From Bacillus sp. FSL K6-3431 (GTDB lineage: Bacteria; Bacillota; Bacilli; Bacillales; Bacillaceae_C): DNA of 64,000 bases. Under the pieces are notes generated by a model that searched no databases, had not been told where the DNA came from, and worked only from the letters and a program-made list of their open reading frames with translations. A program made the position numbers and the translations under genes. Each line of letters begins with the position of its first letter. Positions within the stretch are counted from its first letter, which is position 1. Below are positions 1 through 64,000 of the stretch, piece by piece. The DNA lies in NCBI RefSeq assembly GCF_038002605.1, contig NZ_JBBOCT010000001.1:744001-808000 (forward strand). The letters run 5' to 3'.

Positions 1-2166
1 AACCCTTCTGCTTTTAATCCGATTGAAACTGAAATAAAAAAACTTGGATACTCAGTAGAGCAATTAAATCAAAATAAAAACATTAAAACGTACGATATTG
101 AAGGAATGGACTGTGGCAGTTGTGCTAAAAGCATTGAAAATCATTTTAGTTCCCATCCATCCGTTAAAAACATCAGTGTTAATTTCTCTACAGGGAAAAT
201 GAAAATAGAGCATTCCAATAGTATTGAAGATATTATATCTGAGGTTTCTAAAATCGGTTATAAAGCTTCATTACAATCAAAAAATAAATCGACACAGACT
301 CACAAAAATAAAAACGATAATGGATTAATTATCGTTTCTGGTGTAATAATTGCTCTTGGTTTTATTGGTTCTTTCACTGGAATTTCTACCTTGATGTACA
401 CATTGCTATATGCAATAGCGATGGTAATAAGTGGTTATAAACCTGTTAAGAGTGCTTATTATGCAATCAAAAGTCGTTCACTTGATATGAATGTTCTAAT
501 GTCTGCTGCTGCTATTGGAGCTGCACTTATAGGGGAATGGCTTGAAGGTGCTACCGTGGTTTGGCTATTTGCTATTGGTAATTTCCTACAAACTAAATCT
601 ATTGAAAGAACAAGGGATTCTATCCGCAACCTTATGGACTTAGCCCCTCCAGAAGCTTGGGTTAAAGTAGATTCTGAGGTTATTAAGAAGCCTGTTGAAG
701 AAATATCTGTTGGTGAGATCATTATAGTTAAACCAGGAGATAAAATTCCACTAGACGGAGAAATTATTCAAGGAGAATCGAGCGTCAATCAGGCTCCTAT
801 TACAGGAGAATCTATTCCTGTAGATAAGGAAATTGGTGACACAGTTTACGCCGGTACTATAAATGAAAATGGGTCCCTTGAGATAAAGGTTACGAAATTA
901 GTTGAAGATACAACCATATCAAAAATCATCCATTTGGTTGAAGAAGCACAAGAGCAAAAAGCACCAACAGAAGCTTTTGTAGATAAGTTTGCTAGTATTT
1001 ATACACCAATAGTATTTATTCTAGCTTTAGCAATTATAATTTTGCCTCCACTAATTGGAATCGGCACTTGGGGAGATTGGTTTTATAAGGGTCTAGAACT
1101 ATTAGTTGTAGCTTGTCCTTGTGCATTGGTAATTTCTACTCCTGTTGCAATAGTATCTGCCATAGGGAATGCTGCTAAGAACGGAGTCTTAATTAAAGGT
1201 GGAACTTTCTTAGAAATTGCAGGATCCATCAATGCAATTGCATTTGATAAAACAGGTACTCTGACTGAGGGGAAACCTAAAGTCTCAGAATTCAAGGCAT
1301 TAAACACAACAGAAGAAGAATTGTTTTCAATAGCCTTAACACTAGAAGATTACTCAACACATCCTATAGCAAAAGCGATTGTTGAATATTCCAATGAAAA
1401 AGGAATTCAACCTAAAAATGGTGAGTTATTCAAAAGTATTGTTGGAAAAGGTGTTCAAGCCACAATTGAAGGAGACATCTTTTACGCAGGTAACCTTAAG
1501 TTGTTTGAAGAAATTAAAGTATCGTTAGATGATGTAAAGAAACGTGTTCAAGATATACAGAACAAAGGGAAAACTGTAGTTATTATAGGGACACAACATC
1601 AAATTATTGGTTTAATTGCAGTTTCTGATACAATACGTGAAACAACTTCTTCAGCTCTAGAAGCATTAAAACAAAGTGGAGTTAAACAAACTGTAATGTT
1701 GACTGGAGATAATGAAGGAACTGCTAAGATGATTGCATCAGAAGCGAATGTTAGTCGCTATTTCGCAGAATTACTGCCAGAGGATAAAGTAGATGCCATA
1801 AAGAAACTTCAAAATGAAGGATATAAGGTGGCAATGGTAGGAGACGGTATTAATGATGCTCCGGCACTTGCAACTGCTGATTTAGGGATAGCTATGGGTG
1901 GTGCAGGAACTGACACTGCAATGGAGACAGCAGATATTGTTTTAATGGCAGATAATCTTGACAAACTTCCTCATACAATGAAATTAAGCAGAAAAGCCTT
2001 AACTATTATCAAACAAAATATTTGGTTCTCAATAATTATTAAAATCATTGCATTAACCTTAATCTTTCCTGGTTGGCTCACTCTCTGGATGGCTGTATTA
2101 AGTGATACAGGTGCTGCCCTAATTGTTATTTTAAATTCAATAAGATTATTAAAATTTAAGAAGTAG
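1..2166 (+). CDS. cadA: Cadmium/zinc-exporting P1B-type ATPase CadA, 5' end outside window
   Basis: Heavy-metal efflux P-type ATPase that pumps Cd2+/Zn2+ out across the cytoplasmic membrane. The frame is open from base 1, so the start lies upstream. The first 25 codons look like the tail of one heavy-metal-binding domain, followed by a second one with GMDCGSC near nt 103-120. Visible family motifs are the TGES actuator loop (nt ~805-815), the metal-binding CPC of the transmembrane domain (nt 1114-1122), the phosphorylation motif DKTGT (nt 1246-1260), the HP motif of the nucleotide domain, and GDGINDAP near nt 1843. It ends just before a terminator and lies upstream of tnpR/tnpA in the same orientation, so it is probably transposon cargo, as in Listeria Tn5422. 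A cadC repressor is not in view. Cd versus Zn preference is inferred from the family. Confidence 0.93.
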   Translation, partial: NPSAFNPIETEIKKLGYSVEQLNQNKNIKTYDIEGMDCGSCAKSIENHFSSHPSVKNISVNFSTGKMKIEHSNSIEDIISEVSKIGYKASLQSKNKSTQTHKNKNDNGLIIVSGVIIALGFIGSFTGISTLMYTLLYAIAMVISGYKPVKSAYYAIKSRSLDMNVLMSAAAIGAALIGEWLEGATVVWLFAIGNFLQTKSIERTRDSIRNLMDLAPPEAWVKVDSEVIKKPVEEISVGEIIIVKPGDKIPLDGEIIQGESSVNQAPITGESIPVDKEIGDTVYAGTINENGSLEIKVTKLVEDTTISKIIHLVEEAQEQKAPTEAFVDKFASIYTPIVFILALAIIILPPLIGIGTWGDWFYKGLELLVVACPCALVISTPVAIVSAIGNAAKNGVLIKGGTFLEIAGSINAIAFDKTGTLTEGKPKVSEFKALNTTEEELFSIALTLEDYSTHPIAKAIVEYSNEKGIQPKNGELFKSIVGKGVQATIEGDIFYAGNLKLFEEIKVSLDDVKKRVQDIQNKGKTVVIIGTQHQIIGLIAVSDTIRETTSSALEALKQSGVKQTVMLTGDNEGTAKMIASEANVSRYFAELLPEDKVDAIKKLQNEGYKVAMVGDGINDAPALATADLGIAMGGAGTDTAMETADIVLMADNLDKLPHTMKLSRKALTIIKQNIWFSIIIKIIALTLIFPGWLTLWMAVLSDTGAALIVILNSIRLLKFKK

Positions 2167-2175
2167 ATTATTATC

Positions 2176-2208
2176 GGGGAGTTTCTTCATAGAAACATCC
2201 CCTTTTTT
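2176..2208 (+). terminator. Rho-independent terminator after cadA
   Basis: Stem GGGGAGTTTCT / AGAAACATCCCC (one mismatch) with a TCAT loop, followed directly by a T6 run. It starts 10 bases after the cadA stop codon. Confidence 0.8.
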
Positions 2209-2254
2209 ACATTAAAGAGAATCTCTTGTTGTACTAACCTTTCAAAGTAAATAA

Positions 2255-2400
2255 AACATTCCCTAAAACGAACGTTTTAGGGAATGTTTTTCGCATGCTT
2301 ATATTTACGTAATTTTATACTGTTTATCGTTCCCTAAACTATTCCCTTTAACTTTTTCCCTAAAATTGACGGTTCCGTATTAGGGAATAATTAATTTCAG
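2255..2400. promoter_or_regulatory. Putative res/resolution region of the cadmium transposon
   Basis: Intergenic block just upstream of tnpR. It opens with a perfect 16-bp inverted repeat (2255-2270 with 2273-2288) whose arms carry TTCCCTAAAACG. Several further copies of the short motif TTCCCTAAA or its complement follow. A recognisably homologous block lies upstream of the second tnpR copy at 51245-51420. In Tn3-family elements the res site lies beside tnpR and also carries the tnpR/tnpA promoters, so the assignment rests on position and conservation; I did not delimit subsites. Confidence 0.55.
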
Positions 2401-2412
2401 GAGGGGAATAGA

Positions 2413-2967
2413 ATGGGGAAAATTTTTGGATATGCCCGAGTTTCTACTCAAGATCAAAATTTAGAATTACAAATGGATGCCTTAAAAAAAGCTGGTGCAG
2501 TTGTTATCTACAAAGAAAAAATGACAGGAACAAAAAAAGAGCGTTTAGAATTAGTGCAACTCTTAAAAGCAATAAGTGAAGGAGATACAGTGGTTGTCTA
2601 TAAACTAGATCGTATCTCAAGATCTACCAAGCACTTAATTGAATTAGCAGAAACCTTTGAGGAAAGAAAAGTGAATTTTGTTTCTATAAGTGACAAGATT
2701 GATACATCAACTGCAATGGGTCGTTTTTTCTTCCGTACCATGGCAAGTATTGCTGAACTAGAACGTGATATCATCAGTGAACGCACGAAAGCAGGCTTAC
2801 AATCAGCAAGAATTAGAGGTAGAAATGGCGGTAGACCAATTAAGGATCCAAAATTAGTAGAAAGAGCATTAAAACTACATGCTTCTAAGGAGTACAGTAT
2901 AAAAGAAATTTCTGATATGACCGGTGTTAGTAAATCCGTGTTGTATCGAGCTATAGATCGTATATAG
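2413..2967 (+). CDS. tnpR: Serine resolvase TnpR of Tn3-family transposon (copy 1)
   Basis: Small serine recombinase of 184 aa that would resolve transposition cointegrates at the adjacent res site. The N-terminus reads GYARVSTQDQ with the nucleophilic serine at residue 11. The LDRISRS segment and the E-helix/helix-turn-helix C-terminus (GRPIKDP, then a SIKEISDMTGVSKSVLYR helix-turn-helix) are complete, and length is typical of the family. Ribosome site AGGAGGGG precedes the ATG. It lies 21 bases upstream of tnpA on the same strand. It is near-identical to the resolvase at 50690-51244, with only a handful of substitutions, which makes the two transposons close relatives. Confidence 0.93.
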   Translation: MGKIFGYARVSTQDQNLELQMDALKKAGAVVIYKEKMTGTKKERLELVQLLKAISEGDTVVVYKLDRISRSTKHLIELAETFEERKVNFVSISDKIDTSTAMGRFFFRTMASIAELERDIISERTKAGLQSARIRGRNGGRPIKDPKLVERALKLHASKEYSIKEISDMTGVSKSVLYRAIDRI

Positions 2968-2988
2968 AAATGAACAGGAGGAACTATC

Positions 2989-5949
2989 TTGTATTTGAGA
3001 GCAAGAGAACTACTTACACCCGAACAACGCATGGATTTCATGACAATTCCAGCTGATGTTAGCGAGTGGGAAATAGCTACCTCCTACACTTTATCCCCAC
3101 ATGATTTAGAAGTGATTAAACGTCGAAGACGAGACTATAATCGACTCGGATTTGCCGTTCAGTTATGTGTGTTTCGCTTTCCGGGATGGACATTATCGGA
3201 TGTTAAAGAAATACCTAAGTCAGTTATACGGTTTATTGCCAATCAAATTAAGGTAGATCCCCTGGAATTTCAATCGTATGCAGAACGGGAACAAACTAAG
3301 CATGAACATATGGATGAAATTAGGAAAGAGTATGGTTATAAGAACTTCTCAGTAAAAGAATATCGAAACATCTCTTCTTCTTTACTAAGTCATGCAATGG
3401 AAAATGAGAACTCAATGTACTTGATTAGGACGGCTATCGAAGAAATGAAAAAGCAAAAAAATATTCTCCCAGCTATGTCGACGATTGAACGTCTGGTTTG
3501 GCAAACACGCCATCGAGCTGAACAAAAAATATATAAGATATTATCGCGGTCTCTATCCTCTTTACAAAAGGAAAGATTGATCCTAATGACGGAGTCTACT
3601 CTGGATAGTGGAAAAACACCCCTTGCTTGGTTAAAAGAAATCCCAGGACAATCTTCACCTGATGCCTTCTTAAAAGTCATTGAACGGTTAGAGTATATTA
3701 AAAAACTTGAGTTATCTATTGATTGTAATGACATACACCCGAACCGGCTTCTTCAATTGTCGCGTTTAGGTGCGCGATATGAACCTCATTCCTTCCGAAG
3801 ATTTAATAAGACTAAAAAATATGCCATTCTTGTGGCTTATCTCTTAAATCTCAGTCAAGACTTAATCGATCAAGCCATTGAAATCCATGATCGCCAAATT
3901 ATGATCTTGCAGTCAAAGGGCCGTAAGGCCCAAGAAGAAATGCAAAGACAAAACGGTAAATCAATTAATGAAAAAATCATACAGTTTGCTAACATCGGTG
4001 CTGCACTTATTAAAGCAAGGAATAAAGGATTGGATCCATTTACTACATTAGATACCGTCATGTCTTGGGAAAAAATGATTACATCGGTGGAAGAAGCCAA
4101 ACAATTATCACGTCCCAACGACTATGATTATTTAGACTTTTAGAAAAACGATTTTTTTATCTTCGAAAATATACGCCTACCTTACTTAAATCACTAGAAT
4201 TTCAAAATCGACCCAATCAGCCAAGCCATTAATGGAAGCATTAGATATTATTAAAAATATGAATGATTCAGGTAAACGAAAAGTTCCAGACGGAGCTCCT
4301 CTTGGTTTTGTCTCTAACCGTTGGCAGAAACACGTTTATGACGATGATGGAAGCATCAACCGTCATTATTATGAAATGGCTGCATTAACTGAATTACGAA
4401 ATCATATTCGATCTGGAGATGTATCTGTTCGAGGCAGTAAACAACATAAAGATTTTGAAGAGTATCTAATTCCAAAAGAAGAATGGTTAGAAACTTGTTT
4501 ACATCATAAAATCGCCTCGCTGTAAGCAGTTCGGCTGAAGAATATTTGACCGAAAGAATGGATTCTCTTCGAAAACGGCTGCAAGCCATGTCCAAAAATG
4601 TTGATGAACTAGAGGGTGTCAGTATAGAAAAGGGAAAATTTCGAATTGACCGCCTCGAAAAGGATACGCCCGAAGATGCAAAGGCGTTTAGTTCATCCCT
4701 ATACAGCATGTTGCCTCGGATAAAACTAACGGATCTGCTAATGGAAGTCGCAAGTTGGACAGGTTTTGACGAACAATTTATTCATGTTTCTTCAAACCGT
4801 CCTCCCAAAGGAGAGGAAAAGTCGATCTTATTAGCAGCGCTTATGGCAATGGGGACAAACATTGGCTTAACAAAAATGGCAGATGCTACACCCGGAATTA
4901 ACTATCACCAAATGGCTCATGCTTCACAGTGGCGTCTTTATGACGATGCAATGAATAAAGCTCAGGCAACACTTGTGAATTTCCATCACCAGCTTGCTTT
5001 ATCTACGTATTGGGGAGATGGAAGTACTTCCTCTTCAGATGGTATGCGTGTGCAAGTTGGCGTGTCTTCTTTACATGAAGAATCAAATCCTCATTATGGT
5101 TCTGGTAAAGGAGCTACAATTTATCGATTCAAGAGTGATCAGTTTTCTTCATACTACACAAAAGTCATTAATACCAATGCTCGTGATGCCGTTCATGTGA
5201 TAGACGGGTTGCTGCATCATGAATCTGAATTAAATATTGAAGAACATTACACAGACACGGCCGGTTATACTGATCAAGTTTTTGGACTGAGCCATCTACT
5301 TGGGTTCCGTTTTGCACCTCGCCTTCGAGATCTCTCTGATACTCGACTCTATGTAATAGATAAACCTGGTGAGTTTCCAACAATAGAAAAATTACTACGA
5401 GGACGCATAAATACAAAGGTTATTCTAGAAAACTATGATGACGTTTTACGTCTAGCCCACTCCATTCGGGAAGGGAAAGTTTCTGGTTCACTTATTATGG
5501 GAAAATTGGGGTCATATTCAAGGCAAAATCGTTTGGCTACAGCACTACGTGAAATAGGTAGGATTGAAAAAACGATCTTCATATTAGACTATATTTCAAA
5601 TGAAGCGATACGTCGTCGAATTCAACGAGGATTAAACAAAGGAGAGGCTATGAATGCCTTAGCCCGAGCCTTATTTTTTGGAAAACGAGGCGAACTCAGG
5701 GAAAAAGCACTACAAGACCAGCTTCAGCGAGCAAGTGCTTTAAACATATTAATTAATGCGATAAGCGTTTGGAACACGGTTTACCTTACCGAAGCAACAA
5801 AAGTCATGAGTGAAAAAGGGGTATTACAAGATCAGATGATAAATCATATTACGCCATTAGGCTGGGAGCATATTAACTTTTTAGGAGAGTACAATTTTGA
5901 TATAAAAAGAATGACAGGACTCAACTCTTTAAGACCATTAGATCGATAA
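2989..5949 (+). pseudogene. tnpA: Tn3-family transposase TnpA (copy 1), frameshifted
   Basis: DDE transposase of about 985 codons, broken into three open segments (2989-4143, 4232-4525, 4546-5949). Start is a TTG with AGGAGG seven bases upstream. Comparison with the copy at 47713-50668 places the lesions: one base missing near 4133, giving TAG at 4141; two extra bases near 4204 (CAAAATCG for CAATCG); and two extra bases near 4507 (CATAAAATCG for CATAATCG). Catalytic motifs remain readable downstream: WGDGSTSSSDG near 5011, YTDTAGYTDQVFGL near 5250 and GWEHINFLGE near 5860. All lesions are short A/T-run length changes, so either decay or sequencing error could explain them. If they are real, the element cannot transpose by itself. 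Confidence 0.88.
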
Positions 5950-5958
5950 AATCCTGAG

Positions 5959-5992
5959 CCGGTATCCTTAGAGTAAGGGATATCGGTTTTTC
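5959..5992 (+). terminator. Subterminal hairpin/terminator beside the right end of the cadmium transposon
   Basis: Stem CCGGTATCCTT / AAGGGATATCGG followed by TTTTT, between the tnpA stop and the right inverted repeat. The same position beside other Tn3-type ends in this window holds an equivalent hairpin with a related loop. Confidence 0.65.
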
Positions 5993-6007
5993 TATGGTAA
6001 AAAATGT

Positions 6008-6046
6008 CTTAGAGTGGGTTTTATGTCAAAATGTTGGTGTTACCCC
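6008..6046 (-). repeat. Right terminal inverted repeat of the cadmium Tn3-family transposon
   Basis: Read on the minus strand it begins GGGGTAACACCAACATTTTG and ends ACCCACTCTAAG, matching the 38-39 bp ends at 47615-47653 and 52260-52297 at most positions. GGGG at the outer tip and a TAAG inner end are typical of Tn4430/Tn5401-type ends. The partner left end lies outside the window, to the left of cadA. Confidence 0.85.
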
Positions 6047-6222
6047 TACTATGTAATAAAGAATTTTCATGAAATCACTCCTAAATTATAGTATTATATA
6101 ATATATTCTAATTCATAATTCATTTCTCTCAATTTTATATCTTTCTTTCCTAATTCTGGATTAACTTTGGTAATACCTTTTTTGAATTTCAGTATTTCAC
6201 TAACCTGCCCCATTAATTGAAG
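6047..6222. repeat. Host-flank duplicate: 5' stub of a small membrane-protein gene plus upstream DNA
   Basis: These ~175 bp are almost identical to 52568-52742, which is the beginning and upstream region of the small membrane-protein gene at 52277-52591. Here only the first eight codons (minus strand, ATG at 6068-6070, MKILYYIV) survive before the transposon right end interrupts the gene. The window therefore holds two copies of one locus, each hit by a related Tn3-family element at a different point. Confidence 0.8.
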
Positions 6223-6261
6223 AAAACCTCTAAGGATCAAATGAATACTTTATACAAATCT

Positions 6262-6290
6262 AGTTTACATAATAGCATATTACCGGCATT
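6262..6290. repeat. dif-like site a, followed by hairpin
   Basis: AGTTTACATAA is an exact reverse complement of the XerD half of Bacillus subtilis dif (TTATGTAAACT). It is followed by a 6-7 bp spacer and a diverged second arm ATTACCGGCAT. The site belongs to a longer dispersed repeat that starts ATGAATACTTTATACAAA and runs into the GGATCTTCAA hairpin at 6297-6317. Relatives are at 20970, 43471, 45110 and 47496. Confidence 0.55.
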
Positions 6291-6322
6291 AAAAAAGGAT
6301 CTTCAATTTGAAGATCCCTTTT
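6291..6322 (-). terminator. Terminator downstream of the anti-sigma gene
   Basis: Near-perfect stem GGATCTTCAA / TTGAAGATCC flanked by A6 on one side and TTTT on the other, so it can act in either direction. It ends 17 bases before the stop codon of the minus-strand gene at 6339. Confidence 0.7.
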
Positions 6323-6338
6323 AATTGCTTGTTTAACT

Positions 6339-7892
6339 TTATGAACTTCTTATAAAGTTAGTTAGTAATTCTTTAACTTCTTGTAGAGATACTTCTTGCG
6401 TAACTATTTCATATACAAACTCATCTTTTTCTCCTTTAAGATGAATATTTGGTGTCCCGGTTATTTCGAATACACTCCATTTGATTTCTTCCAAAGTAAA
6501 CTCTTTCTCTTCTCCGAGTTCAGAATTAAAGTCTCCTGTTGTTCTAACTACAGAGTCCCTAGGGTAAATCCTTGTATATAGTAACCGTGAACCCGATCCT
6601 TTTTCTGTATCTGGCTTGTCATAGCTATATACTACATAAGCTTGCTGTTGCCCTTTATACTCCTCAATACTAGCCGAAAAAGGCGTTACTATCGTATCGT
6701 TGAACTCATAAAAATACGGAATTGTTTCTCGCTGAATTTCCATTACTTTTTGTACACTACTTGGGATAGCATCAGCATGTTCAATAACTTCAATATCATT
6801 TTCTCTTTCATCATTTACAGTGGAATTTGGTATATATCTTTCTTTATATTTGTCTAATACAGGTAAAAACTCTTTCTCTCCATATACTTTATTAATAACA
6901 AGGGAAGACGGGTGTAAATAGCTTATTACATCTCCTGCATTGTTATAGATTTCCCTTTTCAGAATGATTCCTGTATCTTTGTCAACCCAAATACGAAAGC
7001 TTTTTTCATTTGGTTGCGCATAATTAGTCTCTTTAACACTCTCATCTATGTCACCATAAATAACCATCGTATTGTGGCCGAGGACTTCTTCGTTCTGTTT
7101 TTCAATCTCCCATTGGTCTTCGTACCTTAAATATTTTGCCACAAATTCATAATAGAATAGATTACCACTGACTGGTGGCTTTTCTCTGAACTCTTCTTCT
7201 GAATCATATATTTTATATAAATCAATTTGGAAGATATCATTTGCAATAACTTTATCTTTTTTACCACTTAATTCATAGTTTTGGGAAACATATTCATTCA
7301 AATTTAAATCTAAAGTCCACATTGTACCGTTGTTATAATAATACTCATTTTCATAGACTTCAGAATTAGGATTATTTTTATCGGGGTAGTTTATTATTTT
7401 TTCATATCCGCCAATTACACCTTTATTACTATATTTGTACTCTACTTTTGTCTTACTTGTTGAACCATCATAAAAAGAATCCAAAGTTTCAAAAGTTCCA
7501 GCTGCAGTTTCAAAATAATCTACTGAGTTAAGTAGTCTCGTTAATATATCTTCTTTTGACATATCCTCGAAGTTCTCTTTCGGTTCAGGGTGTGCAATAA
7601 TCGAGGACTTCTCATTCCCTTTCGTTTCTTCTCTCTTTTCATTAATTGCAAGGTTCTTCTGTTCAGAGAGACCTTGTTTATTTATAACAAAGTAGCCGAT
7701 ACTTCCGAAAAAGAAAGTGGATAAGCATAAACTTAATATCAACCCGATATGCGGAAAACGTCTTTTCTTACTATGTACATACTTGTTACCAAAACTTTTT
7801 CTTACTGCTACTTTATTTTTTTCATTGAAATCTAATTCTTTTAGTACAGTATCGTCCATGTCTTCTTTTAAGCTTTTTAATATATCAGTCAT
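6339..7892 (-). CDS. Membrane-anchored anti-sigma-type protein partnered with the ECF sigma factor
   Basis: 517 aa. The N-terminal ~45 residues are cytoplasmic and charged, one membrane segment follows at about 47-69 (GLILSLCLSTFFFGSIGYFV), and ~440 residues would face outside. The external part includes a stretch (residues ~110-350) that resembles LolA/RseB-type sensor folds (FRIWVDKDTG then a VxKREIYN-like strand) and a C-terminal region resembling DUF4367; both are impressions, not searches. Its ATG overlaps the last codons of the sigma gene by 8 bases, with AGAAGGAGG upstream, so the two are translationally coupled. By analogy with RsgI/RsiX-type partners it would hold the sigma factor inactive until an envelope signal arrives. 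Alternative: an outer-surface sensor not acting as an anti-sigma. Confidence 0.75.
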   Translation of the reverse strand: MTDILKSLKEDMDDTVLKELDFNEKNKVAVRKSFGNKYVHSKKRRFPHIGLILSLCLSTFFFGSIGYFVINKQGLSEQKNLAINEKREETKGNEKSSIIAHPEPKENFEDMSKEDILTRLLNSVDYFETAAGTFETLDSFYDGSTSKTKVEYKYSNKGVIGGYEKIINYPDKNNPNSEVYENEYYYNNGTMWTLDLNLNEYVSQNYELSGKKDKVIANDIFQIDLYKIYDSEEEFREKPPVSGNLFYYEFVAKYLRYEDQWEIEKQNEEVLGHNTMVIYGDIDESVKETNYAQPNEKSFRIWVDKDTGIILKREIYNNAGDVISYLHPSSLVINKVYGEKEFLPVLDKYKERYIPNSTVNDERENDIEVIEHADAIPSSVQKVMEIQRETIPYFYEFNDTIVTPFSASIEEYKGQQQAYVVYSYDKPDTEKGSGSRLLYTRIYPRDSVVRTTGDFNSELGEEKEFTLEEIKWSVFEITGTPNIHLKGEKDEFVYEIVTQEVSLQEVKELLTNFIRSS

Positions 7893-8436
7893 TGCTACTA
7901 CCTCCTTCTAACTTTTTTCTCAAAAGATTCCTTCCCCTATACAACCTAGATTTAATTGTTTGATTACTGATCCCTAATAGCTGAGTTATTTGGTGATAAG
8001 TTAATTCTTCATAATAGAATAGAATGATAACTTCACGGTACTTAACTGGTAATTCTAATACACACTGTGAAAGTTCTCTTCTAAACTCACTTTCCATTAA
8101 ATCCGACTCTGGTGTTTTTTTACTGATCATATTATTGGAGAGGAAATTATTAATAACGATATTCCTAAAGTTCCAACTTCTCAATCTGTCCTTACATAAA
8201 TTTACTGTAATAGAGTACAGCCAAGTTTGATAAGATGATTCTTTTCGGAAGGTATCTAACTTTTGATAACACTTAATGAAAACCTCCTGTGCAACATCCT
8301 CAGCAAGCTGCTCCTGTTTTAAATATGTAAATGCAAGTCTGACAATCTTTTTTCCGTGCTCATTCATCAACCATTCAACGGTTTCTTCTTTCGAATAAAA
8401 ATTTGGATCCATTTCTAACCCCTTATTTTCTAACAT
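7885..8436 (-). CDS. ECF-type RNA polymerase sigma factor
   Basis: 183 aa extracytoplasmic-function sigma factor. Region 2 is visible at about residues 25-90 (AEDVAQEVFIKCYQKL and the WLYSITVNLCKDRLR segment). Region 4, which reads the -35 element, lies at about 125-175 (LPVKYREVIILFYYEELTYHQI, then a GISNQTIKSRLYRGR helix-turn-helix). The first ATG has AAAGGG upstream; a second ATG eight codons in (AAGGGG seven bases before it) is an equally good start. Upstream lies a promoter matching ECF consensus, suggesting autoregulation. The pair with its anti-sigma lies between dif-like sites at 6262 and 8667, so it may be a transferable module. Confidence 0.9.
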   Translation of the reverse strand: MLENKGLEMDPNFYSKEETVEWLMNEHGKKIVRLAFTYLKQEQLAEDVAQEVFIKCYQKLDTFRKESSYQTWLYSITVNLCKDRLRSWNFRNIVINNFLSNNMISKKTPESDLMESEFRRELSQCVLELPVKYREVIILFYYEELTYHQITQLLGISNQTIKSRLYRGRNLLRKKLEGGSSND

Positions 8437-8459
8437 GATTTACACCCTTTCAAACTTTA

Positions 8460-8485
8460 GACGGAGACCGAAACGAATGGTTGCA
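8460..8485 (-). promoter_or_regulatory. ECF-type autoregulatory promoter for the sigma gene
   Basis: On the minus strand: TGCAAC, exactly 16 bases, then CGTC, 23 bases before the first ATG. This fits the TGAAAC-N16-CGT pattern of Bacillus ECF promoters (SigW/SigX/SigV group) with one mismatch in the -35 hexamer. The assignment is by pattern only. Confidence 0.6.
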
Positions 8486-8666
8486 AAAAATTAAGTAAGG
8501 GGGAATCCTCCCCCCACAATAGTCTCATTAGTTTAAGTTCAATCTTAATACGGTCTTTGTTTTAACAAAAACATCCAGTTCCCTTCAAAGTAAGTTATTC
8601 AATTAAAAAATGGCTCGATTGTTGAATATTATCTCTCACATTTAGATGTATATTATATACAAACCT

Positions 8667-8694
8667 AGTTAACATAAAACTAATTTTAGGAAGT
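8667..8694. repeat. dif-like site b (best match to chromosomal dif)
   Basis: 28 bp. The reverse complement has arms ACTTCCTAAAA and TTATGTTAACT around a 6-bp centre TTAGTT. Each arm matches 10 of 11 bases of B. subtilis dif (ACTTCCTAGAA, TTATGTAAACT). This is what a plasmid-borne dif (pdif) site should look like. It lies upstream of the sigma factor module. Confidence 0.65.
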
Positions 8695-8704
8695 TAGAAA
8701 AAAG

Positions 8705-8740
8705 CCAAATTTGATATATCAAGGGATTGGCTTTTTTTTA
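8705..8740. terminator. Hairpin after dif-like site b
   Basis: AAAGCCAAAT and ATTGGCTTTTTTT form a stem around a GATATATCAAGG loop, followed by a T run on the plus strand. The loop and stem resemble the subterminal hairpins beside Tn3-type ends elsewhere in the window. Confidence 0.5.
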
Positions 8741-8841
8741 TTGGTTATACACGGTTTTATGCAAGACTTAATTTCAAAAATCGCTTCTAATGTACCACCG
8801 ATTGGACTTGTTCGGAAGGTTGGAAAATAATCGGAATTAGG

Positions 8842-8976
8842 CTGTTTCCAGTAAATGTCGGATCTCTGTTTTTCACTCAATGGTTTTCTCTTCCTAGAGA
8901 ATTGTCTTATGACAAGCAAAGCGAATTGATCCAGAACTTTATTCAATCTGAATTTGTTAATAAAGGCATGGTTTAA
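8842..8976 (+). pseudogene. MobA/MobL-family relaxase fragment
   Basis: A 44-codon open stretch with no start, closed by TAA at 8974. It contains LPRELSYDKQSELIQNF and FVNKGMV, which match the conserved LPREL...FVDKGMVAD block of MobA/MobL (MobQ) conjugative relaxases. The rest of the gene is absent on both sides. It is a mobilisable-plasmid relic. Confidence 0.6.
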
Positions 8977-9035
8977 TATGTAATAGATACAAATCGTGAC
9001 GTAAGAATGAGGTGTTTCGTCTTCCCTTCTAATAT

Positions 9036-9219
9036 AATTTTACGCATCCAAAGAGTTTTAAAAGATAATAATCTCGGACACTAAGGATAGATTCATTCCG
9101 AAAGTACTGCAACTGGTTTTGAAATGTATCGTAAGATATGTGTCATCGAGAGTCAAGAATCCCTTGCAAACGTGCTTTTTCTTTTGTATTGTTATATTTA
9201 AAGTTGGATGCGTAAAATT
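9036..9219. repeat. Widely spaced 16-bp inverted repeat upstream of the TnpI remnant
   Basis: AATTTTACGCATCCAA at 9036-9051 is the exact reverse complement of 9204-9219. The arms are 152 bases apart and the second ends 20 bases before the TnpI start. TnpI of Tn4430 acts at an internal site of paired inverted and direct repeats beside its gene, so this may be part of such a site. That is inference. Confidence 0.4.
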
Positions 9220-9238
9220 ATTTATAAAGAGGGGTTAT

Positions 9239-10155
9239 ATGTCAGGCCTGCAGCCAAATTACATAAAAGATTATATTAATTCTCTACTCGAAAGCAATAT
9301 TTATCTGATCTGAGTAAATTCCTTTTATGGATGAAGGTTTATAAAGGAGCGAATGAGTTAGAAACAATAAAGTCCTTAGATGATAGCGACATTGAAGCTT
9401 ATGTTGCCTATTTATCCGATAAAAGCTATTCAGATGCTACTTTCAGAAGGCTCCTATCAGTCCTAAATAGCTTTTTAAAGCACTTCAATATCTATTCATC
9501 TATACTCCTGGATAAACCAAAGGAACGCCCGTTGAGATCCCTGAATGAAGATGACTTTATTTCTGATGATGAAATGAGTAAACTGCTTAAATCGATGAGA
9601 AAACCGAGTAAGTCTGAAGCTAGAAATCATTTGATAGAGCGAAACCTTGCTATTGTTTGCCTTGTGTGATATTACGGATTAACACCAAAGGATATTACTT
9701 CAATCAGGATGAATGCAGTAAATTTATTTCAACATACTATTCAAATTGATTCAAATGGATCTCCCTTGATAATCACTCTTCAGGACGAACATCTAGAGTA
9801 CATTCGCGATTATTGGAACTCTATTGATAAGGAGATTAGACCTCGTTACCGATCAAATGATCCACTGTTTGTAGCATTTTTCAACCTAACATTTAGGTTC
9901 CATTTTAATTATGATACTGGTATGCCGCAGTCGTTATCAATTCGTGGCATTCAGGAAATGATAAAAGACGAGGTAAAGTTGGCCAAGTTGAGAAAGATTT
10001 CTGCAAAGCATTTGAGAAACAGTTGCATTTTAGATAACCTATCAAACGCTGAGTCGATTAATGATGTGATCTCTTATTTCAGACTTTCAGATCCATTTTC
10101 TATTCGGTGTTATCAAGCATATCTATCCAATAACAAGAAAACCGACAATTCATAA
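9239..10155 (+). pseudogene. TnpI-like tyrosine recombinase, inactivated (copy 1)
   Basis: Homologue of the intact gene at 34602-35528. It starts at ATG 9239 with AGAGGGG upstream. Relative to the intact copy it has lost about 25 bases near 9285, which shifts the frame, and a CGA arginine codon has become TGA at 9667-9669. Two open pieces remain (9331-9669 and 9709-10155). It keeps an extended C-terminus (LSNNKKTDNS) that the other copy lost. TnpI-type proteins replace serine resolvases in Tn4430/Tn5401-type transposons. No matching transposase or inverted-repeat pair surrounds it, so it is a relic. Confidence 0.85.
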
Positions 10156-10198
10156 AGAACAAAATTAAGTGGGAATTAGTAGTGCTAAAGAGAAATAT

Positions 10199-10224
10199 CC
10201 CCCTCTCAATCGAGAAGGGGTTTT
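10199..10224. terminator. Bidirectional terminator
   Basis: CCCCTCTC and GAGAAGGGG form a hairpin with one bulge, followed by TTTT. It lies between the converging TnpI remnant and the YolD-like gene. Confidence 0.6.
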
Positions 10225-10561
10225 AATCCGTTATAAAATCTAGATTAGTTATACTATCATATTTTATCTTGTGTAAATCATTCATCCTGTCCCTGATCCA
10301 CACTAATTTATTTATCTCATCAAGCCTTTCGATCCTACCTTCTATCTCTTCGAAAAAGCCATCAAACCAAAGTTTAAATTTTATAGGTAAATGAAATTCT
10401 AACGCTGTGTGAATCTTTTCGTCTATCTCATATAGCTGATATTCATCAAGTGAAGGCTTACCCGTTTTATAATAGTCGTTATTCATTTCTTTCAACATGG
10501 CCACGTGCTCAGGCAACATCAAACCCGCCCATTTCTTATTTCCACGATCTTTAATGGTCAT
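10223..10561 (-). CDS. YolD-like family protein
   Basis: 112 aa. The N-terminus TIKDRGNKKWAGLMLPEHV is the hallmark of the YolD-like family (PF08863). Members are small cytoplasmic proteins often encoded on Bacillus phages and plasmids next to a Y-family DNA polymerase (UvrX/YqjW). No such polymerase gene is adjacent here, so this one is an orphan. The molecular role is not established; association with translesion synthesis comes from family context. A structured repeat (10571-10714) lies directly upstream, so any promoter must lie in or beyond it. Confidence 0.8.
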   Translation of the reverse strand: MTIKDRGNKKWAGLMLPEHVAMLKEMNNDYYKTGKPSLDEYQLYEIDEKIHTALEFHLPIKFKLWFDGFFEEIEGRIERLDEINKLVWIRDRMNDLHKIKYDSITNLDFITD

Positions 10562-10570
10562 GTGTAGCCT

Positions 10571-10714
10571 TAAAATAAAGTTTGATTAAAAATATCTCGT
10601 AAGCCCACATTTTACGTTAAATGAAAATAATCCGTTTTGAAAAAAGATTGATCAAAACGGATTCATTCTTTGTGAAATACTATGCAATTTTTATAAAAAA
10701 GTTTGATCATTTTC
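10571..10714. repeat. Covarying-hairpin element, copy A
   Basis: Three spaced copies of an A-rich TTGATCA motif: AAAGTTTGATTAAAA at 10577-10591, AAAAAGATTGATCA inside a hairpin, and ATAAAAAAGTTTGATCA at 10693-10709. The middle copy forms the loop of a perfect 12-bp stem (10629-10640 with 10652-10663, arm AATCCGTTTTGA). Other copies keep the loop but have different, still paired, stems. Confidence 0.6.
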
Positions 10715-10739
10715 TACTTATATTGTTCCACAAAAGTCA

Positions 10740-11190
10740 GCAATAGGTAAGCCTTTGATGTTATCTCCAGCTTTTCCCCTGCTCCACACGGAGCGTGCAA
10801 GTTTCCCTGCACTCCGCGTTCCATCTAACAAAATTCACTTGATTATAAGTTCCTCGTTACTTCACGATTAAGGTTCTTAGATAGACTCAAAGCTTACATT
10901 TTTTTCGAAAGCGGTTAACTTTTTCAATCATTGTCCCAGTAAGTTGAAGTCTACTTACAAGTTCATCAATCATCTTTTTATCCTTCGCACGAATCAATCG
11001 GTGTACATCTTTGTGGATAATGCGAAGGTTATTAAATTGGTCGCTTCCTCCATGGTTTAGCGGCATATTGGAGCGACTATTCTTTCGGGCCTCAAGAAAT
11101 TCCGATAGGCTATAAAATGTTTGTACGACATACAGATGGCGCCACAATTGATATACAGCCCGTACTGTACGACAACACGATCCGGATGCC
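10740..11190 (-). pseudogene. Group II intron 3' remnant with end of its reverse transcriptase/HNH protein
   Basis: On the minus strand, 10887-11185 encodes the C-terminal end of a group II intron-encoded protein. NNLRIIHKDVHRLIRA with LQLTG and INRFRKKC-like residues corresponds to the HNH endonuclease tail of LtrA-type proteins. After the stop, the GC-rich segment 10770-10830 folds as paired arms typical of the catalytic 3' part of a bacterial group II intron. The reverse-transcriptase and maturase domains and all 5' intron sequence are missing. An in-frame stop lies just upstream, so it is a fragment and cannot splice or home. Confidence 0.7.
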
Positions 11191-11204
11191 AGCCCATTAG
11201 CATC

Positions 11205-12392
11205 CTAGGTATTGGCGTTCTTTAAACTATTATCCTGCGCCTCTTTTTTTGACAATGAGCTCGAAAGGATAAGGGTAATCGCTATGGCTATCGCAACTCC
11301 CAATGCACCGAACCAAGTAACGGCAGCTAGTGACACACTTCCAACAGCAATGCCGCCAATACCTGCACCTACAGCCATCGCTAATTGCATTATGGACTGA
11401 TTAAGTCCAAGTAATATAGCTGACGATTCAGGCTCAATTGTCGCCAAGAGATATTGCTGTGTCGGTGCAGTGGCCCATGCTGAAAACGACCATAATATTA
11501 ATACGATCATAACCCCGACCACTGAATTCGTAACGAGTGACAATAGAATAAGCATAACTATATGCAGCGTCATAGTGCTAGTAAGTGTAAATGGAATACC
11601 CCAACGATCCGTACTGAATCCGCCAAACTTCGAACCAATAAGACTGGCAATTCCAAAAATAAGTAAAGTTGTACTAAGGAATTTGTCACTTATTCCTGAT
11701 ACATTTAACAGATAAGGAGAAAGATAGGTATATGCAATCGAATATCCTCCAAGCCAGAAAAGGGTGATTGATAAACCAAGGATAACTTTACGTTTTTTAA
11801 ATAGAGCTAGCTGCTGATGTAAGGATACAGGTTTATCACCTTCTATATCCGGAATAGTAAGGTATATAACAACCATCGCAATTAATCCAAGAAGGGCAAT
11901 TCCTCCAAATACAGATTGCCATCCAAATGCATTTGTCATTATCCTACCAATAGGTACTCCAATGATTAAGGAACTCGTTAATCCCATAGTTATTATTGCA
12001 ATCGCACTAGCTTGCTTACCTGGCGGAGCAATTTTGGTAGAAATTATCAGTACAGTTACAATAGCTAATCCAGCACCAATACCCATGATCATGCGGGCAA
12101 CAATCAGTATTCCATAATTTTGGGAAAGAAAAGACAGTATATTTGCTACTACAAATAGTCCTAATGAATACATTATTAGCTTTCTTCTACCCCACTTTGC
12201 CGTTAAAACCAGTATGATCGGTGTACAAATCGCATAGGCGAGTGAGAAAACTGTAACGAGCTGACCCGCTGCTGTCAAAGAAACATCTAGTGAATCCGCA
12301 ATTTTATCCGAAATCCCTGCCACGACATACACAGATGTACCCACTATAAAACTGATAATTGCTAACATGTATATTTTCCAAGTGTTAGACAA
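11205..12392 (-). CDS. MFS drug-efflux-type transporter (DHA1 family)
   Basis: About 395 aa with 12 predicted membrane segments, typical of the DHA1 family of proton-driven drug/metabolite exporters (AraJ/YdhP/chloramphenicol-efflux-like). Signature motif A lies between segments 2 and 3 (AKWGRRKLI); a motif-C-like glycine/proline pattern occurs in segment 5 (GLTSSLIIGVPIG). The best start is TTG at 12392 with AAGGAG eight bases upstream; a GTG at 12401 overlaps that ribosome site and is less likely. It stands alone between a group II intron fragment and a GC-richer block. Substrate is not predictable from the sequence. Confidence 0.85.
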   Translation of the reverse strand: MSNTWKIYMLAIISFIVGTSVYVVAGISDKIADSLDVSLTAAGQLVTVFSLAYAICTPIILVLTAKWGRRKLIMYSLGLFVVANILSFLSQNYGILIVARMIMGIGAGLAIVTVLIISTKIAPPGKQASAIAIITMGLTSSLIIGVPIGRIMTNAFGWQSVFGGIALLGLIAMVVIYLTIPDIEGDKPVSLHQQLALFKKRKVILGLSITLFWLGGYSIAYTYLSPYLLNVSGISDKFLSTTLLIFGIASLIGSKFGGFSTDRWGIPFTLTSTMTLHIVMLILLSLVTNSVVGVMIVLILWSFSAWATAPTQQYLLATIEPESSAILLGLNQSIMQLAMAVGAGIGGIAVGSVSLAAVTWFGALGVAIAIAITLILSSSLSKKEAQDNSLKNANT

Positions 12393-12464
12393 AAAAATCA
12401 CTCCTTAAACGTTTATTAATACATATGGTGATATGAATTGCTTGAAAAACAAAATATCCAAGTT

Positions 12465-12586
12465 TAGGTAACCGGCCAACACGCTTCATATACCGCATTT
12501 TCGCATTCTTCAGCATCGACGACTTGGTAGAAACCGGATCCGATGATCGGCATTTTTACTCTGTTATTTCAAAGTTAAGTTTGCAT
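12465..12586 (-). pseudogene. Aldo/keto reductase N-terminal fragment
   Basis: Residues PIIGSGFYQVVDAEECENAV match the beginning of NADPH-dependent aldo/keto reductases. The likely original start is the ATG at 12584-12586 with GGGAGGAGG upstream. Between it and the recognisable part, one base is lost and one gained, leaving stop codons TAA and TGA. After about 30 conserved residues the frame leaves the family and stops at 12465. It is divergent from the MerR gene and was presumably its regulatory target. GC content here is clearly higher than in neighbours, suggesting separate acquisition. Confidence 0.65.
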
Positions 12587-12657
12587 CGTAATTCCTCCTC
12601 CCATTGTTCAAATTTAAAACAACAAACGGCCGATTTGCATTATAATAAACCTATCAC

Positions 12658-12678
12658 CTTCGTGTTACACGAAGTCAA
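12658..12678 (-). promoter_or_regulatory. MerR-type operator/promoter for the reductase remnant
   Basis: Perfect dyad CTTCGTGT-T-ACACGAAG (12658-12674). On the minus strand the -35-like TTGACT (12673-12678) overlaps the dyad, and a weak -10 (TAGGTT) follows a 19-base spacer. A long spacer with a centred dyad is the standard layout of MerR-activated promoters. Confidence 0.6.
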
Positions 12679-12716
12679 GCCATTTTTTCAACAAATTTTT
12701 CCAAGGAGGATTACAC

Positions 12717-13154
12717 ATGCATACGGTTAAAGAAGCTGCCCTGATGACGGGACTCACCGAGCACGCCGTGCGCTTTTACACGGATAAAGGCCTGGTGCCG
12801 AGCGTACAGCGCAATAAAAACAACATTCGGCTGTTCGACGAAGAATCGATCAACTGGCTGTATGGCATCAAATGCCTCAAGCAGACCGGGATGCAGATTG
12901 AAAACATCAAAACATACGTCGGCCTCTGCCTCGAAGGTGATTCGACCGTTCCGCAGCGCTTTGCACTTATGAAGGAGTATAAAGAAATGGCACTTGTTCA
13001 GCTCGAAGAAGCCAAGCAGCGCGTCGCCCATTTGGAAGAAACAACTCACCATTATCAGGCCATTCTGGAGAACCGCATCCCGGACACAACCAATCCCAAC
13101 AAATGGGAAATAGATCGGAAGGACGCGAGAAGTGGTCCGGTATTCCGGAAATAG
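12717..13154 (+). CDS. MerR-family transcriptional regulator
   Basis: 145 aa. The N-terminal winged helix-turn-helix reads TVKEAALMTGLTEHAVRFY, followed by the GLVPS wing and the NNIRLFDEESINWL region, then a coiled-coil dimerisation helix at about residues 85-115. It resembles AdhR/YraB-type regulators that sense electrophiles and activate an adjacent aldo/keto reductase or dehydrogenase gene. AAGGAGG precedes the ATG. The regulator appears intact while its divergent target is a fragment. No conserved sensing cysteine stands out apart from C61 (IKCLKQ) and C78 (GLCLEG). Confidence 0.88.
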   Translation: MHTVKEAALMTGLTEHAVRFYTDKGLVPSVQRNKNNIRLFDEESINWLYGIKCLKQTGMQIENIKTYVGLCLEGDSTVPQRFALMKEYKEMALVQLEEAKQRVAHLEETTHHYQAILENRIPDTTNPNKWEIDRKDARSGPVFRK

Positions 13155-13438
13155 AAAGAATCGCAGCCGCTTTACAGCAACAGTCCCCAGTGAAACTTAA
13201 GTCTATAACTTGCTTGTATCATTCGCTTTTTCAGCCGTTCCCTGGATATCCAATGCCGATTGACTGAAGAGACTGAAGGGGGCCTATCAACTGGATTGCC
13301 CCTATTATGAATAGTCAACGTGAAAGAGGGCCTGGTAGACGAAAATTGGTTAATAAAAGCACAAAAAACTCGTTGATGTTTGACGAGTTTTTTTGTAGTG
13401 CTTCTTTATATAAGTTCTATATAAGGCATATGTTGATT
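13155..13438. other. Gene-free stretch with one hairpin
   Basis: No supportable gene. The sequence changes from GC-richer to AT-rich around 13330. The only clear feature is the terminator-like hairpin at 13363-13394. Confidence 0.5.
13363..13394. terminator. Bidirectional terminator
   Basis: AAAAAACTCG and CGAGTTTTTTT pair around a TTGATGTTTGA loop; A and T runs on both sides allow use in either direction. Confidence 0.7.
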
Positions 13439-13535
13439 TAAAACAAAGTTTGATTAAGAAAGTGTCACGAACGTTGATTTTGTAATAGAATAAGCCCTTT
13501 TATTTTGAAAAAAGATTGATCAAAATAAGAGGGCT
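13439..13535. repeat. Covarying-hairpin element, copy B (lacks third motif)
   Basis: Motif 1 AAACAAAGTTTGATTA at 13441-13456. The hairpin stem 13493-13508 with 13520-13535 (AGCCCTTTTATTTTGA against TCAAAATAAGAGGGCT, one G-T pair) carries the constant loop AAAAAGATTGA. The downstream third motif seen in other copies is absent. Confidence 0.55.
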
Positions 13536-13626
13536 ACGTTTTTCTATATAATTCCTTTCTTTATAAGAATAATATAGCTACCGGATTATCGACTAGATAC
13601 CTAGCAAAAACTAGTATACCGTTTAA

Positions 13627-14220
13627 TTAAATATCACAAGTTTTGATAATTTGAGTTATAGCTTGGTCAATTGATTTATAACTTATTCCGTCTCTTGCTT
13701 GTGTAGAAATTCCATACATAAAAGCTTCTATCAACGTGCACAAAACATCCGCTTTTACCTCTCTAGTTATATCGCCGTTTTCTTGCCCTCTTATTATACA
13801 TTCTTCTAAATTCAACCGAACTAAAGAACGTTCTTTAAAGACAAGATCACGTACATGGTTATTTTTTTCTGAACAAACATTTGCTGATAATACCAACATA
13901 CAACCAGTAGGATGGCTAGAATCTGTCTGCATTTTGGCTGTCTGTCTTAAAGTTTTTTCTATTGCTACTTTAGATTTAATCGACGTGTCAGATAAACAAT
14001 CAGTCACTTTACCGTAAGAAGTGTTATATCGATCAATAACTTCTTTGAACAGGTTCTCTTTAGAACCAAACGCTGCATAAAAACTTGCAGATGATATACC
14101 CATCGCTTCTTTTAGCTGTGCAAGAGACGTAGACTCAAAACCATGCTCCCAATATAAAACCATCGCTTTTGAAATTGCTAATTCTTTGTCAAATACACGT
14201 GGTCGTCCTGTTCGAGCCAT
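13627..14220 (-). CDS. TetR/AcrR-family repressor
   Basis: 197 aa. The N-terminal helix-turn-helix (GRPRVFDKELAISKAM ... TSLAQLKEAMGISSASFYAAFGSKENLF) is of the AcrR/ComR type; residues ~80-190 form the ligand-binding domain, with conserved TGCMLV typical of the TetR_C_16-like group. Ribosome site AAGGAGG lies upstream of ATG 14220. It is divergent from the MFS gene at 14335 across a 114-base gap with promoters in both directions, so it most likely represses that exporter and itself. The inducer is unknown. Confidence 0.9.
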   Translation of the reverse strand: MARTGRPRVFDKELAISKAMVLYWEHGFESTSLAQLKEAMGISSASFYAAFGSKENLFKEVIDRYNTSYGKVTDCLSDTSIKSKVAIEKTLRQTAKMQTDSSHPTGCMLVLSANVCSEKNNHVRDLVFKERSLVRLNLEECIIRGQENGDITREVKADVLCTLIEAFMYGISTQARDGISYKSIDQAITQIIKTCDI

Positions 14221-14334
14221 ACATTCACCTCCTTGAATACTTACTTATATACTAATCGATCCATAAATGATTGACAAGTATGAAAGGAGCTTTAAAAATA
14301 AAAAAATAGAATAATAAAAAGGAGATAACTTAGC
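14221..14334. promoter_or_regulatory. Divergent promoter region of the TetR/MFS pair
   Basis: Plus strand: TTGACA at 14270-14275, then a weak AT-rich -10 about 17 bases on, and the ribosome site AAGGAG before the MFS gene. Minus strand: TTGTCA, 17 bases, TAGTAT, then AAGGAGG before tetR. The two -35 boxes overlap, so one repressor could block both. Confidence 0.5.
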
Positions 14335-15519
14335 ATGTCTGATATTAGTCACACTCAAGTTTCTAACCCTAAATTGCCATTGATTAGCTTATTGGCACTT
14401 TCAATGGCTGGTTTTATCTGTATAATGACCGAAACTGTTCCAGCCGGTTTACTTCCTCACATTAGTAACGGCTTAAATGTTTCTACTCCACTTGCAGGGC
14501 AGTTAGTTACCTTATATGCAATTGGATCACTTGTAGCCGCTATACCGGTCACATTTGCAACCCAAAGCTGGAAGAGAAAACCACTACTGCTTTTTGCAAT
14601 CGGATTGTTTTTTATATTTAATACGATTACAGCTTTTTCTTCAAATTACACTTTAACTTTAGTTGCTCGATTTTTTGCAGGAGTAGGTGCTGGAATTGTC
14701 TGGAGCATGCTAACTGGATATGCAAGAAGGATGGTTGCCCCAGAATTAAAAGGTCGAGCTACAGCAATAGCTATGGTGGGAACACCTATTGCTCTGAGTT
14801 TAGGAGTACCAATCGGTACTATTTTAGGAGAATCCTTAGGTTGGAGAGCTGTTTTTATAATAATGTCGATATTAACTTTTATCTTAATTATTTGGATTAT
14901 AGTAAAAGTTCCTGACTTCCCTGGTAATTCAAGTGGAAATCGGGTTAGTATATATAAAGTGTTCACCATACCTGGAGTACGTCCCATTTTATCTGTTGTT
15001 ATCCTATGGATGATAGCTCATAACATTTTGTACACATATATTGCACCATTTCTTGTAGAGATGAACTTAGGTACGAAAGTAGGGATCTCATTATTTATCT
15101 TCGGTGCTCTTTCACTAATTGGTATATGGGTTACCGGTGTCTTAATTGATAAGAAACTCCGACTACTTGTCTTATTAAGTCTAATTGGTTTCTCATTGTC
15201 TACTTTGTTATTCCAATTCTCAGGTGGATATACTATTAGCATTTTTATTGGTATCGCCCTATGGGGAATAACGTTTGGTGGTGCTGCTACTTTATTACAA
15301 ACTGCGCTAGCTCAATCAGTAGGAGAAAAAAATGTAGACACCGCAATGTCCATGAATACCACAGTTTGGAATGCTGCTATTGCAGGTGGAGGTATTATAG
15401 GAGGTATATTACTAGACTCATTTGGAAGTATCTCTTTTCCACTAACTATTCTTATACTAACCGTTCTAGCAATTGTTATCGTCGTCTCTAACAAAAAACA
15501 CGCTTTCGTAAAACAATAA
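14335..15519 (+). CDS. MFS efflux transporter (DHA1 sugar/drug exporter type)
   Basis: 394 aa with 12 hydrophobic segments. Early ETVPAGLLPHIS and motif A region SWKRKPLLLFAIGLF, plus WSMLTGYARRM in segment 4 and GTPIALSLGVPIGTILG in segment 5, place it among DHA1 exporters related to YdhP, SotB and chloramphenicol/arabinose efflux proteins. AAGGAG lies 10 bases upstream of ATG. It is divergently paired with a TetR regulator and followed by a strong terminator. Likely role is export of a toxic compound sensed by the regulator. Confidence 0.9.
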   Translation: MSDISHTQVSNPKLPLISLLALSMAGFICIMTETVPAGLLPHISNGLNVSTPLAGQLVTLYAIGSLVAAIPVTFATQSWKRKPLLLFAIGLFFIFNTITAFSSNYTLTLVARFFAGVGAGIVWSMLTGYARRMVAPELKGRATAIAMVGTPIALSLGVPIGTILGESLGWRAVFIIMSILTFILIIWIIVKVPDFPGNSSGNRVSIYKVFTIPGVRPILSVVILWMIAHNILYTYIAPFLVEMNLGTKVGISLFIFGALSLIGIWVTGVLIDKKLRLLVLLSLIGFSLSTLLFQFSGGYTISIFIGIALWGITFGGAATLLQTALAQSVGEKNVDTAMSMNTTVWNAAIAGGGIIGGILLDSFGSISFPLTILILTVLAIVIVVSNKKHAFVKQ

Positions 15520-15602
15520 TATCTATTCTCCAGACCTGACGAAAATTGTTTAAGACAAAATTGAATATTGCGGACGTTTAAGCCAGTGAGTGCGAGATAG
15601 GA

Positions 15603-15636
15603 AGCCATTGGAACAGTATCATTCCAATGGCTGTTT
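15603..15636 (+). terminator. Terminator downstream of the MFS gene
   Basis: Perfect 11-bp stem AGCCATTGGAA / TTCCAATGGCT with an 8-base loop followed by GTTT. Confidence 0.7.
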
Positions 15637-15639
15637 ATA

Positions 15640-15822
15640 TTATTTAAAGCTCTTATCCTCTAATTGGTTATTAATAATCTCAATGGCCCAACGAACGAGT
15701 TCATTATGATCTAAATCCTCTTCCTCGTTCCATATACAGGAAGGTAGTAATCTTTCTTCTACTTTTATCATCACTTCCTCGGGTAAATACCTGTGAAAAA
15801 ATACTTTGCTATACGATTTTCA
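15640..15822 (-). pseudogene. Unrecognised C-terminal coding fragment
   Basis: A ~60-codon open minus-strand stretch without a convincing start; it ends EIINNQLEDKSFK at a TAA (15640-15642). Acidic, coding-like composition. No family recognised. It adjoins another fragment (IstB) and is probably debris. Confidence 0.3.
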
Positions 15823-15835
15823 ACCTCTATTGGAA

Positions 15836-15962
15836 TCATCTAGGTTCCGCCAATCCATGCCGTTCTCTCATCGAAACTTCTCCATCTACTAGAATCTTAT
15901 AGGAGTCGTGAACGATACGGTCAAGAATCGCATCAGCTACCTGAGCATGTCCTAACTTTGAG
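15836..15962 (-). pseudogene. IS21-type IstB C-terminal fragment
   Basis: About 41 residues including [20 protein letters not shown] and SMRERHG, which resemble the end of IstB helper ATPases of IS21-family elements (LADAILDRLVH...). The AAA+ ATPase core is absent. Sequence at 38660-38770 (repeated CTGGTACATTTC/TTGGTACATTTC) might be an IS21-type end, but nothing links the two. Confidence 0.5.
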
Positions 15963-16223
15963 TGCTATCCTTCTGGTGGAAATTATGAACAGAAAATAGT
16001 GGATGCTTTCTTTAATCTTGATCTAATAATTTCCAATACATGAAGAAGTACACTTTCTTCCGCTTCCTACTGTACTTACAAATCCCGGAGCGCTGTTAAA
16101 AAAGTTGGAAAATGGCACAAAGGGGATTACCAAGTTCCGATTTGGTTTAATAATGTACATCCAGATGAGATTGAGGGCATTGTTATATTTTTCAAACAAT
16201 GCCCTCAATCTGCAATGTTTTTA
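15963..16223. other. Gene-free junction region
   Basis: Short open stretches occur on both strands, but none has a start with a ribosome site or a recognisable family. This is probably a breakpoint between the IstB fragment and the next MFS gene. Confidence 0.4.
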
Positions 16224-17480
16224 TTATTCATTTTTTAAATGCAAAGATTCCCCTTGTAACTTAGAGAGATAACGTTTTGTCAGAAAACCTAAAAGGACCT
16301 CTACAAAAATTGCAAATAAAACAATAATATATACATGACCTGATAGGAAATCAAACAACACGCCATATAAAGATTGCCCAATTGGATAAGAACACATGAC
16401 TATTGTTGAAACAACCGCACTTACCTTTCCTAGCATTGCATTGGGTGTCTCTGTTTGAATAAATGTTTGTGCGAAAATTGTGAATATCCCTACTGATGCT
16501 ATACATAAAAAAGTACTTACACAAATGACAACATAGGCAATCATTGGTTGTATTTGTAAACCTGATACAAGTGCTATAGGTAATAATAAAATTCCTCCTA
16601 ATAAGATAAATATATAAGAGTTATGAATGCTGAATTTTTTAGCCATTAATCCTATAAAAAGACCTGCTCCAATCGAACCGATAGCTAAGAAACCCTCAGC
16701 AATACCATATAGTTGAGAACTCAAACCAAGTTTTACTTTTATTAAATAAGGCAAACCAATCATTATCATCGATGAGAAAAACAAATTAATAGCAGCAACC
16801 AATAATAAAATCTTAAATAAAACCGGATTATCTTTACCGATAAATGTTATTGCCTGCTTTAAATCCATGATCACTGTATTTATTATTTTTCCATTTGAAG
16901 CTTGTTTAGTAAAAGGTATACGAATAAAGCCTTCTAGGACAGCGGAAATAAAGAAAGCAATCGCGCTAATTATAACAATTACTTTTAAATCCAAAAATCC
17001 GTACAACATACCGCCTAAAATAGGCCCTAAGAAATTAGCTAATGCGTTCATTTGAACAACAATACCATTCGCTTGCAGCAAATGATAGCTATCCACTAAT
17101 ATAGGAACGCTCGATTGTACAGCTGGTTGATACATAGACTGAATAATGGAGAGTACAATCATCACACCTGCCACTAAGAAAACAATCTGATTGCTACCTA
17201 TTTGAGTAAGAAATAATAAACACACTAGTGAAGTAATCACATCTAAACCAACCATGATATTCCTTCGATTCACTCGATCTGCCAGCACGCCACCAAAGGG
17301 AGATAATAAAATTGTAGGAAGCATTGATACCGCAAGAACACCCCCAAAAGCTCCAGCTGAACCTGTCTCATCCAAAATATACAACGATAGAGAAAAACGT
17401 AGAATAGAATTTCCAAATAAAGATATAATCTGACCAATAATTAGTAATGTAAAATCCTTTTTAAATAGACTTTTTTTCAT
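16224..17480 (-). CDS. MFS macrolide-efflux-type transporter (DHA3 family)
   Basis: About 418 aa, 12 membrane segments. The N-terminus FKKDFTLLIIGQIISLFGNSILRF and motif ADRVNRRNIMVGLD are characteristic of the DHA3 group (MefA-type macrolide exporters and relatives). An ATG at 17480 with AAAGGAA seven bases upstream is preferred over an in-frame start 11 codons further out. A TetR gene lies immediately upstream on the same strand. A half-operator GGTATGTAT lies before this gene, so it is probably controlled by that TetR. Macrolide transport itself is inferred from the family and uncertain. Confidence 0.87.
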   Translation of the reverse strand: MKKSLFKKDFTLLIIGQIISLFGNSILRFSLSLYILDETGSAGAFGGVLAVSMLPTILLSPFGGVLADRVNRRNIMVGLDVITSLVCLLFLTQIGSNQIVFLVAGVMIVLSIIQSMYQPAVQSSVPILVDSYHLLQANGIVVQMNALANFLGPILGGMLYGFLDLKVIVIISAIAFFISAVLEGFIRIPFTKQASNGKIINTVIMDLKQAITFIGKDNPVLFKILLLVAAINLFFSSMIMIGLPYLIKVKLGLSSQLYGIAEGFLAIGSIGAGLFIGLMAKKFSIHNSYIFILLGGILLLPIALVSGLQIQPMIAYVVICVSTFLCIASVGIFTIFAQTFIQTETPNAMLGKVSAVVSTIVMCSYPIGQSLYGVLFDFLSGHVYIIVLFAIFVEVLLGFLTKRYLSKLQGESLHLKNE

Positions 17481-17515
17481 ATAAATTCCTTTCTTTAACA
17501 AAAATATAAACAAAC

Positions 17516-17566
17516 CAACCGACGGTATGTATTATTTAAATAATATACTGCCTTTTATAAGGCAGC
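17516..17566 (-). promoter_or_regulatory. Hairpin and half-operator between tetR and the MFS gene
   Basis: CTGCCTT-TTAT-AAGGCAG (17549-17566) is a short hairpin after the tetR stop. Further toward the MFS gene, GGTATGTATTAT repeats one arm of the full operator at 18216-18240, next to an AT-rich -10-like stretch. Confidence 0.45.
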
Positions 17567-17569
17567 TTA

Positions 17570-18205
17570 TTATTTAAATATGCTTTTCAAATAACTATTC
17601 ATCGCATTTAAAACTTCTTCATCCATAAACGGTATACCCATAAGTTCAGTAAGATTTTTTAAATATAAAATTCTACGTTCTAAATCTTCTTCACTTACTT
17701 GATCTATCATTGGGCTTAGCCAAACATTATTTAATAACAAGATAACCTCACTGGCACTTTTACTATCCTCCAAATTAATTGAGCCATCCTTTCTACCTTC
17801 TTCGATTAGCTCTTGAAAAATTGGCGTTCCGTATTTCAGAGTACCATTCAATAAGATACTAACGAATCTAGGATTTTCTGTTAATGATATGGCCATTTTA
17901 TTAAACTGTTGCTTTTCAAGATTTTCAAATTCATTACTTATTATCTTCTTTAGTTTTTGCAATGCATTTAAATGGTTAAGATTCTTGTACAACTCAATTG
18001 TATCTGAATAATTACCCTTATCACCAATTGCATGTAAGATTTCTTCCTTTGACTTGAAGTGATGATAGATAGCGCCTTTACTCATGCCCAATTCATTAAT
18101 AATGTCCTGTATCGTTGTTTGTTCATAACCCTTTTCTAAAAACAGTCGATACGAAATCGAAAGGATTTGTTTAACCGTTTTTTCAGGATATTTATTTCTA
18201 GCCAT
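17570..18205 (-). CDS. TetR-family regulator of the adjacent exporter
   Basis: 211 aa from the ATG at 18205 (GAGGAGG upstream); upstream in-frame codons run through the operator and are unlikely to be translated. The helix-turn-helix TIQDIINELGMSKGAIYHHF is a classic TetR_N domain. The C-terminal domain is helical, with many leucines and glutamates. It likely represses itself through the perfect palindrome at 18216-18240 and the co-oriented MFS gene through the related half site. Induction by an exported drug is the usual logic; the ligand is unknown. Confidence 0.9.
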   Translation of the reverse strand: MARNKYPEKTVKQILSISYRLFLEKGYEQTTIQDIINELGMSKGAIYHHFKSKEEILHAIGDKGNYSDTIELYKNLNHLNALQKLKKIISNEFENLEKQQFNKMAISLTENPRFVSILLNGTLKYGTPIFQELIEEGRKDGSINLEDSKSASEVILLLNNVWLSPMIDQVSEEDLERRILYLKNLTELMGIPFMDEEVLNAMNSYLKSIFK

Positions 18206-18215
18206 GCGTCCTCCT

Positions 18216-18240
18216 CTATACATACCGTTAGTATGTATAG
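18216..18240. promoter_or_regulatory. TetR operator palindrome
   Basis: Perfect inverted repeat CTATACATAC-CGTTA-GTATGTATAG, 11 bases before the tetR start codon. Size and symmetry fit a TetR-family dimer site. Confidence 0.75.
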
Positions 18241-18396
18241 AGGATATCACTTTGAAATTTATAAGTCAAATCCATGCAGAATCCAAGGTAGAGCCAAAAG
18301 TGACAGTATATTAGTCGAAACATACTCTTTAAATATAGCGAATAAATTTCAACTAGAAAAAGTAATCTTATGAAACTTTAATCTGGCCCTTTAATT

Positions 18397-18434
18397 GGGG
18401 GATAGCCAACATTTCGGAAATTTTGTACGCTAAG
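18397..18434 (+). repeat. Left terminal inverted repeat of the cargo element
   Basis: Begins GGGGGATAGCCAACATTTCG and ends ACGCTAAG. It pairs with 20708-20745. A subterminal hairpin (AAGCCAA / TTGGCTT around CCTGTACGTTAAGG) follows at 18453-18485. Confidence 0.8.
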
Positions 18435-18495
18435 AAAAATTTGACACGTAAAAAGCCAAATTCCTGTACGTTAAGGGATTGGCTTATGTGATTGG

Positions 18496-18833
18496 TTAGT
18501 TTTTATTTAAGGTTCTTAGTGAATTAGCTGGTAATCTATTTGAATCAAATTTATATTCTCCTAGAAAATTAATATGTTCAGGAGTTGCTTCTGCCATTTT
18601 AGTTAATCCAATATTTGTACCCATCGCCATTAATGCAGCCATTACAATAGATCTTTCCTCACCTTTAGGTCGCTGATTAGAAGAAGCGTGAACAAATGAC
18701 TCTTCAAATCCAGTCCATTCAGCCACCTCCATTAATAAATCGGTGAGTTTAATTCTTAGAAGCATATTATAAAGAGATAGACTGAAATTTCTAGATTCTT
18801 CAGGAGTATCTGCTTTTGGTAATGAGTTTTGGT
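18496..18833 (-). pseudogene. TnpA remnant with in-frame internal deletion
   Basis: Reads DTPEES...SLSLYNM, RIKLTDLLMEVAEWTGFEES and ALMAMGTNIGLTKMAEATP, then jumps directly to HINFLGEYKF and the C-terminal NSLRTLN. Compared with the full TnpA at 47713-50668, the first ~630 residues and about 240 residues between ATP and EHINF are missing, including the DDE catalytic aspartates. The joint keeps the frame. It is homologous but clearly diverged from the other two copies, so it came from a different Tn3-family element. Confidence 0.82.
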
Positions 18834-18879
18834 TCTATCAATCATCTAAAATAGGTTGTTTTCTGATAAAGTGATTAGT

Positions 18880-18912
18880 AGTACCGTAAACGTCCGTTTT
18901 CGGTACTTTTTA
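18880..18912 (+). repeat. res-like hairpin of the cargo element
   Basis: AGTACCG and CGGTACT arms around TAAACGTCCGTTTT, then TTTTT. Position (upstream of the tnpA remnant) and the AAACG...CGTTTT core match the inverted repeats at 2255-2288 and 51370-51405. It may also act as a terminator. Confidence 0.5.
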
Positions 18913-19068
18913 CGGATGAAAATTTGGGAGTATATGTTAATGTAGAAAAGAAATTGTAAAGCTAACGATTCAGTTTAATTAATCATAAAAATAAGTTATC
19001 CAGATATATACAACAGAACATATATTCGTGTTATAATTCTATTAATATTACAAAATTAGGGGGATTAT

Positions 19069-20109
19069 ATGAAATTAAAAGATATAAACATTCAAGAGCG
19101 TATGAAGCATTATAATGTGCTAGGTTTAAGCGTTACATTAATTGATAATAATCAAATCAGTTTTACAGAAAATTACGGTTTTCTAGAGGCAGGAAGTAAT
19201 AAAAATGTAAATAAAGATTCTATTTTTAGTGCATGCTCAATTAGTAAATTCCTTACAGGAATGCTGGTGATAAAGTTAACAGAACAAGGTCTTCTTGATT
19301 TAGATGAGGATGTAAACAATAGACTTGTATCGTGGAAAGCACCTGATAATAATGATTTAACTAAAAATAAAACAGTTACATTGCGAAACTTGCTTAGTCA
19401 TCAATCTGGGATTATAGACCCTGAAGATAGTTTTACTGAACTTAATTCAATTATAGGGATTCCTTCGATGGTTGAACTATTAGAGGGGAAAACTCCTTAT
19501 TGTAAAAATCCTATCGAAGTGAAGTATGAACCTGAAAGTGAATTTCACTATTCAGATGCAGGTTATTGTATCATCCAGCAACTAATAGAAGATGTGACTG
19601 AAAAACCATTTCAGCAAGTTGTTAACGAACTAATATTTAAACCATTAGCAATGGAAAACAGCACATTAGACATGTCAATATTAGAAACGAACAGAGAAGG
19701 ATTTTCCTGTGGTCATAACAAAAACGGCGAATTAGTAGAAGGAAAATATCCTATATATCCTTACCAAGCTGCTTCAGGACTATGGACAACTTCTTTAGAT
19801 CTAGCACAGTTGGTCCTTGAATTAATAAATGCACTAAAAGGAGAAAGTAAGATCGGAATTTCTGCAAGTAAAGCAAAAGAAATGATCACTCCACAGGGAG
19901 GAAAATCGTGGACTGGGCTTGGTGTATTTCTAGAGGGTTCGGAAAAAGAACTTGAAATTACATCACTTGGTTGGGGAGTAGGTTTTCAATGTATGATGGT
20001 GACTTTCCCAAATTTAGTGAAAGGTGCGGTCATCATGACAAATGCAGAATTGGGTGTTCATCAAATGGAGGGGATTATAGGAGAAATATATAAATCTCTC
20101 ATGTCTTAA
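19069..20109 (+). CDS. Serine hydrolase of the class C beta-lactamase/esterase family
   Basis: 346 aa, cytoplasmic (no signal peptide). The nucleophile motif SxxK is SISK in FSACSISKFLTG (about residue 63); the tyrosine motif is YSDAGY (about residue 165) in place of YxN, and the third box is GWGVGF instead of HTG/KTG. These are standard variations in the esterase/D-aminopeptidase-like branch, so penicillin hydrolysis is unlikely. Ribosome site AGGGGG lies upstream and a TATAAT (19032-19037) serves as -10. It is followed 31 bases later by a GNAT gene in the same orientation; both are cargo of the Tn3-derived element. Confidence 0.85.
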   Translation: MKLKDINIQERMKHYNVLGLSVTLIDNNQISFTENYGFLEAGSNKNVNKDSIFSACSISKFLTGMLVIKLTEQGLLDLDEDVNNRLVSWKAPDNNDLTKNKTVTLRNLLSHQSGIIDPEDSFTELNSIIGIPSMVELLEGKTPYCKNPIEVKYEPESEFHYSDAGYCIIQQLIEDVTEKPFQQVVNELIFKPLAMENSTLDMSILETNREGFSCGHNKNGELVEGKYPIYPYQAASGLWTTSLDLAQLVLELINALKGESKIGISASKAKEMITPQGGKSWTGLGVFLEGSEKELEITSLGWGVGFQCMMVTFPNLVKGAVIMTNAELGVHQMEGIIGEIYKSLMS

Positions 20110-20140
20110 GAAACGATAGTTTTGACGGGGGGTGAGAAGG

Positions 20141-20554
20141 ATGCAGATAGCATTAGCCGATATAATCCATGCACCTCAAATCGTATCTTTCTTCAAAAAA
20201 AATTTAGATCGTAATAATAGTGCGGTTTATTCTGAAGAGTTTTTATGTCCCCTCGGAATTAAAGCAGCAATAAGAAGAAGACAAATGATTGTGGCGATAG
20301 TAGAGGGTCAAGTAGTAGGAGCTTTTCGATTTTACAGAAAAAAAACATCCAATAGCATTTCGCTATATCAATTCGCTATAAATGAGGTTTATCGTGGTCA
20401 AGGGTTGTTAAAAAAGATGTTAAAAACTATAAATGACTTACCAATCCTTGCGCTATGTCCAATAGAATCAAAATTCAATGAATACTATTTTAAGTCAGGT
20501 TGGCATCTACAAGAACAAAATGCAGAATTTAAAGTCTGGGCTTTTAACGACTAA
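20141..20554 (+). CDS. GNAT-family N-acetyltransferase
   Basis: About 137 aa. The acetyl-CoA-binding motif A appears as YRGQGLLKKML (residues ~90-100), preceded by the beta strand FAINEV. The ATG at 20141 with GGGGGG/GAGAAGG upstream is preferred over a GTG nine bases earlier. It is the second gene of a two-gene cargo unit with the serine hydrolase and is followed by a terminator. The acceptor substrate is unknown; small solitary GNATs of this size often acetylate drugs or protein N-termini. Confidence 0.8.
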   Translation: MQIALADIIHAPQIVSFFKKNLDRNNSAVYSEEFLCPLGIKAAIRRRQMIVAIVEGQVVGAFRFYRKKTSNSISLYQFAINEVYRGQGLLKKMLKTINDLPILALCPIESKFNEYYFKSGWHLQEQNAEFKVWAFND

Positions 20555-20653
20555 AAATATTGGAAAAGTGTCATTGTGGGATATTTACCCATTAGGCCGT
20601 AAATGTCTTATGTCTTCTTCAACTATGGGTGATTTAGTGAAACAAGACAATCT

Positions 20654-20695
20654 AAAAAAGTCGGATCCTTAGCGTATGGGAATTCGACTTTTTTA
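20654..20695. terminator. Subterminal hairpin/terminator of the cargo element
   Basis: AAAAAAGTCG / CGACTTTTTT stem with the loop CCTTAGCGTATGGG, just inside the right inverted repeat. It terminates the cargo genes and belongs to the conserved subterminal hairpin class. Confidence 0.75.
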
Positions 20696-20707
20696 GGCTA
20701 AAATTTT

Positions 20708-20745
20708 CTTAGCGTACAAAATTTCCGAAATGTTGGCGGTACCCC
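20708..20745 (-). repeat. Right terminal inverted repeat of the cargo element
   Basis: On the minus strand it reads GGGGTACCGCCAACATTTCG and ends GTACGCTAAG, closely matching the left end and the published Tn4430-type end pattern. Confidence 0.82.
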
Positions 20746-20763
20746 TACCTGCTAAATTTGATA

Positions 20764-20790
20764 AATCCTAACCTATAGGTTAGGATTTTC
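20764..20790. terminator. Terminator outside the cargo element
   Basis: Perfect 10-bp stem AATCCTAACC / GGTTAGGATT with a TATA loop followed by TTC. Confidence 0.55.
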
Positions 20791-20969
20791 TTGTATTTTT
20801 CAAGAGATTTTGAAGATGAAGAGTTTAGCCATTAATTCATTAGTAAAAAAGGTTTTTTATTTAAAGGTGAATCAGGTATTGAAGGTTAAGAATATCCTTC
20901 TTTACTCCACAATCTGGCCCTTTAGTTGAACAAGATCTTCCAGCATCACATGAATACGTTATACAAACT

Positions 20970-20997
20970 AGTTAACATAAAGCTTCTTATCGGTATT
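20970..20997. repeat. dif-like site c with downstream hairpin
   Basis: AGTTAACATAA, six bases (AGCTTC), TTATCGGTATT, embedded in the longer repeat that starts TGAATACGTTATACAAA and ends in the GGATCTTC hairpin (about 21004-21028). The XerD-like arm differs from B. subtilis dif at one base; the other arm is diverged. Confidence 0.5.
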
Positions 20998-21089
20998 GAA
21001 AAAGGATCTTCAACTGGAAGATCCTTTTAGCTGCTTGTTGAATTAAACCGGCACCCGTACTTGAACAACAATGTAAATTCAATTTAATT

Positions 21090-21410
21090 TTAGTGAGGTA
21101 TTGAATTAGTTAAAAGATAAAAAACCATATATAAACTAAAACAACATAAAAGGATAAGAGTTGTAAAAAATATCTTTCTCCCTATATGTTCTATGAAATA
21201 CACATTCACTAAAAAGTAATAGATAATAGTACTTCCAAAAATAAATAGTAAAAAATTTTTGATTTCATTCGAAGGAATTGGATTGGTTACCATTGTTAAT
21301 GCTGATCCCCCAAAAATGAATATACCTATTACATTTAATAGTTTTCTCAAACTTACTTCTGTTTTGGTTACAATTTCTTCGTTTTGAGACGCTTGAATAT
21401 TGGTTTCCAA
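21090..21410 (-). CDS. Small membrane protein of unknown function
   Basis: 106 aa from a TTG start with GGGGTG upstream. A polar ~20-residue N-terminus is followed by three hydrophobic segments (about residues 25-45, 52-70 and 80-100). No family recognised. A terminator-type hairpin associated with dif-like site c lies downstream. It stands alone, and nothing in the context suggests a role. Confidence 0.6.
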   Translation of the reverse strand: METNIQASQNEEIVTKTEVSLRKLLNVIGIFIFGGSALTMVTNPIPSNEIKNFLLFIFGSTIIYYFLVNVYFIEHIGRKIFFTTLILLCCFSLYMVFYLLTNSIPH

Positions 21411-21522
21411 AATAACACCCCACTTTATTAGACTTTAATAGTTTTACGAATTATTTGAAAAAACGTTTCGTAAATCCTATACATTTCTTATTGAACAATC
21501 CTGCCCGGTAGTAGCTCTTTTA

Positions 21523-21560
21523 GGGGTAGCGTCAGGAAAATGCGGATTTACAACGTTAAG
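21523..21560 (+). repeat. Solo Tn3-type end, family 2
   Basis: GGGGTAGCGTCAGGAAAATG ... TTTACAACGTTAAG. It matches the ends at 52740-52777 and 55600-55637 (inverted) base for base over most of its length. No inverted partner is nearby, so it is an orphan end. Confidence 0.7.
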
Positions 21561-21716
21561 GAAATTTCCATATATTAAAAAGCCCAATTTCTCAGCAGAA
21601 ATAAAACAAGCCCTGAAATTCCTCAATCATATAGGAATCCCAGAGTCTGATATGTCTATTTTGTTTTAGTCCGGGTGTTCCTTCAAAATGTTGAAGAAAC
21701 CCCTAATAATACAAGA

Positions 21717-22172
21717 TTAATCTACAAAACCATCTAGAAATTTACTCGCATCACTATTGAATTTCCACATTACACCAAATTTGTCGATTAACATTCCAAA
21801 ACTTGCTGACCATGGCGTAGAAGATATCGGCATTATCACAGTACCACCTTCCGAAAGCTTTTCGAAACATTGTTTATTCATTTCTGGATCAGCATCAATA
21901 ATACTGATTAAGACGGTATTACCTGTTGTGATTTCGCCAGCCGCAGCTTGCATAAAAGGCGGAACGTCAGAGATCATTAAAATATTCCCTGAAAACTCAA
22001 TACGAGATTCCATAATCATGTTTTGTTCTTCTACCGTTAATGGGGCATTTGGATCTTGACCAAAAGCACCAAATCTCACCATTTTTACATTTGCTGCTTG
22101 TAATGCCTTTTCATAAAAGGCTAATGCTTCTTCTGCTCTTCCACCAAATTGTAGATAAGATATTGCTTTCAT
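21717..22172 (-). CDS. PhnB-like VOC-fold protein
   Basis: 151 aa, vicinal-oxygen-chelate/glyoxalase-fold protein of the PhnB/YjdN group (often annotated 3-demethylubiquinone methyltransferase-like). It starts with AISYLQFGGRAEEALAFYEKAL and contains the closing SFGMLIDKFGVMWKFN pattern. Ribosome site AAGGAGG. It is divergent from a WYL-domain regulator at 22250, a pairing that suggests the regulator controls it. Enzymatic substrate unknown; members can bind drugs or metals but many have no proven activity. Confidence 0.85.
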   Translation of the reverse strand: MKAISYLQFGGRAEEALAFYEKALQAANVKMVRFGAFGQDPNAPLTVEEQNMIMESRIEFSGNILMISDVPPFMQAAAGEITTGNTVLISIIDADPEMNKQCFEKLSEGGTVIMPISSTPWSASFGMLIDKFGVMWKFNSDASKFLDGFVD

Positions 22173-22249
22173 AACTTAATTCCTCCTTTTCATATTTGAA
22201 GTATAATAGGACATAGGCGACAACTGTATGTCGTATATTGGAGGGAAAT
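22173..22249. promoter_or_regulatory. Divergent control region
   Basis: Contains TATAAT (22202-22207) and the dyad CGACA-ACTGTA-TGTCG near 22218-22233, placed between the two divergent genes; it is a plausible operator for the WYL regulator. Confidence 0.45.
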
Positions 22250-23158
22250 ATGAAAAAAATTGAGCGACTTATCTCGATAGTGATGATTTTGTTACAAAAA
22301 GAAGTTGTTTCGGCATCAGAATTTAGCCGACTTTTTCATGTAACGAAACGAACGATTCAACGTGATATGGAAACATTAAGTTATGCAAATATCCCTATTT
22401 ATGCGGAATATGGTGCTGAAGGGGGATATGCGCTAATGGAAGAGTATAAATTCGATAAACGATTACTAAATCACAAGGATATTGAAAATATTCTTGTAGC
22501 TTTAGGTGGCTTTGAGGGACTGATTACCAACCAAGAGATTCAAACGACTATTCAAAAAATCAAAGGAATGACCAGCGCAGATATTTCTCCAACACTTGAT
22601 TTAACTTTCTATGATTGGCCGGGAAGAAGCCAAATCAACGAAGAAATTTTATTTATCAGGCAAGCAATTGAGAATAATTGGTTATTAAAATTTGAATATG
22701 TGGATCAAATAGGAAACAAAACGTACAGACTCGTAGAACCCTATAAGGTACATTTTAGGGAGATGCGTTGGTATCTATTTGGTTATAGTTTAGAACGGAA
22801 AGACTATCGAACATTTAAGTTGACGAGGATATTAAATATCCAAAAAGACGGTTTTTTTGTTCCAAGGACTGAACGGGAATTTAAACATGAAAAACAACAC
22901 AATGAACAAAAAAAATTGGTTAATGTACAGCTATCGATAGATGTTGCTGTAAGAGATCAATTTATCGAAAGATACGGAAAAAATGCCGTTATAAAAGAAA
23001 CTGCAAGAAGTTACCTTGCAACAATTGAATTGCCTGAGAATCAATATGCCTATCAATTTTTAGCCGGATTTGGTAATAAAGTTAAGATTATAAAGCCAAA
23101 AGGTTTTATTGCAAAATATGTAAACTTTTTGGAGGGAGCAGTGGAACTTTACAAATAA
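22250..23158 (+). CDS. WYL-domain transcriptional regulator (YafY/DeoR-like)
   Basis: 302 aa from ATG 22250 (GGAGGG upstream). The N-terminal winged helix is HTH_11-like (VSASEFSRLFHVTKRTIQRDMETL). The WYL domain lies at about residues 135-220, with MRWYLFGYSLERKDYRTFKLTRI, the W-Y-L signature of ligand-sensing domains, and a WCX-type C-terminal extension. Such proteins respond to nucleic-acid or small-molecule ligands; in operons with VOC proteins they usually act as local regulators. It is divergent from the PhnB-like gene. Confidence 0.88.
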   Translation: MKKIERLISIVMILLQKEVVSASEFSRLFHVTKRTIQRDMETLSYANIPIYAEYGAEGGYALMEEYKFDKRLLNHKDIENILVALGGFEGLITNQEIQTTIQKIKGMTSADISPTLDLTFYDWPGRSQINEEILFIRQAIENNWLLKFEYVDQIGNKTYRLVEPYKVHFREMRWYLFGYSLERKDYRTFKLTRILNIQKDGFFVPRTEREFKHEKQHNEQKKLVNVQLSIDVAVRDQFIERYGKNAVIKETARSYLATIELPENQYAYQFLAGFGNKVKIIKPKGFIAKYVNFLEGAVELYK

Positions 23159-23224
23159 AATGTTAATAGTTGTACAAGGGAGTGTACATGATGAACATTT
23201 TCAATTCAATTTTCACTGCTATCC

Positions 23225-23803
23225 TCAATAATTGATTAGGCGACCATTATCATTCCACTGACCATACATTTTATTTTCTCTTGTATTTTCAATAAACTTA
23301 TCTAGCCTTTTATTAAAAGTATCAGGCTCGTTTCTATAACTTTGTATTGTATCAATTCTAATCCTTCTGTATAGTTCAGGAAAATGAATGAAGTTCCGAT
23401 ATAATTGTTCATCTTCTTTCAGACAAGTTTCAATATCTTTATCTATAGTAAAGGATTCAGGTCGCATGTCAGGAAGTATTTTCAATCCTTCCTCTTTCAT
23501 CAAACCTAATTTATCTAATCTTCTTACCCTTTCTTTATTTAATTCAGTCCAGTTGCTTGTTTTATTCCTTGGGGAAAGTCTTTGCGCTAGTTCAGTATCC
23601 GATATTTTCTTCTTTATACCATCAATCCAACCAAAACATAATGCTTCTTCAACTGCATCTAAATACTGTATGACCTCTGATTGCTTAGACATACTTACTA
23701 TTACCCAACAAAATCTTTCTGTATTTGAATGTCCCTCAAGCCAATTTCTCAATTCCTGTCTTGTCTTAACTCCAACTAAATTCTTAATTTCCATTTTGAA
23801 CAT
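23225..23803 (-). CDS. YdeI/OmdA-family protein
   Basis: 192 aa. The segment EALCFGWIDGIKKKI with RLSPRNKTSNWTELNKERV is the signature of the YdeI (bacteriocin-protection, OmpD-associated) family, a cytoplasmic protein family of unclear biochemistry. Two ATGs three codons apart are possible starts; GGAAAGG precedes both. It is convergent with the WYL regulator and has no evident operon partner. The name reflects sequence similarity only. Confidence 0.78.
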   Translation of the reverse strand: MFKMEIKNLVGVKTRQELRNWLEGHSNTERFCWVIVSMSKQSEVIQYLDAVEEALCFGWIDGIKKKISDTELAQRLSPRNKTSNWTELNKERVRRLDKLGLMKEEGLKILPDMRPESFTIDKDIETCLKEDEQLYRNFIHFPELYRRIRIDTIQSYRNEPDTFNKRLDKFIENTRENKMYGQWNDNGRLINY

Positions 23804-23997
23804 ATCCTTTCCACGTCATAAAGGGTGGTTTTACCCAAAAATTTTTACTTTCATGATGGATGTTTTATTCCATAAACTTTACATTAATGGGATAAAGAAG
23901 GTCTTTTGTTTCCTTCTGATAGCTTTCTATATAATGAGGCTCTTGAGACATTGGTAATTTCACAAATTTGATTTACAGTCATATTTCTTTCCTTATA

Positions 23998-24035
23998 GGG
24001 GTCCTACCAACAAAAAGCGCAAAACATACGCTAAG
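23998..24035 (+). repeat. Solo Tn3-type end, family 3, with subterminal hairpin
   Basis: GGGGTCCTACCAACAAAAAG ... CATACGCTAAG, closely related to 34449-34486. It is followed by a strong hairpin at 24050-24093 (AAGAAAGCCGAT / ATCGGCTTTCTT, loop GTTTCCTACGTTAAGGAAGT). No inverted partner was found. Confidence 0.7.
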
Positions 24036-24178
24036 CAAAAATCGACATAAAGAAAGCCGATGTTTCCTACGTTAAGGAAGTATCGGCTTTCTTATTGTAC
24101 ACTAAAGTAAAAGCCCATTTTTTATTTGACATTAACGTTGCGTAATACCTTAACCTTGTAATGTGGAGGTGAATTACG

Positions 24179-24268
24179 CTGCTTACAACTGGGGAAGTTT
24201 ATAAAATAACTGGACTTACTGAACGCTCTATACGATACTATGCATGCTTTAAAATTATTTACATTTGA
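24179..24268 (+). pseudogene. MerR-type regulator, N-terminal helix-turn-helix fragment
   Basis: LLTTGEVYKITGLTERSIRY is the DNA-binding start of a MerR protein, preceded by GGAGG and by TTGACA at 24127-24132. After YYA the frame leaves the family and stops at 24266. It is a truncated gene carried beside the family-3 end. Confidence 0.6.
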
Positions 24269-24336
24269 ATTTTTAAAATATTGTTGTACAGAAACTCATC
24301 CATTTATGGACACGTAGTAACTAAACTATTTTTCTA

Positions 24337-24423
24337 CCTGTCACTTTAGGAGTTACTTTGCATCGATTTCAAGTGTTATTTTGCACTATAATTAAATATG
24401 ATAAAGCCCAATTTCTCAATTTT
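24337..24423. repeat. Long dispersed repeat R2, copy 1
   Basis: About 86 bp starting TGTCACTTTAGGAGTTACTT and ending in the arm AAAGCCCAATTTCTCAATTT. It matches 38798-38885 at most positions. A hairpin with GAGAAATCGGACTTCTTTT follows. Possibly an insertion-sequence terminus; no open frame is attached. Confidence 0.6.
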
Positions 24424-24483
24424 AATGATGAGAAATCGGACTTCTTTTGTGCAGCTATCGGTTTCAATAAAAACCCCCTCACA

Positions 24484-24816
24484 GTCAAGCCTCGTATGAT
24501 TGTAAGGAATATGGCTTAATTTCTTGTATTTTCCCCTGCAAATTATGTATGAAACGCGATGGTTGTTTAAGCAAATTCTCAAGATACAGATTTTCGTAAC
24601 GATAACATTCGTTAGGGAATGATTCGTCAAACTCAAATAATTCAAGAACATCTTTTTCGATTGCAATACCACCGATTTTAAATTTAAATACAGATACAAT
24701 TCTTTAAGAAAGCTTACAAACCCTTCATATTCTTCTCTTTTTATACCAGTTTGGTCCCATTCAGGTTCATCAAGTTCATCCCCTACAAGCGCTCCCGATA
24801 ATTGAATAACAGCCAC
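24484..24816 (-). pseudogene. Frameshifted hypothetical protein
   Basis: The reading frame beginning MAVIQLSGALVGDELDE runs ~43 codons. At about 24690 a two-base insertion (TATTTAAATTT) pushes it off frame. The continuing frame (KIGGIAIEKDVLELFEFDES, then NECYRYENLYLENLL, ending at TGA 24484) is clearly coding-like. The rejoined product would be about 110 aa. No family recognised; acidic and soluble. It is followed by a phosphotransferase-like gene on the same strand. Confidence 0.6.
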
Positions 24817-24848
24817 TATACACCTGTTTCTCCATCCTCTTATGCAAC

Positions 24849-25898
24849 CTATAAATTTTCTAACTCAAAAGTTTCAAGCTCTTGCAAATAAATAGGCAAA
24901 CGTGATTCTATAGCTTTCTTATCTCCCATTCGCATATAAGTTTCTTTGTTAATCTCTTCTTGTAAAACCCTATAATTAGTGTGACATAAGGAAAACAACT
25001 GCAAAAACTGCTCAATTTTTAAGGATCTTTTTCTTTCGACCAGTCTGTCTGTATATCCTACCTCAAATCCGTCAGCCAGTGCATGTAGAACTTCTTTATG
25101 TTTATGAAATTGATGTTTCACGTATCGCGGAGATTTGTAATAGGTCGGAAAAAGAGTTTGATAGTTATTTACGTGATTTCCGGCAAAAACAAACCCGCTG
25201 TATAAAACTGGAAGAGGGTCAATCATTCGGACACGACCATCATGAATAATTAGATTCTCCGGTGAGGTATCTTGATTTGTCAAAGACACTAAGGAAAACG
25301 AACGATTTTCAAGACACTGTAACAATTTTTCTTGAATTAAAAATCGGTCAAAAGAAAGATTAGTATCTCGCAATTGCGTCCACTCCAATAGAAATTCATT
25401 TTTTTCATCAGTCATGAATTTCTGCCGTTCTACGTTATACTCACCCTTTAATTTACCATCTTCCCATATTAAATGGCCAAAACCAGTCAGATCCGGCTTC
25501 ACATTATCCATTTTCCGAAAAAAATCACCAAGTTGAACACCGTATTCTCTACCCACGGAAGTATCCGTCGCTGATAGGTCAATGGGCTGCCCCATGTAGC
25601 TTTCAATCGTATAGGTGAGTTCAGGATCAACATGAAATTCATATTCTTCGGGGCAAATCCCGGGCATCACCGCGTTTGCTTGTTGATAATAAAGACCGTT
25701 TCCACTGTATTCAGAGAATATTTCCTGCCAATTGAAAGAGAGAGATTTTCCATAAGCCTGCATCTTCGGAAAGCGAATCACAAGACGATGATTCCCCTTT
25801 AATTTTAGCAAATAAGCCTTATGCCAAGCTCCTTCCCCTAACAAGCGGAAATCTTTATTTGATTGTAACCGCGAATAACCGCTGTTTTCTAACGCCAA
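24849..25898 (-). CDS. Aminoglycoside-phosphotransferase-like kinase
   Basis: 349 aa of the APH/choline-kinase fold. The phosphate-transfer loop is LTNQDTSPENLI (residues ~220-230), followed by the metal-binding MIDPLP (in place of IDW/IDF). An N-terminal lysine/arginine strand LVIRFPK (residues ~38-44) is the nucleotide-binding region. The classic HGD is replaced by NQD, so catalytic competence is uncertain although the aspartate is kept. The start is TTG without a close Shine-Dalgarno. Substrate could be an antibiotic or a sugar; the sequence does not decide. Confidence 0.72.
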   Translation of the reverse strand: MALENSGYSRLQSNKDFRLLGEGAWHKAYLLKLKGNHRLVIRFPKMQAYGKSLSFNWQEIFSEYSGNGLYYQQANAVMPGICPEEYEFHVDPELTYTIESYMGQPIDLSATDTSVGREYGVQLGDFFRKMDNVKPDLTGFGHLIWEDGKLKGEYNVERQKFMTDEKNEFLLEWTQLRDTNLSFDRFLIQEKLLQCLENRSFSLVSLTNQDTSPENLIIHDGRVRMIDPLPVLYSGFVFAGNHVNNYQTLFPTYYKSPRYVKHQFHKHKEVLHALADGFEVGYTDRLVERKRSLKIEQFLQLFSLCHTNYRVLQEEINKETYMRMGDKKAIESRLPIYLQELETFELENL

Positions 25899-25961
25899 AT
25901 TGATTTATATATATATACCTTTCATGCAAATCCCCATTCAGTTTATTATTTCGAGTTATAC

Positions 25962-26205
25962 CGGCACGCGCATCCAATCATCTTTTTTTACTTTTGTGTC
26001 ATTATATTAGGGGTGTAAAATCGCATAGCTGTATTCATCCCACCACGTTTCTTTATGGGGAATTCATTGTTTAAAGAATCTCTCACGGCGCATACCGATC
26101 TCCTCCATGACACGATAAGAGGCTGTGTTTTCAGGCTGACAGGTAGCAACAACACATTGCACCCGCAGCTTTGGGATTGCCACGACTATGTTATTCAACA
26201 TAAAA
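25962..26205 (-). pseudogene. Degenerate partial duplicate of the RimJ-type acetyltransferase
   Basis: DNA nearly identical in blocks to the C-terminal part of the gene at 27540-28076 (GTGTCATTATATT, the GCATAGCTGTATTCATCCCA block and the GACACGATAAGAGGCTGTGT block), but with internal deletions joining 26160 to sequence equivalent to ~27775 and then ~27905. No open frame survives. Confidence 0.8.
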
Positions 26206-26264
26206 GAACGAATGAACTCGTTCGTCTATAATTTAAAATGACGGTAAACGCACGCCTTCAATTT

Positions 26265-27143
26265 TTAGTTTGGTACAACTATTTCAGATAAGATGTTCTG
26301 CCAAATGCTTGTGTCTTCAGTTAGGAAGTGTCCTGCTTGCGGTACAATGTGCAATTGTGCATTAGGAATTTGTCTTGCTACATCTTGAATACTTGAGGCT
26401 GGAGACATTGTATCCTCTGCGCCATGCCAAATAAAAGTAGGAGCTTGAATAGTTGCAAGGTTAAATCCCCAAGTTTTAGTTAATAGCTTAGGCTCGTTAA
26501 TACACTCTTCAACATTTTGTTTTAATGCTTCCTCTAAATGTTTAGCAAATCCTTCAAATTGTTCTTGTGTTTGTAAGTATTGACGATCCCATTCATTCAA
26601 GTATTTACTGTTCTTTTTAAGTTGATCATAAAATTTAGTGCGATTTGTAACCAATGTCTTTTTTTGCGCTTGATAACTCACACGTAGAATGAATGGTAAT
26701 TTCCGTGCCATAAAGAACGCCAATTTATTTTGCGTACTCATTTCTTTCGGAGCCTTTCCATTAATAAATGGTGTTGCACTACTAATGAGATGCAGTGAGG
26801 ACACTTCATTAGGGTAACGGGCAGCACAAGCAGCTGCATACGAACCTCCACCTGACACGCCCAACACAGCATATTTCTGATAGCCTAACTGCTTAGCTAA
26901 AATATGAATATCCTCTGCAAAATCTAATAGTGTGCGATTCTTTTGTGAAGTTGAACCACCAAATCCTGGACGATCAGTTGCTATTAAATAAAGATTGGAT
27001 TGCTGTACTACTTCATCTTCTTCCATGCCCCAAATACGTGAACCTGGTGTACCATGAAAGATAAAAACAGGGTATCCCTCAACTTTTCCATATGTACAAA
27101 AGGTAAGTCTTCTATCATCAGGTAATGTAATTGTTGTATCCAT
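26265..27143 (-). CDS. Alpha/beta hydrolase
   Basis: 292 aa from ATG 27143 (GGAGG upstream). Oxyanion region HGTPGSR, nucleophile elbow GVSGGGS (about residue 95), catalytic aspartate in WHGAEDTMSP (about 237) and histidine in PQAGHFL (about 265) are all present, so it should be an active esterase/epoxide- or lactone-hydrolase-like enzyme in the cytoplasm. A helical cap lies between residues ~125 and 215. It follows a short open fragment whose stop codon overlaps this gene's ribosome site. Confidence 0.88.
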   Translation of the reverse strand: MDTTITLPDDRRLTFCTYGKVEGYPVFIFHGTPGSRIWGMEEDEVVQQSNLYLIATDRPGFGGSTSQKNRTLLDFAEDIHILAKQLGYQKYAVLGVSGGGSYAAACAARYPNEVSSLHLISSATPFINGKAPKEMSTQNKLAFFMARKLPFILRVSYQAQKKTLVTNRTKFYDQLKKNSKYLNEWDRQYLQTQEQFEGFAKHLEEALKQNVEECINEPKLLTKTWGFNLATIQAPTFIWHGAEDTMSPASSIQDVARQIPNAQLHIVPQAGHFLTEDTSIWQNILSEIVVPN

Positions 27144-27144
27144 T

Positions 27145-27337
27145 TTAATCCTCCATATTGTCATAGATTCTCTTGTGGGTGACAGTAATGTTGTAAGTTA
27201 GTGAACTAAATTGTGAATTAAATAAATCATATTTAATACAATGTGTTGTATCAATAAATTCTTGTCCTTCTACATCTAACCGAGTAAACATCTCACAACG
27301 ATTATTAGGATTTTCTTTACAAATAAATAAATAAATA
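27145..27337 (-). pseudogene. C-terminal fragment of an unidentified gene upstream of the hydrolase
   Basis: Open minus-strand stretch reading NPNNRCEMFTRLDVEGQEFI and ending RIYDNMED at a TAA that overlaps the hydrolase ribosome site. The overlap is what one expects of an operon partner, but no start or upstream part exists. Family not recognised. Confidence 0.4.
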
Positions 27338-27539
27338 ACCCCTTACCATTTTAGAAATTAATTGGCTTTCACTCATATTTCGTGATTAGAAGTAGAGTTA
27401 GAAATGGTTAGTATTAAACCGCATACCATTAAAGGTTTTGCTGAACTCTTTTCTATTTGGTCACTTTAACTTCTATAAATGGAAGTTCGATGCTTCATAC
27501 AATAGCTCCCCATTTAGATAGATGACTCCCACGCGCGCA

Positions 27540-28076
27540 TCAACCATTTTTTTTTACTTTTGTGTCATTATATTCAGGTTGTAAAATCGCATAGCTGTAT
27601 TCATCCCACCACGTATTTTTATAGGGAATACATTGTTTAAAGAACCCTTCACGGCGCATACCAATTTTCTCCATGACACGATAAGAGGCTGTGTTTTCAG
27701 GCTGACAGGTAGCAACAACACGGTGTAAGTTTAATGTTTCAAATGCATAAGCGATAATTGCTCCCGCAGCTTCTGTGGCATAACCATTGCTATGAAACAT
27801 TTTGTTGAAAACCCAGCCAATCTCATACGTATGGTTGCCAAAGTATTTCTCGAAGATCATATGACCGATGACTTCATTTGTTTCTAGGAGAACGACAGAA
27901 AAAGCTTCGGGATTGTCACGACTATGTTTTTCAATAAACTTTTTTGTATCGTTCTCAGTGAAGGTATCTTCTGGTAAATAGTGCATCGTCTCCTCATCTG
28001 AGACATACGCATAAACGAAGGGAAAATCGCCTTGCTTGAACTGCCGAATAAGTAGTCGTTCCGTTGTAATCTGCAT
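27540..28076 (-). CDS. RimJ/RimL-type GNAT acetyltransferase
   Basis: 178 aa. TTERLLIRQFKQGDFP at the N-terminus, YEIGWVFNKMFHSNGYATEA (motif A region) and NTASYRVMEKIGMRREG near the end are diagnostic of ribosomal-protein-alanine acetyltransferase-like GNATs, which modify protein N-termini or small molecules. AAGGGG lies upstream of ATG. A broken partial duplicate lies at 25962-26205. The next gene upstream on the same strand is 28 bases away. Confidence 0.88.
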   Translation of the reverse strand: MQITTERLLIRQFKQGDFPFVYAYVSDEETMHYLPEDTFTENDTKKFIEKHSRDNPEAFSVVLLETNEVIGHMIFEKYFGNHTYEIGWVFNKMFHSNGYATEAAGAIIAYAFETLNLHRVVATCQPENTASYRVMEKIGMRREGFFKQCIPYKNTWWDEYSYAILQPEYNDTKVKKNG

Positions 28077-28104
28077 GTTTAAAACCCCTTTTATTCTCTG
28101 TTAA

Positions 28105-29232
28105 TTATTGACGCTCTGCTGTTTGTACATCGGTACCATCAATAATCTTTACTAACTCCTTACCATCTTCTGTTGTAAAATCAACATCTATTGATAATCC
28201 TCTTAAGAAGAATTTTTTCTCTGTTTTAGCGTGTAATTCGAGTTTCATTGAACCGGGCATCTCGATAAAAAGTCTGTTGTTTACTAATGAAACATGAATG
28301 ATTAAATCAGGATGTTCTGTTAGTGCATAATCACCGACAACACGCTTTAAAACATCTACTGGAATAACTCGGGCGCGTTCTAAAGGAGGTTTTTCCTCAG
28401 CAAGTTCATAAGGCTCATCGAAAGCAGCTTGCCAAATTGCATGTAAGACATGTTGTTCAAAATCGACATCTTGTTCTTTATTTTTTAATTCGATAACGAC
28501 AATATCATGATCGATGAAACGTCTAAGGCTTGTCCGATAACCCGGCCAACCACCACTATGCCAAATGATTTGACCTTTTTGCTCATCATCCTCCAAGATC
28601 CAACCAAAACCATATTTAAATGGTGTTTCGGTTTCTGTCACTGCTGGTTTATAAGCTTCTTTTTGTAATTCATCATTGATTAAATTACCTGTGCTTAGAG
28701 CACGGTCATAAAGATAGAGATCCCTAACAGTTGATTGAATACCACCGTCACCAAGCATTCCATCTAAATAGGTAACCATTTTTGTCTCCTCAAAATCATC
28801 TGCCAAAACATACTCTCCTGCATATACATCGTAGACATAACCGTATGCATAATCGGCAATTTCGATATTTTCTTTTCTAATGCCAATAGCTTGAGTACGA
28901 GTCATTTTAAGTGGTTTAAAAATATTCTCTTGTAAAAAATCGGCAAAATCCATGTCAGTTACACGCTCGACAATGAGTGCGAGTAAAATATAGCCAGTAT
29001 TGCTATATTCAACACGCTCATTTGGTGCAAAGAGACGCTCAGGTTTGTATTTAATTAAATACTTGATTAGGTCATCATTATCAGCGATTTTCTTTTTATC
29101 CCAGTTCAAATCAAATAGATCTAAATAATCAGGGAGTCCGCTTTTGGACGCCACATCCTTTTCAATGTATCCCTTATGTACTGCTTGCCTTTTATCAGAT
29201 TTTCCAGTTCCATTTGCATAAAACTGTGCCAT
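28105..29232 (-). CDS. Serine beta-lactamase-family hydrolase, N-terminally rearranged
   Basis: 375 codons. From about residue 32 (SGLPDYLDLFDLNWDK) it follows the class C beta-lactamase/DUF3471 family: YSNTGY (YxN box, residue ~76), the long middle domain, and WHSGGWPG (HxG box). The nucleophile SxxK segment that should precede these is absent. The first 30 residues are unrelated and rich in lysine, and the ATG is immediately adjacent to its GGAGG. It therefore appears 5'-truncated and re-fused, and is probably inactive. Confidence 0.7.
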   Translation of the reverse strand: MAQFYANGTGKSDKRQAVHKGYIEKDVASKSGLPDYLDLFDLNWDKKKIADNDDLIKYLIKYKPERLFAPNERVEYSNTGYILLALIVERVTDMDFADFLQENIFKPLKMTRTQAIGIRKENIEIADYAYGYVYDVYAGEYVLADDFEETKMVTYLDGMLGDGGIQSTVRDLYLYDRALSTGNLINDELQKEAYKPAVTETETPFKYGFGWILEDDEQKGQIIWHSGGWPGYRTSLRRFIDHDIVVIELKNKEQDVDFEQHVLHAIWQAAFDEPYELAEEKPPLERARVIPVDVLKRVVGDYALTEHPDLIIHVSLVNNRLFIEMPGSMKLELHAKTEKKFFLRGLSIDVDFTTEDGKELVKIIDGTDVQTAERQ

Positions 29233-29246
29233 CCTCCGTATTTTTA

Positions 29247-30078
29247 TTACAATTTTCGTTTCCTAAATTCAGAAGGGGAAAATCCTTCCTGCTGTTTAAA
29301 CAGCCGGCTGAAATAATGAGATTCAATACCGACTTCAGAGGAGATCTTCGTCACAGACATCCCTGTCGAAGTCAGTAGCATTTTCGCCTTGTCTATTCTC
29401 ATCCGATTTACGTATTGCATCGGGGAAAATCCAATTAAGTTTTTAAATATTTGAGTGGAAATAGTTTGGATGAAGGTGAACGACCTTTGCTAAATCTTCC
29501 ACCGTAATATCATTCGATAGATTCCTCTCCATATATTTCACAACAGTTTCTACCTTTTCGTGGGATAGCGAACTTTTCAAATTGACTTGTTCAATACCAG
29601 AATGGGATAAATAGTAGTATACAAGTTCTAGTAAAACGGCTTTCGCTTTAATAGATGCAATCAAATCATCGCTTTGGTGGTAATTTACCAGGTCTTGAAA
29701 TAGTTTGTTTACGGTGTCCTTATCCTTCACCTGGATGACAAAAGGGGTCTTAAGCATTTCGAACAAATTGATTTCGCCGATCATTGCATTGAAATGGCAC
29801 CAATACTTTAATAATGTGCAATTGCTGATTGTAGCGTGAGATTGTGTTACCCCCGCAGGAATCAAATAAAGTTCGCCGGGTTTCGGATAAAAACATGAAC
29901 CGTCAATGCTCAACCAACCTTCCCCTTCCATAATAAAGTAAAACTTGTTACATTCAGGCACGAAATTTGTGTTTCCCCAATTCCTTGGAACTTTGTTGAT
30001 GTCCGTAATCAATATGTTGGTTTGCAGGTTGGACAAATATTGTTTCAGCAGATGTTGTTGATCATAAAATGGCACCAT
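29247..30078 (-). pseudogene. AraC-family regulator with frameshift
   Basis: The N-terminal cupin domain (FYFIMEGEGWLSIDG, PGELYLIPAGV) is followed by the first AraC helix-turn-helix (NDITVEDLAKVVHLHPNYF). At about 29458 one base is missing; the second frame continues STQIFKNLIGFSPMQYVNRMRI and SSEVGIESHYFSRLFKQQEG to TAA 29247. Restoring one base gives a complete ~277-aa AraC activator. It is divergent from the solute-binding protein gene at 30376, the usual place for the regulator of a sugar-uptake locus. Confidence 0.88.
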
Positions 30079-30453
30079 AGCATCCTCCAGATAAAGTAAT
30101 TCTAAAAAAACTCAAGGTATTTTACCGCTATTAGACAAAGGTTTTATTATATTTTGTAAGATGTGCTTTACTATAGAGCAAGTACCAGAAAAAGGAAGTA
30201 TTAGACTTCAATTCATTAGAATTGTATAAATCAAAAATAGTAAAACTGCCTTATAATAAGTTTATACAAAAAGGTAAAAGGGAGGTTACCTTGTTTTAAT
30301 ACTTACACAAAATGACCCCGCTTACAACATGAATGGTTATTAGCAGTTCTAAAGAAACATAAGGAGGATGTATTCATGATTACTAAGAATAGAGTAGCTG
30401 TTTTTGTTGCTATGTTTACCTTAATCTCCCTTTTGCTTATCGCTTGTGGATTG

Positions 30454-31296
30454 TCAACAGTAAACTGAACAAAAATTAAAGGTCTGTAATCTGTATTCTA
30501 CTGGACTTTTGTAATCGAGTGTGCCGTGTATTCTAAACTTGTTGAACCAATTCACGTAATCTCTAAGTTCAAGTAGGAGCTGGTCAAGGCTTTCAAAGTG
30601 TGCACCATTCGCAAATTCCGTCTTGAACACTTTGAACATTGCTTCTGCCACTGCGTTATCGTAGGGGCAGCCTTTCATGCTTAAAGATCGTTCGATTCCA
30701 AAGGTTTTTAGGGCTCTATCTATTAATTTGTTTTTAAATTCATTCCCGCGATCAGTGTGGAATATTTGAATGTCATCTAGCCGTCTATCAATGCTTGATA
30801 ACGCTTTGTAAACCAATTCAGCAGTTTTATTGGGACCCGCACTATGTCCAATGATTTCTCGGTTAAAAAGATCGACAAATAAACATACGTAATTCCACTT
30901 TCCGTTCACACGTACGTAGGTTAGATCGCTAACGACAACGGCCAATTCTTCTTGATCATTAAATTTTCTATTCAATACATTTTTCACAGGCTCTTCGTTA
31001 CACTTTTCTTTGAATGGCTTGAATTGAGCTACAGTATAGTTCGATACAAGACCTTGCTCTCGCATAGTTCGGCCAATACGTCTTCTGGAAACAACGAAAC
31101 CTAACTTTTCGAGTTCCACTTTGATTTTACGGGTCCCATAATTGCTTCGACTCGAGATGAAAATAGATCGAATTTGTTCGACGAGTTCGTCTTCGGGTGG
31201 TTTCTCAATAGGTTCATAGTAAAAAGTACTTCTTGGAATGGTAAGGACGTCACACATTGCTGATACCGAGTATTTGTGTCGGTTACTACGAATCAC
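30454..31296 (-). CDS. IS3-family transposase OrfB
   Basis: 280 aa with the HTH_21 domain (SRSNYGTRKIKVELEKLGF) and an rve integrase core: first Asp in VVSDLTYVRV, second in IFHTDRGNEF, Glu in NAVAEAMFKVFKTEF (DDE). GTG start directly after the orfA stop codon; production as a fused OrfAB by frameshift is usual in the family, but no clear slippery A6G run was seen at the junction. Intact. Confidence 0.9.
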   Translation of the reverse strand: MIRSNRHKYSVSAMCDVLTIPRSTFYYEPIEKPPEDELVEQIRSIFISSRSNYGTRKIKVELEKLGFVVSRRRIGRTMREQGLVSNYTVAQFKPFKEKCNEEPVKNVLNRKFNDQEELAVVVSDLTYVRVNGKWNYVCLFVDLFNREIIGHSAGPNKTAELVYKALSSIDRRLDDIQIFHTDRGNEFKNKLIDRALKTFGIERSLSMKGCPYDNAVAEAMFKVFKTEFANGAHFESLDQLLLELRDYVNWFNKFRIHGTLDYKSPVEYRLQTFNFCSVYC

Positions 31297-31298
31297 AT

Positions 31299-31586
31299 CT
31301 ACTTTCGTCCCATAATCAGCGCGGCTTGCTTTAAAATATCATTCTCCATCATCAGGCGTTGATTTTCCTTACGTAACTTGATTAACTCCGCCTCTTCAGG
31401 AGTTCGGTTGTCTTTCTCACTGAAGGATCCCGAAGACTGAGTTTGTTTCACCCATTTGTCGAATGCTGAAGCAGTCAAATCATATTCACGGATGATGTCA
31501 GCTCTTGGTTTTCCATTTTCAAAAAGTTGTACCATCTGGCCTTTAAATTCTTTTGTGAACGTTCTTCTGGCTCTTTTTTGGGTCAT
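31299..31586 (-). CDS. IS3-family OrfA (HTH protein)
   Basis: 95 aa. The N-terminal helix-turn-helix (TFTKEFKGQMVQLFENGKP ... IIREYDLTASAFDKWVKQ) is followed by a leucine-zipper helix (ELIKLRKENQRLMMENDILK). It binds the insertion-sequence ends and oligomerises with OrfB. Complete. Confidence 0.9.
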   Translation of the reverse strand: MTQKRARRTFTKEFKGQMVQLFENGKPRADIIREYDLTASAFDKWVKQTQSSGSFSEKDNRTPEEAELIKLRKENQRLMMENDILKQAALIMGRK

Positions 31587-33149
31587 TGTAGATTCTCCTT
31601 ATTTCTGTTAGTTGTATTCTACAAGACCTTAATTTTATTGTCTAACTTAGTGTAGCCCATCCACTTGTTCAAATGAACCTACTAGTAATGATACACCACA
31701 AAATAATGCCAATCTAGAGACGGAAACTCCCAAAAAGACGTTTTCTGATAATAAGGTTACATTGAAAGTAGCAACCCCATGGGGGGAAGAGGGGTTTATG
31801 GAGCGCATTGGGAATTATGTGGAAGAAAACTATCCTAATTTGACTATGGAGCATATTGATTGGGACGGGACATCTACGCAATTACAGGAAAACTATGGAA
31901 AGCAAATTATTCCAGATGTCTTGTTGGCATTTACCGGACAGCAACCATTGGAAGAATTGGATATGGTTTATCCATTAGAGGAAATGATAGAAGCATTTAA
32001 TGTAGATCTAGACCAAATTGAACCGGTATTGCTCGATGAAATTCGTTCACGTGATAAAAGCAGCCGGCTTGTTGGTCTACCACAGGAAGTGGCCCAATTT
32101 GGACTGTATTATAATAAGGATATTTTCGACCTATTCGGTGTCCCCTATCCCAATCCCGATGAAAGTATGAGCTGGGATGAAGTATTGGAACTTGCAAAGA
32201 AAATGACAGGTAAACGTGGTGAAGCCACTTATTGTGGACTAGACTTTAATGAAGGTAGTTTGGCAATGGTTCCATTATGGCAACTTTCTGCGAATATGAC
32301 TGACCCAGACACTGGTGAAGTTTTATTATTAAGTGATCCTAAATTCACAAAATATATGGATTTAATGGGTACTTATTATAATATACCAGGGATACAAGAT
32401 GAATCTTGTAGTTTTATAAATAAGAATACAGCTATGATGATTAATTGGCACGGTTTCGCTGGGCTGAATATTGGTGATTCTACTGAGGAGGCCATTAAAT
32501 ATATTGAAAATATCGATGTTGTTCCTCTTCCAACATGGTCTGATCTTCCGAATGTAGGGCCAACTCCACAAGGAATACATCCTTGGGTTATAAATAACTA
32601 TAGCGAACAAAAAGAAGCAGCACTGCAATTTATCTTAGCAGGGGTAACAAAAGAATATCAAATAAAACTTGCAAGTGTAGGAACCCCTTCCGTATTGAAT
32701 ATTCCTGAGGTAACAGAGCAGTACGGAGTAAACAAAGAGATTTTACAAGGAAAAAATACCGCTGCATTTTTACATAATACACCGGCGAAGCCTTCTGATA
32801 AGAAAAGTTATTGGGACCAGTACGTTAATTTAGATATGAAGGAATTTCTTGAATCTGGTTTGGATATTAAAGAGTTTTTGCGGGTAACAAGTGAAGCAGC
32901 TGAAGTAGCCATACAAGATGCAAAGGCTCAACAGGAGTAAATTAACAGGCCAAACCAATATAAATTTGTAATGTGTAGTACTTGGGAATCAGAGGAAGTA
33001 TTATAGTTTATCGAATACAATTTAATCGAAGAACAGTGGATTGAATGAAAGGTTGGATGTTTATACATTTAACCTTTCCCGTACCGTATAACGTAATAAA
33101 TTGTGGAAGTTTATGATCAATTAAAATAGTAATAGGAGTTGTTGAAGTT

Positions 33150-34445
33150 TTGACAAATAATCATGCAATTCTTCCATCTATAGAACAGCTGGAGTGGGCT
33201 GATGCTGAACTAGGAGTTATTATTCATTACGATATTCAGGCTTTCGAGCCTAGCTATTCGAACTGGAGAGAACATTGGGGATACCAGCCAGATCCGGCTA
33301 TTTTTAACCCTGCTAAACTCGATACCGACCAATGGATTCAAACCGCCAAAGCGGCAGGTGCAAAATACGCAGTGCTTGTAGCCAAACATTGTAGCGGATT
33401 CAGTTTATGGCCAACTGAGGCACATGATTACAGTGTAAAAAGTTCACCATTGCACGATGGAAATGGTGATATAGTCCGGGATTTTATTAAATCCTGCGAG
33501 AAATATGACATTAAACCTGGCTTATATTATAGCACTTCGGCCAATGCGTATTATAAAGTAGATAATCCTGGATTGGTGAAATCTGGAGATCCTGATGTAC
33601 AAAAACAATATAATGATATGGTTATCCAGCAAGTGACTGAGTTATGGTCAAATTACGGAAAACTATTTGAAATCTGGTTCGATGGAGGGACACTGCCGCC
33701 GGAACAAGGAGGGCCTGATGTAAAATCAGTACTGATGAGGTTGCAGGAGAATGCGGTTTGTTTTCAAGGCCCCAAGGACATTCCATCACTCATAAGATGG
33801 GTCGGAAACGAGGAAGGATTTGCTAAGTACCCATGCTGGAGCACGACTGAATATACAACCGACAACGGATTGCAGGGAGAATGCCCACGCATTGGCAGCG
33901 GATTAGCTGACGGTAAGCTATGGGCACCAGCAGAAGCGGACATGCCAAACCGGCGAAATCAATGGTTCTGGTACGATGGAGAAGATCATTTGCTATTGCC
34001 TGTCAAAGAATTGGTAGAATGTTACTATAGCACTGTAGGTCGTAACAGTAATTTTCTAGTTGGAATGGTCATTAATAATCTTGGATTAGTGCCTGATGCA
34101 GATGTTTTGCAGTTTACAGAGTTTGGTAAGGAAATTAAGAAGTCTTTCAGTAATATTCTAGGCGAGACTAGTGGAGTAGGTGAAGAGGTATTCCTTGATC
34201 TTAAATCCCCCACGATGGTGAACCAGCTCGTTGTTATGGAGAATATTGCTTTAGGAGAACGCATACGTGAATATCAAATTGACTGTCTTACTGAGAAGGG
34301 ATGGCAAACAATTTGCCAAGGTCAATCCATCGGGCACAAAAGAATTGAAAGGTTCGAAACAGTACAGACTTCTAAGATTAGATTAACAATTACAGAAACA
34401 ACAGATATACCACATATTAGTAGTTTTGCAGCATTCCTTGCGTAG
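33150..34445 (+). CDS. GH29 alpha-L-fucosidase-like glycoside hydrolase
   Basis: 431 aa, no signal peptide, so intracellular. The TIM barrel contains the GH29 signature: ELGVIIHYDIQAFEP, KYAVLVAKHCSGFSLWPT (conserved His and W), GLYYSTSANAYY, and FEIWFDGG holding the catalytic aspartate nucleophile. A C-terminal ~100-residue beta domain follows. TTG start with GGAG upstream. Located 209 bases after the solute-binding protein gene on the same strand; together they look like the remainder of a fucosylated-glycan uptake and degradation operon regulated by the divergent AraC gene. The general acid residue was not identified. Confidence 0.85.
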   Translation: MTNNHAILPSIEQLEWADAELGVIIHYDIQAFEPSYSNWREHWGYQPDPAIFNPAKLDTDQWIQTAKAAGAKYAVLVAKHCSGFSLWPTEAHDYSVKSSPLHDGNGDIVRDFIKSCEKYDIKPGLYYSTSANAYYKVDNPGLVKSGDPDVQKQYNDMVIQQVTELWSNYGKLFEIWFDGGTLPPEQGGPDVKSVLMRLQENAVCFQGPKDIPSLIRWVGNEEGFAKYPCWSTTEYTTDNGLQGECPRIGSGLADGKLWAPAEADMPNRRNQWFWYDGEDHLLLPVKELVECYYSTVGRNSNFLVGMVINNLGLVPDADVLQFTEFGKEIKKSFSNILGETSGVGEEVFLDLKSPTMVNQLVVMENIALGERIREYQIDCLTEKGWQTICQGQSIGHKRIERFETVQTSKIRLTITETTDIPHISSFAAFLA

Positions 34446-34448
34446 TAA

Positions 34449-34486
34449 GGGGTCCTGCCGACAAAACGCAGATATTATACGCTAAG
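34449..34486 (+). repeat. Tn3-type end, family 3, beside TnpI
   Basis: GGGGTCCTGCCGACAAAACG ... TATACGCTAAG. It begins four bases after the fucosidase stop and pairs in sequence with 23998-24035 (same orientation), not with an inverted partner. Confidence 0.75.
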
Positions 34487-34499
34487 AAATTTGCAAACT

Positions 34500-34540
34500 A
34501 AAAAAGTCGAATTCCTTTACGTTAAGGAACCGACTTTTTT
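34500..34540. terminator. Subterminal hairpin beside the TnpI transposon end
   Basis: AAAAAAGTCG / CGACTTTTTT with an inner stem TTCC / GGAA and the loop CCTTTACGTTAAGG. It is a bidirectional terminator in form and the same class as the hairpins beside other Tn3-type ends. Confidence 0.7.
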
Positions 34541-34601
34541 AATTTGGCTTGTTGCCATTCCATTCGTAAAGGAACGGTCTCTGTTATTTAAGGGGGGTTC
34601 T

Positions 34602-35528
34602 ATGTCACACCAGCAGCCAAATTACTTTCGAGATTATATTGACACTCTAATCTCGAAAGGGATTAAAGAGTCTACTCGGAAGCAATATTCCTCTGATCTG
34701 CATAAATTCCTTGTATGGATGAAGGATTATAAAGGATCGAGTGAGTTAGAAACACTAAAAACCTTTAATGATCGAGATGTAGAAGCTTATGTTACCTATT
34801 TATCCGATAAAAGCTATTCAGATGCTACTTTCAGAAGGCTCCTATCGGTTCTAAATAGCTTTTTAAAGTACTTCAATATCTATTCAACTGTACTCATGGA
34901 TAAACCAAAAGAACTTCCGTTGAGATCCTTACATGAAAGTGACTTTATTTCTGATAACGAAATGGGCAGACTCCTTGATTCTATGAGTAAGCCGAGCAAG
35001 TCAGAAGCTAGAAATCATTTAATCAAACGAAACCTATCCATTGTTTGCCTTGCGCGATATTACGGATTAACACCAAAGGATACTTCTTCCATCAGGATGA
35101 ATGCAGTAAATTTATTTCAGAATACGATTCAAATAAATTCAAATGGATCTCCCTTGATAATCACTCTTCATAATGAACACCTACAGTATATACGAGAGTA
35201 TTGGAATTCTATTGATATGGAAATTAGACCTCGTTACTGGTCAAATGATCCACTTTTTGTAGCATTTTATAACCTAACATTCAGGTTCCGTTTTAATTAT
35301 GATACTGGTATACCGCAACCCTTATCAATTCGGGGGATTCAGGAAATGATAAAAGACGAGGTAAAGTTGGCCAAGTTGAGAAAGATTTCAGCAAAGCATT
35401 TGAGAAACAGTTGCATCTTAGACCGTCTATCAAACGCTGAATCTATTAATAGTGTACTCTCTTATTTCAGGCTTTCAGATCCATTTTCTATTCGTCGTTA
35501 TCAAGAGTATCTGTCCAACAAGGGGTAG
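34602..35528 (+). CDS. TnpI-like tyrosine recombinase (copy 2)
   Basis: 308 aa from ATG 34602 (AAGGGGGG upstream). Starts further upstream would run through the hairpin and end repeat. The N-terminal SAM-like core-binding domain is at residues ~1-105 and the catalytic domain follows. The C-terminal box reads KHLRNS (K in place of the usual first His) and the terminal SIRRYQEYL supplies a tyrosine. Box I should carry an arginine after YGL, but here reads YYGLTPKD, so a key residue seems absent. The last codon and stop (GGG TAG) come from a family-2 Tn3 end that replaced the natural C-terminus seen in copy 1. Function as cointegrate resolvase is inferred from Tn4430/Tn5401. Confidence 0.8.
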   Translation: MSHQQPNYFRDYIDTLISKGIKESTRKQYSSDLHKFLVWMKDYKGSSELETLKTFNDRDVEAYVTYLSDKSYSDATFRRLLSVLNSFLKYFNIYSTVLMDKPKELPLRSLHESDFISDNEMGRLLDSMSKPSKSEARNHLIKRNLSIVCLARYYGLTPKDTSSIRMNAVNLFQNTIQINSNGSPLIITLHNEHLQYIREYWNSIDMEIRPRYWSNDPLFVAFYNLTFRFRFNYDTGIPQPLSIRGIQEMIKDEVKLAKLRKISAKHLRNSCILDRLSNAESINSVLSYFRLSDPFSIRRYQEYLSNKG

Positions 35529-35550
35529 CGTCAGGAAACCGCATTTATCT
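35522..35550 (+). repeat. Degenerate family-2 Tn3-type end
   Basis: GGGGTAGCGTCAGGAAACCG matches the outer 17-20 bases of 21523 and 52740; the inner half is diverged. It overlaps the TnpI stop codon and abuts hairpin copy F. Confidence 0.6.
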
Positions 35551-35556
35551 TAACTT

Positions 35557-35646
35557 CGATGTGAGAACTATTGGAATATCAATGGTTCTCACATCGTTTA
35601 CATGTGTTTAATGTAAATATTAATATAAAAAAGTTTGATCATTTAT
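35557..35646. repeat. Covarying-hairpin element, copy F (variant loop)
   Basis: Perfect 12-bp stem CGATGTGAGAAC / GTTCTCACATCG (35557-35568, 35585-35596), followed by the third motif TATAAAAAAGTTTGATCA at 35624-35641. The loop differs from copies A-E, so it is a relative rather than a full copy. Confidence 0.45.
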
Positions 35647-36018
35647 TATGTCTTATTATTTTAACGTTAGTTCATTCAAACCAAATGAAACTAAATAAAA
35701 CAAGGACGCAGATATTTGGGGAAGGTTCACTACTTGCCCAAATATCTGATTTTTTTTAAGAATCGCTCTTTTTTTATTTTCGAGCAACAAATCCCTCTCA
35801 AAATTTCAACATAAATTTCTCCTCTCTTTGTTTGTTCAAAGTGTTTTCCAATTACCATATGCATTAATATAATAATCTATAGGCGCAAGTTCCATATTAA
35901 TGTTTTCTATTTAAAAGATATACATCTACTTTTTTTGGTAGTTTTGCAGATGAATTTATTTCGTAATTGTGAAAATCTAATTAATAATACTTGCGTATAA
36001 TCACTCGGATATAGGGAT
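35647..36018. other. AT-rich stretch without a gene
   Basis: Only the terminator at 35709-35757 is supportable. The rest has very low GC and no open frame with a ribosome site. Confidence 0.5.
35709..35757 (+). terminator. Strong rho-independent terminator
   Basis: Perfect 12-bp stem CAGATATTTGGG / CCCAAATATCTG followed by T8. The gene it once served on the plus strand is not visible. Confidence 0.75.
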
Positions 36019-36399
36019 TCAGGAATATATAAAAAGACAAACTCTACAGCAAATTCCTTGGTTATTTTCAAATCTAGAAACTGTTAAATTATTAATTTCT
36101 ATTTTTTTAGCAATACACGTTCTATGTTGACCATCAGAAAATGAAACATGACCACATTAATTTTGAAACATAGTTATTCCGGTATCTTGTTTAAAAAGAT
36201 CATTTTTAATTAAATACCGAGCAAACTCTCTGCAATAGTCAATACTTCCATCTTTATAAGTTGAGGTAAAGGGTTTAAAATATTTATATTCTTCTTCTGA
36301 AAGCTCTAAAGAACATCTTCCAGTTAGAACTTTAAAACAATCATAAATCCCCAATCTAAACGAATAAGAATAATCTTGTGGATTGATTACTTTTGTCAT
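36019..36399 (-). pseudogene. Hypothetical protein with DGQHR motif, nonsense-interrupted
   Basis: ATG 36399 opens an 80-codon frame (KVINPQDYSYSFRLGIYDCF ... TGITMFQN) closed by TAA at 36157. The same frame continues for 45 codons as CGHVSFSDGQHRTCIAKKIE to TGA 36019. A single nonsense change therefore splits a ~126-aa protein. The SDGQHRTCIAKK stretch resembles the DGxHR core of ParB/sulfiredoxin-like domains; the rest is unfamiliar. Product function unknown. Confidence 0.55.
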
Positions 36400-36447
36400 T
36401 TTTCAGCCTCTTCTATTTTATTTCGAAATTTACATCAAATCTACAAA

Positions 36448-36512
36448 TTAAATTTCCTTTAATTCTTTTACTTTTCTATAGAAAGTAGTTTTGGACATAT
36501 TGGCTGTAGCTT
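36448..36512 (-). pseudogene. 3' fragment of a serine recombinase gene
   Basis: Encodes NMSKTTFYRKVKELKEI and stop, the same as the end of the gene at 42496-43092. Similarity starts abruptly at 36512, where the covarying-hairpin copy C begins. Confidence 0.75.
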
Positions 36513-36513
36513 T

Positions 36514-36655
36514 GAAACAAAGTTTGATCAAAAATCACGCATAAACCTTCATTTTACGGAAAATTTAAAGAATCCATTTTGAAAAAAGATCAATCAAAAT
36601 GGATTCTACAGATTTAAATATAGATGGAATTTTTATAAAAAAGTTTGATCATTTT
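36514..36655. repeat. Covarying-hairpin element, copy C
   Basis: Motif 1 AAACAAAGTTTGATCAAAA (36516-36534). Hairpin 36571-36582 with 36594-36605 (AATCCATTTTGA / TCAAAATGGATT, perfect 12 bp), loop AAAAAGATCAA. Motif 3 ATAAAAAAGTTTGATCATTTT (36634-36654). Full three-motif layout. Confidence 0.6.
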
Positions 36656-36722
36656 AAGTCCATTTTGTTGAACATTACCTCATTGGTTGAAGAAAAATGG
36701 TCTATGATATTCACCTAAATAG

Positions 36723-36935
36723 CTATTTAGTAATTACACCAATAATGATGATAACAATTCGGTTAATAGCAAATAAAAAACTATATGATACCATTAACAT
36801 TCCAGTACCAAATCCACCGAGGTCAAAAGGGCTTACACTAATACCTGTAAAAAAAAAGACTAATGGCGTTAAAAGCAAAATAATTAATCCAACCCAAATT
36901 CTTTTCTTTCTATTTTTCCCAGTGATTACGGCCAA
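36723..36935 (-). CDS. Small two-segment membrane protein, uncertain
   Basis: 70 codons with two hydrophobic segments (about residues 13-31 and 45-66) and a basic start (GKNRKKR). It begins at a TTG without a good ribosome site, and the open frame is short, so it may be a truncated gene. Sequence character (positive-inside, codon use) favours coding over chance. Confidence 0.4.
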   Translation of the reverse strand: MAVITGKNRKKRIWVGLIILLLTPLVFFFTGISVSPFDLGGFGTGMLMVSYSFLFAINRIVIIIIGVITK

Positions 36936-37043
36936 AGGAATGTACCACTTCTGTCATTTTTTTTACCGGTGATTGCCACAAGAATTACCACTTAGTGCCA
37001 CCGCATTTACCAAAGGGGTAACGGTTAGGATTTTGAAAGTTAA

Positions 37044-37092
37044 AAAGCTAAATTCCTCGTTATTTATAGCGAAGAATTTAGCTTTTGTTTTT
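37044..37092. terminator. Terminator downstream of asd
   Basis: AAAGCTAAATTC / GAATTTAGCTTT perfect 12-bp stem then TGTTTTT. Bidirectional in form. Confidence 0.65.
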
Positions 37093-37273
37093 CAACAATC
37101 GCGCCCTTTTGCTGAACAATGTACAAGGCATCATCTATTAAATCTCCCCATTATATCGGTAAGAATGCAACTACAGTTATATCAAGGGCTAAAGGGGTAG
37201 TAACAATAGAGTCAACGATTACAAAAACTCGTAATTAAAATCAAAATACAAAACAAAGAGATTCCTTATGGCC

Positions 37274-38359
37274 CTACTTCGCTTGGATATATCCCTCTTC
37301 CTTGAGCAGTTCAGCGATCAACACGGCTCCGCCTGCTGCTCCGCGCAAGGTATTATGAGAGAGCCCCACAAATTTAAAATCGTAAATGGAATCCTCGCGC
37401 AATCTGCCAACCGAAACTCCCATACCTTGTTCAATGTCACGATCCAGTCTCGTTTGTGGCCGATCTTCTTCTTCAAAATACGTGATGAATTGTTTAGGTG
37501 CGCTCGGCAACTCAAGCTCCTGCGGCCGCCCTTTGTACTGAGACCAACGGGTAAGAATTTCTTCTTTTGAAGGGGTATCTTTAAACGATACAAATACTTT
37601 AGCCAAATGTCCATCCGTAACCGGAACACGGATACACTGTGCAGTAATGATAGGTTCGCTCGCCTTTACGATTTCTCCATCCTCGACCCTACCCCATATC
37701 CGCAGCGGTTCCTGCTCGCTCTTTTCTTCCTCGCCCCTGATATACGGGACGACATTATCCAATATTTCTGGCCAATCGTTAAAGTTTTTCCCTGCTCCGG
37801 AAATCGCCTGATAAGTCGACACTATTACTTCAGAAGGTTTATAATCCAAAAGTGCGTGAAGCGCCGGCACATAGCTCTGAATCGAACAATTCGGTTTTAC
37901 TGCGATAAATCCGGTGGAAGTCCCCAGGCGCTTCCTCTGTGCATCGATCACTTTTATATGCCCCGGGTTAATTTCCGGTATGACCATCGGTACATCGGGT
38001 GTCCAACGATGCGCCAAATTATTGGACACAACGGGCGTACCGGTTTTAGCATAAGCTTCTTCCAATGCTTTCACTTCATCCTGCTTCATATCTACCGCAC
38101 AAAAAATAAAGTCAATTCCTGACGCAACCTCTTCCACTTTCGAAGCGTCCTGAACAATGATATTCTTCACAGGTTCGGGAATCGGACCTGTCATTTTCCA
38201 TCTGTTTTGCACAGCTTCTTCATACGTTTTACCCGCCGAACCTGCACTGGCCGCAATAGCCTCCACTTCAAACCAAGGATGCCGGTCCAACAGTTGAACA
38301 AACCGCTGGCCCACCATTCCTGTTCCCCCAACTATACCAACTTTCAGTTTTTGATTCAT
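37274..38359 (-). CDS. asd: Aspartate-semialdehyde dehydrogenase (archaeal/fungal-type length)
   Basis: 361 aa. Reduces L-aspartyl-4-phosphate to L-aspartate-4-semialdehyde with NADPH, at the branch to lysine/diaminopimelate, threonine and methionine. Rossmann motif GIVGGTGMVGQRFVQLL at residues 7-23; catalytic cysteine in KPNCSIQSYVPAL (about 155); substrate-binding STYQAISGAG; and the histidine in VPVTDGHLAKVFVSF (about 253). Length and the PNCSIQ site match the longer archaeal/yeast-type class rather than the ~330-aa Bacillus chromosomal enzyme. Ribosome site TAGGAGATG. GC content is higher than in its neighbours, and degraded transposon ends flank it, so it was probably acquired as a second asd. 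Confidence 0.92.
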   Translation of the reverse strand: MNQKLKVGIVGGTGMVGQRFVQLLDRHPWFEVEAIAASAGSAGKTYEEAVQNRWKMTGPIPEPVKNIIVQDASKVEEVASGIDFIFCAVDMKQDEVKALEEAYAKTGTPVVSNNLAHRWTPDVPMVIPEINPGHIKVIDAQRKRLGTSTGFIAVKPNCSIQSYVPALHALLDYKPSEVIVSTYQAISGAGKNFNDWPEILDNVVPYIRGEEEKSEQEPLRIWGRVEDGEIVKASEPIITAQCIRVPVTDGHLAKVFVSFKDTPSKEEILTRWSQYKGRPQELELPSAPKQFITYFEEEDRPQTRLDRDIEQGMGVSVGRLREDSIYDFKFVGLSHNTLRGAAGGAVLIAELLKEEGYIQAK

Positions 38360-38540
38360 AAAAAATTCATCTCCTATATAAATACCGTATTATTTGATGG
38401 ACACTGTGCTCCGCCTTTTTCAAAAAAATCCCTTCCCAAAGATTTAATATAGCTCGGGTTGGTTGCATTCCTACCGTTGTAAATCGCGGATTCCTGATGC
38501 TACCACTAATAAAAGTTTGAGAATTTCCTGTCTATGTTGC

Positions 38541-38564
38541 TCAACAATCTGGGCCGATTGTTGA
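38541..38564. repeat. Dispersed palindrome CAATC-NGGGCC-GATTG
   Basis: Perfect 9-bp arms TCAACAATC / GATTGTTGA around TGGGCC. Related, less perfect copies (CAATC/CGCGCCC or TGGCCC cores followed by TTGCTGAA) are at about 20906-20933, 37091-37117, 43605-43632, 44803-44828 and 52840-52866. They usually lie at junctions next to other repeats. Confidence 0.55.
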
Positions 38565-38649
38565 AGACAGTTCTTATTGAAAATCAATCAAATTAGTACA
38601 ATAAGTATAGCATTTATTATTCAATATACGTATGGCATTTGGCATTTTA

Positions 38650-38800
38650 ACCTTTATCATTCAGAAGATGTAAGGTCGTAATCACCTGTCATTTACTGGT
38701 ACATTTCTTGTCATTCGGTGGTAAAAATTATCAGCGTTGGTACATTTCATTGGCTGTAATCATCCCAGAAACTTTGAAAGCAATAAAGTTTGTTATACAT
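38650..38800. other. Possible IS21-type terminus
   Basis: GTCATTTACTGGTACATTTC and CAGCGTTGGTACATTTC form spaced imperfect repeats, as in the multiple terminal repeats of IS21-like elements. An IstB fragment occurs elsewhere (15836-15962). Weak evidence. Confidence 0.25.
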
Positions 38801-38885
38801 GTCACTTTAGGAGTTATTTTGCATCTATTTTAAGTGCTATTTTGCACTATGAATAAATATAAAAAGTCCAATTTCTCAATATTAA
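38798..38885. repeat. Long dispersed repeat R2, copy 2
   Basis: Matches 24337-24423 (TGTCACTTTAGGAGTTATTT ... AAGTGCTATTTTGCACTAT ... CAATTTCTCAAT) and is likewise followed by a hairpin (AGTCCAATTTC / GAATTGGACC). Confidence 0.6.
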
Positions 38886-38952
38886 AATTAAGGAATTGGA
38901 CCAGTAGCTTACTTCACAAACGCGCTCGTTTGCTTAATACTAAGTATTTCAA

Positions 38953-39696
38953 TTACTTGAAATACCATTTGAGAGCATTCGTATACAGGATTTTATCGGT
39001 AGCTTGTTCATCAAACACCTGTTGGATCAATTCTATATCTTCATACCCAAAACGCCTTTTTGCTCTTGTAGATGGTAAATCCGTTCCAAACATAAGAGCA
39101 TCTGGATTAATCTTATAAATCGATTTTAAGACATTCTTAACATTCAAACCTACACGTCCAAAACCAGTAGCTTTTACATGTACCCCTTTATCTACTAGCT
39201 TTAATAAATGTGGTAGTCCTTCTTCAGATAACCCTAAATGGTCGATTGATATTGCTGGTAATTTTTCAATAGTTGATGCAATCTCGGGTAACCTTTTTGC
39301 ATCAATATACAACTCACTATGCCACCCTACTAAATCATGAACTCTTCTAGCAAAGTAATCCAACTTCGATAAATCTTCCGAACCGCCCCTCTTAATATTA
39401 AAGCGTAATGCTTTAACCCCGCATTCATTTAAATTTAGTATTTCTTTCTCCGTAACTGTAAATGGTAATTGTGTTACTCCACAAAATGATGAACCCATCT
39501 GTTTAAGTGCCTTTAATAAATATTCTTGATCAAATCCTTGGAATGACCCAGATACAATAGCTCCACCTAGTACATTTAAATCAGCGATTTCATTTTTATA
39601 ATCTTCTACAACATAACTCGGAGGCATATATCCTTGGTTTTCGATAATTGGAAAGTCAAAATCAATAATATGAAAATGTGCATCAAAAATTCTCAT
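38953..39696 (-). CDS. Amidohydrolase-family TIM-barrel hydrolase
   Basis: 247 aa, amidohydrolase-2 type. Metal-ligand HxH appears as FDAHFHIID at residues 4-12, a later histidine in AISIDHLGLSEEG (about 153), and the essential aspartate in LMFGTDLPST (about 205). The family hydrolyses lactones or decarboxylates aromatic acids (2-pyrone-4,6-dicarboxylate lactonase-like); substrate here cannot be assigned. AAGGGG precedes ATG. A covarying-hairpin element (copy D) lies directly upstream and the R2 repeat hairpin downstream, so this is a single-gene unit between repeats. Confidence 0.85.
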   Translation of the reverse strand: MRIFDAHFHIIDFDFPIIENQGYMPPSYVVEDYKNEIADLNVLGGAIVSGSFQGFDQEYLLKALKQMGSSFCGVTQLPFTVTEKEILNLNECGVKALRFNIKRGGSEDLSKLDYFARRVHDLVGWHSELYIDAKRLPEIASTIEKLPAISIDHLGLSEEGLPHLLKLVDKGVHVKATGFGRVGLNVKNVLKSIYKINPDALMFGTDLPSTRAKRRFGYEDIELIQQVFDEQATDKILYTNALKWYFK

Positions 39697-39730
39697 TACA
39701 ATTCCCCTTTCTTTTCTTTAATGTAGCTTT

Positions 39731-39871
39731 AGAATAAAGATTGATTAAAACGTTCTCTTCAACCTTTATTTAACAACAAATAGAAAAACTCCATTTTGAA
39801 AAAAGATTGATCAAAATGGAGTTTCTTTTATAGCTAGGTACGAGTTTTTTATAAAAAAGTTTGATTATTTT
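39731..39871. repeat. Covarying-hairpin element, copy D
   Basis: Motif 1 AATAAAGATTGATTAAAA (39733-39750). Perfect 14-bp stem AAACTCCATTTTGA / TCAAAATGGAGTTT (39786-39799, 39811-39824) with loop AAAAAGATTGA. Motif 3 ATAAAAAAGTTTGATTATTTT (39851-39871). Confidence 0.6.
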
Positions 39872-39921
39872 AATACTCCTTATTGTACTAACGCACCTGT
39901 AATAAATAGTTTCTCAACACA

Positions 39922-40407
39922 TTAATGCTCCTTATGTCTTTTCAATAAAAATTCATAGCGCATTGTATGGCTTACATCTTTGAATCCTTGCTTTTCATAT
40001 AAAGTAATAGCGCCAATATTTTCAGACAGTACATTTAACTCTAAGTAATCTAAATTTCGATTTTTAGCCCATTTGTTTGCTTCTAATAACAAAGCGGAAC
40101 CAATTCCTTGATTTTGATATTTGGTTCCAACAATTATATCAGTAATAAAAGCGTATTTATGTTCAACCAAACACGTATAGGATGGTGTGATTAGTTCTTG
40201 AATAAGTAAAAAACCTACTGTACAGTTATCGATTTCAGCTATTAAAATATCCGAATCCTTTTCATTGATTGTCTTCCTGATAAACTCTACATCCTGCTTA
40301 GCAGGCTTTATATATTTCGGCTGAAAGTTTGACATTTTTAAAAAAAGTTCTTGATATAAAATTTCTATTTGATTAACTTCATCTAGCGTAGCTAACTTTA
40401 TTTTCAT
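39922..40407 (-). CDS. GNAT-family acetyltransferase between two hairpin elements
   Basis: 161 aa. Acetyl-CoA motif YQNQGIGSALL (about residues 98-108), preceded by FITDIIV, and closing NIGAITLYEKQGF are textbook GNAT features. Ribosome site TTGGAGG. It is flanked by hairpin copies D and E in the same orientation and has no operon partner. This single-gene arrangement between like repeats resembles a gene cassette. Substrate unknown. Confidence 0.88.
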   Translation of the reverse strand: MKIKLATLDEVNQIEILYQELFLKMSNFQPKYIKPAKQDVEFIRKTINEKDSDILIAEIDNCTVGFLLIQELITPSYTCLVEHKYAFITDIIVGTKYQNQGIGSALLLEANKWAKNRNLDYLELNVLSENIGAITLYEKQGFKDVSHTMRYEFLLKRHKEH

Positions 40408-40539
40408 ATTATTCCTCCAAAGAATTTTTAATATTAGATAAGCAATATACTCTTGGACTACATTGTAACATGTTTCAAAATATTAAATTAGCTATTCGGA
40501 ATCTGATATTTAATGAGCTAATCTGCTCCGTTAGTGAAA

Positions 40540-40763
40540 TAAGAAATCCTATTAATTCTTAAAGCTAATAGGATTTCTTATCAATCTTTTTTATAAATGA
40601 TCAGACTTTGTTTTAAATTATCAAACTTAATTTTAAAACCACAGCTGTAAACATTGATTATATATATAGAAGAAACCCACGCGCTTTGAAAAAAGATTGA
40701 TCAAAATGAGTGGGTTTTATTTTGGAATGAATTTGTTTTTTATAAAAAAGATTGATTAAAATC
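40540..40763. repeat. Covarying-hairpin element, copy E, with an inverted relative
   Basis: 40673-40689 pairs with 40701-40717 (AAACCCAC...TTTGA / TCAAA...GTGGGTTT, internal bulge) around AAAAAGATTGA; motif 3 TATAAAAAAGATTGATTA at 40741-40758. To its left (40541-40614) an inverted relative carries its own 12-bp stem GAAATCCTATTA / TAATAGGATTTC and the complement of AAACAAAGTCTGATCATTTATAA. Confidence 0.55.
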
Positions 40764-40799
40764 AACTATTACAAGCCTTATTAGGTCTTAACATTATAA

Positions 40800-42209
40800 T
40801 TATTTAAAACCATGACTTTTGTTTTTGACTGCCATATTACAAAACTTAAACATAGCTCCTGCAACAGTTTTAACTTCTTCGTTAAAAATAGCCATAGTCT
40901 CAAGTATGTTGGCTGGTTGAATATTAATTTCCTCTAAATCATCCCTTACTTCTTTTCCTACTCCTTTTACAACTAATTGAATTAGTGTGAAATTCTTCTT
41001 GCGAATAGCAATAATATCATATCCTTCTTGTGAAATTTGCACGTACTTTGAAGAAGTAAATTCTGAAGACAAGAAATTGTAACTAGAAAGAAATGAATTT
41101 TCCATAAATATATACATCTGTCTATCATTCAAATTTTGATGTAACATATCTTTGTATCTTGTATAGATTTTACTTTGAGAAAAAACAATAGGGTTATTTA
41201 CATTTTTTATAATAGAAGTGATTTCTTCTAAATTATATTGACTAGTCGTTATCTTTAACTCAGAATCCTCAATAGAAATACACGATAAAAGAGCAACCTT
41301 TTCCAAACCAGCTAATAAATGATTAAATTGTAGTATAGATTTATTATCATTTTTTAATTTATTTAAGGTAGTATTAACCTTTGCAAATTCTTGACTATAA
41401 TTCAAATCTATATTGTACAGTATGGGAAAAGCAGTAAGTGCCATTACGTGATTCATCTTTTCATAATCAAATTCATTAAATTGGAACTTAGAAACTCTTT
41501 CACGTATTATATTCAAACCTTTAGAATCACTATAAATTTTATTAATTGCATTTATACAAACATTTAGAGTATCGCTTTCTGAATATGTATTCTCTAAAAC
41601 TTTTTCTGCTTGATTTTTGTATTTTGAGCTTCCATCGAATTCCCATTTGATTAAAGCTTCAAACCTTTTATTTGGATTAAACTTTAAAGTAGTTTCATTT
41701 TTAGAAAAATAACGTTGTATATCTTTTTTTCCGCTCCATTCATCAAAGGGTAACTTAGCTATTTCAACATTAGAACTTAATATTGAAATAGCTTTAATTG
41801 TATTTATAATTTCTTTAACTGATTCCTTATTTAAAAAATGTTCTTCTTTTAAATATTCATAAATAAAAGAAAAATACTTGTAATATGTCTTATTAGTATT
41901 TTTTAATTCTTCGACTCTTCTGTTAAATTCTTCTATACCCTCTTCTCGAATAATATCAAAGTACTCAATAAAAGTTGCAGTTCGCTCTTGCATTTTATTA
42001 AAAATATCTAATAATTCATTAAACAACCATATCTTTCTATTGTCGACTATACTAGCCTTTTCCATCATTACCAATAACATGCCATATGTAGATATACTAA
42101 CTGTTTCTTTATGAACAAATTCATGTTTTAATATTTGTTTCAGATTATTTTTTTCATTCGCCACACTAATATGAGTATCATTTGAAAATGCATAATTTCC
42201 TTCTCTCAT
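40800..42209 (-). CDS. Uncharacterised 469-aa protein with HExxH motif
   Basis: No family recognised. Residues 26-40 read QILKHEFVHKETVSI, where HEFVH fits the HExxH zinc-peptidase signature close to the N-terminus; a possible third ligand is E75 in NKMQERTATFIEYFD (helix downstream), as in gluzincin-type ERxA patterns. The remaining ~390 residues are helical, lysine/glutamate rich, with a C-terminal beta-like segment (SQEGYDIIAIRKKNFTLIQL). No signal peptide or membrane segment, so cytoplasmic. Ribosome site AGGTGATGG. It lies between hairpin repeats and a serine recombinase gene. A role as effector in defence or in toxin activity is speculation from context; the HExxH could also be chance. 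Confidence 0.6.
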   Translation of the reverse strand: MREGNYAFSNDTHISVANEKNNLKQILKHEFVHKETVSISTYGMLLVMMEKASIVDNRKIWLFNELLDIFNKMQERTATFIEYFDIIREEGIEEFNRRVEELKNTNKTYYKYFSFIYEYLKEEHFLNKESVKEIINTIKAISILSSNVEIAKLPFDEWSGKKDIQRYFSKNETTLKFNPNKRFEALIKWEFDGSSKYKNQAEKVLENTYSESDTLNVCINAINKIYSDSKGLNIIRERVSKFQFNEFDYEKMNHVMALTAFPILYNIDLNYSQEFAKVNTTLNKLKNDNKSILQFNHLLAGLEKVALLSCISIEDSELKITTSQYNLEEITSIIKNVNNPIVFSQSKIYTRYKDMLHQNLNDRQMYIFMENSFLSSYNFLSSEFTSSKYVQISQEGYDIIAIRKKNFTLIQLVVKGVGKEVRDDLEEINIQPANILETMAIFNEEVKTVAGAMFKFCNMAVKNKSHGFK

Positions 42210-42344
42210 TAATTACCATCACCTATTCTTTTTTTAGTAAACATAATCTATATGAATATTAACCAGGAAAACTTTAAGGTTGAAGGAAACTTTTACTTAG
42301 AATTATATAAAAAATCACTTTCTTCTTTCACCAACCTGCTGCAT

Positions 42345-42420
42345 TAGTGGAAGAAGTAATCCTAACTAACAGGATTTCTTATCAAAGCCTTTTTTATAAA
42401 TGATCAGACATTGTTTAAAA
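42345..42420. repeat. Inverted relative of the covarying-hairpin element
   Basis: AATCCT / AGGATT arms, then CTTATCAAAGCCTTTTTTATA and AATGATCAGACATTGTTTAA. On the minus strand this gives AAACAATGTCTGATCA followed by the TTTATAAAAAAG stretch, as at 40541-40614. Confidence 0.45.
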
Positions 42421-42447
42421 GAAGCGACCTGTCTTAAGTCGCTTCTT
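42419..42447 (-). terminator. Terminator downstream of the serine recombinase
   Basis: Perfect 10-bp stem AAGAAGCGAC / GTCGCTTCTT; 49 bases past the recombinase stop. Confidence 0.6.
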
Positions 42448-42495
42448 ACTTATAAAAATAAAATTTTCTAGACTAAGAAACACGAGAATAGGAAA

Positions 42496-43092
42496 TTAAA
42501 TTTCCTTTAATTCTTTTACTTTTCTATAAAAAGTAGTTTTTGACATATTGGCCATCTTCATTGCTGCAACGGCTGTGATCTCTTTATTTATCCATTGTTT
42601 ATGTGCTTGTAAAAATTCAGGTGTAATTACAGCATGAGGCCTACCTAAATGCTTTCCTTTATCCTTCGCAGCTTGAATACCTTCAGCTTGTCTAATTTTG
42701 CTGTCAATCCGTTCTTTTTCAGCAAATGCTGCTAAGACGGTTAAAATAACTTTTTGTATTGCTACCTTTATTATATCATCTTGTTCATCGGAAGTATTAA
42801 TCATGGGTTCTTTGATAAATTTCAATTGGATTCCGTTCTCCACAAACCATTCATACTCTTTTAATGTTTCATTCATAGTCCGCCCCATACGTGTGATGGA
42901 ATCAAAAACTATTTCATCACCATTTCGGACCAACTGCTTCAATAATTGATATTTCGGCCGATCAAAATTTTTCCCACTCATTTTTTCAATAAATACGTCT
43001 CGATCATCTATACCTTCCTTTTTCATAGTTTGTACTTGTCGATCTTCATTTTGGTCTTTATCAGAAACACGTATGTAAGCAAACCGTTTCAT
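42496..43092 (-). CDS. Serine recombinase (resolvase/invertase family)
   Basis: 198 aa. N-terminal AYIRVSDKDQNEDRQ holds the nucleophilic serine at residue 10; FDSITRMGRTM supplies catalytic arginines; the long E helix (AEKERIDSKIRQAEGI) and helix-turn-helix (AVAAMKMANMSKTTFYRKV) complete the fold. It is most like plasmid multimer-resolution or invertase proteins (Sin/Bin type), distinct from the TnpR copies. A 3' fragment of the same gene lies at 36448-36512 joined to a hairpin element. A palindrome plus direct repeats upstream (43145-43264) could be its site. Confidence 0.92.
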   Translation of the reverse strand: MKRFAYIRVSDKDQNEDRQVQTMKKEGIDDRDVFIEKMSGKNFDRPKYQLLKQLVRNGDEIVFDSITRMGRTMNETLKEYEWFVENGIQLKFIKEPMINTSDEQDDIIKVAIQKVILTVLAAFAEKERIDSKIRQAEGIQAAKDKGKHLGRPHAVITPEFLQAHKQWINKEITAVAAMKMANMSKTTFYRKVKELKEI

Positions 43093-43144
43093 TCTTTACA
43101 TCCCTCTTTTCTATAATACTATAATTATATCAAATAATGTCCCT

Positions 43145-43264
43145 AAAGGTGTTGCGTGTTTAAGGGACGTATCTAAAGTGAATATCACACCTTTTGAAAC
43201 GATTAGAAACCTTGTACTACAAGAACATTATTAAAGGATAAAAAGGTACACCTTTTGGAACGAT
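43145..43264. promoter_or_regulatory. Putative recombination/regulatory site of the serine recombinase
   Basis: Direct repeats ACACCTTTTGAAACGAT (43187-43203) and ACACCTTTTGGAACGAT (43248-43264), plus AAAGGTGTTGCG in inverse orientation at 43145. The second repeat lies in a palindrome AAAAGGT-AC-ACCTTTT centred on a dinucleotide. The arrangement resembles a resolvase site with a crossover palindrome and accessory sites. Confidence 0.45.
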
Positions 43265-43470
43265 GGATCAAACCAAAATATGGAATGAAATAAATTGATG
43301 AAACTAAGTTAGAATGCTGAGATTATTTTATTTATAGCTTTTTGTGATTTCTATATATTTCAGTTTTTTTCATTTGTTTATTTTGATAATAGTCTTAATA
43401 TTATTTTAAGGGAAATTATTGGTTATTTAATTAGATACCATTGTATCAAATGAATACTTTATACAAACTT

Positions 43471-43498
43471 AATTAACATAATTGGATGTTATTGGCAT
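43471..43498. repeat. dif-like site d with hairpin
   Basis: AATTAACATAA, 7 bases, TTATTGGCATT, in the long repeat context (TGAATACTTTATACAAACTT upstream; GGATCTTCC hairpin downstream at about 43504-43525). Confidence 0.5.
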
Positions 43499-43769
43499 TA
43501 AAAAGGATCTTCCAGTTGGAGATCCTTTTTTAATGCTTGTTCAATTAAATACTCTCATAGGGGTTACTGGACGACCAAGGGGCGAATGTTGTATCTCTTT
43601 TATTCCACAATCGCGCCCGATTGCTGAACAAACTATTGCAAGTTTCTTTTGGAAGATAAAGTAACCTACTAACCGTTTACTCATAAAAGTCAATTTCATA
43701 TTACTCTAACTATTTGAAACTTATTACCTCGTTACATTTTGAAAGATATATTAATAAATAAAAGGAAGT

Positions 43770-44754
43770 TCATTTACATATACAGTCTTTTTGCGTTTCT
43801 GAAAGAAGAATTCTCATAAACCTTTCGGGTTCTTCCCACATAGGAGAGTGCGCGGAATTTTCAAACATAGTCCAATGTTTTTCGGGAGCCTCTATTTCAT
43901 TAAAAAATTTTTCAGTTGGTTCATATGGTATAGTTAAATCATGTTTTCCCATTATAAAATGTATTGGTAAATTCACTTGATCAATGCTTTCCATTAAATT
44001 CATTTCTATCATTTCCTCTTGCAAGTTTTTCATGCTGAAAAACTGTCCTTGCAAAAAGCTTATACAGTCACGTAATGTGTATTCTTTACTTGTTAATAAA
44101 TTCAGCAATATCTTTTGCACCATTTTTCCATCATTAGTGATTCCTCCTCCGAAAGCCTCGATATGTTTTTGATGAATTCGGTCATGCTCTAAATCGTTCC
44201 ATGGAGGAGGACCTTTGAGATAATGCCTCATATGCTTTTTTATTATTTGCTATTTGTGTTTTTTCCAGCAGTTTTGTATAAGAAAGTCTATCACTCGACT
44301 TAACATGAGTAACTTGAGCTACTCCAAAGTATCGTTTATATAATTGGGGAGCATGTGTTATTGCTAACATACCTAATATTGTTCCCCAAGAATGTCCAAC
44401 TAAATAAAGTTGCGGTCTATCTAAACGATTTAAAATATATTTAGTTACCTCAATCGTATCCTGAACAAATTGATCGATATTCATCGACTCAAGTGGTATT
44501 TTTTTGGAATAGGATAAACCCGATCCTCTTTGATCCCATTGGACAACGACAAAATGTTGTTCAAGTTCCATCTGAAACTTGCGAATAAATCCTATTTGTC
44601 CTGTCCCTGGACCACCATGAAGCATAAGAAGAATTGGTTTATTTCTATTTTTACCTCGAATATAAATCCATTGGTCAACACCATTGATTGTAACTACATT
44701 TAATTCAGAAATAGCTTTATCCCCTGTGATTTTAGGAGCACTCCTTATAAACAT
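43770..44754 (-). pseudogene. Alpha/beta hydrolase (proline-iminopeptidase-like), frameshifted
   Basis: The first frame (44182-44754) carries HGGPGTGQ, WDQRGSGLSY and the nucleophile GHSWGT, typical of proline iminopeptidase-like enzymes. The second (43770-44231) carries the catalytic aspartate GKHDLTIPY and histidine ENSAHSP. One A is missing near 44213 (CTCAAAGGT), which shifts the frame between them. Restored, it would be about 325 aa, a full-length family member. No ribosome site is obvious before the ATG at 44754. Confidence 0.85.
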
Positions 44755-44832
44755 TAAAATCGCGTTCCCCTCATCTTTTTTTATTTGCTATAACATTCTA
44801 TGTTCAGCAATATGGCCCGTTGTTGAAAAACT

Positions 44833-45015
44833 TTATTTAATAAAATAATTTTTACGTTCCCAATTCCACATAGCAACTATTGAAAAACCATCTTCATCAG
44901 CTTTTTCTTTATCATCTGTATGAATTAAATCCCCATCTTCTGCATCATCAAGATTCAATTCTTTATGAATTACTTTTAAAAATCCACCATATGAAATAAG
45001 TCGTTTTCGGTAAGT
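44833..45015 (-). pseudogene. C-terminal fragment of an unidentified acidic protein
   Basis: Open stretch without a start: RKRLISYGGFLKVIHKELNL, an acidic linker (DDAEDGDLIHTDDKEKADED), then IVAMWNWERKNYFIK and TAA 44833. Clearly coding-like. Possibly the end of a plasmid replication or mobilisation protein, but I cannot name it. Confidence 0.45.
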
Positions 45016-45107
45016 TCAGATCTATTTCATTTACTCTAACACATATTGAGAATCTCCCATTCAGTTCAACAAAATCTCAAAGTCTATAATGAATACTTTA
45101 TACAAAT

Positions 45108-45521
45108 CTAGTTAACATAATAGCATGTTATCGGCATTGAAAAAGGATCTCCAATTGTTATGCCAAATGGACCAAAAGGGGATATATAATCAAATGTACC
45201 AATCATTAACGTGCCAGATGCTTTTTCTACAAATCGATGTGTATGAATGAAAGAACTGAAAGCTCCCTTCAGCATAATATCTACAAACATATTAGGTTTC
45301 TCCATTTGGATTACTTTAGCAGTTAGTTTTTGTTTAATACCAAAGTGAATTCCTTCCCAGGTGACGGTATCTCCTTCTTTTAATAACCCCTCCGTCACTC
45401 CACCGACAACTTTTTCTTTTGTTTTAGACATAGTTTTAGTATGTATATTTACGTTTCTTGCAAGATCAAAGCAAATATTTACAGGGGATTGGATAAATTG
45501 CTCATGTCTTATAATAGGCAT
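45108..45521 (-). pseudogene. SRPBCC-family protein truncated by a repeat
   Basis: Starts PIIRHEQFIQSPVNICFDLA and contains TFDYISPFGPFG, the pattern of 150-aa SRPBCC (START/polyketide-cyclase-like) ligand-binding proteins. Homology ends at about 45160, exactly where the GGATCTCCAATTG hairpin remnant of dif-like repeat e begins; the last ~16 codons read through that repeat. Roughly 30 C-terminal residues, including the long alpha helix, are lost. Confidence 0.72.
45110..45138. repeat. dif-like site e
   Basis: AGTTAACATAA, TAGCATG, TTATCGGCATT, preceded by ATGAATACTTTATACAAAT. The downstream hairpin is truncated at the junction with the SRPBCC gene, as if deletion or recombination ended there. 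Confidence 0.5.
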
Positions 45522-45676
45522 CTATTTACTCCTTTTATAAAATTCTTATTAATTTATAATAGGTAACTTTACATTAGACTATTATAATGTTAAATTTTAC
45601 AATAGGATAATTTGTAACAAAAGGGTTATATTGTATTTTACTCGGAAGAATAAGGATAGTAGGAGGAAATGTTAAT

Positions 45677-47014
45677 ATGAAAAAAAATTTTTTGTGGGGA
45701 ATAGTTCTTGGGTTAGTTTTATTTTTCTCTGTAAATAATGCTAGTGCGGCATCAAATCTTGAGGTAAATTATCAAACTACTAAGAATAGTATTCAAATTT
45801 CCTGGAAGTCAGATGCAGCTTATTTTCAGCTTTATAGTGGCAAAGAACTAATTTGGGAAGGCGAAGATAATGAATATAAGCAACACGAATTAAATCCTGA
45901 AAAACAGTATAAATATTATCTGTTTGCTTTAAATAAGGATAAACAGGTTATCGACCAAACTGAATTAAGGGTTATAACTAAGAAAGATGATGAAAAGGTT
46001 AGGACTAGTGTGAATTCTAAGTCTAATCAAAAAGAAGGTAAATTAGACGGGGTTACCATTGATGCTATTATAAGTAAGGATAGAGTTAAAATAAAATGGG
46101 ATGAAAATCTACCTGATGAAGATGGAATTGTAGAATTATATAGAGATGACAAATTTATAGGTGAGATTGCTAGTAATGAGTATGAAGATAAAAGCATAGA
46201 ACCTGATAAGTATTATACATATAGAGTATTAAGTAAAGAAAAACGTAGTGCCGATGAAATAAAAAAGATGATTAATGAATTAGAATCGAAAGGTCTTGAG
46301 ATTACTAATGAAATATTAGAAGAAATTACTTATGAACAATTTGACCTTGGTAAAATTGTAAAGACATTTAGTTTTGAAGAAATGAATATTAAAAGTTTAG
46401 TTCAAGCAAAAGCTTATGCTGCGGCTGCCGCAATTCCACAAAGATATAACTTTAGATATACTACATTTATTGCTGATGCAATAGCTAAAGTACCTGGAAA
46501 TCCACTTTCTTGTCCTACTTTCCGTGGAGACGATAGATCATATTCATTTGATCATAGTAAATATCGTACTCGAACAGAAGTATCTGTTTATTTTAATGGG
46601 ACTACTACTGCATCACCAAGTTGGGTAACAAGTAAGGTAGGTCAAAGTGCAAGATATAATTGTAATGGCACTATGGATACTACTACTCAAACAAAATATA
46701 CAATGTCAAAAACTAATCTTGAGGCAACTTCTAAATTTGCTTCATTTAGAGTTGTTCATGCAGTAGGAGATCCTTTTGATCTTCTCGGAATATTAACTCC
46801 ACCAGTAATTGATTACACGTATACTGCTAACGTGAGCCATGCCGGAGATATCCAAGTGTTTGGAGATCATGATCAAGCTCCTCATCATGAAATGTATGTA
46901 TATATTCCAAATTCCGATGCAATGGCAGTTATCTTTAGACATGCAAGTAAAGGATTAGCATATCTTGCTCCCGGTACTACAAAGGCAAAAATTCAATTTA
47001 GCATTTTCAACTAA
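45677..47014 (+). CDS. Secreted protein with Fn3-like repeats and a DUF3238 domain
   Basis: 445 aa. Signal peptide at residues 1-25 (basic MKKN, hydrophobic core, ASA-A cleavage). Two fibronectin-III-like repeats follow at about 26-105 and 120-195. A helical linker then leads into a C-terminal ~190-residue domain starting YNFRYTTFIADA, with GDDRSYSFDHSKYRTRTEV, typical of DUF3238, a domain of Bacillus secreted proteins of unknown function. Two cysteines (SCPTF, YNCNG) may form a disulfide. Ribosome site AGGAGG. It is followed by a very strong terminator shared with a convergent membrane protein gene. A toxin/immunity pair is possible but unproven. Confidence 0.82.
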   Translation: MKKNFLWGIVLGLVLFFSVNNASAASNLEVNYQTTKNSIQISWKSDAAYFQLYSGKELIWEGEDNEYKQHELNPEKQYKYYLFALNKDKQVIDQTELRVITKKDDEKVRTSVNSKSNQKEGKLDGVTIDAIISKDRVKIKWDENLPDEDGIVELYRDDKFIGEIASNEYEDKSIEPDKYYTYRVLSKEKRSADEIKKMINELESKGLEITNEILEEITYEQFDLGKIVKTFSFEEMNIKSLVQAKAYAAAAAIPQRYNFRYTTFIADAIAKVPGNPLSCPTFRGDDRSYSFDHSKYRTRTEVSVYFNGTTTASPSWVTSKVGQSARYNCNGTMDTTTQTKYTMSKTNLEATSKFASFRVVHAVGDPFDLLGILTPPVIDYTYTANVSHAGDIQVFGDHDQAPHHEMYVYIPNSDAMAVIFRHASKGLAYLAPGTTKAKIQFSIFN

Positions 47015-47070
47015 TAAGAAAGATACCCGAACAATTAAGTTAGTTATGTTCGGGTATCTTTCTTATTTTT
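47012..47070. terminator. Very strong bidirectional terminator
   Basis: Perfect 21-bp stem (47012-47032 with 47046-47066; arm starts AATAAGAAAGATACCCGAAC) flanked by T-rich sequence. It overlaps the last codons of both convergent genes. Confidence 0.85.
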
Positions 47071-47415
47071 AAAGTATTCATCTATGAAAAAATATAAAAT
47101 CGCGCTAATAAAAGCATAAATAAGATATATTAGGGGAGGAGAAAAATAGGCAAATATTATTAAAGATGATAAATAGACCAAAGATTTAACCAAAATACGT
47201 TTCATTCGTAATACTCTTATTAAACTCAGTAATTCAGCAATTATTGAAGCAGATACCCCATATAATAGAATAAATATAAATGTATATAAGAATATAAACC
47301 ATAATGTATTAAAGATACCAGTATTACTTTGTATAAAAATTGGTAATAAAACAATAGCTAAAATGATAGAAACAATAAATGTATTTAATACGTTTCTTAT
47401 AATAAATCTTTTCAA
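47044..47415 (-). CDS. Four-segment membrane protein, unknown function
   Basis: About 124 aa from TTG 47415 (AGGTGA upstream; a GTG three codons earlier overlaps it). Four hydrophobic stretches (about residues 9-29, 36-60, 75-92 and 95-113) and a basic C-terminus KNKKDTRT. No family recognised. Convergent with the secreted DUF3238 protein; the two could be a secreted effector with its membrane immunity protein, but the opposite orientation gives only weak support. Confidence 0.65.
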   Translation of the reverse strand: MKRFIIRNVLNTFIVSIILAIVLLPIFIQSNTGIFNTLWFIFLYTFIFILLYGVSASIIAELLSLIRVLRMKRILVKSLVYLSSLIIFAYFSPPLIYLIYAFISAILYFFIDEYFKNKKDTRT

Positions 47416-47495
47416 AAAATTCACCTACCTTTTCCCCTATTATACCTAAAGTTTGTTAATTTTTATCAATAAAAATTAATATTATATACAAATTT

Positions 47496-47523
47496 AGTTA
47501 ACATAAAGTTTCTTATCGGCATT
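47496..47523. repeat. dif-like site f
   Basis: AGTTAACATAA, AGTTTC, TTATCGGCATT, preceded by ATTATATACAAAT. A degenerate GGATCTTC hairpin follows. It lies 90 bp left of the second Tn3 transposon. Confidence 0.5.
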
Positions 47524-47712
47524 AAAAAGGGATCTTCAAATCGAGGATGCTTGTTTGCTGCGGAATTTCAGGGGTATGATAAAAGAGTCAGTGGCTGTGG
47601 CATTATCTAATATAGGGGCACAGCCAACATTTTGACATAAAACCCACGTTAAGACATTTTTTACCATATAAAAAACCGATATCCTTTACTCTAAGGGTAC
47701 CGGCTCAGGAGT

Positions 47713-50668
47713 TTATCGATCTAATGGTCTTAAAGAGTTGAGTCCTGTCATTTTTTTTATGTCAAAAGTATACTCTCCTAAGAAATTAATGTGTTCCCAT
47801 CCTAATGGTGAAATATGTTTTATCATTTGCTCTCGTAGTATCCCTTTTTCACTTAGAACTTTTGTTGCTTCTGTGAGATAAACTGTATTCCATACAGTGA
47901 TCGCATTAATGATGATATTTAATGCACTTGCACGTTGAAGCTGGTCTTGTAACGCTCTTTCCCTGAGTTCACCTCGTTTTCCAAAAAATAAGGCTCGTGC
48001 TAAGGCATTCATAGCCTCCCCTTTGTTTAACCCTCGTTGAATTCGACGACGTATTGCTTCATTTGAAATATAGTCTAATATGAAGATTGTTTTTTCAATC
48101 CTACCCATTTCACGGAGTGCTGTAGCCAAACGATTTTGCCTTGAATAGGACCCCAACTTTCCCATAATAAGTGAACCAGAAACTTTCCCTTCCCGAATGG
48201 AGTGGGCTAGACGTAAAACATCATCATAGTTTTCTAGAATAACCTTTGTATTAATACGCCCTCGTAGTAATTTTTCTATTGTTGGAAACTCACCAGGTTT
48301 ATCTATTACATATAGTCGGGTATCAGACAGATCTCGAAGGCGAGGTGCAAAACGAAAACCAAGTAGATGGCTCAGTCCAAAAACTTGATCGGTATAACCA
48401 GCCGTGTCTGTATAATGTTCTTCAATATTCAATTCAGATTCATGGTGCAGCAACCCATCTATCACATGAACTGCGTCACGAGCGTTGGTATTAATGACTT
48501 TTGTGTAGTAAGAAGAAAACTGATCACTTGTAAAGCGATAAATCGTAGCTCCTTTACCAGAACCATAATGAGGATTTGATTCTGCATGTAGAGAAGACAC
48601 GCCAACTTGTACTCTCATACCATCTGAAGAGGAAGTACTTCCATCTCCCCAATATGAAGATAAAGCAAGCTGATGATGGAAATTCACAAGTGTTGCCTGA
48701 GCTTTATTCATCGCATCATCATAAAGACGCCACTGAGAAGCATGAGCCATTTGGTGATAGGTAATTCCGGGTGTAGCATCTGCCATCTTTGTTAAGCCAA
48801 TATTTGTCCCCATCGCCATTAGCGTGGCCAATAAGATCGACTTTTCCTCTCCTTTGGGAGGACTGCTTGAAGAAGCATGAATAAATTGTTCATCAAAACC
48901 TGTCCAACTTGCAACTTCCATTAGCAGATCCGTTAGTTTTATCCGTGGCAACATGCTGTATAGGGATGAACTAAACGTCTTGGCTTCTTCTGGAGTATCC
49001 TTTTCGAGACGGTCAATGCGAAATTTTCCCTTATCTATACTGACACCCTCTAGTTCATCAACGTTATCGGACATGGCTTGCAGCCGTTTTCGTAGAGAAT
49101 CCATTCTTTCGGTCAAATATTCTTCAGCAGAACTGCCTACAGCAAGGCGATTATGATGTAATCCAGTTTCTAACCATTCTTCTTTTGGAATTAGATACTC
49201 TTCAAAATCTTTATGTTGTTTACTGCCTCGAACAGATACATCTCCAGATCGAATATGATTTCGTAATTCAGTTAATGCTGCCATTTCATAATAATGTCGA
49301 TTGATGCTTCCATCCTCGTCATATACGTGTTTCTGCCACCGGTTAGAGACAAACCCAAGAGGAGCTCCTTCTGGAACTTTTCGTTTACCTGAATCATTCA
49401 TATTTTTAATAATATCTAGTGCTTCTATCAATGGTTTTGCTGATTGGGTCGATTGAAATTCTAGTGATTTAAGTAAGGTAGGCGTATATTTTCGAAGATA
49501 AAAAAATCGTCTTTCTAAAAGATCTAAATAATCATAGTCGATAGGACGTGATAATTGTTTGGCCTCTTCCACCGATGCAATCATTTTCTCCCAGGACATG
49601 ACGGTTTCCAATGTAGTAAACGGATCCAATCCTTCATTTCTTGCCTTTATTAGTGCAGCACCGATGTCAGCAAACTGTATGATTTTTTCATTAATTGTTT
49701 TACCGTTTTGTCTCTGCATTTCTTCTTGGGCCTTACGGCCCTTTGACTGCAAGATCATAATTTGGCGATCGTGGATTTCAATGGCTTGATCAATTAAGTC
49801 TTGACTGAGATTTAAGAGATAAGCCACAAGAATGGCATATTTTAGCCTCATTAAATCTTCGGAAGGAATGAGGTTCATATCGCGCACCTAAACGCGACAA
49901 TTGAAGAAGCCTGTTCGGGTGTATGTCATTACAATCAATAGATAACTCAAGTTTTTTCACATACTCTAATCGTTCAATGACTTTTAAGAAGGCATCAGGT
50001 GAAGATTGTCCTGGGATTTCTTTTAACCAAGCAAGAGGTGTTTTTCCACTATCCAGAGTAGGCTCCGTCATTAGGATCAAACTTTCCTTTTGCAAAGAGG
50101 ATAGAGACCGCGATAATATCTTATATATTTTTTGTTCAGCTCGATGACGTGTTTGCCAAACCAGACGTTCAATAGTCGACATAGCTGGAAGAATAATTTT
50201 TCGCTTCTTCATTTCTTCGATAGCTGTCCTAATCAAATACATTGAGTTCTCATTTTCCATTGCATGACTTAGTAAAGAAGAAGAGATGTTACGATATTCT
50301 CTTGTTGAGAAGTTCTTATAACCATACTCTTTCCGAATTTCAACCATATGTTCATGCTTAGTTTGTTCCCGTTCGGCATATGATTGAAATTCCAAGGGGT
50401 CAACCTTAATTTGATTGGCAATAAACCGTAAAACTGACTTAGGTATTTCTTTAACATCCGATAATGTCCATCCCGGAAAGCGAAACAGACATAACTGAAC
50501 GGCAAATCCAAGTCGATTATAGTCTCGTCTTCGACGTTTAATCACTTCTAAATCATGTGGTGATAAAGTGTAGGAGGTAGCTATTTCCCACTCACTAATA
50601 TCAGCTGGAATTGTCATGAAATCTATGCGTTGTTCAGGTGTAAGTAGTTCTCTTGCTCTCAAATACAA
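47713..50668 (-). pseudogene. tnpA: Tn3-family transposase TnpA (copy 2), single frameshift
   Basis: Two overlapping frames (49790-50668, first ~290 residues; 47713-49887, last ~700). Compared with copy 1, two bases are missing near 49850 (CTAAAATATGCC for CTAAAAAATATGCC). Everything else is open, and the C-terminal part has all catalytic motifs: WGDGSTSSSDG, YTDTAGYTDQVFGL and GWEHINFLGE. The TTG start lies 21 bases after tnpR, as in copy 1. If the lesion is a sequence error, this is a functional ~985-aa transposase; otherwise it is dead. Confidence 0.9.
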
Positions 50669-50689
50669 GATAGTGCCTCCTGTTCATTT

Positions 50690-51244
50690 CTATATACGTT
50701 CTATAGCTCGATACAACACAGATTTACTAACACCAGTCATATCTGAAATCTCTTTTATACTGTACTCCTTAGAAGCATGTAGTTTTAATGCTCGTTCTAC
50801 TAATTTTGGATCCTTAATTGGTCTTCCGCCATTTCTACCTCTAATCCTTGCAGATTGTAATCCTGCTTTAGTGCGTTCACTGATGATATCCCGTTCTAAC
50901 TCAGCAATACTTGCCATGGTACGGAAGAAAAAACGACCCATTGCAGTTGACGTATCAATGTTGTCACTTATAGAAACAAAATTCACTTTTCTTTCCTCAA
51001 AGGTTTCTGCTAATTCAATTAAGTGCTTGGTAGATCTTGAGATACGATCTAGTTTATAGACAACCACTGTATCTCCTTCACTTATTGCTTTTAAGAGTTG
51101 CTCTAATTCTAAACGCTCTTTTTTTGTGCCCGTCATTTTTTCCTTGTAGATAACAGCTGCACCAGCTTTTTGTAAGGCATCCATTTGTAATTCTAAATTT
51201 TGATCTTGAGTAGAAACTCGGGCATATCCAAAAATTTTTCCCAT
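50690..51244 (-). CDS. tnpR: Serine resolvase TnpR of Tn3-family transposon (copy 2)
   Basis: 184 aa, GYARVSTQDQ with catalytic Ser11, intact E helix and C-terminal helix-turn-helix; differs from copy 1 by only a few residues (for example L(Q/K)KAGA, D(K/N)ID and AI(E/D)RI). Ribosome site AGGAGGGG. Translated just ahead of tnpA from the res-region promoter. Confidence 0.93.
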   Translation of the reverse strand: MGKIFGYARVSTQDQNLELQMDALQKAGAAVIYKEKMTGTKKERLELEQLLKAISEGDTVVVYKLDRISRSTKHLIELAETFEERKVNFVSISDNIDTSTAMGRFFFRTMASIAELERDIISERTKAGLQSARIRGRNGGRPIKDPKLVERALKLHASKEYSIKEISDMTGVSKSVLYRAIERI

Positions 51245-51420
51245 TCTATTCCCCTCCTGAAATTAATTATTCCCTAATACGGATGTACCGTCAATTTTAG
51301 GGAAAAAGTTAAAGGGAATAGTTTAGGGAACGGTAAACAGTTCAAAACTATGTAAATATAAGTGTGCAAAAAAATCCCTAAAACGTTCGTTTGTGGGACT
51401 TTTTTGTAATAGAGAAGAGA
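51245..51420. promoter_or_regulatory. Putative res region of transposon copy 2
   Basis: Homologue of 2255-2400 in inverse orientation, including TTCCCTAAT/TTTAGGGAA motif copies and the partly degraded inverted repeat TCCCTAAAACG ... CGTTTGTGGGA near 51377-51401. Confidence 0.55.
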
Positions 51421-51603
51421 TTGTGAAGAAATGTACTTAAGCTAACGTGGCAGTTTAATTTAAGTGCTATTATTCACAATCTGTATTATTAAATGTCCTT
51501 TTCTTCCACACAAAAAGACTCCCACCACATGAAAAAGGAGAATGAATTCATTATGAAATCATCCCCTCAAATAGTTTGAATATGCTTATACTGATATTAT
51601 TCA
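51421..51603. other. Short gap between res and cargo gene
   Basis: AT-rich. GCTAACG and CAGTTTAATT motifs recur at 18961-18980 in the small cargo element, so this is shared Tn3 backbone next to res. No gene. Confidence 0.4.
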
Positions 51604-51996
51604 TCAATGACTTGCTAAACGTTTTTCAAAATTCGCCTTAAACAACAGAATAGCATCAATATTTACAGCAAAATCGTGGTCACTGATATTAAAATTAGTT
51701 GTAAACTCGTCAGACTTCTCACGAACCATAATTGTCGGACGGATATTGTCTCCAATAGCGTCCTTAGTTACAGCACTTCCATAGAAATACCAGTTAGTTT
51801 GAGTAGGCACATTTGCTGCATTCTTAGATAAGTCATTTTTTATTAATTCGCATAATTGAACCATAAAATCTTCATTAAGCTTAATGGTTTTTCCATGCTG
51901 ACCATCAACAGATATATCAGCATATCCATACCAAATATTCCTGCTTGTATACTTTCCGTCATTTGAAGTGTATGTTTCATCAAACAAAATCTTCAT
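51604..51996 (-). CDS. Hypothetical cargo protein of transposon copy 2
   Basis: 130 aa, soluble and acidic; no signal peptide, membrane segment or recognised family. It starts KILFDETYTSNDGKYTSR and has alternating strands (NIWYGYADISVDG, NWYFYGSAVTKDAI), suggesting a mostly beta fold. Ribosome site GGAGGG with good spacing to ATG 51996. It is the only gene between res and the right end, the position used by resistance or adaptive cargo in Tn3 elements. Function unknown; an anti-phage, immunity or stress role would be a guess. Confidence 0.65.
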   Translation of the reverse strand: MKILFDETYTSNDGKYTSRNIWYGYADISVDGQHGKTIKLNEDFMVQLCELIKNDLSKNAANVPTQTNWYFYGSAVTKDAIGDNIRPTIMVREKSDEFTTNFNISDHDFAVNIDAILLFKANFEKRLASH

Positions 51997-52205
51997 TTCA
52001 TTACCCTCCGTTAGTATAAAATTTCTTTACACTATTATACACCAATTAGAAAATGCAAAATAGCTTGCTGTTAGTCTCACTAAACTTGTAAGAGTTAGGC
52101 AAAGCTAACGTCATGGTAGGGTTCATTCTAAAGTTGTGAGTTAGAAACAAGCAATTCTGTACGAAAATGAATCGACTTTTAGAATAAGACAAACAAGATA
52201 AAAAG

Positions 52206-52239
52206 AAGCCGTTTTCCTTAGCGTAGGAGAAAACGGCTT
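52206..52239. terminator. Subterminal hairpin of transposon copy 2, right side
   Basis: AAGCCGTTTTC / GAAAACGGCTT, loop CTTAGCGTAGGA, followed by TTTTTG. Same class as the other Tn3-end hairpins. Confidence 0.7.
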
Positions 52240-52276
52240 TTTGTTTCCAAAAAAATGTATTAGCGTGGGTTTTATG

Positions 52277-52591
52277 TCAAAATGTTGGCTGTACCCCATA
52301 TAAGACAAGTGCATTTAGAAATGGCATTACCACGGTTATTACGACGTATAAAACTACTATGTAAATGACATTTCCGTTAAGTAGTGCCTGCCAATTCTTT
52401 TTCCTTAGTTGATAAATATAGTTAGCAACCAAAAGTAATAGTAAGAAAATTACAGGAGCTAGGATTGCAGGGCTTAAAGGTGACAATGAACCTGCTGATG
52501 GATTGGAAAAAAAAGCAAGTGAAACAAATCCTACTACAACTAGGAAGAAAAAATTTATAACATGTACTACTATGTAATAAAGAATTTTCAT
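52277..52591 (-). CDS. Small membrane protein, last codons replaced by transposon end
   Basis: 104 codons as read. Three hydrophobic segments (about residues 4-27, 41-60 and 74-95) and a basic loop QLRKKNW. Removing the transposon and one ATATA copy restores ...NALVLY followed directly by TAG, so the original protein was about 98 aa and is functionally almost untouched; GVQPTF is encoded by the inverted repeat. The 5' 24 bases and upstream DNA are duplicated at 6047-6222, where another Tn3 element cut the gene early. No family recognised. Confidence 0.7.
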   Translation of the reverse strand: MKILYYIVVHVINFFFLVVVGFVSLAFFSNPSAGSLSPLSPAILAPVIFLLLLLVANYIYQLRKKNWQALLNGNVIYIVVLYVVITVVMPFLNALVLYGVQPTF

Positions 52592-52739
52592 GAACTCACT
52601 CCTAAATTTTAGTATTATATAATATATTCTAATTCATAATTCATTTCTCTCAATTTTATATCTTTCTTTCCTAATTCTGGATTAACTTTGGTAAAACCTT
52701 TTTTGAATTTCAGTATTTCACTAACCTGCCCCATTAATT

Positions 52740-52777
52740 GGGGTAGCGTCGGGAAATTGCGGATTTACAACGTTAAG
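52740..52777 (+). repeat. Family-2 Tn3-type left end with hairpin
   Basis: GGGGTAGCGTCGGGAAATTG ... TTACAACGTTAAG, followed by hairpin AAAAAGCCTAATTT / AAATTAGGCTTTTTT (52795-52838). It pairs with the inverted end at 55600-55637. Confidence 0.75.
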
Positions 52778-52925
52778 GAAATTTCAATATTAAAAAGCCT
52801 AATTTTTTAATTTAATGTGAAGAAATTAGGCTTTTTTCATTGCTCCATTAAAGAGCCCGATTGCTGAATATATAGGATATAATAATTTTCCGACAAATTA
52901 TTGTATTGCATCTTGTAATTTACCC

Positions 52926-53216
52926 TTATATATTATCTATTTTTGAATGATGGATTAATTCGTGATTTATAAAGCAAGAAATCATTGTTCTATATACTTT
53001 TTCAATAATATCAGGATTTACATTATTTTCATCAGCAATTGTTCTAACTTTTTTAATTACAGCTTCAACTCTTTTTGGTGCTTTAACATCTTCAGTATCC
53101 TTTTTGAATTTTGCAGCTTGTTCAACGTATCTACTTCTTTCACTAATTAACTTAACTATTTGATTATCAAGATAATCAATATTTATGTCGTAATTAGAGG
53201 TGTTCAGAGGGCTCAA
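52926..53216 (-). CDS. AroQ-type chorismate mutase (monofunctional)
   Basis: 96 aa. All-helical AroQ/CM_2 domain: IDYLDNQIVKLISERSRYVE (first long helix with the conserved Arg), AAKFKK, VKAPKRVEAVIKKVRTIADE and IEKVYRTMISCFINHEL. Converts chorismate to prephenate for Phe/Tyr synthesis. Small stand-alone AroQ proteins with this loop also resemble pyochelin/salicylate-type pyruvate lyases, so the exact reaction is not certain. The TTG start lies inside the end of the ATPase gene (23-base overlap), implying translational coupling. Confidence 0.8.
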   Translation of the reverse strand: MSPLNTSNYDINIDYLDNQIVKLISERSRYVEQAAKFKKDTEDVKAPKRVEAVIKKVRTIADENNVNPDIIEKVYRTMISCFINHELIHHSKIDNI

Positions 53217-54873
53217 TCTGAATAGAATTCAAATGTTTCATTCGGTTTATGACAGATAATACTTCATTAATTCTAGGTAATTCAAGCCATCTTTCGAAAC
53301 CAGGGAAAAAGGAAGAAAATACAATATCCACTCCTTCTCTCTCCATATCTTCGAGAGCTTTTTTGATCTTTTCATGAAGAAAGATGGGGCGACCCTGATT
53401 ACTTATAGCCATTTTTCGAATTAAAAAGGCTATAGCTGCAAGCTGGGCGTGTGATGTGATATTGTAAAGCCCTCTGATATCAATTTGTTCATCACCTATC
53501 ATCATGTATCCCATGGTTGAAACCATCAGCTTTTCTGTACCACTGCCCTGTGGATAGCTCGAAAAGTGATCGGTGGTTATTTTTCTTTCTATCTCCCATT
53601 TTGTAAGGGGGATACGTTCGCGTGGTTCACATAAATTTTTTGCTTCCTGGGTTACGTTTTTTGGTACAAAATTGTCCATTAGGATGATTTGATCGGCTAC
53701 GGATAAAAATTCACTGCTACCTCCAATAACAAGAACGGAAGATACGCCAACAGCCTCATAAAGCTCCCTGACGCGTTCCGTAAAAGGTGTAATGGGTCCA
53801 TGCTTGATTAATGAACGCATTTTGATGTCTTGAATCATAAAGTTGGTCGCACTTCTGTCTTCATCAATAAGAAGAAGCTTACACCCGAAGTTGATTGCCT
53901 CCATAATATTTGCGGCTTGAGATGTGGAACCTGAGGCGTAGTCAGTCGAAAACTGTTCAGCCGAACTATTGGGTATCCATTTTATAAAAGGCGTAATATT
54001 GATATTTTTTATGCTACGGCCCTCCTCTGCAGATATTTCCATTGCACTTTGATCTGTAATCACAAATTCTCGTCCGTCGCCTATGATGTGATTGTAAATC
54101 CCCGAATTTAGTGCATCCAGCAATGTGCTTTTACCCGAATAACCACCGCCGGTGATGACCGTCACACCATGTTTTATTCCCATTCCTCGCAAACCACAAA
54201 TTTCAACTTCAACATCTTCCGGGGATGTAAAAGGCAAGGCACCTTCTAGTGGCCCGCTGTTGTCTTTATTTCTTGGGAAAATGCTGCCATTCCCAATAAA
54301 CGCACAATATCCACTGGATTTTAGCCATTCGCGAATCATATTTTGTTTTTTTACCAATTCATAGGCAGTATTTAATTTCATGAGATCAAACTTGGCAGTA
54401 AACTCCTCCACTTTTTTTGGAAGCATTTTGCAGAGCATGCGCATAGCTTTATTATTATCCTTGATTGGAAGTTGAACTGTAATCATTAAGCATAAATACC
54501 ATTTTTCCGAGATGACTTCGACATAGGATGCATTACGTTGCAACAACACATTGGTTGGACGAAAACAATAAAAAGCACCATTTTCTTTATCAGAACGTGA
54601 CCGGTTATAAATCAATTCATTTAATGCCTCAATATGATCAACCCATTCTCTTAATGCAAAATCTGAGAGAACAACTTGATCCATATTTTCATCTAAGCCG
54701 AGACGGTCAAAAGGTATTTTTATGGTGATACATGGTTTATCCGGTGTGAGTTTATTTGTCCTTTCAATGTAATAGGCAACATCATTATTCCAATAGATTG
54801 GGTCTTCATAAATCTTACTGTAAGATGACTGTCCGGATTGTAATGAGCGAAAATATTGAGCGAGTCTTTTAAT
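53194..54873 (-). CDS. Predicted ATPase of the ABC class (PF09818-type), start unclear
   Basis: About 560 codons. Walker A is GGGYSGKST and Walker B KLLLIDEDRSATNFM; flanking blocks (LRGMGIKHGVTVITGGGYSG and YASGSTSQAANIMEAINFG) match the family once called 'predicted ATPase of the ABC class', of unknown physiological role. An ATG at 54684 exists, but the frame is open and family-like for 63 codons upstream (YFRSLQSGQSSYSKIYEDP). That extension starts only with ATT at 54873; an ATG at 54880 with AAAGGATG upstream is one base out of frame. A one-base deletion near the start is likely. Soluble, no membrane segment. Confidence 0.78.
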   Translation of the reverse strand: MKRLAQYFRSLQSGQSSYSKIYEDPIYWNNDVAYYIERTNKLTPDKPCITIKIPFDRLGLDENMDQVVLSDFALREWVDHIEALNELIYNRSRSDKENGAFYCFRPTNVLLQRNASYVEVISEKWYLCLMITVQLPIKDNNKAMRMLCKMLPKKVEEFTAKFDLMKLNTAYELVKKQNMIREWLKSSGYCAFIGNGSIFPRNKDNSGPLEGALPFTSPEDVEVEICGLRGMGIKHGVTVITGGGYSGKSTLLDALNSGIYNHIIGDGREFVITDQSAMEISAEEGRSIKNINITPFIKWIPNSSAEQFSTDYASGSTSQAANIMEAINFGCKLLLIDEDRSATNFMIQDIKMRSLIKHGPITPFTERVRELYEAVGVSSVLVIGGSSEFLSVADQIILMDNFVPKNVTQEAKNLCEPRERIPLTKWEIERKITTDHFSSYPQGSGTEKLMVSTMGYMMIGDEQIDIRGLYNITSHAQLAAIAFLIRKMAISNQGRPIFLHEKIKKALEDMEREGVDIVFSSFFPGFERWLELPRINEVLSVINRMKHLNSIQIEPSEHL

Positions 54874-54887
54874 AAAGCATCATCCTT

Positions 54888-55022
54888 TCATATTTGAAAA
54901 TCAGCGAATAACGGAAAACGATTCCGAAGTTGAAACGCTATCTCAAGAAGGGGGCCCTTATCCTTTGGAACAAAGTAACGACAAAACGGATCGACCCAAA
55001 TCTCCAGGTATAAGCCTGCTCA
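54888..55022 (-). pseudogene. C-terminal fragment of an unidentified gene upstream of the ATPase
   Basis: Open stretch LEIWVDPFCRYFVPKDKGP, then LLEIAFQLRNRFPLFADFQI, with its TGA at 54888-54890 overlapping the ATGA just before the ATPase. This overlap marks it as the former first gene of the operon controlled by the leader at 55197-55376. Most of it is deleted. Family not recognised. Confidence 0.45.
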
Positions 55023-55196
55023 AACTTAAACCGGCACTGTTTGAAATTTTCTGTGAAAAATAAATACCATCCTAAGTAATTCAAGTTGAATACATAACCC
55101 CCTAATAGAGTTCAGATCAATTTGTAAGAAAAAGATTAAACCCTTACCAATATCAAAATAAAACTAATATTGTTGCCTTGACCAACTTTTTGTCCT

Positions 55197-55231
55197 AAAA
55201 AAATGACAGCCACTCTGTAAGTGGCTGTCAT
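55197..55231 (-). terminator. Terminator of the leader/attenuator
   Basis: Perfect 11-bp stem ATGACAGCCAC / GTGGCTGTCAT; on the minus strand it is followed by T7. It sits about 100 bases after the leader peptide stop. Confidence 0.75.
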
Positions 55232-55276
55232 AGATCGGCAAGAAAGCTTAAACGTTCCTTTTGCCTAAATATAAAA

Positions 55277-55306
55277 GCCCTGAGAGTAAATCCTACCCTC
55301 AGAGCC
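55277..55306 (-). promoter_or_regulatory. Second stem of the leader region
   Basis: GCCCTGAGAG and CCCTCAGAGC pair imperfectly around TAAATCCTA, between the leader peptide and the terminator. It is a candidate pause or anti-terminator stem. Confidence 0.45.
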
Positions 55307-55328
55307 TAGTGTATTAGTAAAAAAATAA

Positions 55329-55376
55329 CTAAAAAGCAATATGATGAGGATAAGACGTATATTTTTTTGTTTTCAT
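55329..55376 (-). CDS. 15-codon leader peptide MKTKKYTSYPHHIAF
   Basis: ATG 55374-55376 preceded by GAGGTGAGG, an ideal ribosome site; stop TAG. It is followed in order by an imperfect stem and a strong intrinsic terminator, the layout of ribosome-mediated attenuators that sense antibiotics (vmlR, bmrCD, erm-type) or amino-acid starvation. The Tyr/His/Phe-rich end would suit either. The gene it controlled survives only as a C-terminal fragment ahead of the ATPase. Confidence 0.6.
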   Translation of the reverse strand: MKTKKYTSYPHHIAF

Positions 55377-55577
55377 TGTCCTCACCTCGTTACGATTTAT
55401 TTTTACAGCAAATCAATCCTAACACAAATTTTACCATTTGACAAAAGGTGCATCGTGTCCTGGTTTTTTTGCAAAAAAATTAATAACTTTTTGTGACCGA
55501 CAAACCTTGATTTAACGCAGTTTCTTCAACTTTCTAAACGGTTACTTACCGAATTCAAGTTAAAGCTATTTCAAAGA

Positions 55578-55637
55578 GGGGTATCGTCAGGAAAATGGGC
55601 TTAGCGTTGTAAATCCGCATTTTCCTGACGATACCCC
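55578..55637. repeat. Collapsed pair of family-2 Tn3 ends
   Basis: The left-type tip GGGGTATCGTCAGGAAAATG (55578-55597) is followed almost directly by a full right-type end CTTAGCGTTGTAAATCCGC ... GATACCCC. The two outer 20-mers are exact reverse complements. It is either an element deleted down to its ends or an end-to-end junction. Confidence 0.75.
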
Positions 55638-55650
55638 AAGAAGAAGTGAA

Positions 55651-56172
55651 TCAGAGTTTAGATAATACTTCGTTAAGGTTATCCCATTCGTATATAAGAA
55701 GATTCAATTCTGCACCTGCAATTGTTGTCTCTTCGGATTTAAGTAAATTAGCACCATAATACTCATAGAAATAACGGGTTTTATTGTCTTCTAATACTTC
55801 CACAAAAACTCTATTGAATTCGAGTTCTTTAAATTGAAGAAAAAGTTGTTTCAATAATTGTTTTCCGACTCCTGTTCCTTGATATTCTTCAAGGAGATAA
55901 ATAGATGTTAAGTCACCAGAATTATCAACATTATTACCATCTCTTTTTCCACAATCTGCAAATCCTACGATTTCTCTCTCATTATTTTCTGCGACAAAGA
56001 CGTAATTTCCCTCTTTAGAGATATTGCGATTCCACAAGTCAGTTCGTTGGTCATATGATAGTTTCTTTAAAAATTCATCTGGAATAATGCTTTTATAAGT
56101 AGATTTCCAACTATCAACGTGGACTTTCGCAATACCCTTTGCATCGGATAAAGCAGCTTTTCTTATGTTCAT
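55651..56172 (-). CDS. GNAT-family N-acetyltransferase
   Basis: 173 aa from ATG 56172 (AGGAGGTGG upstream; an ATG three codons earlier lies inside the ribosome site). Acetyl-CoA loop EEYQGTGVGKQLLKQL (residues ~93-108), substrate strand LTSIYLLEEY before it, FYEYYGANLL near the end. Closest in pattern to Bacillus YitI/YkkB-like GNATs that act on small amines. Lies next to a collapsed transposon end and runs toward it. Confidence 0.87.
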   Translation of the reverse strand: MNIRKAALSDAKGIAKVHVDSWKSTYKSIIPDEFLKKLSYDQRTDLWNRNISKEGNYVFVAENNEREIVGFADCGKRDGNNVDNSGDLTSIYLLEEYQGTGVGKQLLKQLFLQFKELEFNRVFVEVLEDNKTRYFYEYYGANLLKSEETTIAGAELNLLIYEWDNLNEVLSKL

Positions 56173-56298
56173 TGAATCCACCTCCTAAAGCTATATATTC
56201 CATTTTAATAAGAATTAATCCTCCATCTTATTGAACTAACCTGCTAGTTAGTTTAATAAGATCCCAATTTATATCAAATGAATACTTTATACAAACCT

Positions 56299-56326
56299 TG
56301 TTAACATAATAGCAATTTTGGGAAGC
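56299..56326. repeat. dif-like site g
   Basis: Reverse complement: GCTTCCCAAAA, TTGCTA, TTATGTTAACA. Arms match B. subtilis dif at 8 and 9 of 11 bases. Preceded by the usual ATGAATACTTTATACAAAC. Like site b it lacks the GGATCTTC hairpin. Confidence 0.5.
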
Positions 56327-56518
56327 TGATGAAACAAACCCATTGTCCCTCAAGGGGGTTTCACGTGTCTGTTTTTATTGGTTATGCATGCTTTTATACA
56401 ACGCTGATAGATCAGGGTTTTCGGGTTCTTTAGAAGCATGGTGGCTGTATGAAAAAGAGGGGTTTTATGCAAGCTCTTTTTCACTAAAGCATCAGATAGT
56501 TGAAGAAGAAAATATTGT

Positions 56519-57043
56519 TTATAATTCTATCCAAAATCTTTTTACAATGTTTCCATTTTCCTCTATAAAGTCCGAATCGAGATTTCCACCATTTTTAGTA
56601 ATAACTTTAAACGAACCTATATTAGTTTTATCGCATACAACCAGAACCTTATTAATGCCTAAATCTTTAGCTTTTTCAAGAGATAAAGACAAGAGTTTAG
56701 TGGCAAAACCTTTTCGTCTTTCAGAAGGCCGAATACCATAGCCAATATGCCCACCACTATTCAATAAAAACTCTGATAGTTGATGACGTATATTTACAAC
56801 CCCAATTATTCTTCTATCATTGTTTAGTAACCAATAAGTCGAATCAGGTACCCATCCTTCTGGGAGATTTACACCCTTTTCGTTATGTATTAAAGACTGA
56901 ACCATCTTCTCAAAGTTTGATGGGTCTTTTTCTATAACCCAAGGTATCATATTTTCCCCACTATCTAACCATTCTTTATAAAACGAGAGATATTCCCCCT
57001 CTAAATCTACTGATGGTTTTGTTAAATATAGATTTTCCCGCAT
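56519..57043 (-). CDS. GNAT-family N-acetyltransferase
   Basis: 174 aa. HIGYGIRPSERRKGFATKLL (residues ~98-117) is the acetyl-CoA motif; YWLLNNDRRIIGVVNIRHQL precedes it and TNIGSFKVITKNGG follows. This pattern matches the YycN/ElaA-like GNATs of Bacillus sometimes found with drug-resistance genes. Ribosome site CAGGAG. It stands alone after dif-like site g; no operon. Confidence 0.87.
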   Translation of the reverse strand: MRENLYLTKPSVDLEGEYLSFYKEWLDSGENMIPWVIEKDPSNFEKMVQSLIHNEKGVNLPEGWVPDSTYWLLNNDRRIIGVVNIRHQLSEFLLNSGGHIGYGIRPSERRKGFATKLLSLSLEKAKDLGINKVLVVCDKTNIGSFKVITKNGGNLDSDFIEENGNIVKRFWIEL

Positions 57044-57599
57044 AAAACACTCTCCTGTTCAAAACCTAAATTTTATTTATTCTATCATCGATTAACAAAT
57101 AATAGTAATACTTTTTCTTCAACTAAAGTGCCCGTTAGCTCATTTACTCACTATTTTAATTTTAACACAAAATTCCATTTATTTTCCTCGGAAAAATAGG
57201 ACCTTTTCGTTAAGGTCCTACTTGGCATCTTCAATTATTGCACCCGTTACTTCCCTGTTTGCCATTCCTAATTCCTTTAATGAAAAAGCACTTTTACTTT
57301 TTCATTAAACAAAACTGCCCGTTAATTAAAGTGCATTTCTTCACAATCTACCATATATCTTTTCAATTTTTCTATAAATTCAGTTTACAATAAACTACTT
57401 ATTTAAGAAAATCCTTTCAAAGATTTATTTAACGCTCATTTCTAATAAAAAAATCCTGCGTTGAACAGGATTTTTTATCAAACTTTATTATAAATGATCA
57501 ATCTTTATTTAAAATTATCGATCTATATTATTAATTATCAGTAATGAGATATTTTATATATTCTTTTACTTTCTTTTACATTGCTCATTTTAATCCCCT
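57044..57599. other. Repeat-rich intergenic region
   Basis: No gene supported. Contains hairpins TAGGACCTT / AAGGTCCTA (57197-57220) and AATGAAAAAG / CTTTTTCATT (about 57278-57305), two GTGCCCGTTA/CTGCCCGTTA-type repeat copies, and an inverted relative of the covarying-hairpin family at its right edge. Confidence 0.5.
57445..57540. repeat. Inverted relative of the covarying-hairpin element near topB
   Basis: Stem AAAAATCCTG / CAGGATTTTT, then complements of AATAAAGTTTGATAAAA, ATAAAGATTGATCA and ATAGATCGATAATTT. Three spaced GAT-containing motifs, as in the forward copies. The stem may double as the topB terminator. Confidence 0.45.
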
Positions 57600-59348
57600 T
57601 TATTTATTAGCAAATTCAATCCAATTTTTATCTAAATTAAAAATCACATTGGCTTTATAAGCTTTTCCTTGTTTGGATTTCAAATTAACTTTGATTATTT
57701 TTCCTGAAAAGAGCTTACCGGCTTCAGTTTTTGTTACTGTCTTTTTACCTAACTTCTCTAAAGCATTTTTCCAAAGTGTTGTTTTGCATCCTTCTTTAAA
57801 ACCTGAACAAGAGTATGCTTTGCTGTTCTCATAAACAGCCTTTTTACATTTCGGACAAAGCGCAATAGCTTCTTTTCCCGGATTTGCTGCTGTAGAAAGA
57901 GTCTTTACATTTCCTTTAATTTCTTCAGCCGTTCGTTTAACTAGACCTTCAAGTTCTTCATAAAATGTTTCTTCTTTTAATTCTCCATGCTCAACTTGGG
58001 ACAACATCGTTTCAAAAAAGGCAGTTAGTTTAACACTATATAAAGAAAAATCTTCCGGCATCATATCAATTAATTCTTGGCCAAGTGTCGTTGAGATAAT
58101 TTGATTTTTCTTTTTCTCAACAAACCCACGTTCAACTAACTTCTCAATAATATCGGATCTTGTAGCTGTAGTTCCGATCCCTTCAACTGACTTTATCATT
58201 TTTTTATCTGAAGCTTCATCTAGGAACTTAGCTGCATGTTGCATATCGTGCAATAGCGTTCCCTCTGTATAGCGTTTAGGTGGCTTGGTTTCTTTTTGTA
58301 TTAAAGCATAATCTCCTATGTCATTTAATGTAGTATGCTTTAATGAGGCTTCCTGAAGCACTTCACCATAAAGGTCTCTCCATCCAGCCTTTACTAATAC
58401 CGTTTCTTTAGCCTTGAATGTATGTTCTTGATCCATAAATGTAGACGTATTTTCTTCTTTAATTGAATATGGATAGAAAGCAGCCAAAAACCTTGTAAAT
58501 ATCACATCATATAGTATAGCTTCGTCATCCGAAAGATTGTTGGCCAATTTGGATGTAATTACAATTGCTTCATGGTCAGTAACCTTTGACGGATCAACAA
58601 ATGAGGGTTCGATCTTATACCCGTTAGAAATTATATTATTAACCCAATTATGAGCAGAATGTTGTTCTAAAAGTGCAGGAAGCTCAGAATCATTCGCTAT
58701 ATATTGAGAGCTAGTACGTGGATATGTAACATATTTTTTCTCATACAAAGCTTGTGTAGTCTTCAGCGTATGATCTGCACTCCACTTTTTCTTCTCATTC
58801 ATGAATTTCTGCAACCCGGTTAAATCAAACAACTTTTCAGGTTTTTCTTCTTTATTCTTAGAAACAATATCAAATGCTTTTCGGTCTCCGAGTGAATCTA
58901 AAATGACTTGTGCAGCATCTTTCGTTAAATGAGTATCTTTTTCTAATAAAAGCTCATATTTCGCTCCATTTTTATCTGTCGCTGCAATTGAGTAATGAAC
59001 CACCTTCGAAAAATTCCCGATTGTTTTATCTCGATTAACCACCATTGCAAGAGTAGGTGTTTGAACACGCCCTAATGAAAGAACTTTAGGACTCTTACTC
59101 AATTTTATGACCATCATTGTACTATTTATCCCAATAAGGAGATCCGACTCTTCTCTTAATTTCCCAGCGATAGCTAACCCTTCATAAAGAGATCCATCTT
59201 TAGCATTTTCAAAAGCTTTTATGAGCCCTTCTTTAGTCATGTCTTGAATCCACATACGTTTCAACGGCTTCTGAACCCCACTCATTGAGTAAATTTTCCG
59301 GAAGATGTGTTCTCCTTCTCTTCCTGCATCAGTTGAAATATAGACTAC
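57600..59348 (-). pseudogene. topB: DNA topoisomerase III, N-terminal TOPRIM truncated
   Basis: The type IA topoisomerase core is present: STDAGREGEHIFRKIY (end of TOPRIM), LSLGRVQTPTLAMVV, and the active-site tyrosine in YVTYPRTSSQYI. A second conserved block EGIGTTATRSDIIEKLV and a C-terminal zinc-finger-like CPKCKKAVYE...CSGFKEGC complete it. The first ~130 residues, which hold the Mg-binding glutamate of TOPRIM, are missing; the frame runs into TAG at 59349. Within the remainder, an ATG at 59285 could start only a domain without TOPRIM. TopB copies are typical of large conjugative plasmids and ICEs. Confidence 0.88.
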
Positions 59349-59511
59349 CTACTATTTCTTGTCTTAAAACCAGATGTAATAATCGAGGTTAGCATTTCAC
59401 CTATGTCAACATATGAATTTTGACCTTTTATAATTTAACTTGTTCTTTATCCATTAAAAGAATACTGTAAGCTACATCCATAGACTGGAGCATATCATTT
59501 AAAGTAGGTCT
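59349..59511. other. Junction region upstream of truncated topB
   Basis: No gene. Replaces the 5' part of topB. A short minus-strand open stretch (DMLQSMDVAYSILLMDKEQV) is coding-like but cannot be identified. Confidence 0.35.
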
Positions 59512-60159
59512 TTATTCTTTAATTTTCAATCCCAACATTGTAGCAAATCCGATTGCTTGTGTAGGTGAAACTACGCATCCATTTAAATCCTCCAATGATA
59601 CTCCAAGATTATGGAATGTGGAACTACTAATATCAATTCCTTTAAGTGGTGTTCGGGAAAAATTCACATCATTCAAATCACAATGATGAAATGCCACTTT
59701 ATTAAATTTGCATTCGTAGTAATCAGCGTTTTGCAATGAACAATTTACAAAATTCACTTGCCTTAGACCTCCATAGCCAAAAGCACTTAAATTTAAATTG
59801 CAATGATCAAACAAGACATTTCTGAAACTTGACTCTGCTAGATTGATACCTAATATTTTTGATTCTTTAAACTCTACTCTATGAATGCTTGCTCCCATAA
59901 AATCGGCATTTGACAAATCGCAGTTTTCAAAAACAACATCTGTTAACTCAATATTTCTAAATGATACCTCACTGAATGTTACGTTTTTAAAAATCACTTG
60001 CGAAAATTCAATTTTGTCCATTTTTTCTCTATCAATCGTACAATTAGATATTATACAATTCATAAGATAGGGTTCATCTTGATAATATATTTCTTGAAAA
60101 TTAGCTGGAGTTAGATTTTCTGAGACTTTTGGCTTTTCAATTTTTACTATCTTCGACAT
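59512..60159 (-). CDS. Qnr-like pentapeptide-repeat protein
   Basis: 215 aa, the usual Qnr length. From about residue 35 to 180 it is built of A(D/N)LXX-type repeats (FKNVTFSEVSFRNIELTDVV, NCDLSNADFMGASI, CNLNLSAFGYGG), giving a right-handed quadrilateral beta helix that mimics DNA. It ends SPTQAIGFATMLGLKIKE, close to the C-terminal dimerisation tail of Qnr/QnrB-like proteins. Such proteins bind DNA gyrase or topoisomerase IV and protect them from quinolones. Ribosome site AAAGGTG. Resistance activity is inferred from the family. Confidence 0.83.
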   Translation of the reverse strand: MSKIVKIEKPKVSENLTPANFQEIYYQDEPYLMNCIISNCTIDREKMDKIEFSQVIFKNVTFSEVSFRNIELTDVVFENCDLSNADFMGASIHRVEFKESKILGINLAESSFRNVLFDHCNLNLSAFGYGGLRQVNFVNCSLQNADYYECKFNKVAFHHCDLNDVNFSRTPLKGIDISSSTFHNLGVSLEDLNGCVVSPTQAIGFATMLGLKIKE

Positions 60160-60269
60160 TCAATCACCTTTTTGTATATATTTTGAAACGATTTGAATTA
60201 TTATCTAGACTGCTCAATCCTCCCATTTAGGGTACGGCTCAGCAACAGTGGCGAACTAATGTATTATAA

Positions 60270-61288
60270 TCAGTCGTTTTTTAATATCCTCTCTACCTCT
60301 TCCATAACATCAAATGCACCTGAGGAAGCATTTGAACACACAACCAATGTAGTATTTGATACAGGATAATATGCAGAATGGAAGCTAACGCCTGGGTCAT
60401 ATCCCATAATATGATATTTGGAAATCGTCTCATTCGTCTTCTCTATCCATATTCCATACCCATAATATTCGTTATCCTCATTTTTAACATATGGCGTTAA
60501 TAACTTTTGGGTATATTTTACACCTAAGAGATTATATGTAAGTAAAGCTTTCCACAACAAAGCCATGTCTTCCACAGTTATGTATGCTCCGCCATCAGAA
60601 CCTCCTATAACAGGAAGGGAATAGATATTGGTTTTCCATGTTCCATCTTCAAAATCAATATAACCCTGAGCTGTTTTATTAGGTAAAGAATCAAATGAAA
60701 AATAGCCGGAGTTATTCATACCCGCTTTTTTTAAGATATTCTCTTTTATATAATCAGTAAAAATTAATCCACTCACTTTTTCTACTATTAAACCTAATAA
60801 TATAAATCCAGATTATTATAATGAAATTGTTTTCCTGGTGAAAATTTCATTTTTTCATTTTGAAAAAAAGGTAAAAAGTTTTCTAAATGACGAATACTGT
60901 ACATGGGGGTATTTTTCCATAAATCTTCGTAATCATCCATTACTTCCTCATCAAAATAATCTGGTACTCCTGACGTATGGGTTAGTAAATGGTGTACTGT
61001 TATGTTTTTCGAAAAATACGGAAAATGATCGTCCAAGCATTCTGAAAGTCTTGTATCGAATGAAATTTTTCCTTCGACAAGTTGAAAAATAGCAATGGCA
61101 GTGAAAAGTTTACATCCAGAGGCAATGCCATAACGCGTTCCAGATTGATTGTTTATTTCTTCTGCTCGATTTGCATAATCACGGCTGGATATAATCGGTG
61201 CTTCACCATCTTGAATTATAAGTGTAGTGCCTGAAAATTTTATAGACTCATGAATATCCATAACGACTGATAACATTTTCTGTTGCAT
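60270..61288 (-). pseudogene. Serine beta-lactamase-family hydrolase, frameshifted
   Basis: From ATG 61288 (GGAGG upstream) the first frame carries the nucleophile motif IASGCK (SxxK) and HLLTHTSGVPDYFD, then stops after FHYNNLDLYY. The second frame (60270-60776) continues LIFTDYIKENILKKAGM to the end. One T is missing near 60812 (AATAATCTGGA for AATAATTCTGGA); restoring it gives HYNNSGF, ILLGLIVEKVSGL and a ~340-aa enzyme. Esterase/D-peptidase-like; probably inactive now. Confidence 0.86.
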
Positions 61289-61542
61289 TTCTCGTCCTCC
61301 AAGAATCTTATTTGCTCCAACTGGATGCAAACATAATACCTAGTTTCAATACTAACGTATTTAATAGGACTGTACAAAGATTAATTGTATACAAATATTT
61401 TCGATTATATAGTTAACTTTATAGTATGCTTGTTTTTTAAGCTTACTATGATAGCTTTGCCATTTCCTTTATTTATGTGAAGGGTTTTTTACTACTAATA
61501 AAGAATATATTAGTAACATGTTTTTTAGAAAGAGGGATAGAA

Positions 61543-62619
61543 ATGAAGGTTGAAAAACTGGACAAAGATATGGGAATAAAAACGGTGCAGGAAAATTCAG
61601 TAATTTGGTATGATCCTAGGGATTCCCCATTCAAATTAAGTGGTTTTGCATGGTTTGATCAAGAAAGACGGTACCGAAGATTACCACAACAACCTACGTT
61701 AGGGATTCCTGATCCGGTAGATATACTAGCTAACTGTACTGCTGGTGGGCAAATCCGCTTCCAAACAGATGCTACTAAGCTAGCAATTAAAGTAAAACTT
61801 ATTGGAAAAGCGAATATGAGTCATATGCCAGCTACAGGGCAATGCGGTTTTGATTGTTATATAGGAGAAGCTAGTCAACAACAGTTTTGTAATGTAACGA
61901 GATATGATCATACACACGAGGATTATGAAATTACTATTTTTGAAAGACAAGATAATAATTTCATCGAAATTACACTGAATTTCCCGCTTTATCAAGGAGT
62001 AGAAAAAATTGAAATCGGAATAAATAATAACGCTCAAGTAGGAGCTCCACCTGATTATGATAGTGATAAAAAAGTAATATTCTATGGTACTTCTATTACT
62101 CAAGGTGGATGTGCATCACGACCAGGTATGGCGTATACAAATATATTAAGTCGGCGAATAAATATGGAATTTATTAATCTCGGATTTTCTGGAAATGGGA
62201 AAGGCGAGCCGAATATGGCCAGGTTAATTAGTAAAATTGAAAATCCGGCATGTTTGGTTTTAGATTATGAACCGAATTGTGTGAGCACGTCTTTATATAA
62301 GGAAACATTACCTGAGTTTATTCGTATTTACCGCGAATCTCATCCCGACATACCTATTTTAGTTCTATCGCAATTTCCATATGCTGTGGAAATTGTAAAT
62401 AACGATATAAATCATGATCGTCTTGAACGATTAGATTTCCAAAAAAAATTAATTAATCAACTAAAACAAGATGGGGACAAGCAGCTTTATTTTTACGAAG
62501 GAACGGATTTATTAGGCGAACATCAAGTGGAAGGCACTGTAGATGGAACACATCCCAATGACCTTGGTTTTATGAGTATCGCAAATAAATTAACACCCGT
62601 TTTGCGTAAGATTCTTTAA
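61543..62619 (+). CDS. SGNH/GDSL hydrolase with N-terminal beta-domain
   Basis: 358 aa from ATG 61543 (AGAGGG upstream). Residues ~1-170 form the GxDLY/SGNH_N-like beta sandwich; the hydrolase domain follows with block I FYGTSITQGG (catalytic Ser), block II glycine LGFSGNGKG, LVLDYEPN, and block V DGTHPNDLG (Asp and His). This domain pair (Lipase_GDSL_3 family) occurs in carbohydrate esterases, so deacetylation of a glycan is a reasonable guess. No signal peptide. Monocistronic; convergent with msrA. Confidence 0.87.
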   Translation: MKVEKLDKDMGIKTVQENSVIWYDPRDSPFKLSGFAWFDQERRYRRLPQQPTLGIPDPVDILANCTAGGQIRFQTDATKLAIKVKLIGKANMSHMPATGQCGFDCYIGEASQQQFCNVTRYDHTHEDYEITIFERQDNNFIEITLNFPLYQGVEKIEIGINNNAQVGAPPDYDSDKKVIFYGTSITQGGCASRPGMAYTNILSRRINMEFINLGFSGNGKGEPNMARLISKIENPACLVLDYEPNCVSTSLYKETLPEFIRIYRESHPDIPILVLSQFPYAVEIVNNDINHDRLERLDFQKKLINQLKQDGDKQLYFYEGTDLLGEHQVEGTVDGTHPNDLGFMSIANKLTPVLRKIL

Positions 62620-62625
62620 ATTGAT

Positions 62626-63258
62626 TTATTCATCCAATATACTTAGATCAATGTGGCAGTATCCACCAGGGTTCTTCTCTAAATAATCCTGGTGATATTC
62701 CTCAGCTAAGAAATAATTATTCAGTGGTAAAACTTCCGTAACGATCTTTTCGTCATATTTTTTCTGTTCTTGTTTTATTAACGCTGAAATGATCGAGGCA
62801 TTCTGTTCATCAACATAGTAAATACCTGTTCGATACTGGATGCCTTTGTCATTTCCTTGCCTATTTACACTTGTAGGATCGACTACTTTGAAGTAATAGG
62901 TTAACAACTCTGTAAGCGATACGCGCTGTGGATCATATTCCACGAGGACAGTTTCAACAAATCCTTGATCTCCTTTTATAACCTCTTCATATTCCGGATT
63001 TTCACCAGAACCATTAGCGTACCCAGATGTGGTATTACTAACACCATATATACGAGCAAAATACGCCTCAACACCCCAAAAACATCCTCCAGCTAAATAA
63101 ATTTTTTCGAGTTTACTGTGTGAATAATCTACGTCTTGATTTGGATTACTGGATAATGATTTCGTGTTTGAGCCATGCTTATTTTCGATATTAGGTGAAC
63201 AGGCAGTAATCAGTGCTATGAGAAAAAATAATAAACAAACGGAAAGTAACTGCTTCAT
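62626..63258 (-). CDS. msrA: Peptide methionine sulfoxide reductase A, lipoprotein form
   Basis: 210 aa from ATG 63258 (GGGGG upstream). N-terminal lipoprotein signal LLFFLIALITACS predicts a membrane-anchored enzyme outside the cell. The MsrA core begins KIYLAGGCFWGVEAYFARI, with the catalytic cysteine in GGCFWG, and continues with SGYANG, YEEVIKGDQGFVETV and EYHQDYLEKNPGGYC (resolving Cys near the C-terminus). Reduces methionine-S-sulfoxide in oxidised surface proteins. The MsrB partner common in such lipoproteins is not fused or adjacent. Confidence 0.93.
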   Translation of the reverse strand: MKQLLSVCLLFFLIALITACSPNIENKHGSNTKSLSSNPNQDVDYSHSKLEKIYLAGGCFWGVEAYFARIYGVSNTTSGYANGSGENPEYEEVIKGDQGFVETVLVEYDPQRVSLTELLTYYFKVVDPTSVNRQGNDKGIQYRTGIYYVDEQNASIISALIKQEQKKYDEKIVTEVLPLNNYFLAEEYHQDYLEKNPGGYCHIDLSILDE

Positions 63259-63396
63259 ACTGGAATCCCCCATCCATTAAAGATGTTAAGTTGTTCTAGT
63301 TATTGGACTTCCTTTTGCACATTTAACCGCAATTTTTGTAATGATTCCATTTGGATCAAACAAAGGTATATTGAAATCAATCTTTAATTTGGCCTG

Positions 63397-63999
63397 TCAT
63401 CCATTGATCATTAATTTTAATAAAAAACCAAGTAATGTTCCTAAAAATATGGAGGATAATGTACCTAATAAGAAATACTCTGCCCAATTTCGATCATCTA
63501 ACTGTTTAAAACGCGCAATGGATTTGGCGGTTACAATAAAAGCAATAGCTGGGTATGCACCAACAATGGTTAATAAGATAACTAATAATCTTTCTATATA
63601 GCCAATTAGCCTTCCTCGTGAAAGGAGAGGATTTGCATAGGTAATATAATGATATTCTCCGCTAAAATCATGCTCGGCCGTTGCTTTTCTGTCCTTTGCT
63701 TCTGCTAATTTATTTTTAAACGCGAATTTCCCTTCGAAATTTGCAAGTTGAGATGGCAGCGATCCTAATATTAGTTTAATCATATGACCACTTACACTCG
63801 TAGCTAAAATAAAGATGATGAGAATAAGAAGAAGTGCATTTACAGTATTTAATTTATTTATACCGTCATTTTCTCCTAGTAACTGTAGTAGTCTAGTCAC
63901 TAATGTAATAGCTCTTATATGAAAGAAAATCGTACAGGTGATGATAAGCATTATTACGTGTAGCAACTGATCTAATAAAAAAAAGCCTAACTTTTTCAA
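63397..63999 (-). CDS. DUF3307-type membrane protein, N-terminus beyond window
   Basis: At least 200 aa with five or six hydrophobic segments (for example LLLILIIFILATSVSGHMIK and LLVILLTIVGAYPAIAFIVT) around a charged loop (NKLAEAKDRKATAEHDF). Pattern of the DUF3307 family, membrane proteins of unknown function found near SatD in some bacteria. The frame is open to the window end and the TTG at 63999 is probably internal. It converges toward nothing obvious; msrA precedes it on the same strand direction. Confidence 0.6.
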   Translation of the reverse strand: MKKLGFFLLDQLLHVIMLIITCTIFFHIRAITLVTRLLQLLGENDGINKLNTVNALLLILIIFILATSVSGHMIKLILGSLPSQLANFEGKFAFKNKLAEAKDRKATAEHDFSGEYHYITYANPLLSRGRLIGYIERLLVILLTIVGAYPAIAFIVTAKSIARFKQLDDRNWAEYFLLGTLSSIFLGTLLGFLLKLMING

Positions 64000-64000
64000 A

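Follow-up and report, generated by a model that had tools for sequence, protein, structure and literature searches.

Integron gene cassettes are single-gene units that stand in arrays, with a structured site beside each gene, and MITEs, as well as the Bacillus cereus repeat bcr1, are non-autonomous repeats that are moved in trans. Closer to the elements described here are the Tn7-like transposons. According to section 6 of PMC8649781, Tn7 itself has three sites in its left end and four in its right end, and in the survey reported there (Benler et al. 2021), elements are delimited outward from tnsB and have median lengths of 14-29 kb; adjacent insertion producing multiple ends is mentioned as well. 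In a Bacillus, the 38-kb island BCEGI-1, located behind glmS in B. cereus ATCC 10987, is described as containing two tnsABCD sets (PMC2359905), and stem-loop families described in Bacillus (PMC2267715) possibly overlap with the hairpin repeat that is the subject of the present analysis.

We analyzed a 64,000-nucleotide stretch of the genome of Bacillus sp. FSL K6-3431 (hereafter, the window), where a first-pass annotation had noticed copies of a hairpin repeat around a gene for a GNAT family acetyltransferase. From comparison of sequences, we estimate at about 0.88 the probability that these repeats are left ends (LEs) of Tn7-like transposons, of a lineage that extends across Bacillales and in which many copies belong to non-autonomous mini-elements. 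The units described here differ from integron cassettes in that they have target site duplications (TSDs), two different ends each and no companion integrase detected with recombinase queries from the host, and from MITEs and bcr1 in that they contain cargo genes between long, asymmetric ends of the Tn7 type. With the Tn7-like transposons of the survey (PMC8649781), the lineage shares Tns core genes, cargo inside the element, repeat arrays (~20-bp units) at either end, and plasmid copies; the difference is that 11 of the 13 TSD-flanked units found here are 0.7-3.1 kb long and lack tnsB, and because the survey starts from tnsB, units of this kind could not be found that way. The likeness to BCEGI-1, namely Tn7-like core genes in a Bacillus, is one of description, the ends being absent from that description (PMC2359905). 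The words 'hairpin' and 'terminator' are absent from the main text of PMC8649781, and in the open-licence literature, we found no report of tnsB-less single-gene Tn7-like units in Bacillales or of a terminator hairpin within a Tn7-type end. Tn7-like transposons have so far been catalogued from the transposase outward; what appears new here is a non-autonomous variety, in which the same kind of end packages one or a few genes without tnsB and the LE contains a covarying hairpin.

All five copies (A-E) of the hairpin repeat reported in the first-pass annotation are indeed present in the window (Table 1), with an 11-nt loop that is constant apart from a variant in copy C, and copies D and E lie, as described, in the same orientation on both sides of the GNAT ORF. 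The TTGATCA motifs reported beside the hairpin were recovered in the form TTGATYA, at boxes 1 and 3 of LE D; they are direct repeats of the loop sequence, with spacings of about 60-66 and 55 nt. The LE architecture comprises a TGT tip, three dispersed boxes of the AAAGWTTGATYA type, and a terminator-like hairpin with the middle box as its loop, and the outer edge of the copies is sharp, conservation ending at TGTAGC. In copy E, the hairpin and box 3 are clear and the outer tip is degenerate or lost, with a possible tip near 40646; this copy overlaps or touches the right end (RE) that faces LE D. An earlier RE model that also displayed this RE had been seeded with it; independent LE and RE models were derived from 15 elements that are defined by TSDs and come from genomes other than the host's, these elements having been chosen using a family consensus. 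In the window, the LE model recovers copies A-E at E values of 2e-38 to 4e-13 and nothing else below 0.005, the next match being at 57493-57451 (E 0.0057) and the best match in the reversed window reaching 0.17. The best window match of the RE model is the end facing LE D, from model position 1 on, with an E value of 1e-5 against 0.52 for the best match in the reversed window. Models of this kind would allow whole-genome annotation of such units.

Table 1. Features of the window that bear on the hairpin repeat and the GNAT unit (positions in the window)
Feature	Position	Strand	Basis and remarks
Copy A, LE	10563-10721	+	tip 10563; LE model E 2.3e-38
Copy B, LE	13431-13569	+	tip 13431; LE model E 4.2e-13
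Copy C, LE	36505-36663	+	tip 36505; LE model E 3.5e-32
Amidohydrolase gene outside LE D, flanking/target DNA	38953-39696	-	Pfam PF04909; P. muralis comparison
Copy D, LE	39722-39881	+	tip TGTAGC at 39722, inward = rightward; LE model E 2e-31, model position 1 = 39722
Box 1 of LE D, AAAGATTGATTAAAA	39737-39751	+	
Hairpin of LE D, covarying, 14 bp	39786-39824	-	loop 39800-39810 contains box 2
Box 3 of LE D	about 39848-39871	+	repeat family
GNAT acetyltransferase gene, 161 aa, probable cargo	39922-40407	-	Pfam PF00583, E 2.2e-17
RE facing LE D	40580-40643	-	TGTGG tip 40643, tandem ~20-nt boxes; independent RE model 40643-40582, E 1e-5
Copy E, LE of the next unit	about 40636-40763	+	LE model E 2.7e-13, model positions 27-152 only
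469-aa ORF beside LE E, possible cargo	40800-42209	-	no Pfam family
Partial RE-like boxes, weak	42389-42420	-	RE model E 0.012
Partial RE-like tandem boxes	57478-57514	-	RE model E 6e-4, model positions 7-43

That the same LE closes TSD-flanked elements with tns genes argues for the identification of the repeat as a Tn7-like LE. On plasmid pLEW6932 (NC_009130; locus L176), an LE at 1611 and an RE at 15240 bound a 13,630-bp element with the TSD GATAA on both sides, which encloses tnsA, tnsB, tnsC, tnsD and tnsE, all five proteins supported by Pfam, together with cargo. The tns block consists of tnsE, tnsD, the ATPase, the Mu-transposase-C protein and tnsA; the LE repeat lies downstream of this block with cargo in between, and a tandem-box end precedes tnsA. 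Two genomes of the host's genus contain elements of 12,686 bp (G005, TSD GCTTT) and 13,858 bp (G010, TSD TGTGT) that have REs with tandem boxes and enclose tnsB, which is the one tns gene established for these two, all five having been located inside the ends in pLEW6932 only. TGT...ACA tips are present in LE D, the RE at 40643 and the elements of pLEW6932, G005 and G010, the tip of copy E not being clear, and the ~20-bp repeat arrays found at both ends are dispersed on the left and overlapping on the right. Among the eight TnsB loci that were fetched, an LE, an RE and a TSD of this type are unambiguous in two, those of G005 and G010. An LE and an RE without a TSD were found in G021, an LE and no RE in G012, and no LE in G029, where the contig ends, or in G019; exact 5-bp repeats accompany ends of a differing kind in G020 and G011, the case of G020 being ambiguous because the tip of the hairpin repeat has the same 5-mer. 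TnsB matches are present in 11 of the 34 genomes of the family, some of them short fragments. The TnsB of pLEW6932 found no match in the host genome, so that mobility there is putative, and the host copies are non-autonomous or stranded. Compared to the pLEW6932 element, which looks autonomous with its tnsA-E, exact TSD and 13.6 kb, the GNAT unit has an LE of the same family and no tns genes.

Under the scenario that we favor, a full member of this lineage has a tandem-box RE and a hairpin LE that enclose its tns genes and cargo, the boxes would be bound by TnsB, and insertion produces a 5-bp duplication, as the flanking sequences show. Mini-elements that lack tnsB and contain one or a few cargo genes would have been mobilized in trans by related TnsAB(C) proteins. 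Elements can land directly side by side, often 5 bp apart, giving rise to cassette-like arrays. Compensatory change maintains the hairpin around the fixed middle box, with termination of cargo transcripts as the most likely role of the hairpin. Transposition, rather than an integron, thus appears to disseminate genes in cassette-like packages among Bacillus-like bacteria. If the units are indeed moved in trans, they would amount to an integron-free cassette economy in Gram-positive bacteria that is invisible to tnsB-keyed searches.

The statistics of the TSDs bear on these mini-elements. The scan of the loci yielded 311 candidate ends and 111 facing pairs 0.3-15 kb apart (hits were de-duplicated, pairs were not); an exact 5-bp TSD flanks 13 of the 111, compared to 1.0 expected from re-paired flanks, and with up to one mismatch allowed, the count is 16, compared to 3.8 expected. 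The two exceptions to the compact size range among the 13 are a 5.9-kb pair (L173) and a 12.6-kb pair (L002), the latter containing IS21 genes and many palindromes, and one of the 13, the host locus L014, is bounded by ends with a different type of box. The LE model search resolved 106 LEs, and its 11 partner listings with an exact TSD, a count that comes with no chance baseline, correspond to 10 distinct elements. No TnsB match was obtained with tblastn in the loci of either the 13 pairs or these 11 partners. An RE-cargo-LE unit with CTTTC on both flanks was found in genome G023, and two plasmids that share a DinB gene and the element diverge right after GCTACA, which is the tip read on the opposite strand. 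Ends like the RE of the GNAT unit, with a TGT tip and tandem boxes of ~20 nt, occur elsewhere as well, and the window-seeded model gives many more, some of them directly outside an LE tip. With another transposon end 4-6 nt outside the LE in 11 of the 106 LEs (7 at exactly 5 nt), compared to 2 of at most 318 control positions, stacking of elements side by side can explain the cassette-array look of parts of the island.

In the GNAT unit, LE D and the facing RE delimit 922 bp, and the GNAT gene is the sole ORF of at least 60 aa between the ends; tns genes are absent, hence the classification as non-autonomous. Given the matches to the LE and RE models, the unit 39722-40643 consists of one LE, one GNAT gene and one RE, and GNAT is probably the cargo of a 922-bp non-autonomous element, the ends of which are placed by the models and which, as a whole, is a reconstruction from them. 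Comparison with P. muralis fits this placement on the left side: the amidohydrolase block (84% match across 769 nt) extends up to 39721 and stops immediately before the tip of LE D, and no element is present at the homologous site in P. muralis. The 5-bp TSD is not intact, TTTAA preceding 39722 and GCTGT following 40643; therefore, the end at 40643 may be that of another element, or the junction may have been rearranged, and the history of the unit is not a clean one. This mismatch, the failure of the pLEW6932 query to detect TnsB in the host, the lack of a tip in copy E and the low score of copy B would all be accommodated if the window copies were long-dead fossil ends, with GNAT caught by chance between unrelated LE and RE pieces, a possibility that is compatible with the repeats being Tn7-like ends and that we take seriously even while considering it unlikely. 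What speaks for an actual unit is that an LE and an RE facing each other with one gene in between is the layout of several TSD-bounded mini-elements, and that the host genome contains two further units with exact repeats on both sides, one of 582 bp (L020, 18290-18871; TCTAA, with the RE tip TGC) and one of 799 bp (L014, 5903-6702; GAATA) that includes a 118-aa ORF and has boxes of a related but different type.

The LEs are widespread. BLAST searches with copy D or A as the query recovered 37 and 40 plasmid records, respectively, mostly from Bacillales; two 'Klebsiella' and two 'Stenotrophomonas' plasmid records match as well, one of which, NZ_CP031260 (Klebsiella quasipneumoniae pL22-3), has a replicon cluster and long stretches in common with staphylococcal plasmids and is probably mislabelled. 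The host genome yields 24 BLAST matches, fragments included, and 22 matches to the covariance model, which, at E values up to 0.001, detects the repeat in 14 of the 16 genomes of the genus and in 29 of the 34 genomes of the family, the latter set including the former. The exact two-box pattern was found in 34 stretches from named genomes of many genera, and the repeat is present in one phage record and two viral contigs. Restriction of the matches to a single conserved gene, which the first-pass annotation had named as the observation that would speak against its reading, did not occur: the genes flanking the LEs differ and include those for MepB, CBO0543, Vga-type proteins, MsrA, S41 peptidase, DinB, and others. 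In the phage Mimir87 (L040, about 6000), an LE adjoins msrA, and in the staphylococcal plasmid p1005578_vga of S. saprophyticus (L038, 20001-20157), an LE adjoins a Vga-type ABC-F gene, so that the range of the LEs, across many Bacillales genera, plasmids and a phage, includes a position beside a ribosomal-protection gene. The S. saprophyticus plasmid was also compared with S. aureus plasmids as a potential empty site; the foreign segment exceeds the repeat and vga together in size, and its border does not coincide with the tip of the repeat; accordingly, this pair provides no clean empty site. In the orthologous pair G019/G020, the repeat is vertically inherited, and several other differences resemble IS insertions.

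A second level of mobility might involve palindromes with a GGGCGC core. In the LE, the palindrome has the form TTATTCAACWAAC-GGGCGC-GATTGTTGAACAAC; a strict core of this type lies 26-29 nt inward of box 3 in 33 of the 137 anchored LEs, and of the 17 units examined, eight have a core 175-179 nt from the tip, the other nine having none there. The motif is also common away from the hairpin repeat, with at least 307 hits (278 unique strings) compared to 15 in the reversed sequence, counts to which both strands can contribute and which come from loci chosen for the repeat. Of 223 ends of blocks shared by two loci, 13 fall on a palindrome in each partner, compared to 1 of 669 random positions; in the printed list of these 13 ends, nine belong to the IS110 family, two represent one region twice and one comes from the vertically inherited G019/G020 pair, which leaves a single clear swap, that between L150 and L164. 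This is a 2226-nt block with a regulator and an SDR gene that is 98.8% identical between G002 and G023; its two junctions lie within palindromes, and the surroundings beyond them differ. The arms of the palindromes are, on average, no more complementary than random ones (4.63 native, 4.62 random), and the outer and inner arm pairs are jointly weakly raised, both reaching at least 9 in 0.96% of 415 pairs compared to 0.37% at random; among the TSD-defined elements, L164 scores 9.5 (outer) and 9.0 (inner), but a score of 9.5 is also reached by its own last site, so that the arm scores are non-decisive. An order-wide DNA search with the L164 cargo found matches in 48 of 299 genomes, most of them diverged among the matches listed. 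It is therefore improbable, albeit worth entertaining, that the mini-elements are in part shells, the cargo modules of which are swapped at the LE palindrome by a putative recombinase; if they were, gene movement would proceed at two levels, integron-like cargo exchange combined with Tn7-like transposition of the shells into plasmids, phages and chromosomes. Apart from the LEs, palindromes of the form TTCAACAATC-GGGCGC-GATTGTTGAA are frequent near gene ends (37091-37116 and 43603-43628 in the window, and many loci), often followed by other terminator-like modules. We also observed IS110-family elements that end in the palindrome core (..ATACGAACGGG), at L025, L039, L122 and L154; the palindrome thus seems to serve as a target for IS110 as well.

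The first-pass annotation had described the copies as cassette boundaries, and in effect this holds, since they delimit mobile units that often contain one or a few genes. The proposed role of the copies as attC-type recombination sites is not supported, however: the copies are transposon LEs with TGT tips, several boxes, and 5-bp TSDs in the units for which both ends were resolved. An integron-like system, in which a tyrosine recombinase would insert circular single-gene cassettes at attC-like repeats, could explain why the elements lie at the 3' ends of varied genes and in same-orientation clusters, and why the two junctions of a 2.2-kb cargo block with 98.8% identity between two genera fall within palindromic sites with a GGGC core. 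Nevertheless, we deem such a system highly improbable: exact 5-bp TSDs and TGT tips fit DDE transposition, and whereas attC has conserved boxes at the foot of the hairpin and a variable terminal loop, here, on the contrary, the loop and the boxes are kept while the stem varies. Furthermore, phmmer searches of the loci with the host recombinases as queries found five tyrosine recombinase ORFs, the nearest hairpin repeat being about 1.9 kb away, and no shared companion. Three candidates for an autonomous split form, with halves of the repeat around a transposase, were considered as well, and none was convincing.

The Tn7-like LEs identified here contain a hairpin that is itself under apparent constraint. 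Copies A, B, C and D fold with energies of -14.7, -15.3, -17.2 and -16.7 kcal/mol, respectively (z -4.4 to -5.1), and copy E, with a mismatched block within the stem, folds at -16.1 kcal/mol (z -5.5). The compensatory stem changes claimed in the first-pass annotation are borne out on wider sets of hairpins. In 14 aligned unselected copies, at least one double compensatory change occurs in 8 of the 14 predicted pairs, and pairing is preserved in 82 of 84 cells of the inner six pairs. A strict centre pattern retained 50 of 120 extracted hairpins; in this larger set, 356 of the 400 cells of the outer eight pairs are paired, compared to a mean of 297 and a maximum of 314 in 1000 shuffles, and there are 59 double-change cells (none of 1000 shuffles with as many), the shuffles ignoring kinship among the copies; the retention pattern largely fixed the inner six pairs and the loop, and their constancy in this set hence proves nothing. 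The gene on the inner side of the LE is directed towards it in 67 of 79 resolved cases (from simple ORF picks), a T-rich tail follows the hairpin as judged by eye, and a simple terminator scan did not call the hairpin. Most likely, the hairpin ends cargo transcription and shields the LE and the flanking DNA from transcripts, a proposal that fits the orientation of the cargo and the covariation, and a terminator-like structured RNA, kept by covariation, may be its side role. A transposon end doubling as a transcription terminator is the question raised by a hairpin that covaries around a fixed transposase-type box. That the repeats are nothing but mobile intrinsic terminators or structured RNA elements of 3' regions, copied along with genes and devoid of any end function, would agree with the covarying hairpin, the T-rich tail and the position 3' of co-oriented genes in those 67 of 79 cases, but is very unlikely given that the boxes beyond the hairpin show about the same conservation as the loop, that there are fixed tips, partner ends and TSDs, and that Rfam has no match at the gathering score.

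Several further observations concern the surroundings of the repeats. With dnaA at 3,299,624, most copies in the host genome lie after leading-strand genes, an orientation bias that was considered as a sign of single-strand mechanisms and was judged by eye on the listed positions. At the gathering score, the one Rfam match in the window, with none to the hairpin repeat, is part of a group II intron (RF00029, 10736-10821) that adjoins copy A; at L120 and L121, intron-like 3' ends, recognized by eye, are located directly beside the first copy of the repeat, inside or next to a palindrome. A 60-nt repeat (36445-36504 and 42493-42552, 97% identity) duplicates the 3' end of the resolvase gene 42496-43092 beside copy C. 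Another repeat with repeated boxes, TGTCACTTTAGGAGTTATTTTGCA..., found at 24329-24413 and 38790-38874, looks like another family of transposon ends, and a separate intergenic repeat family, TATACAAACCTAGTTAACATAA...AAAGGATCTTC, is represented in the window at 6208-6308, 43417-43517, 45056-45156, 47450-47552 and 56253-56309.
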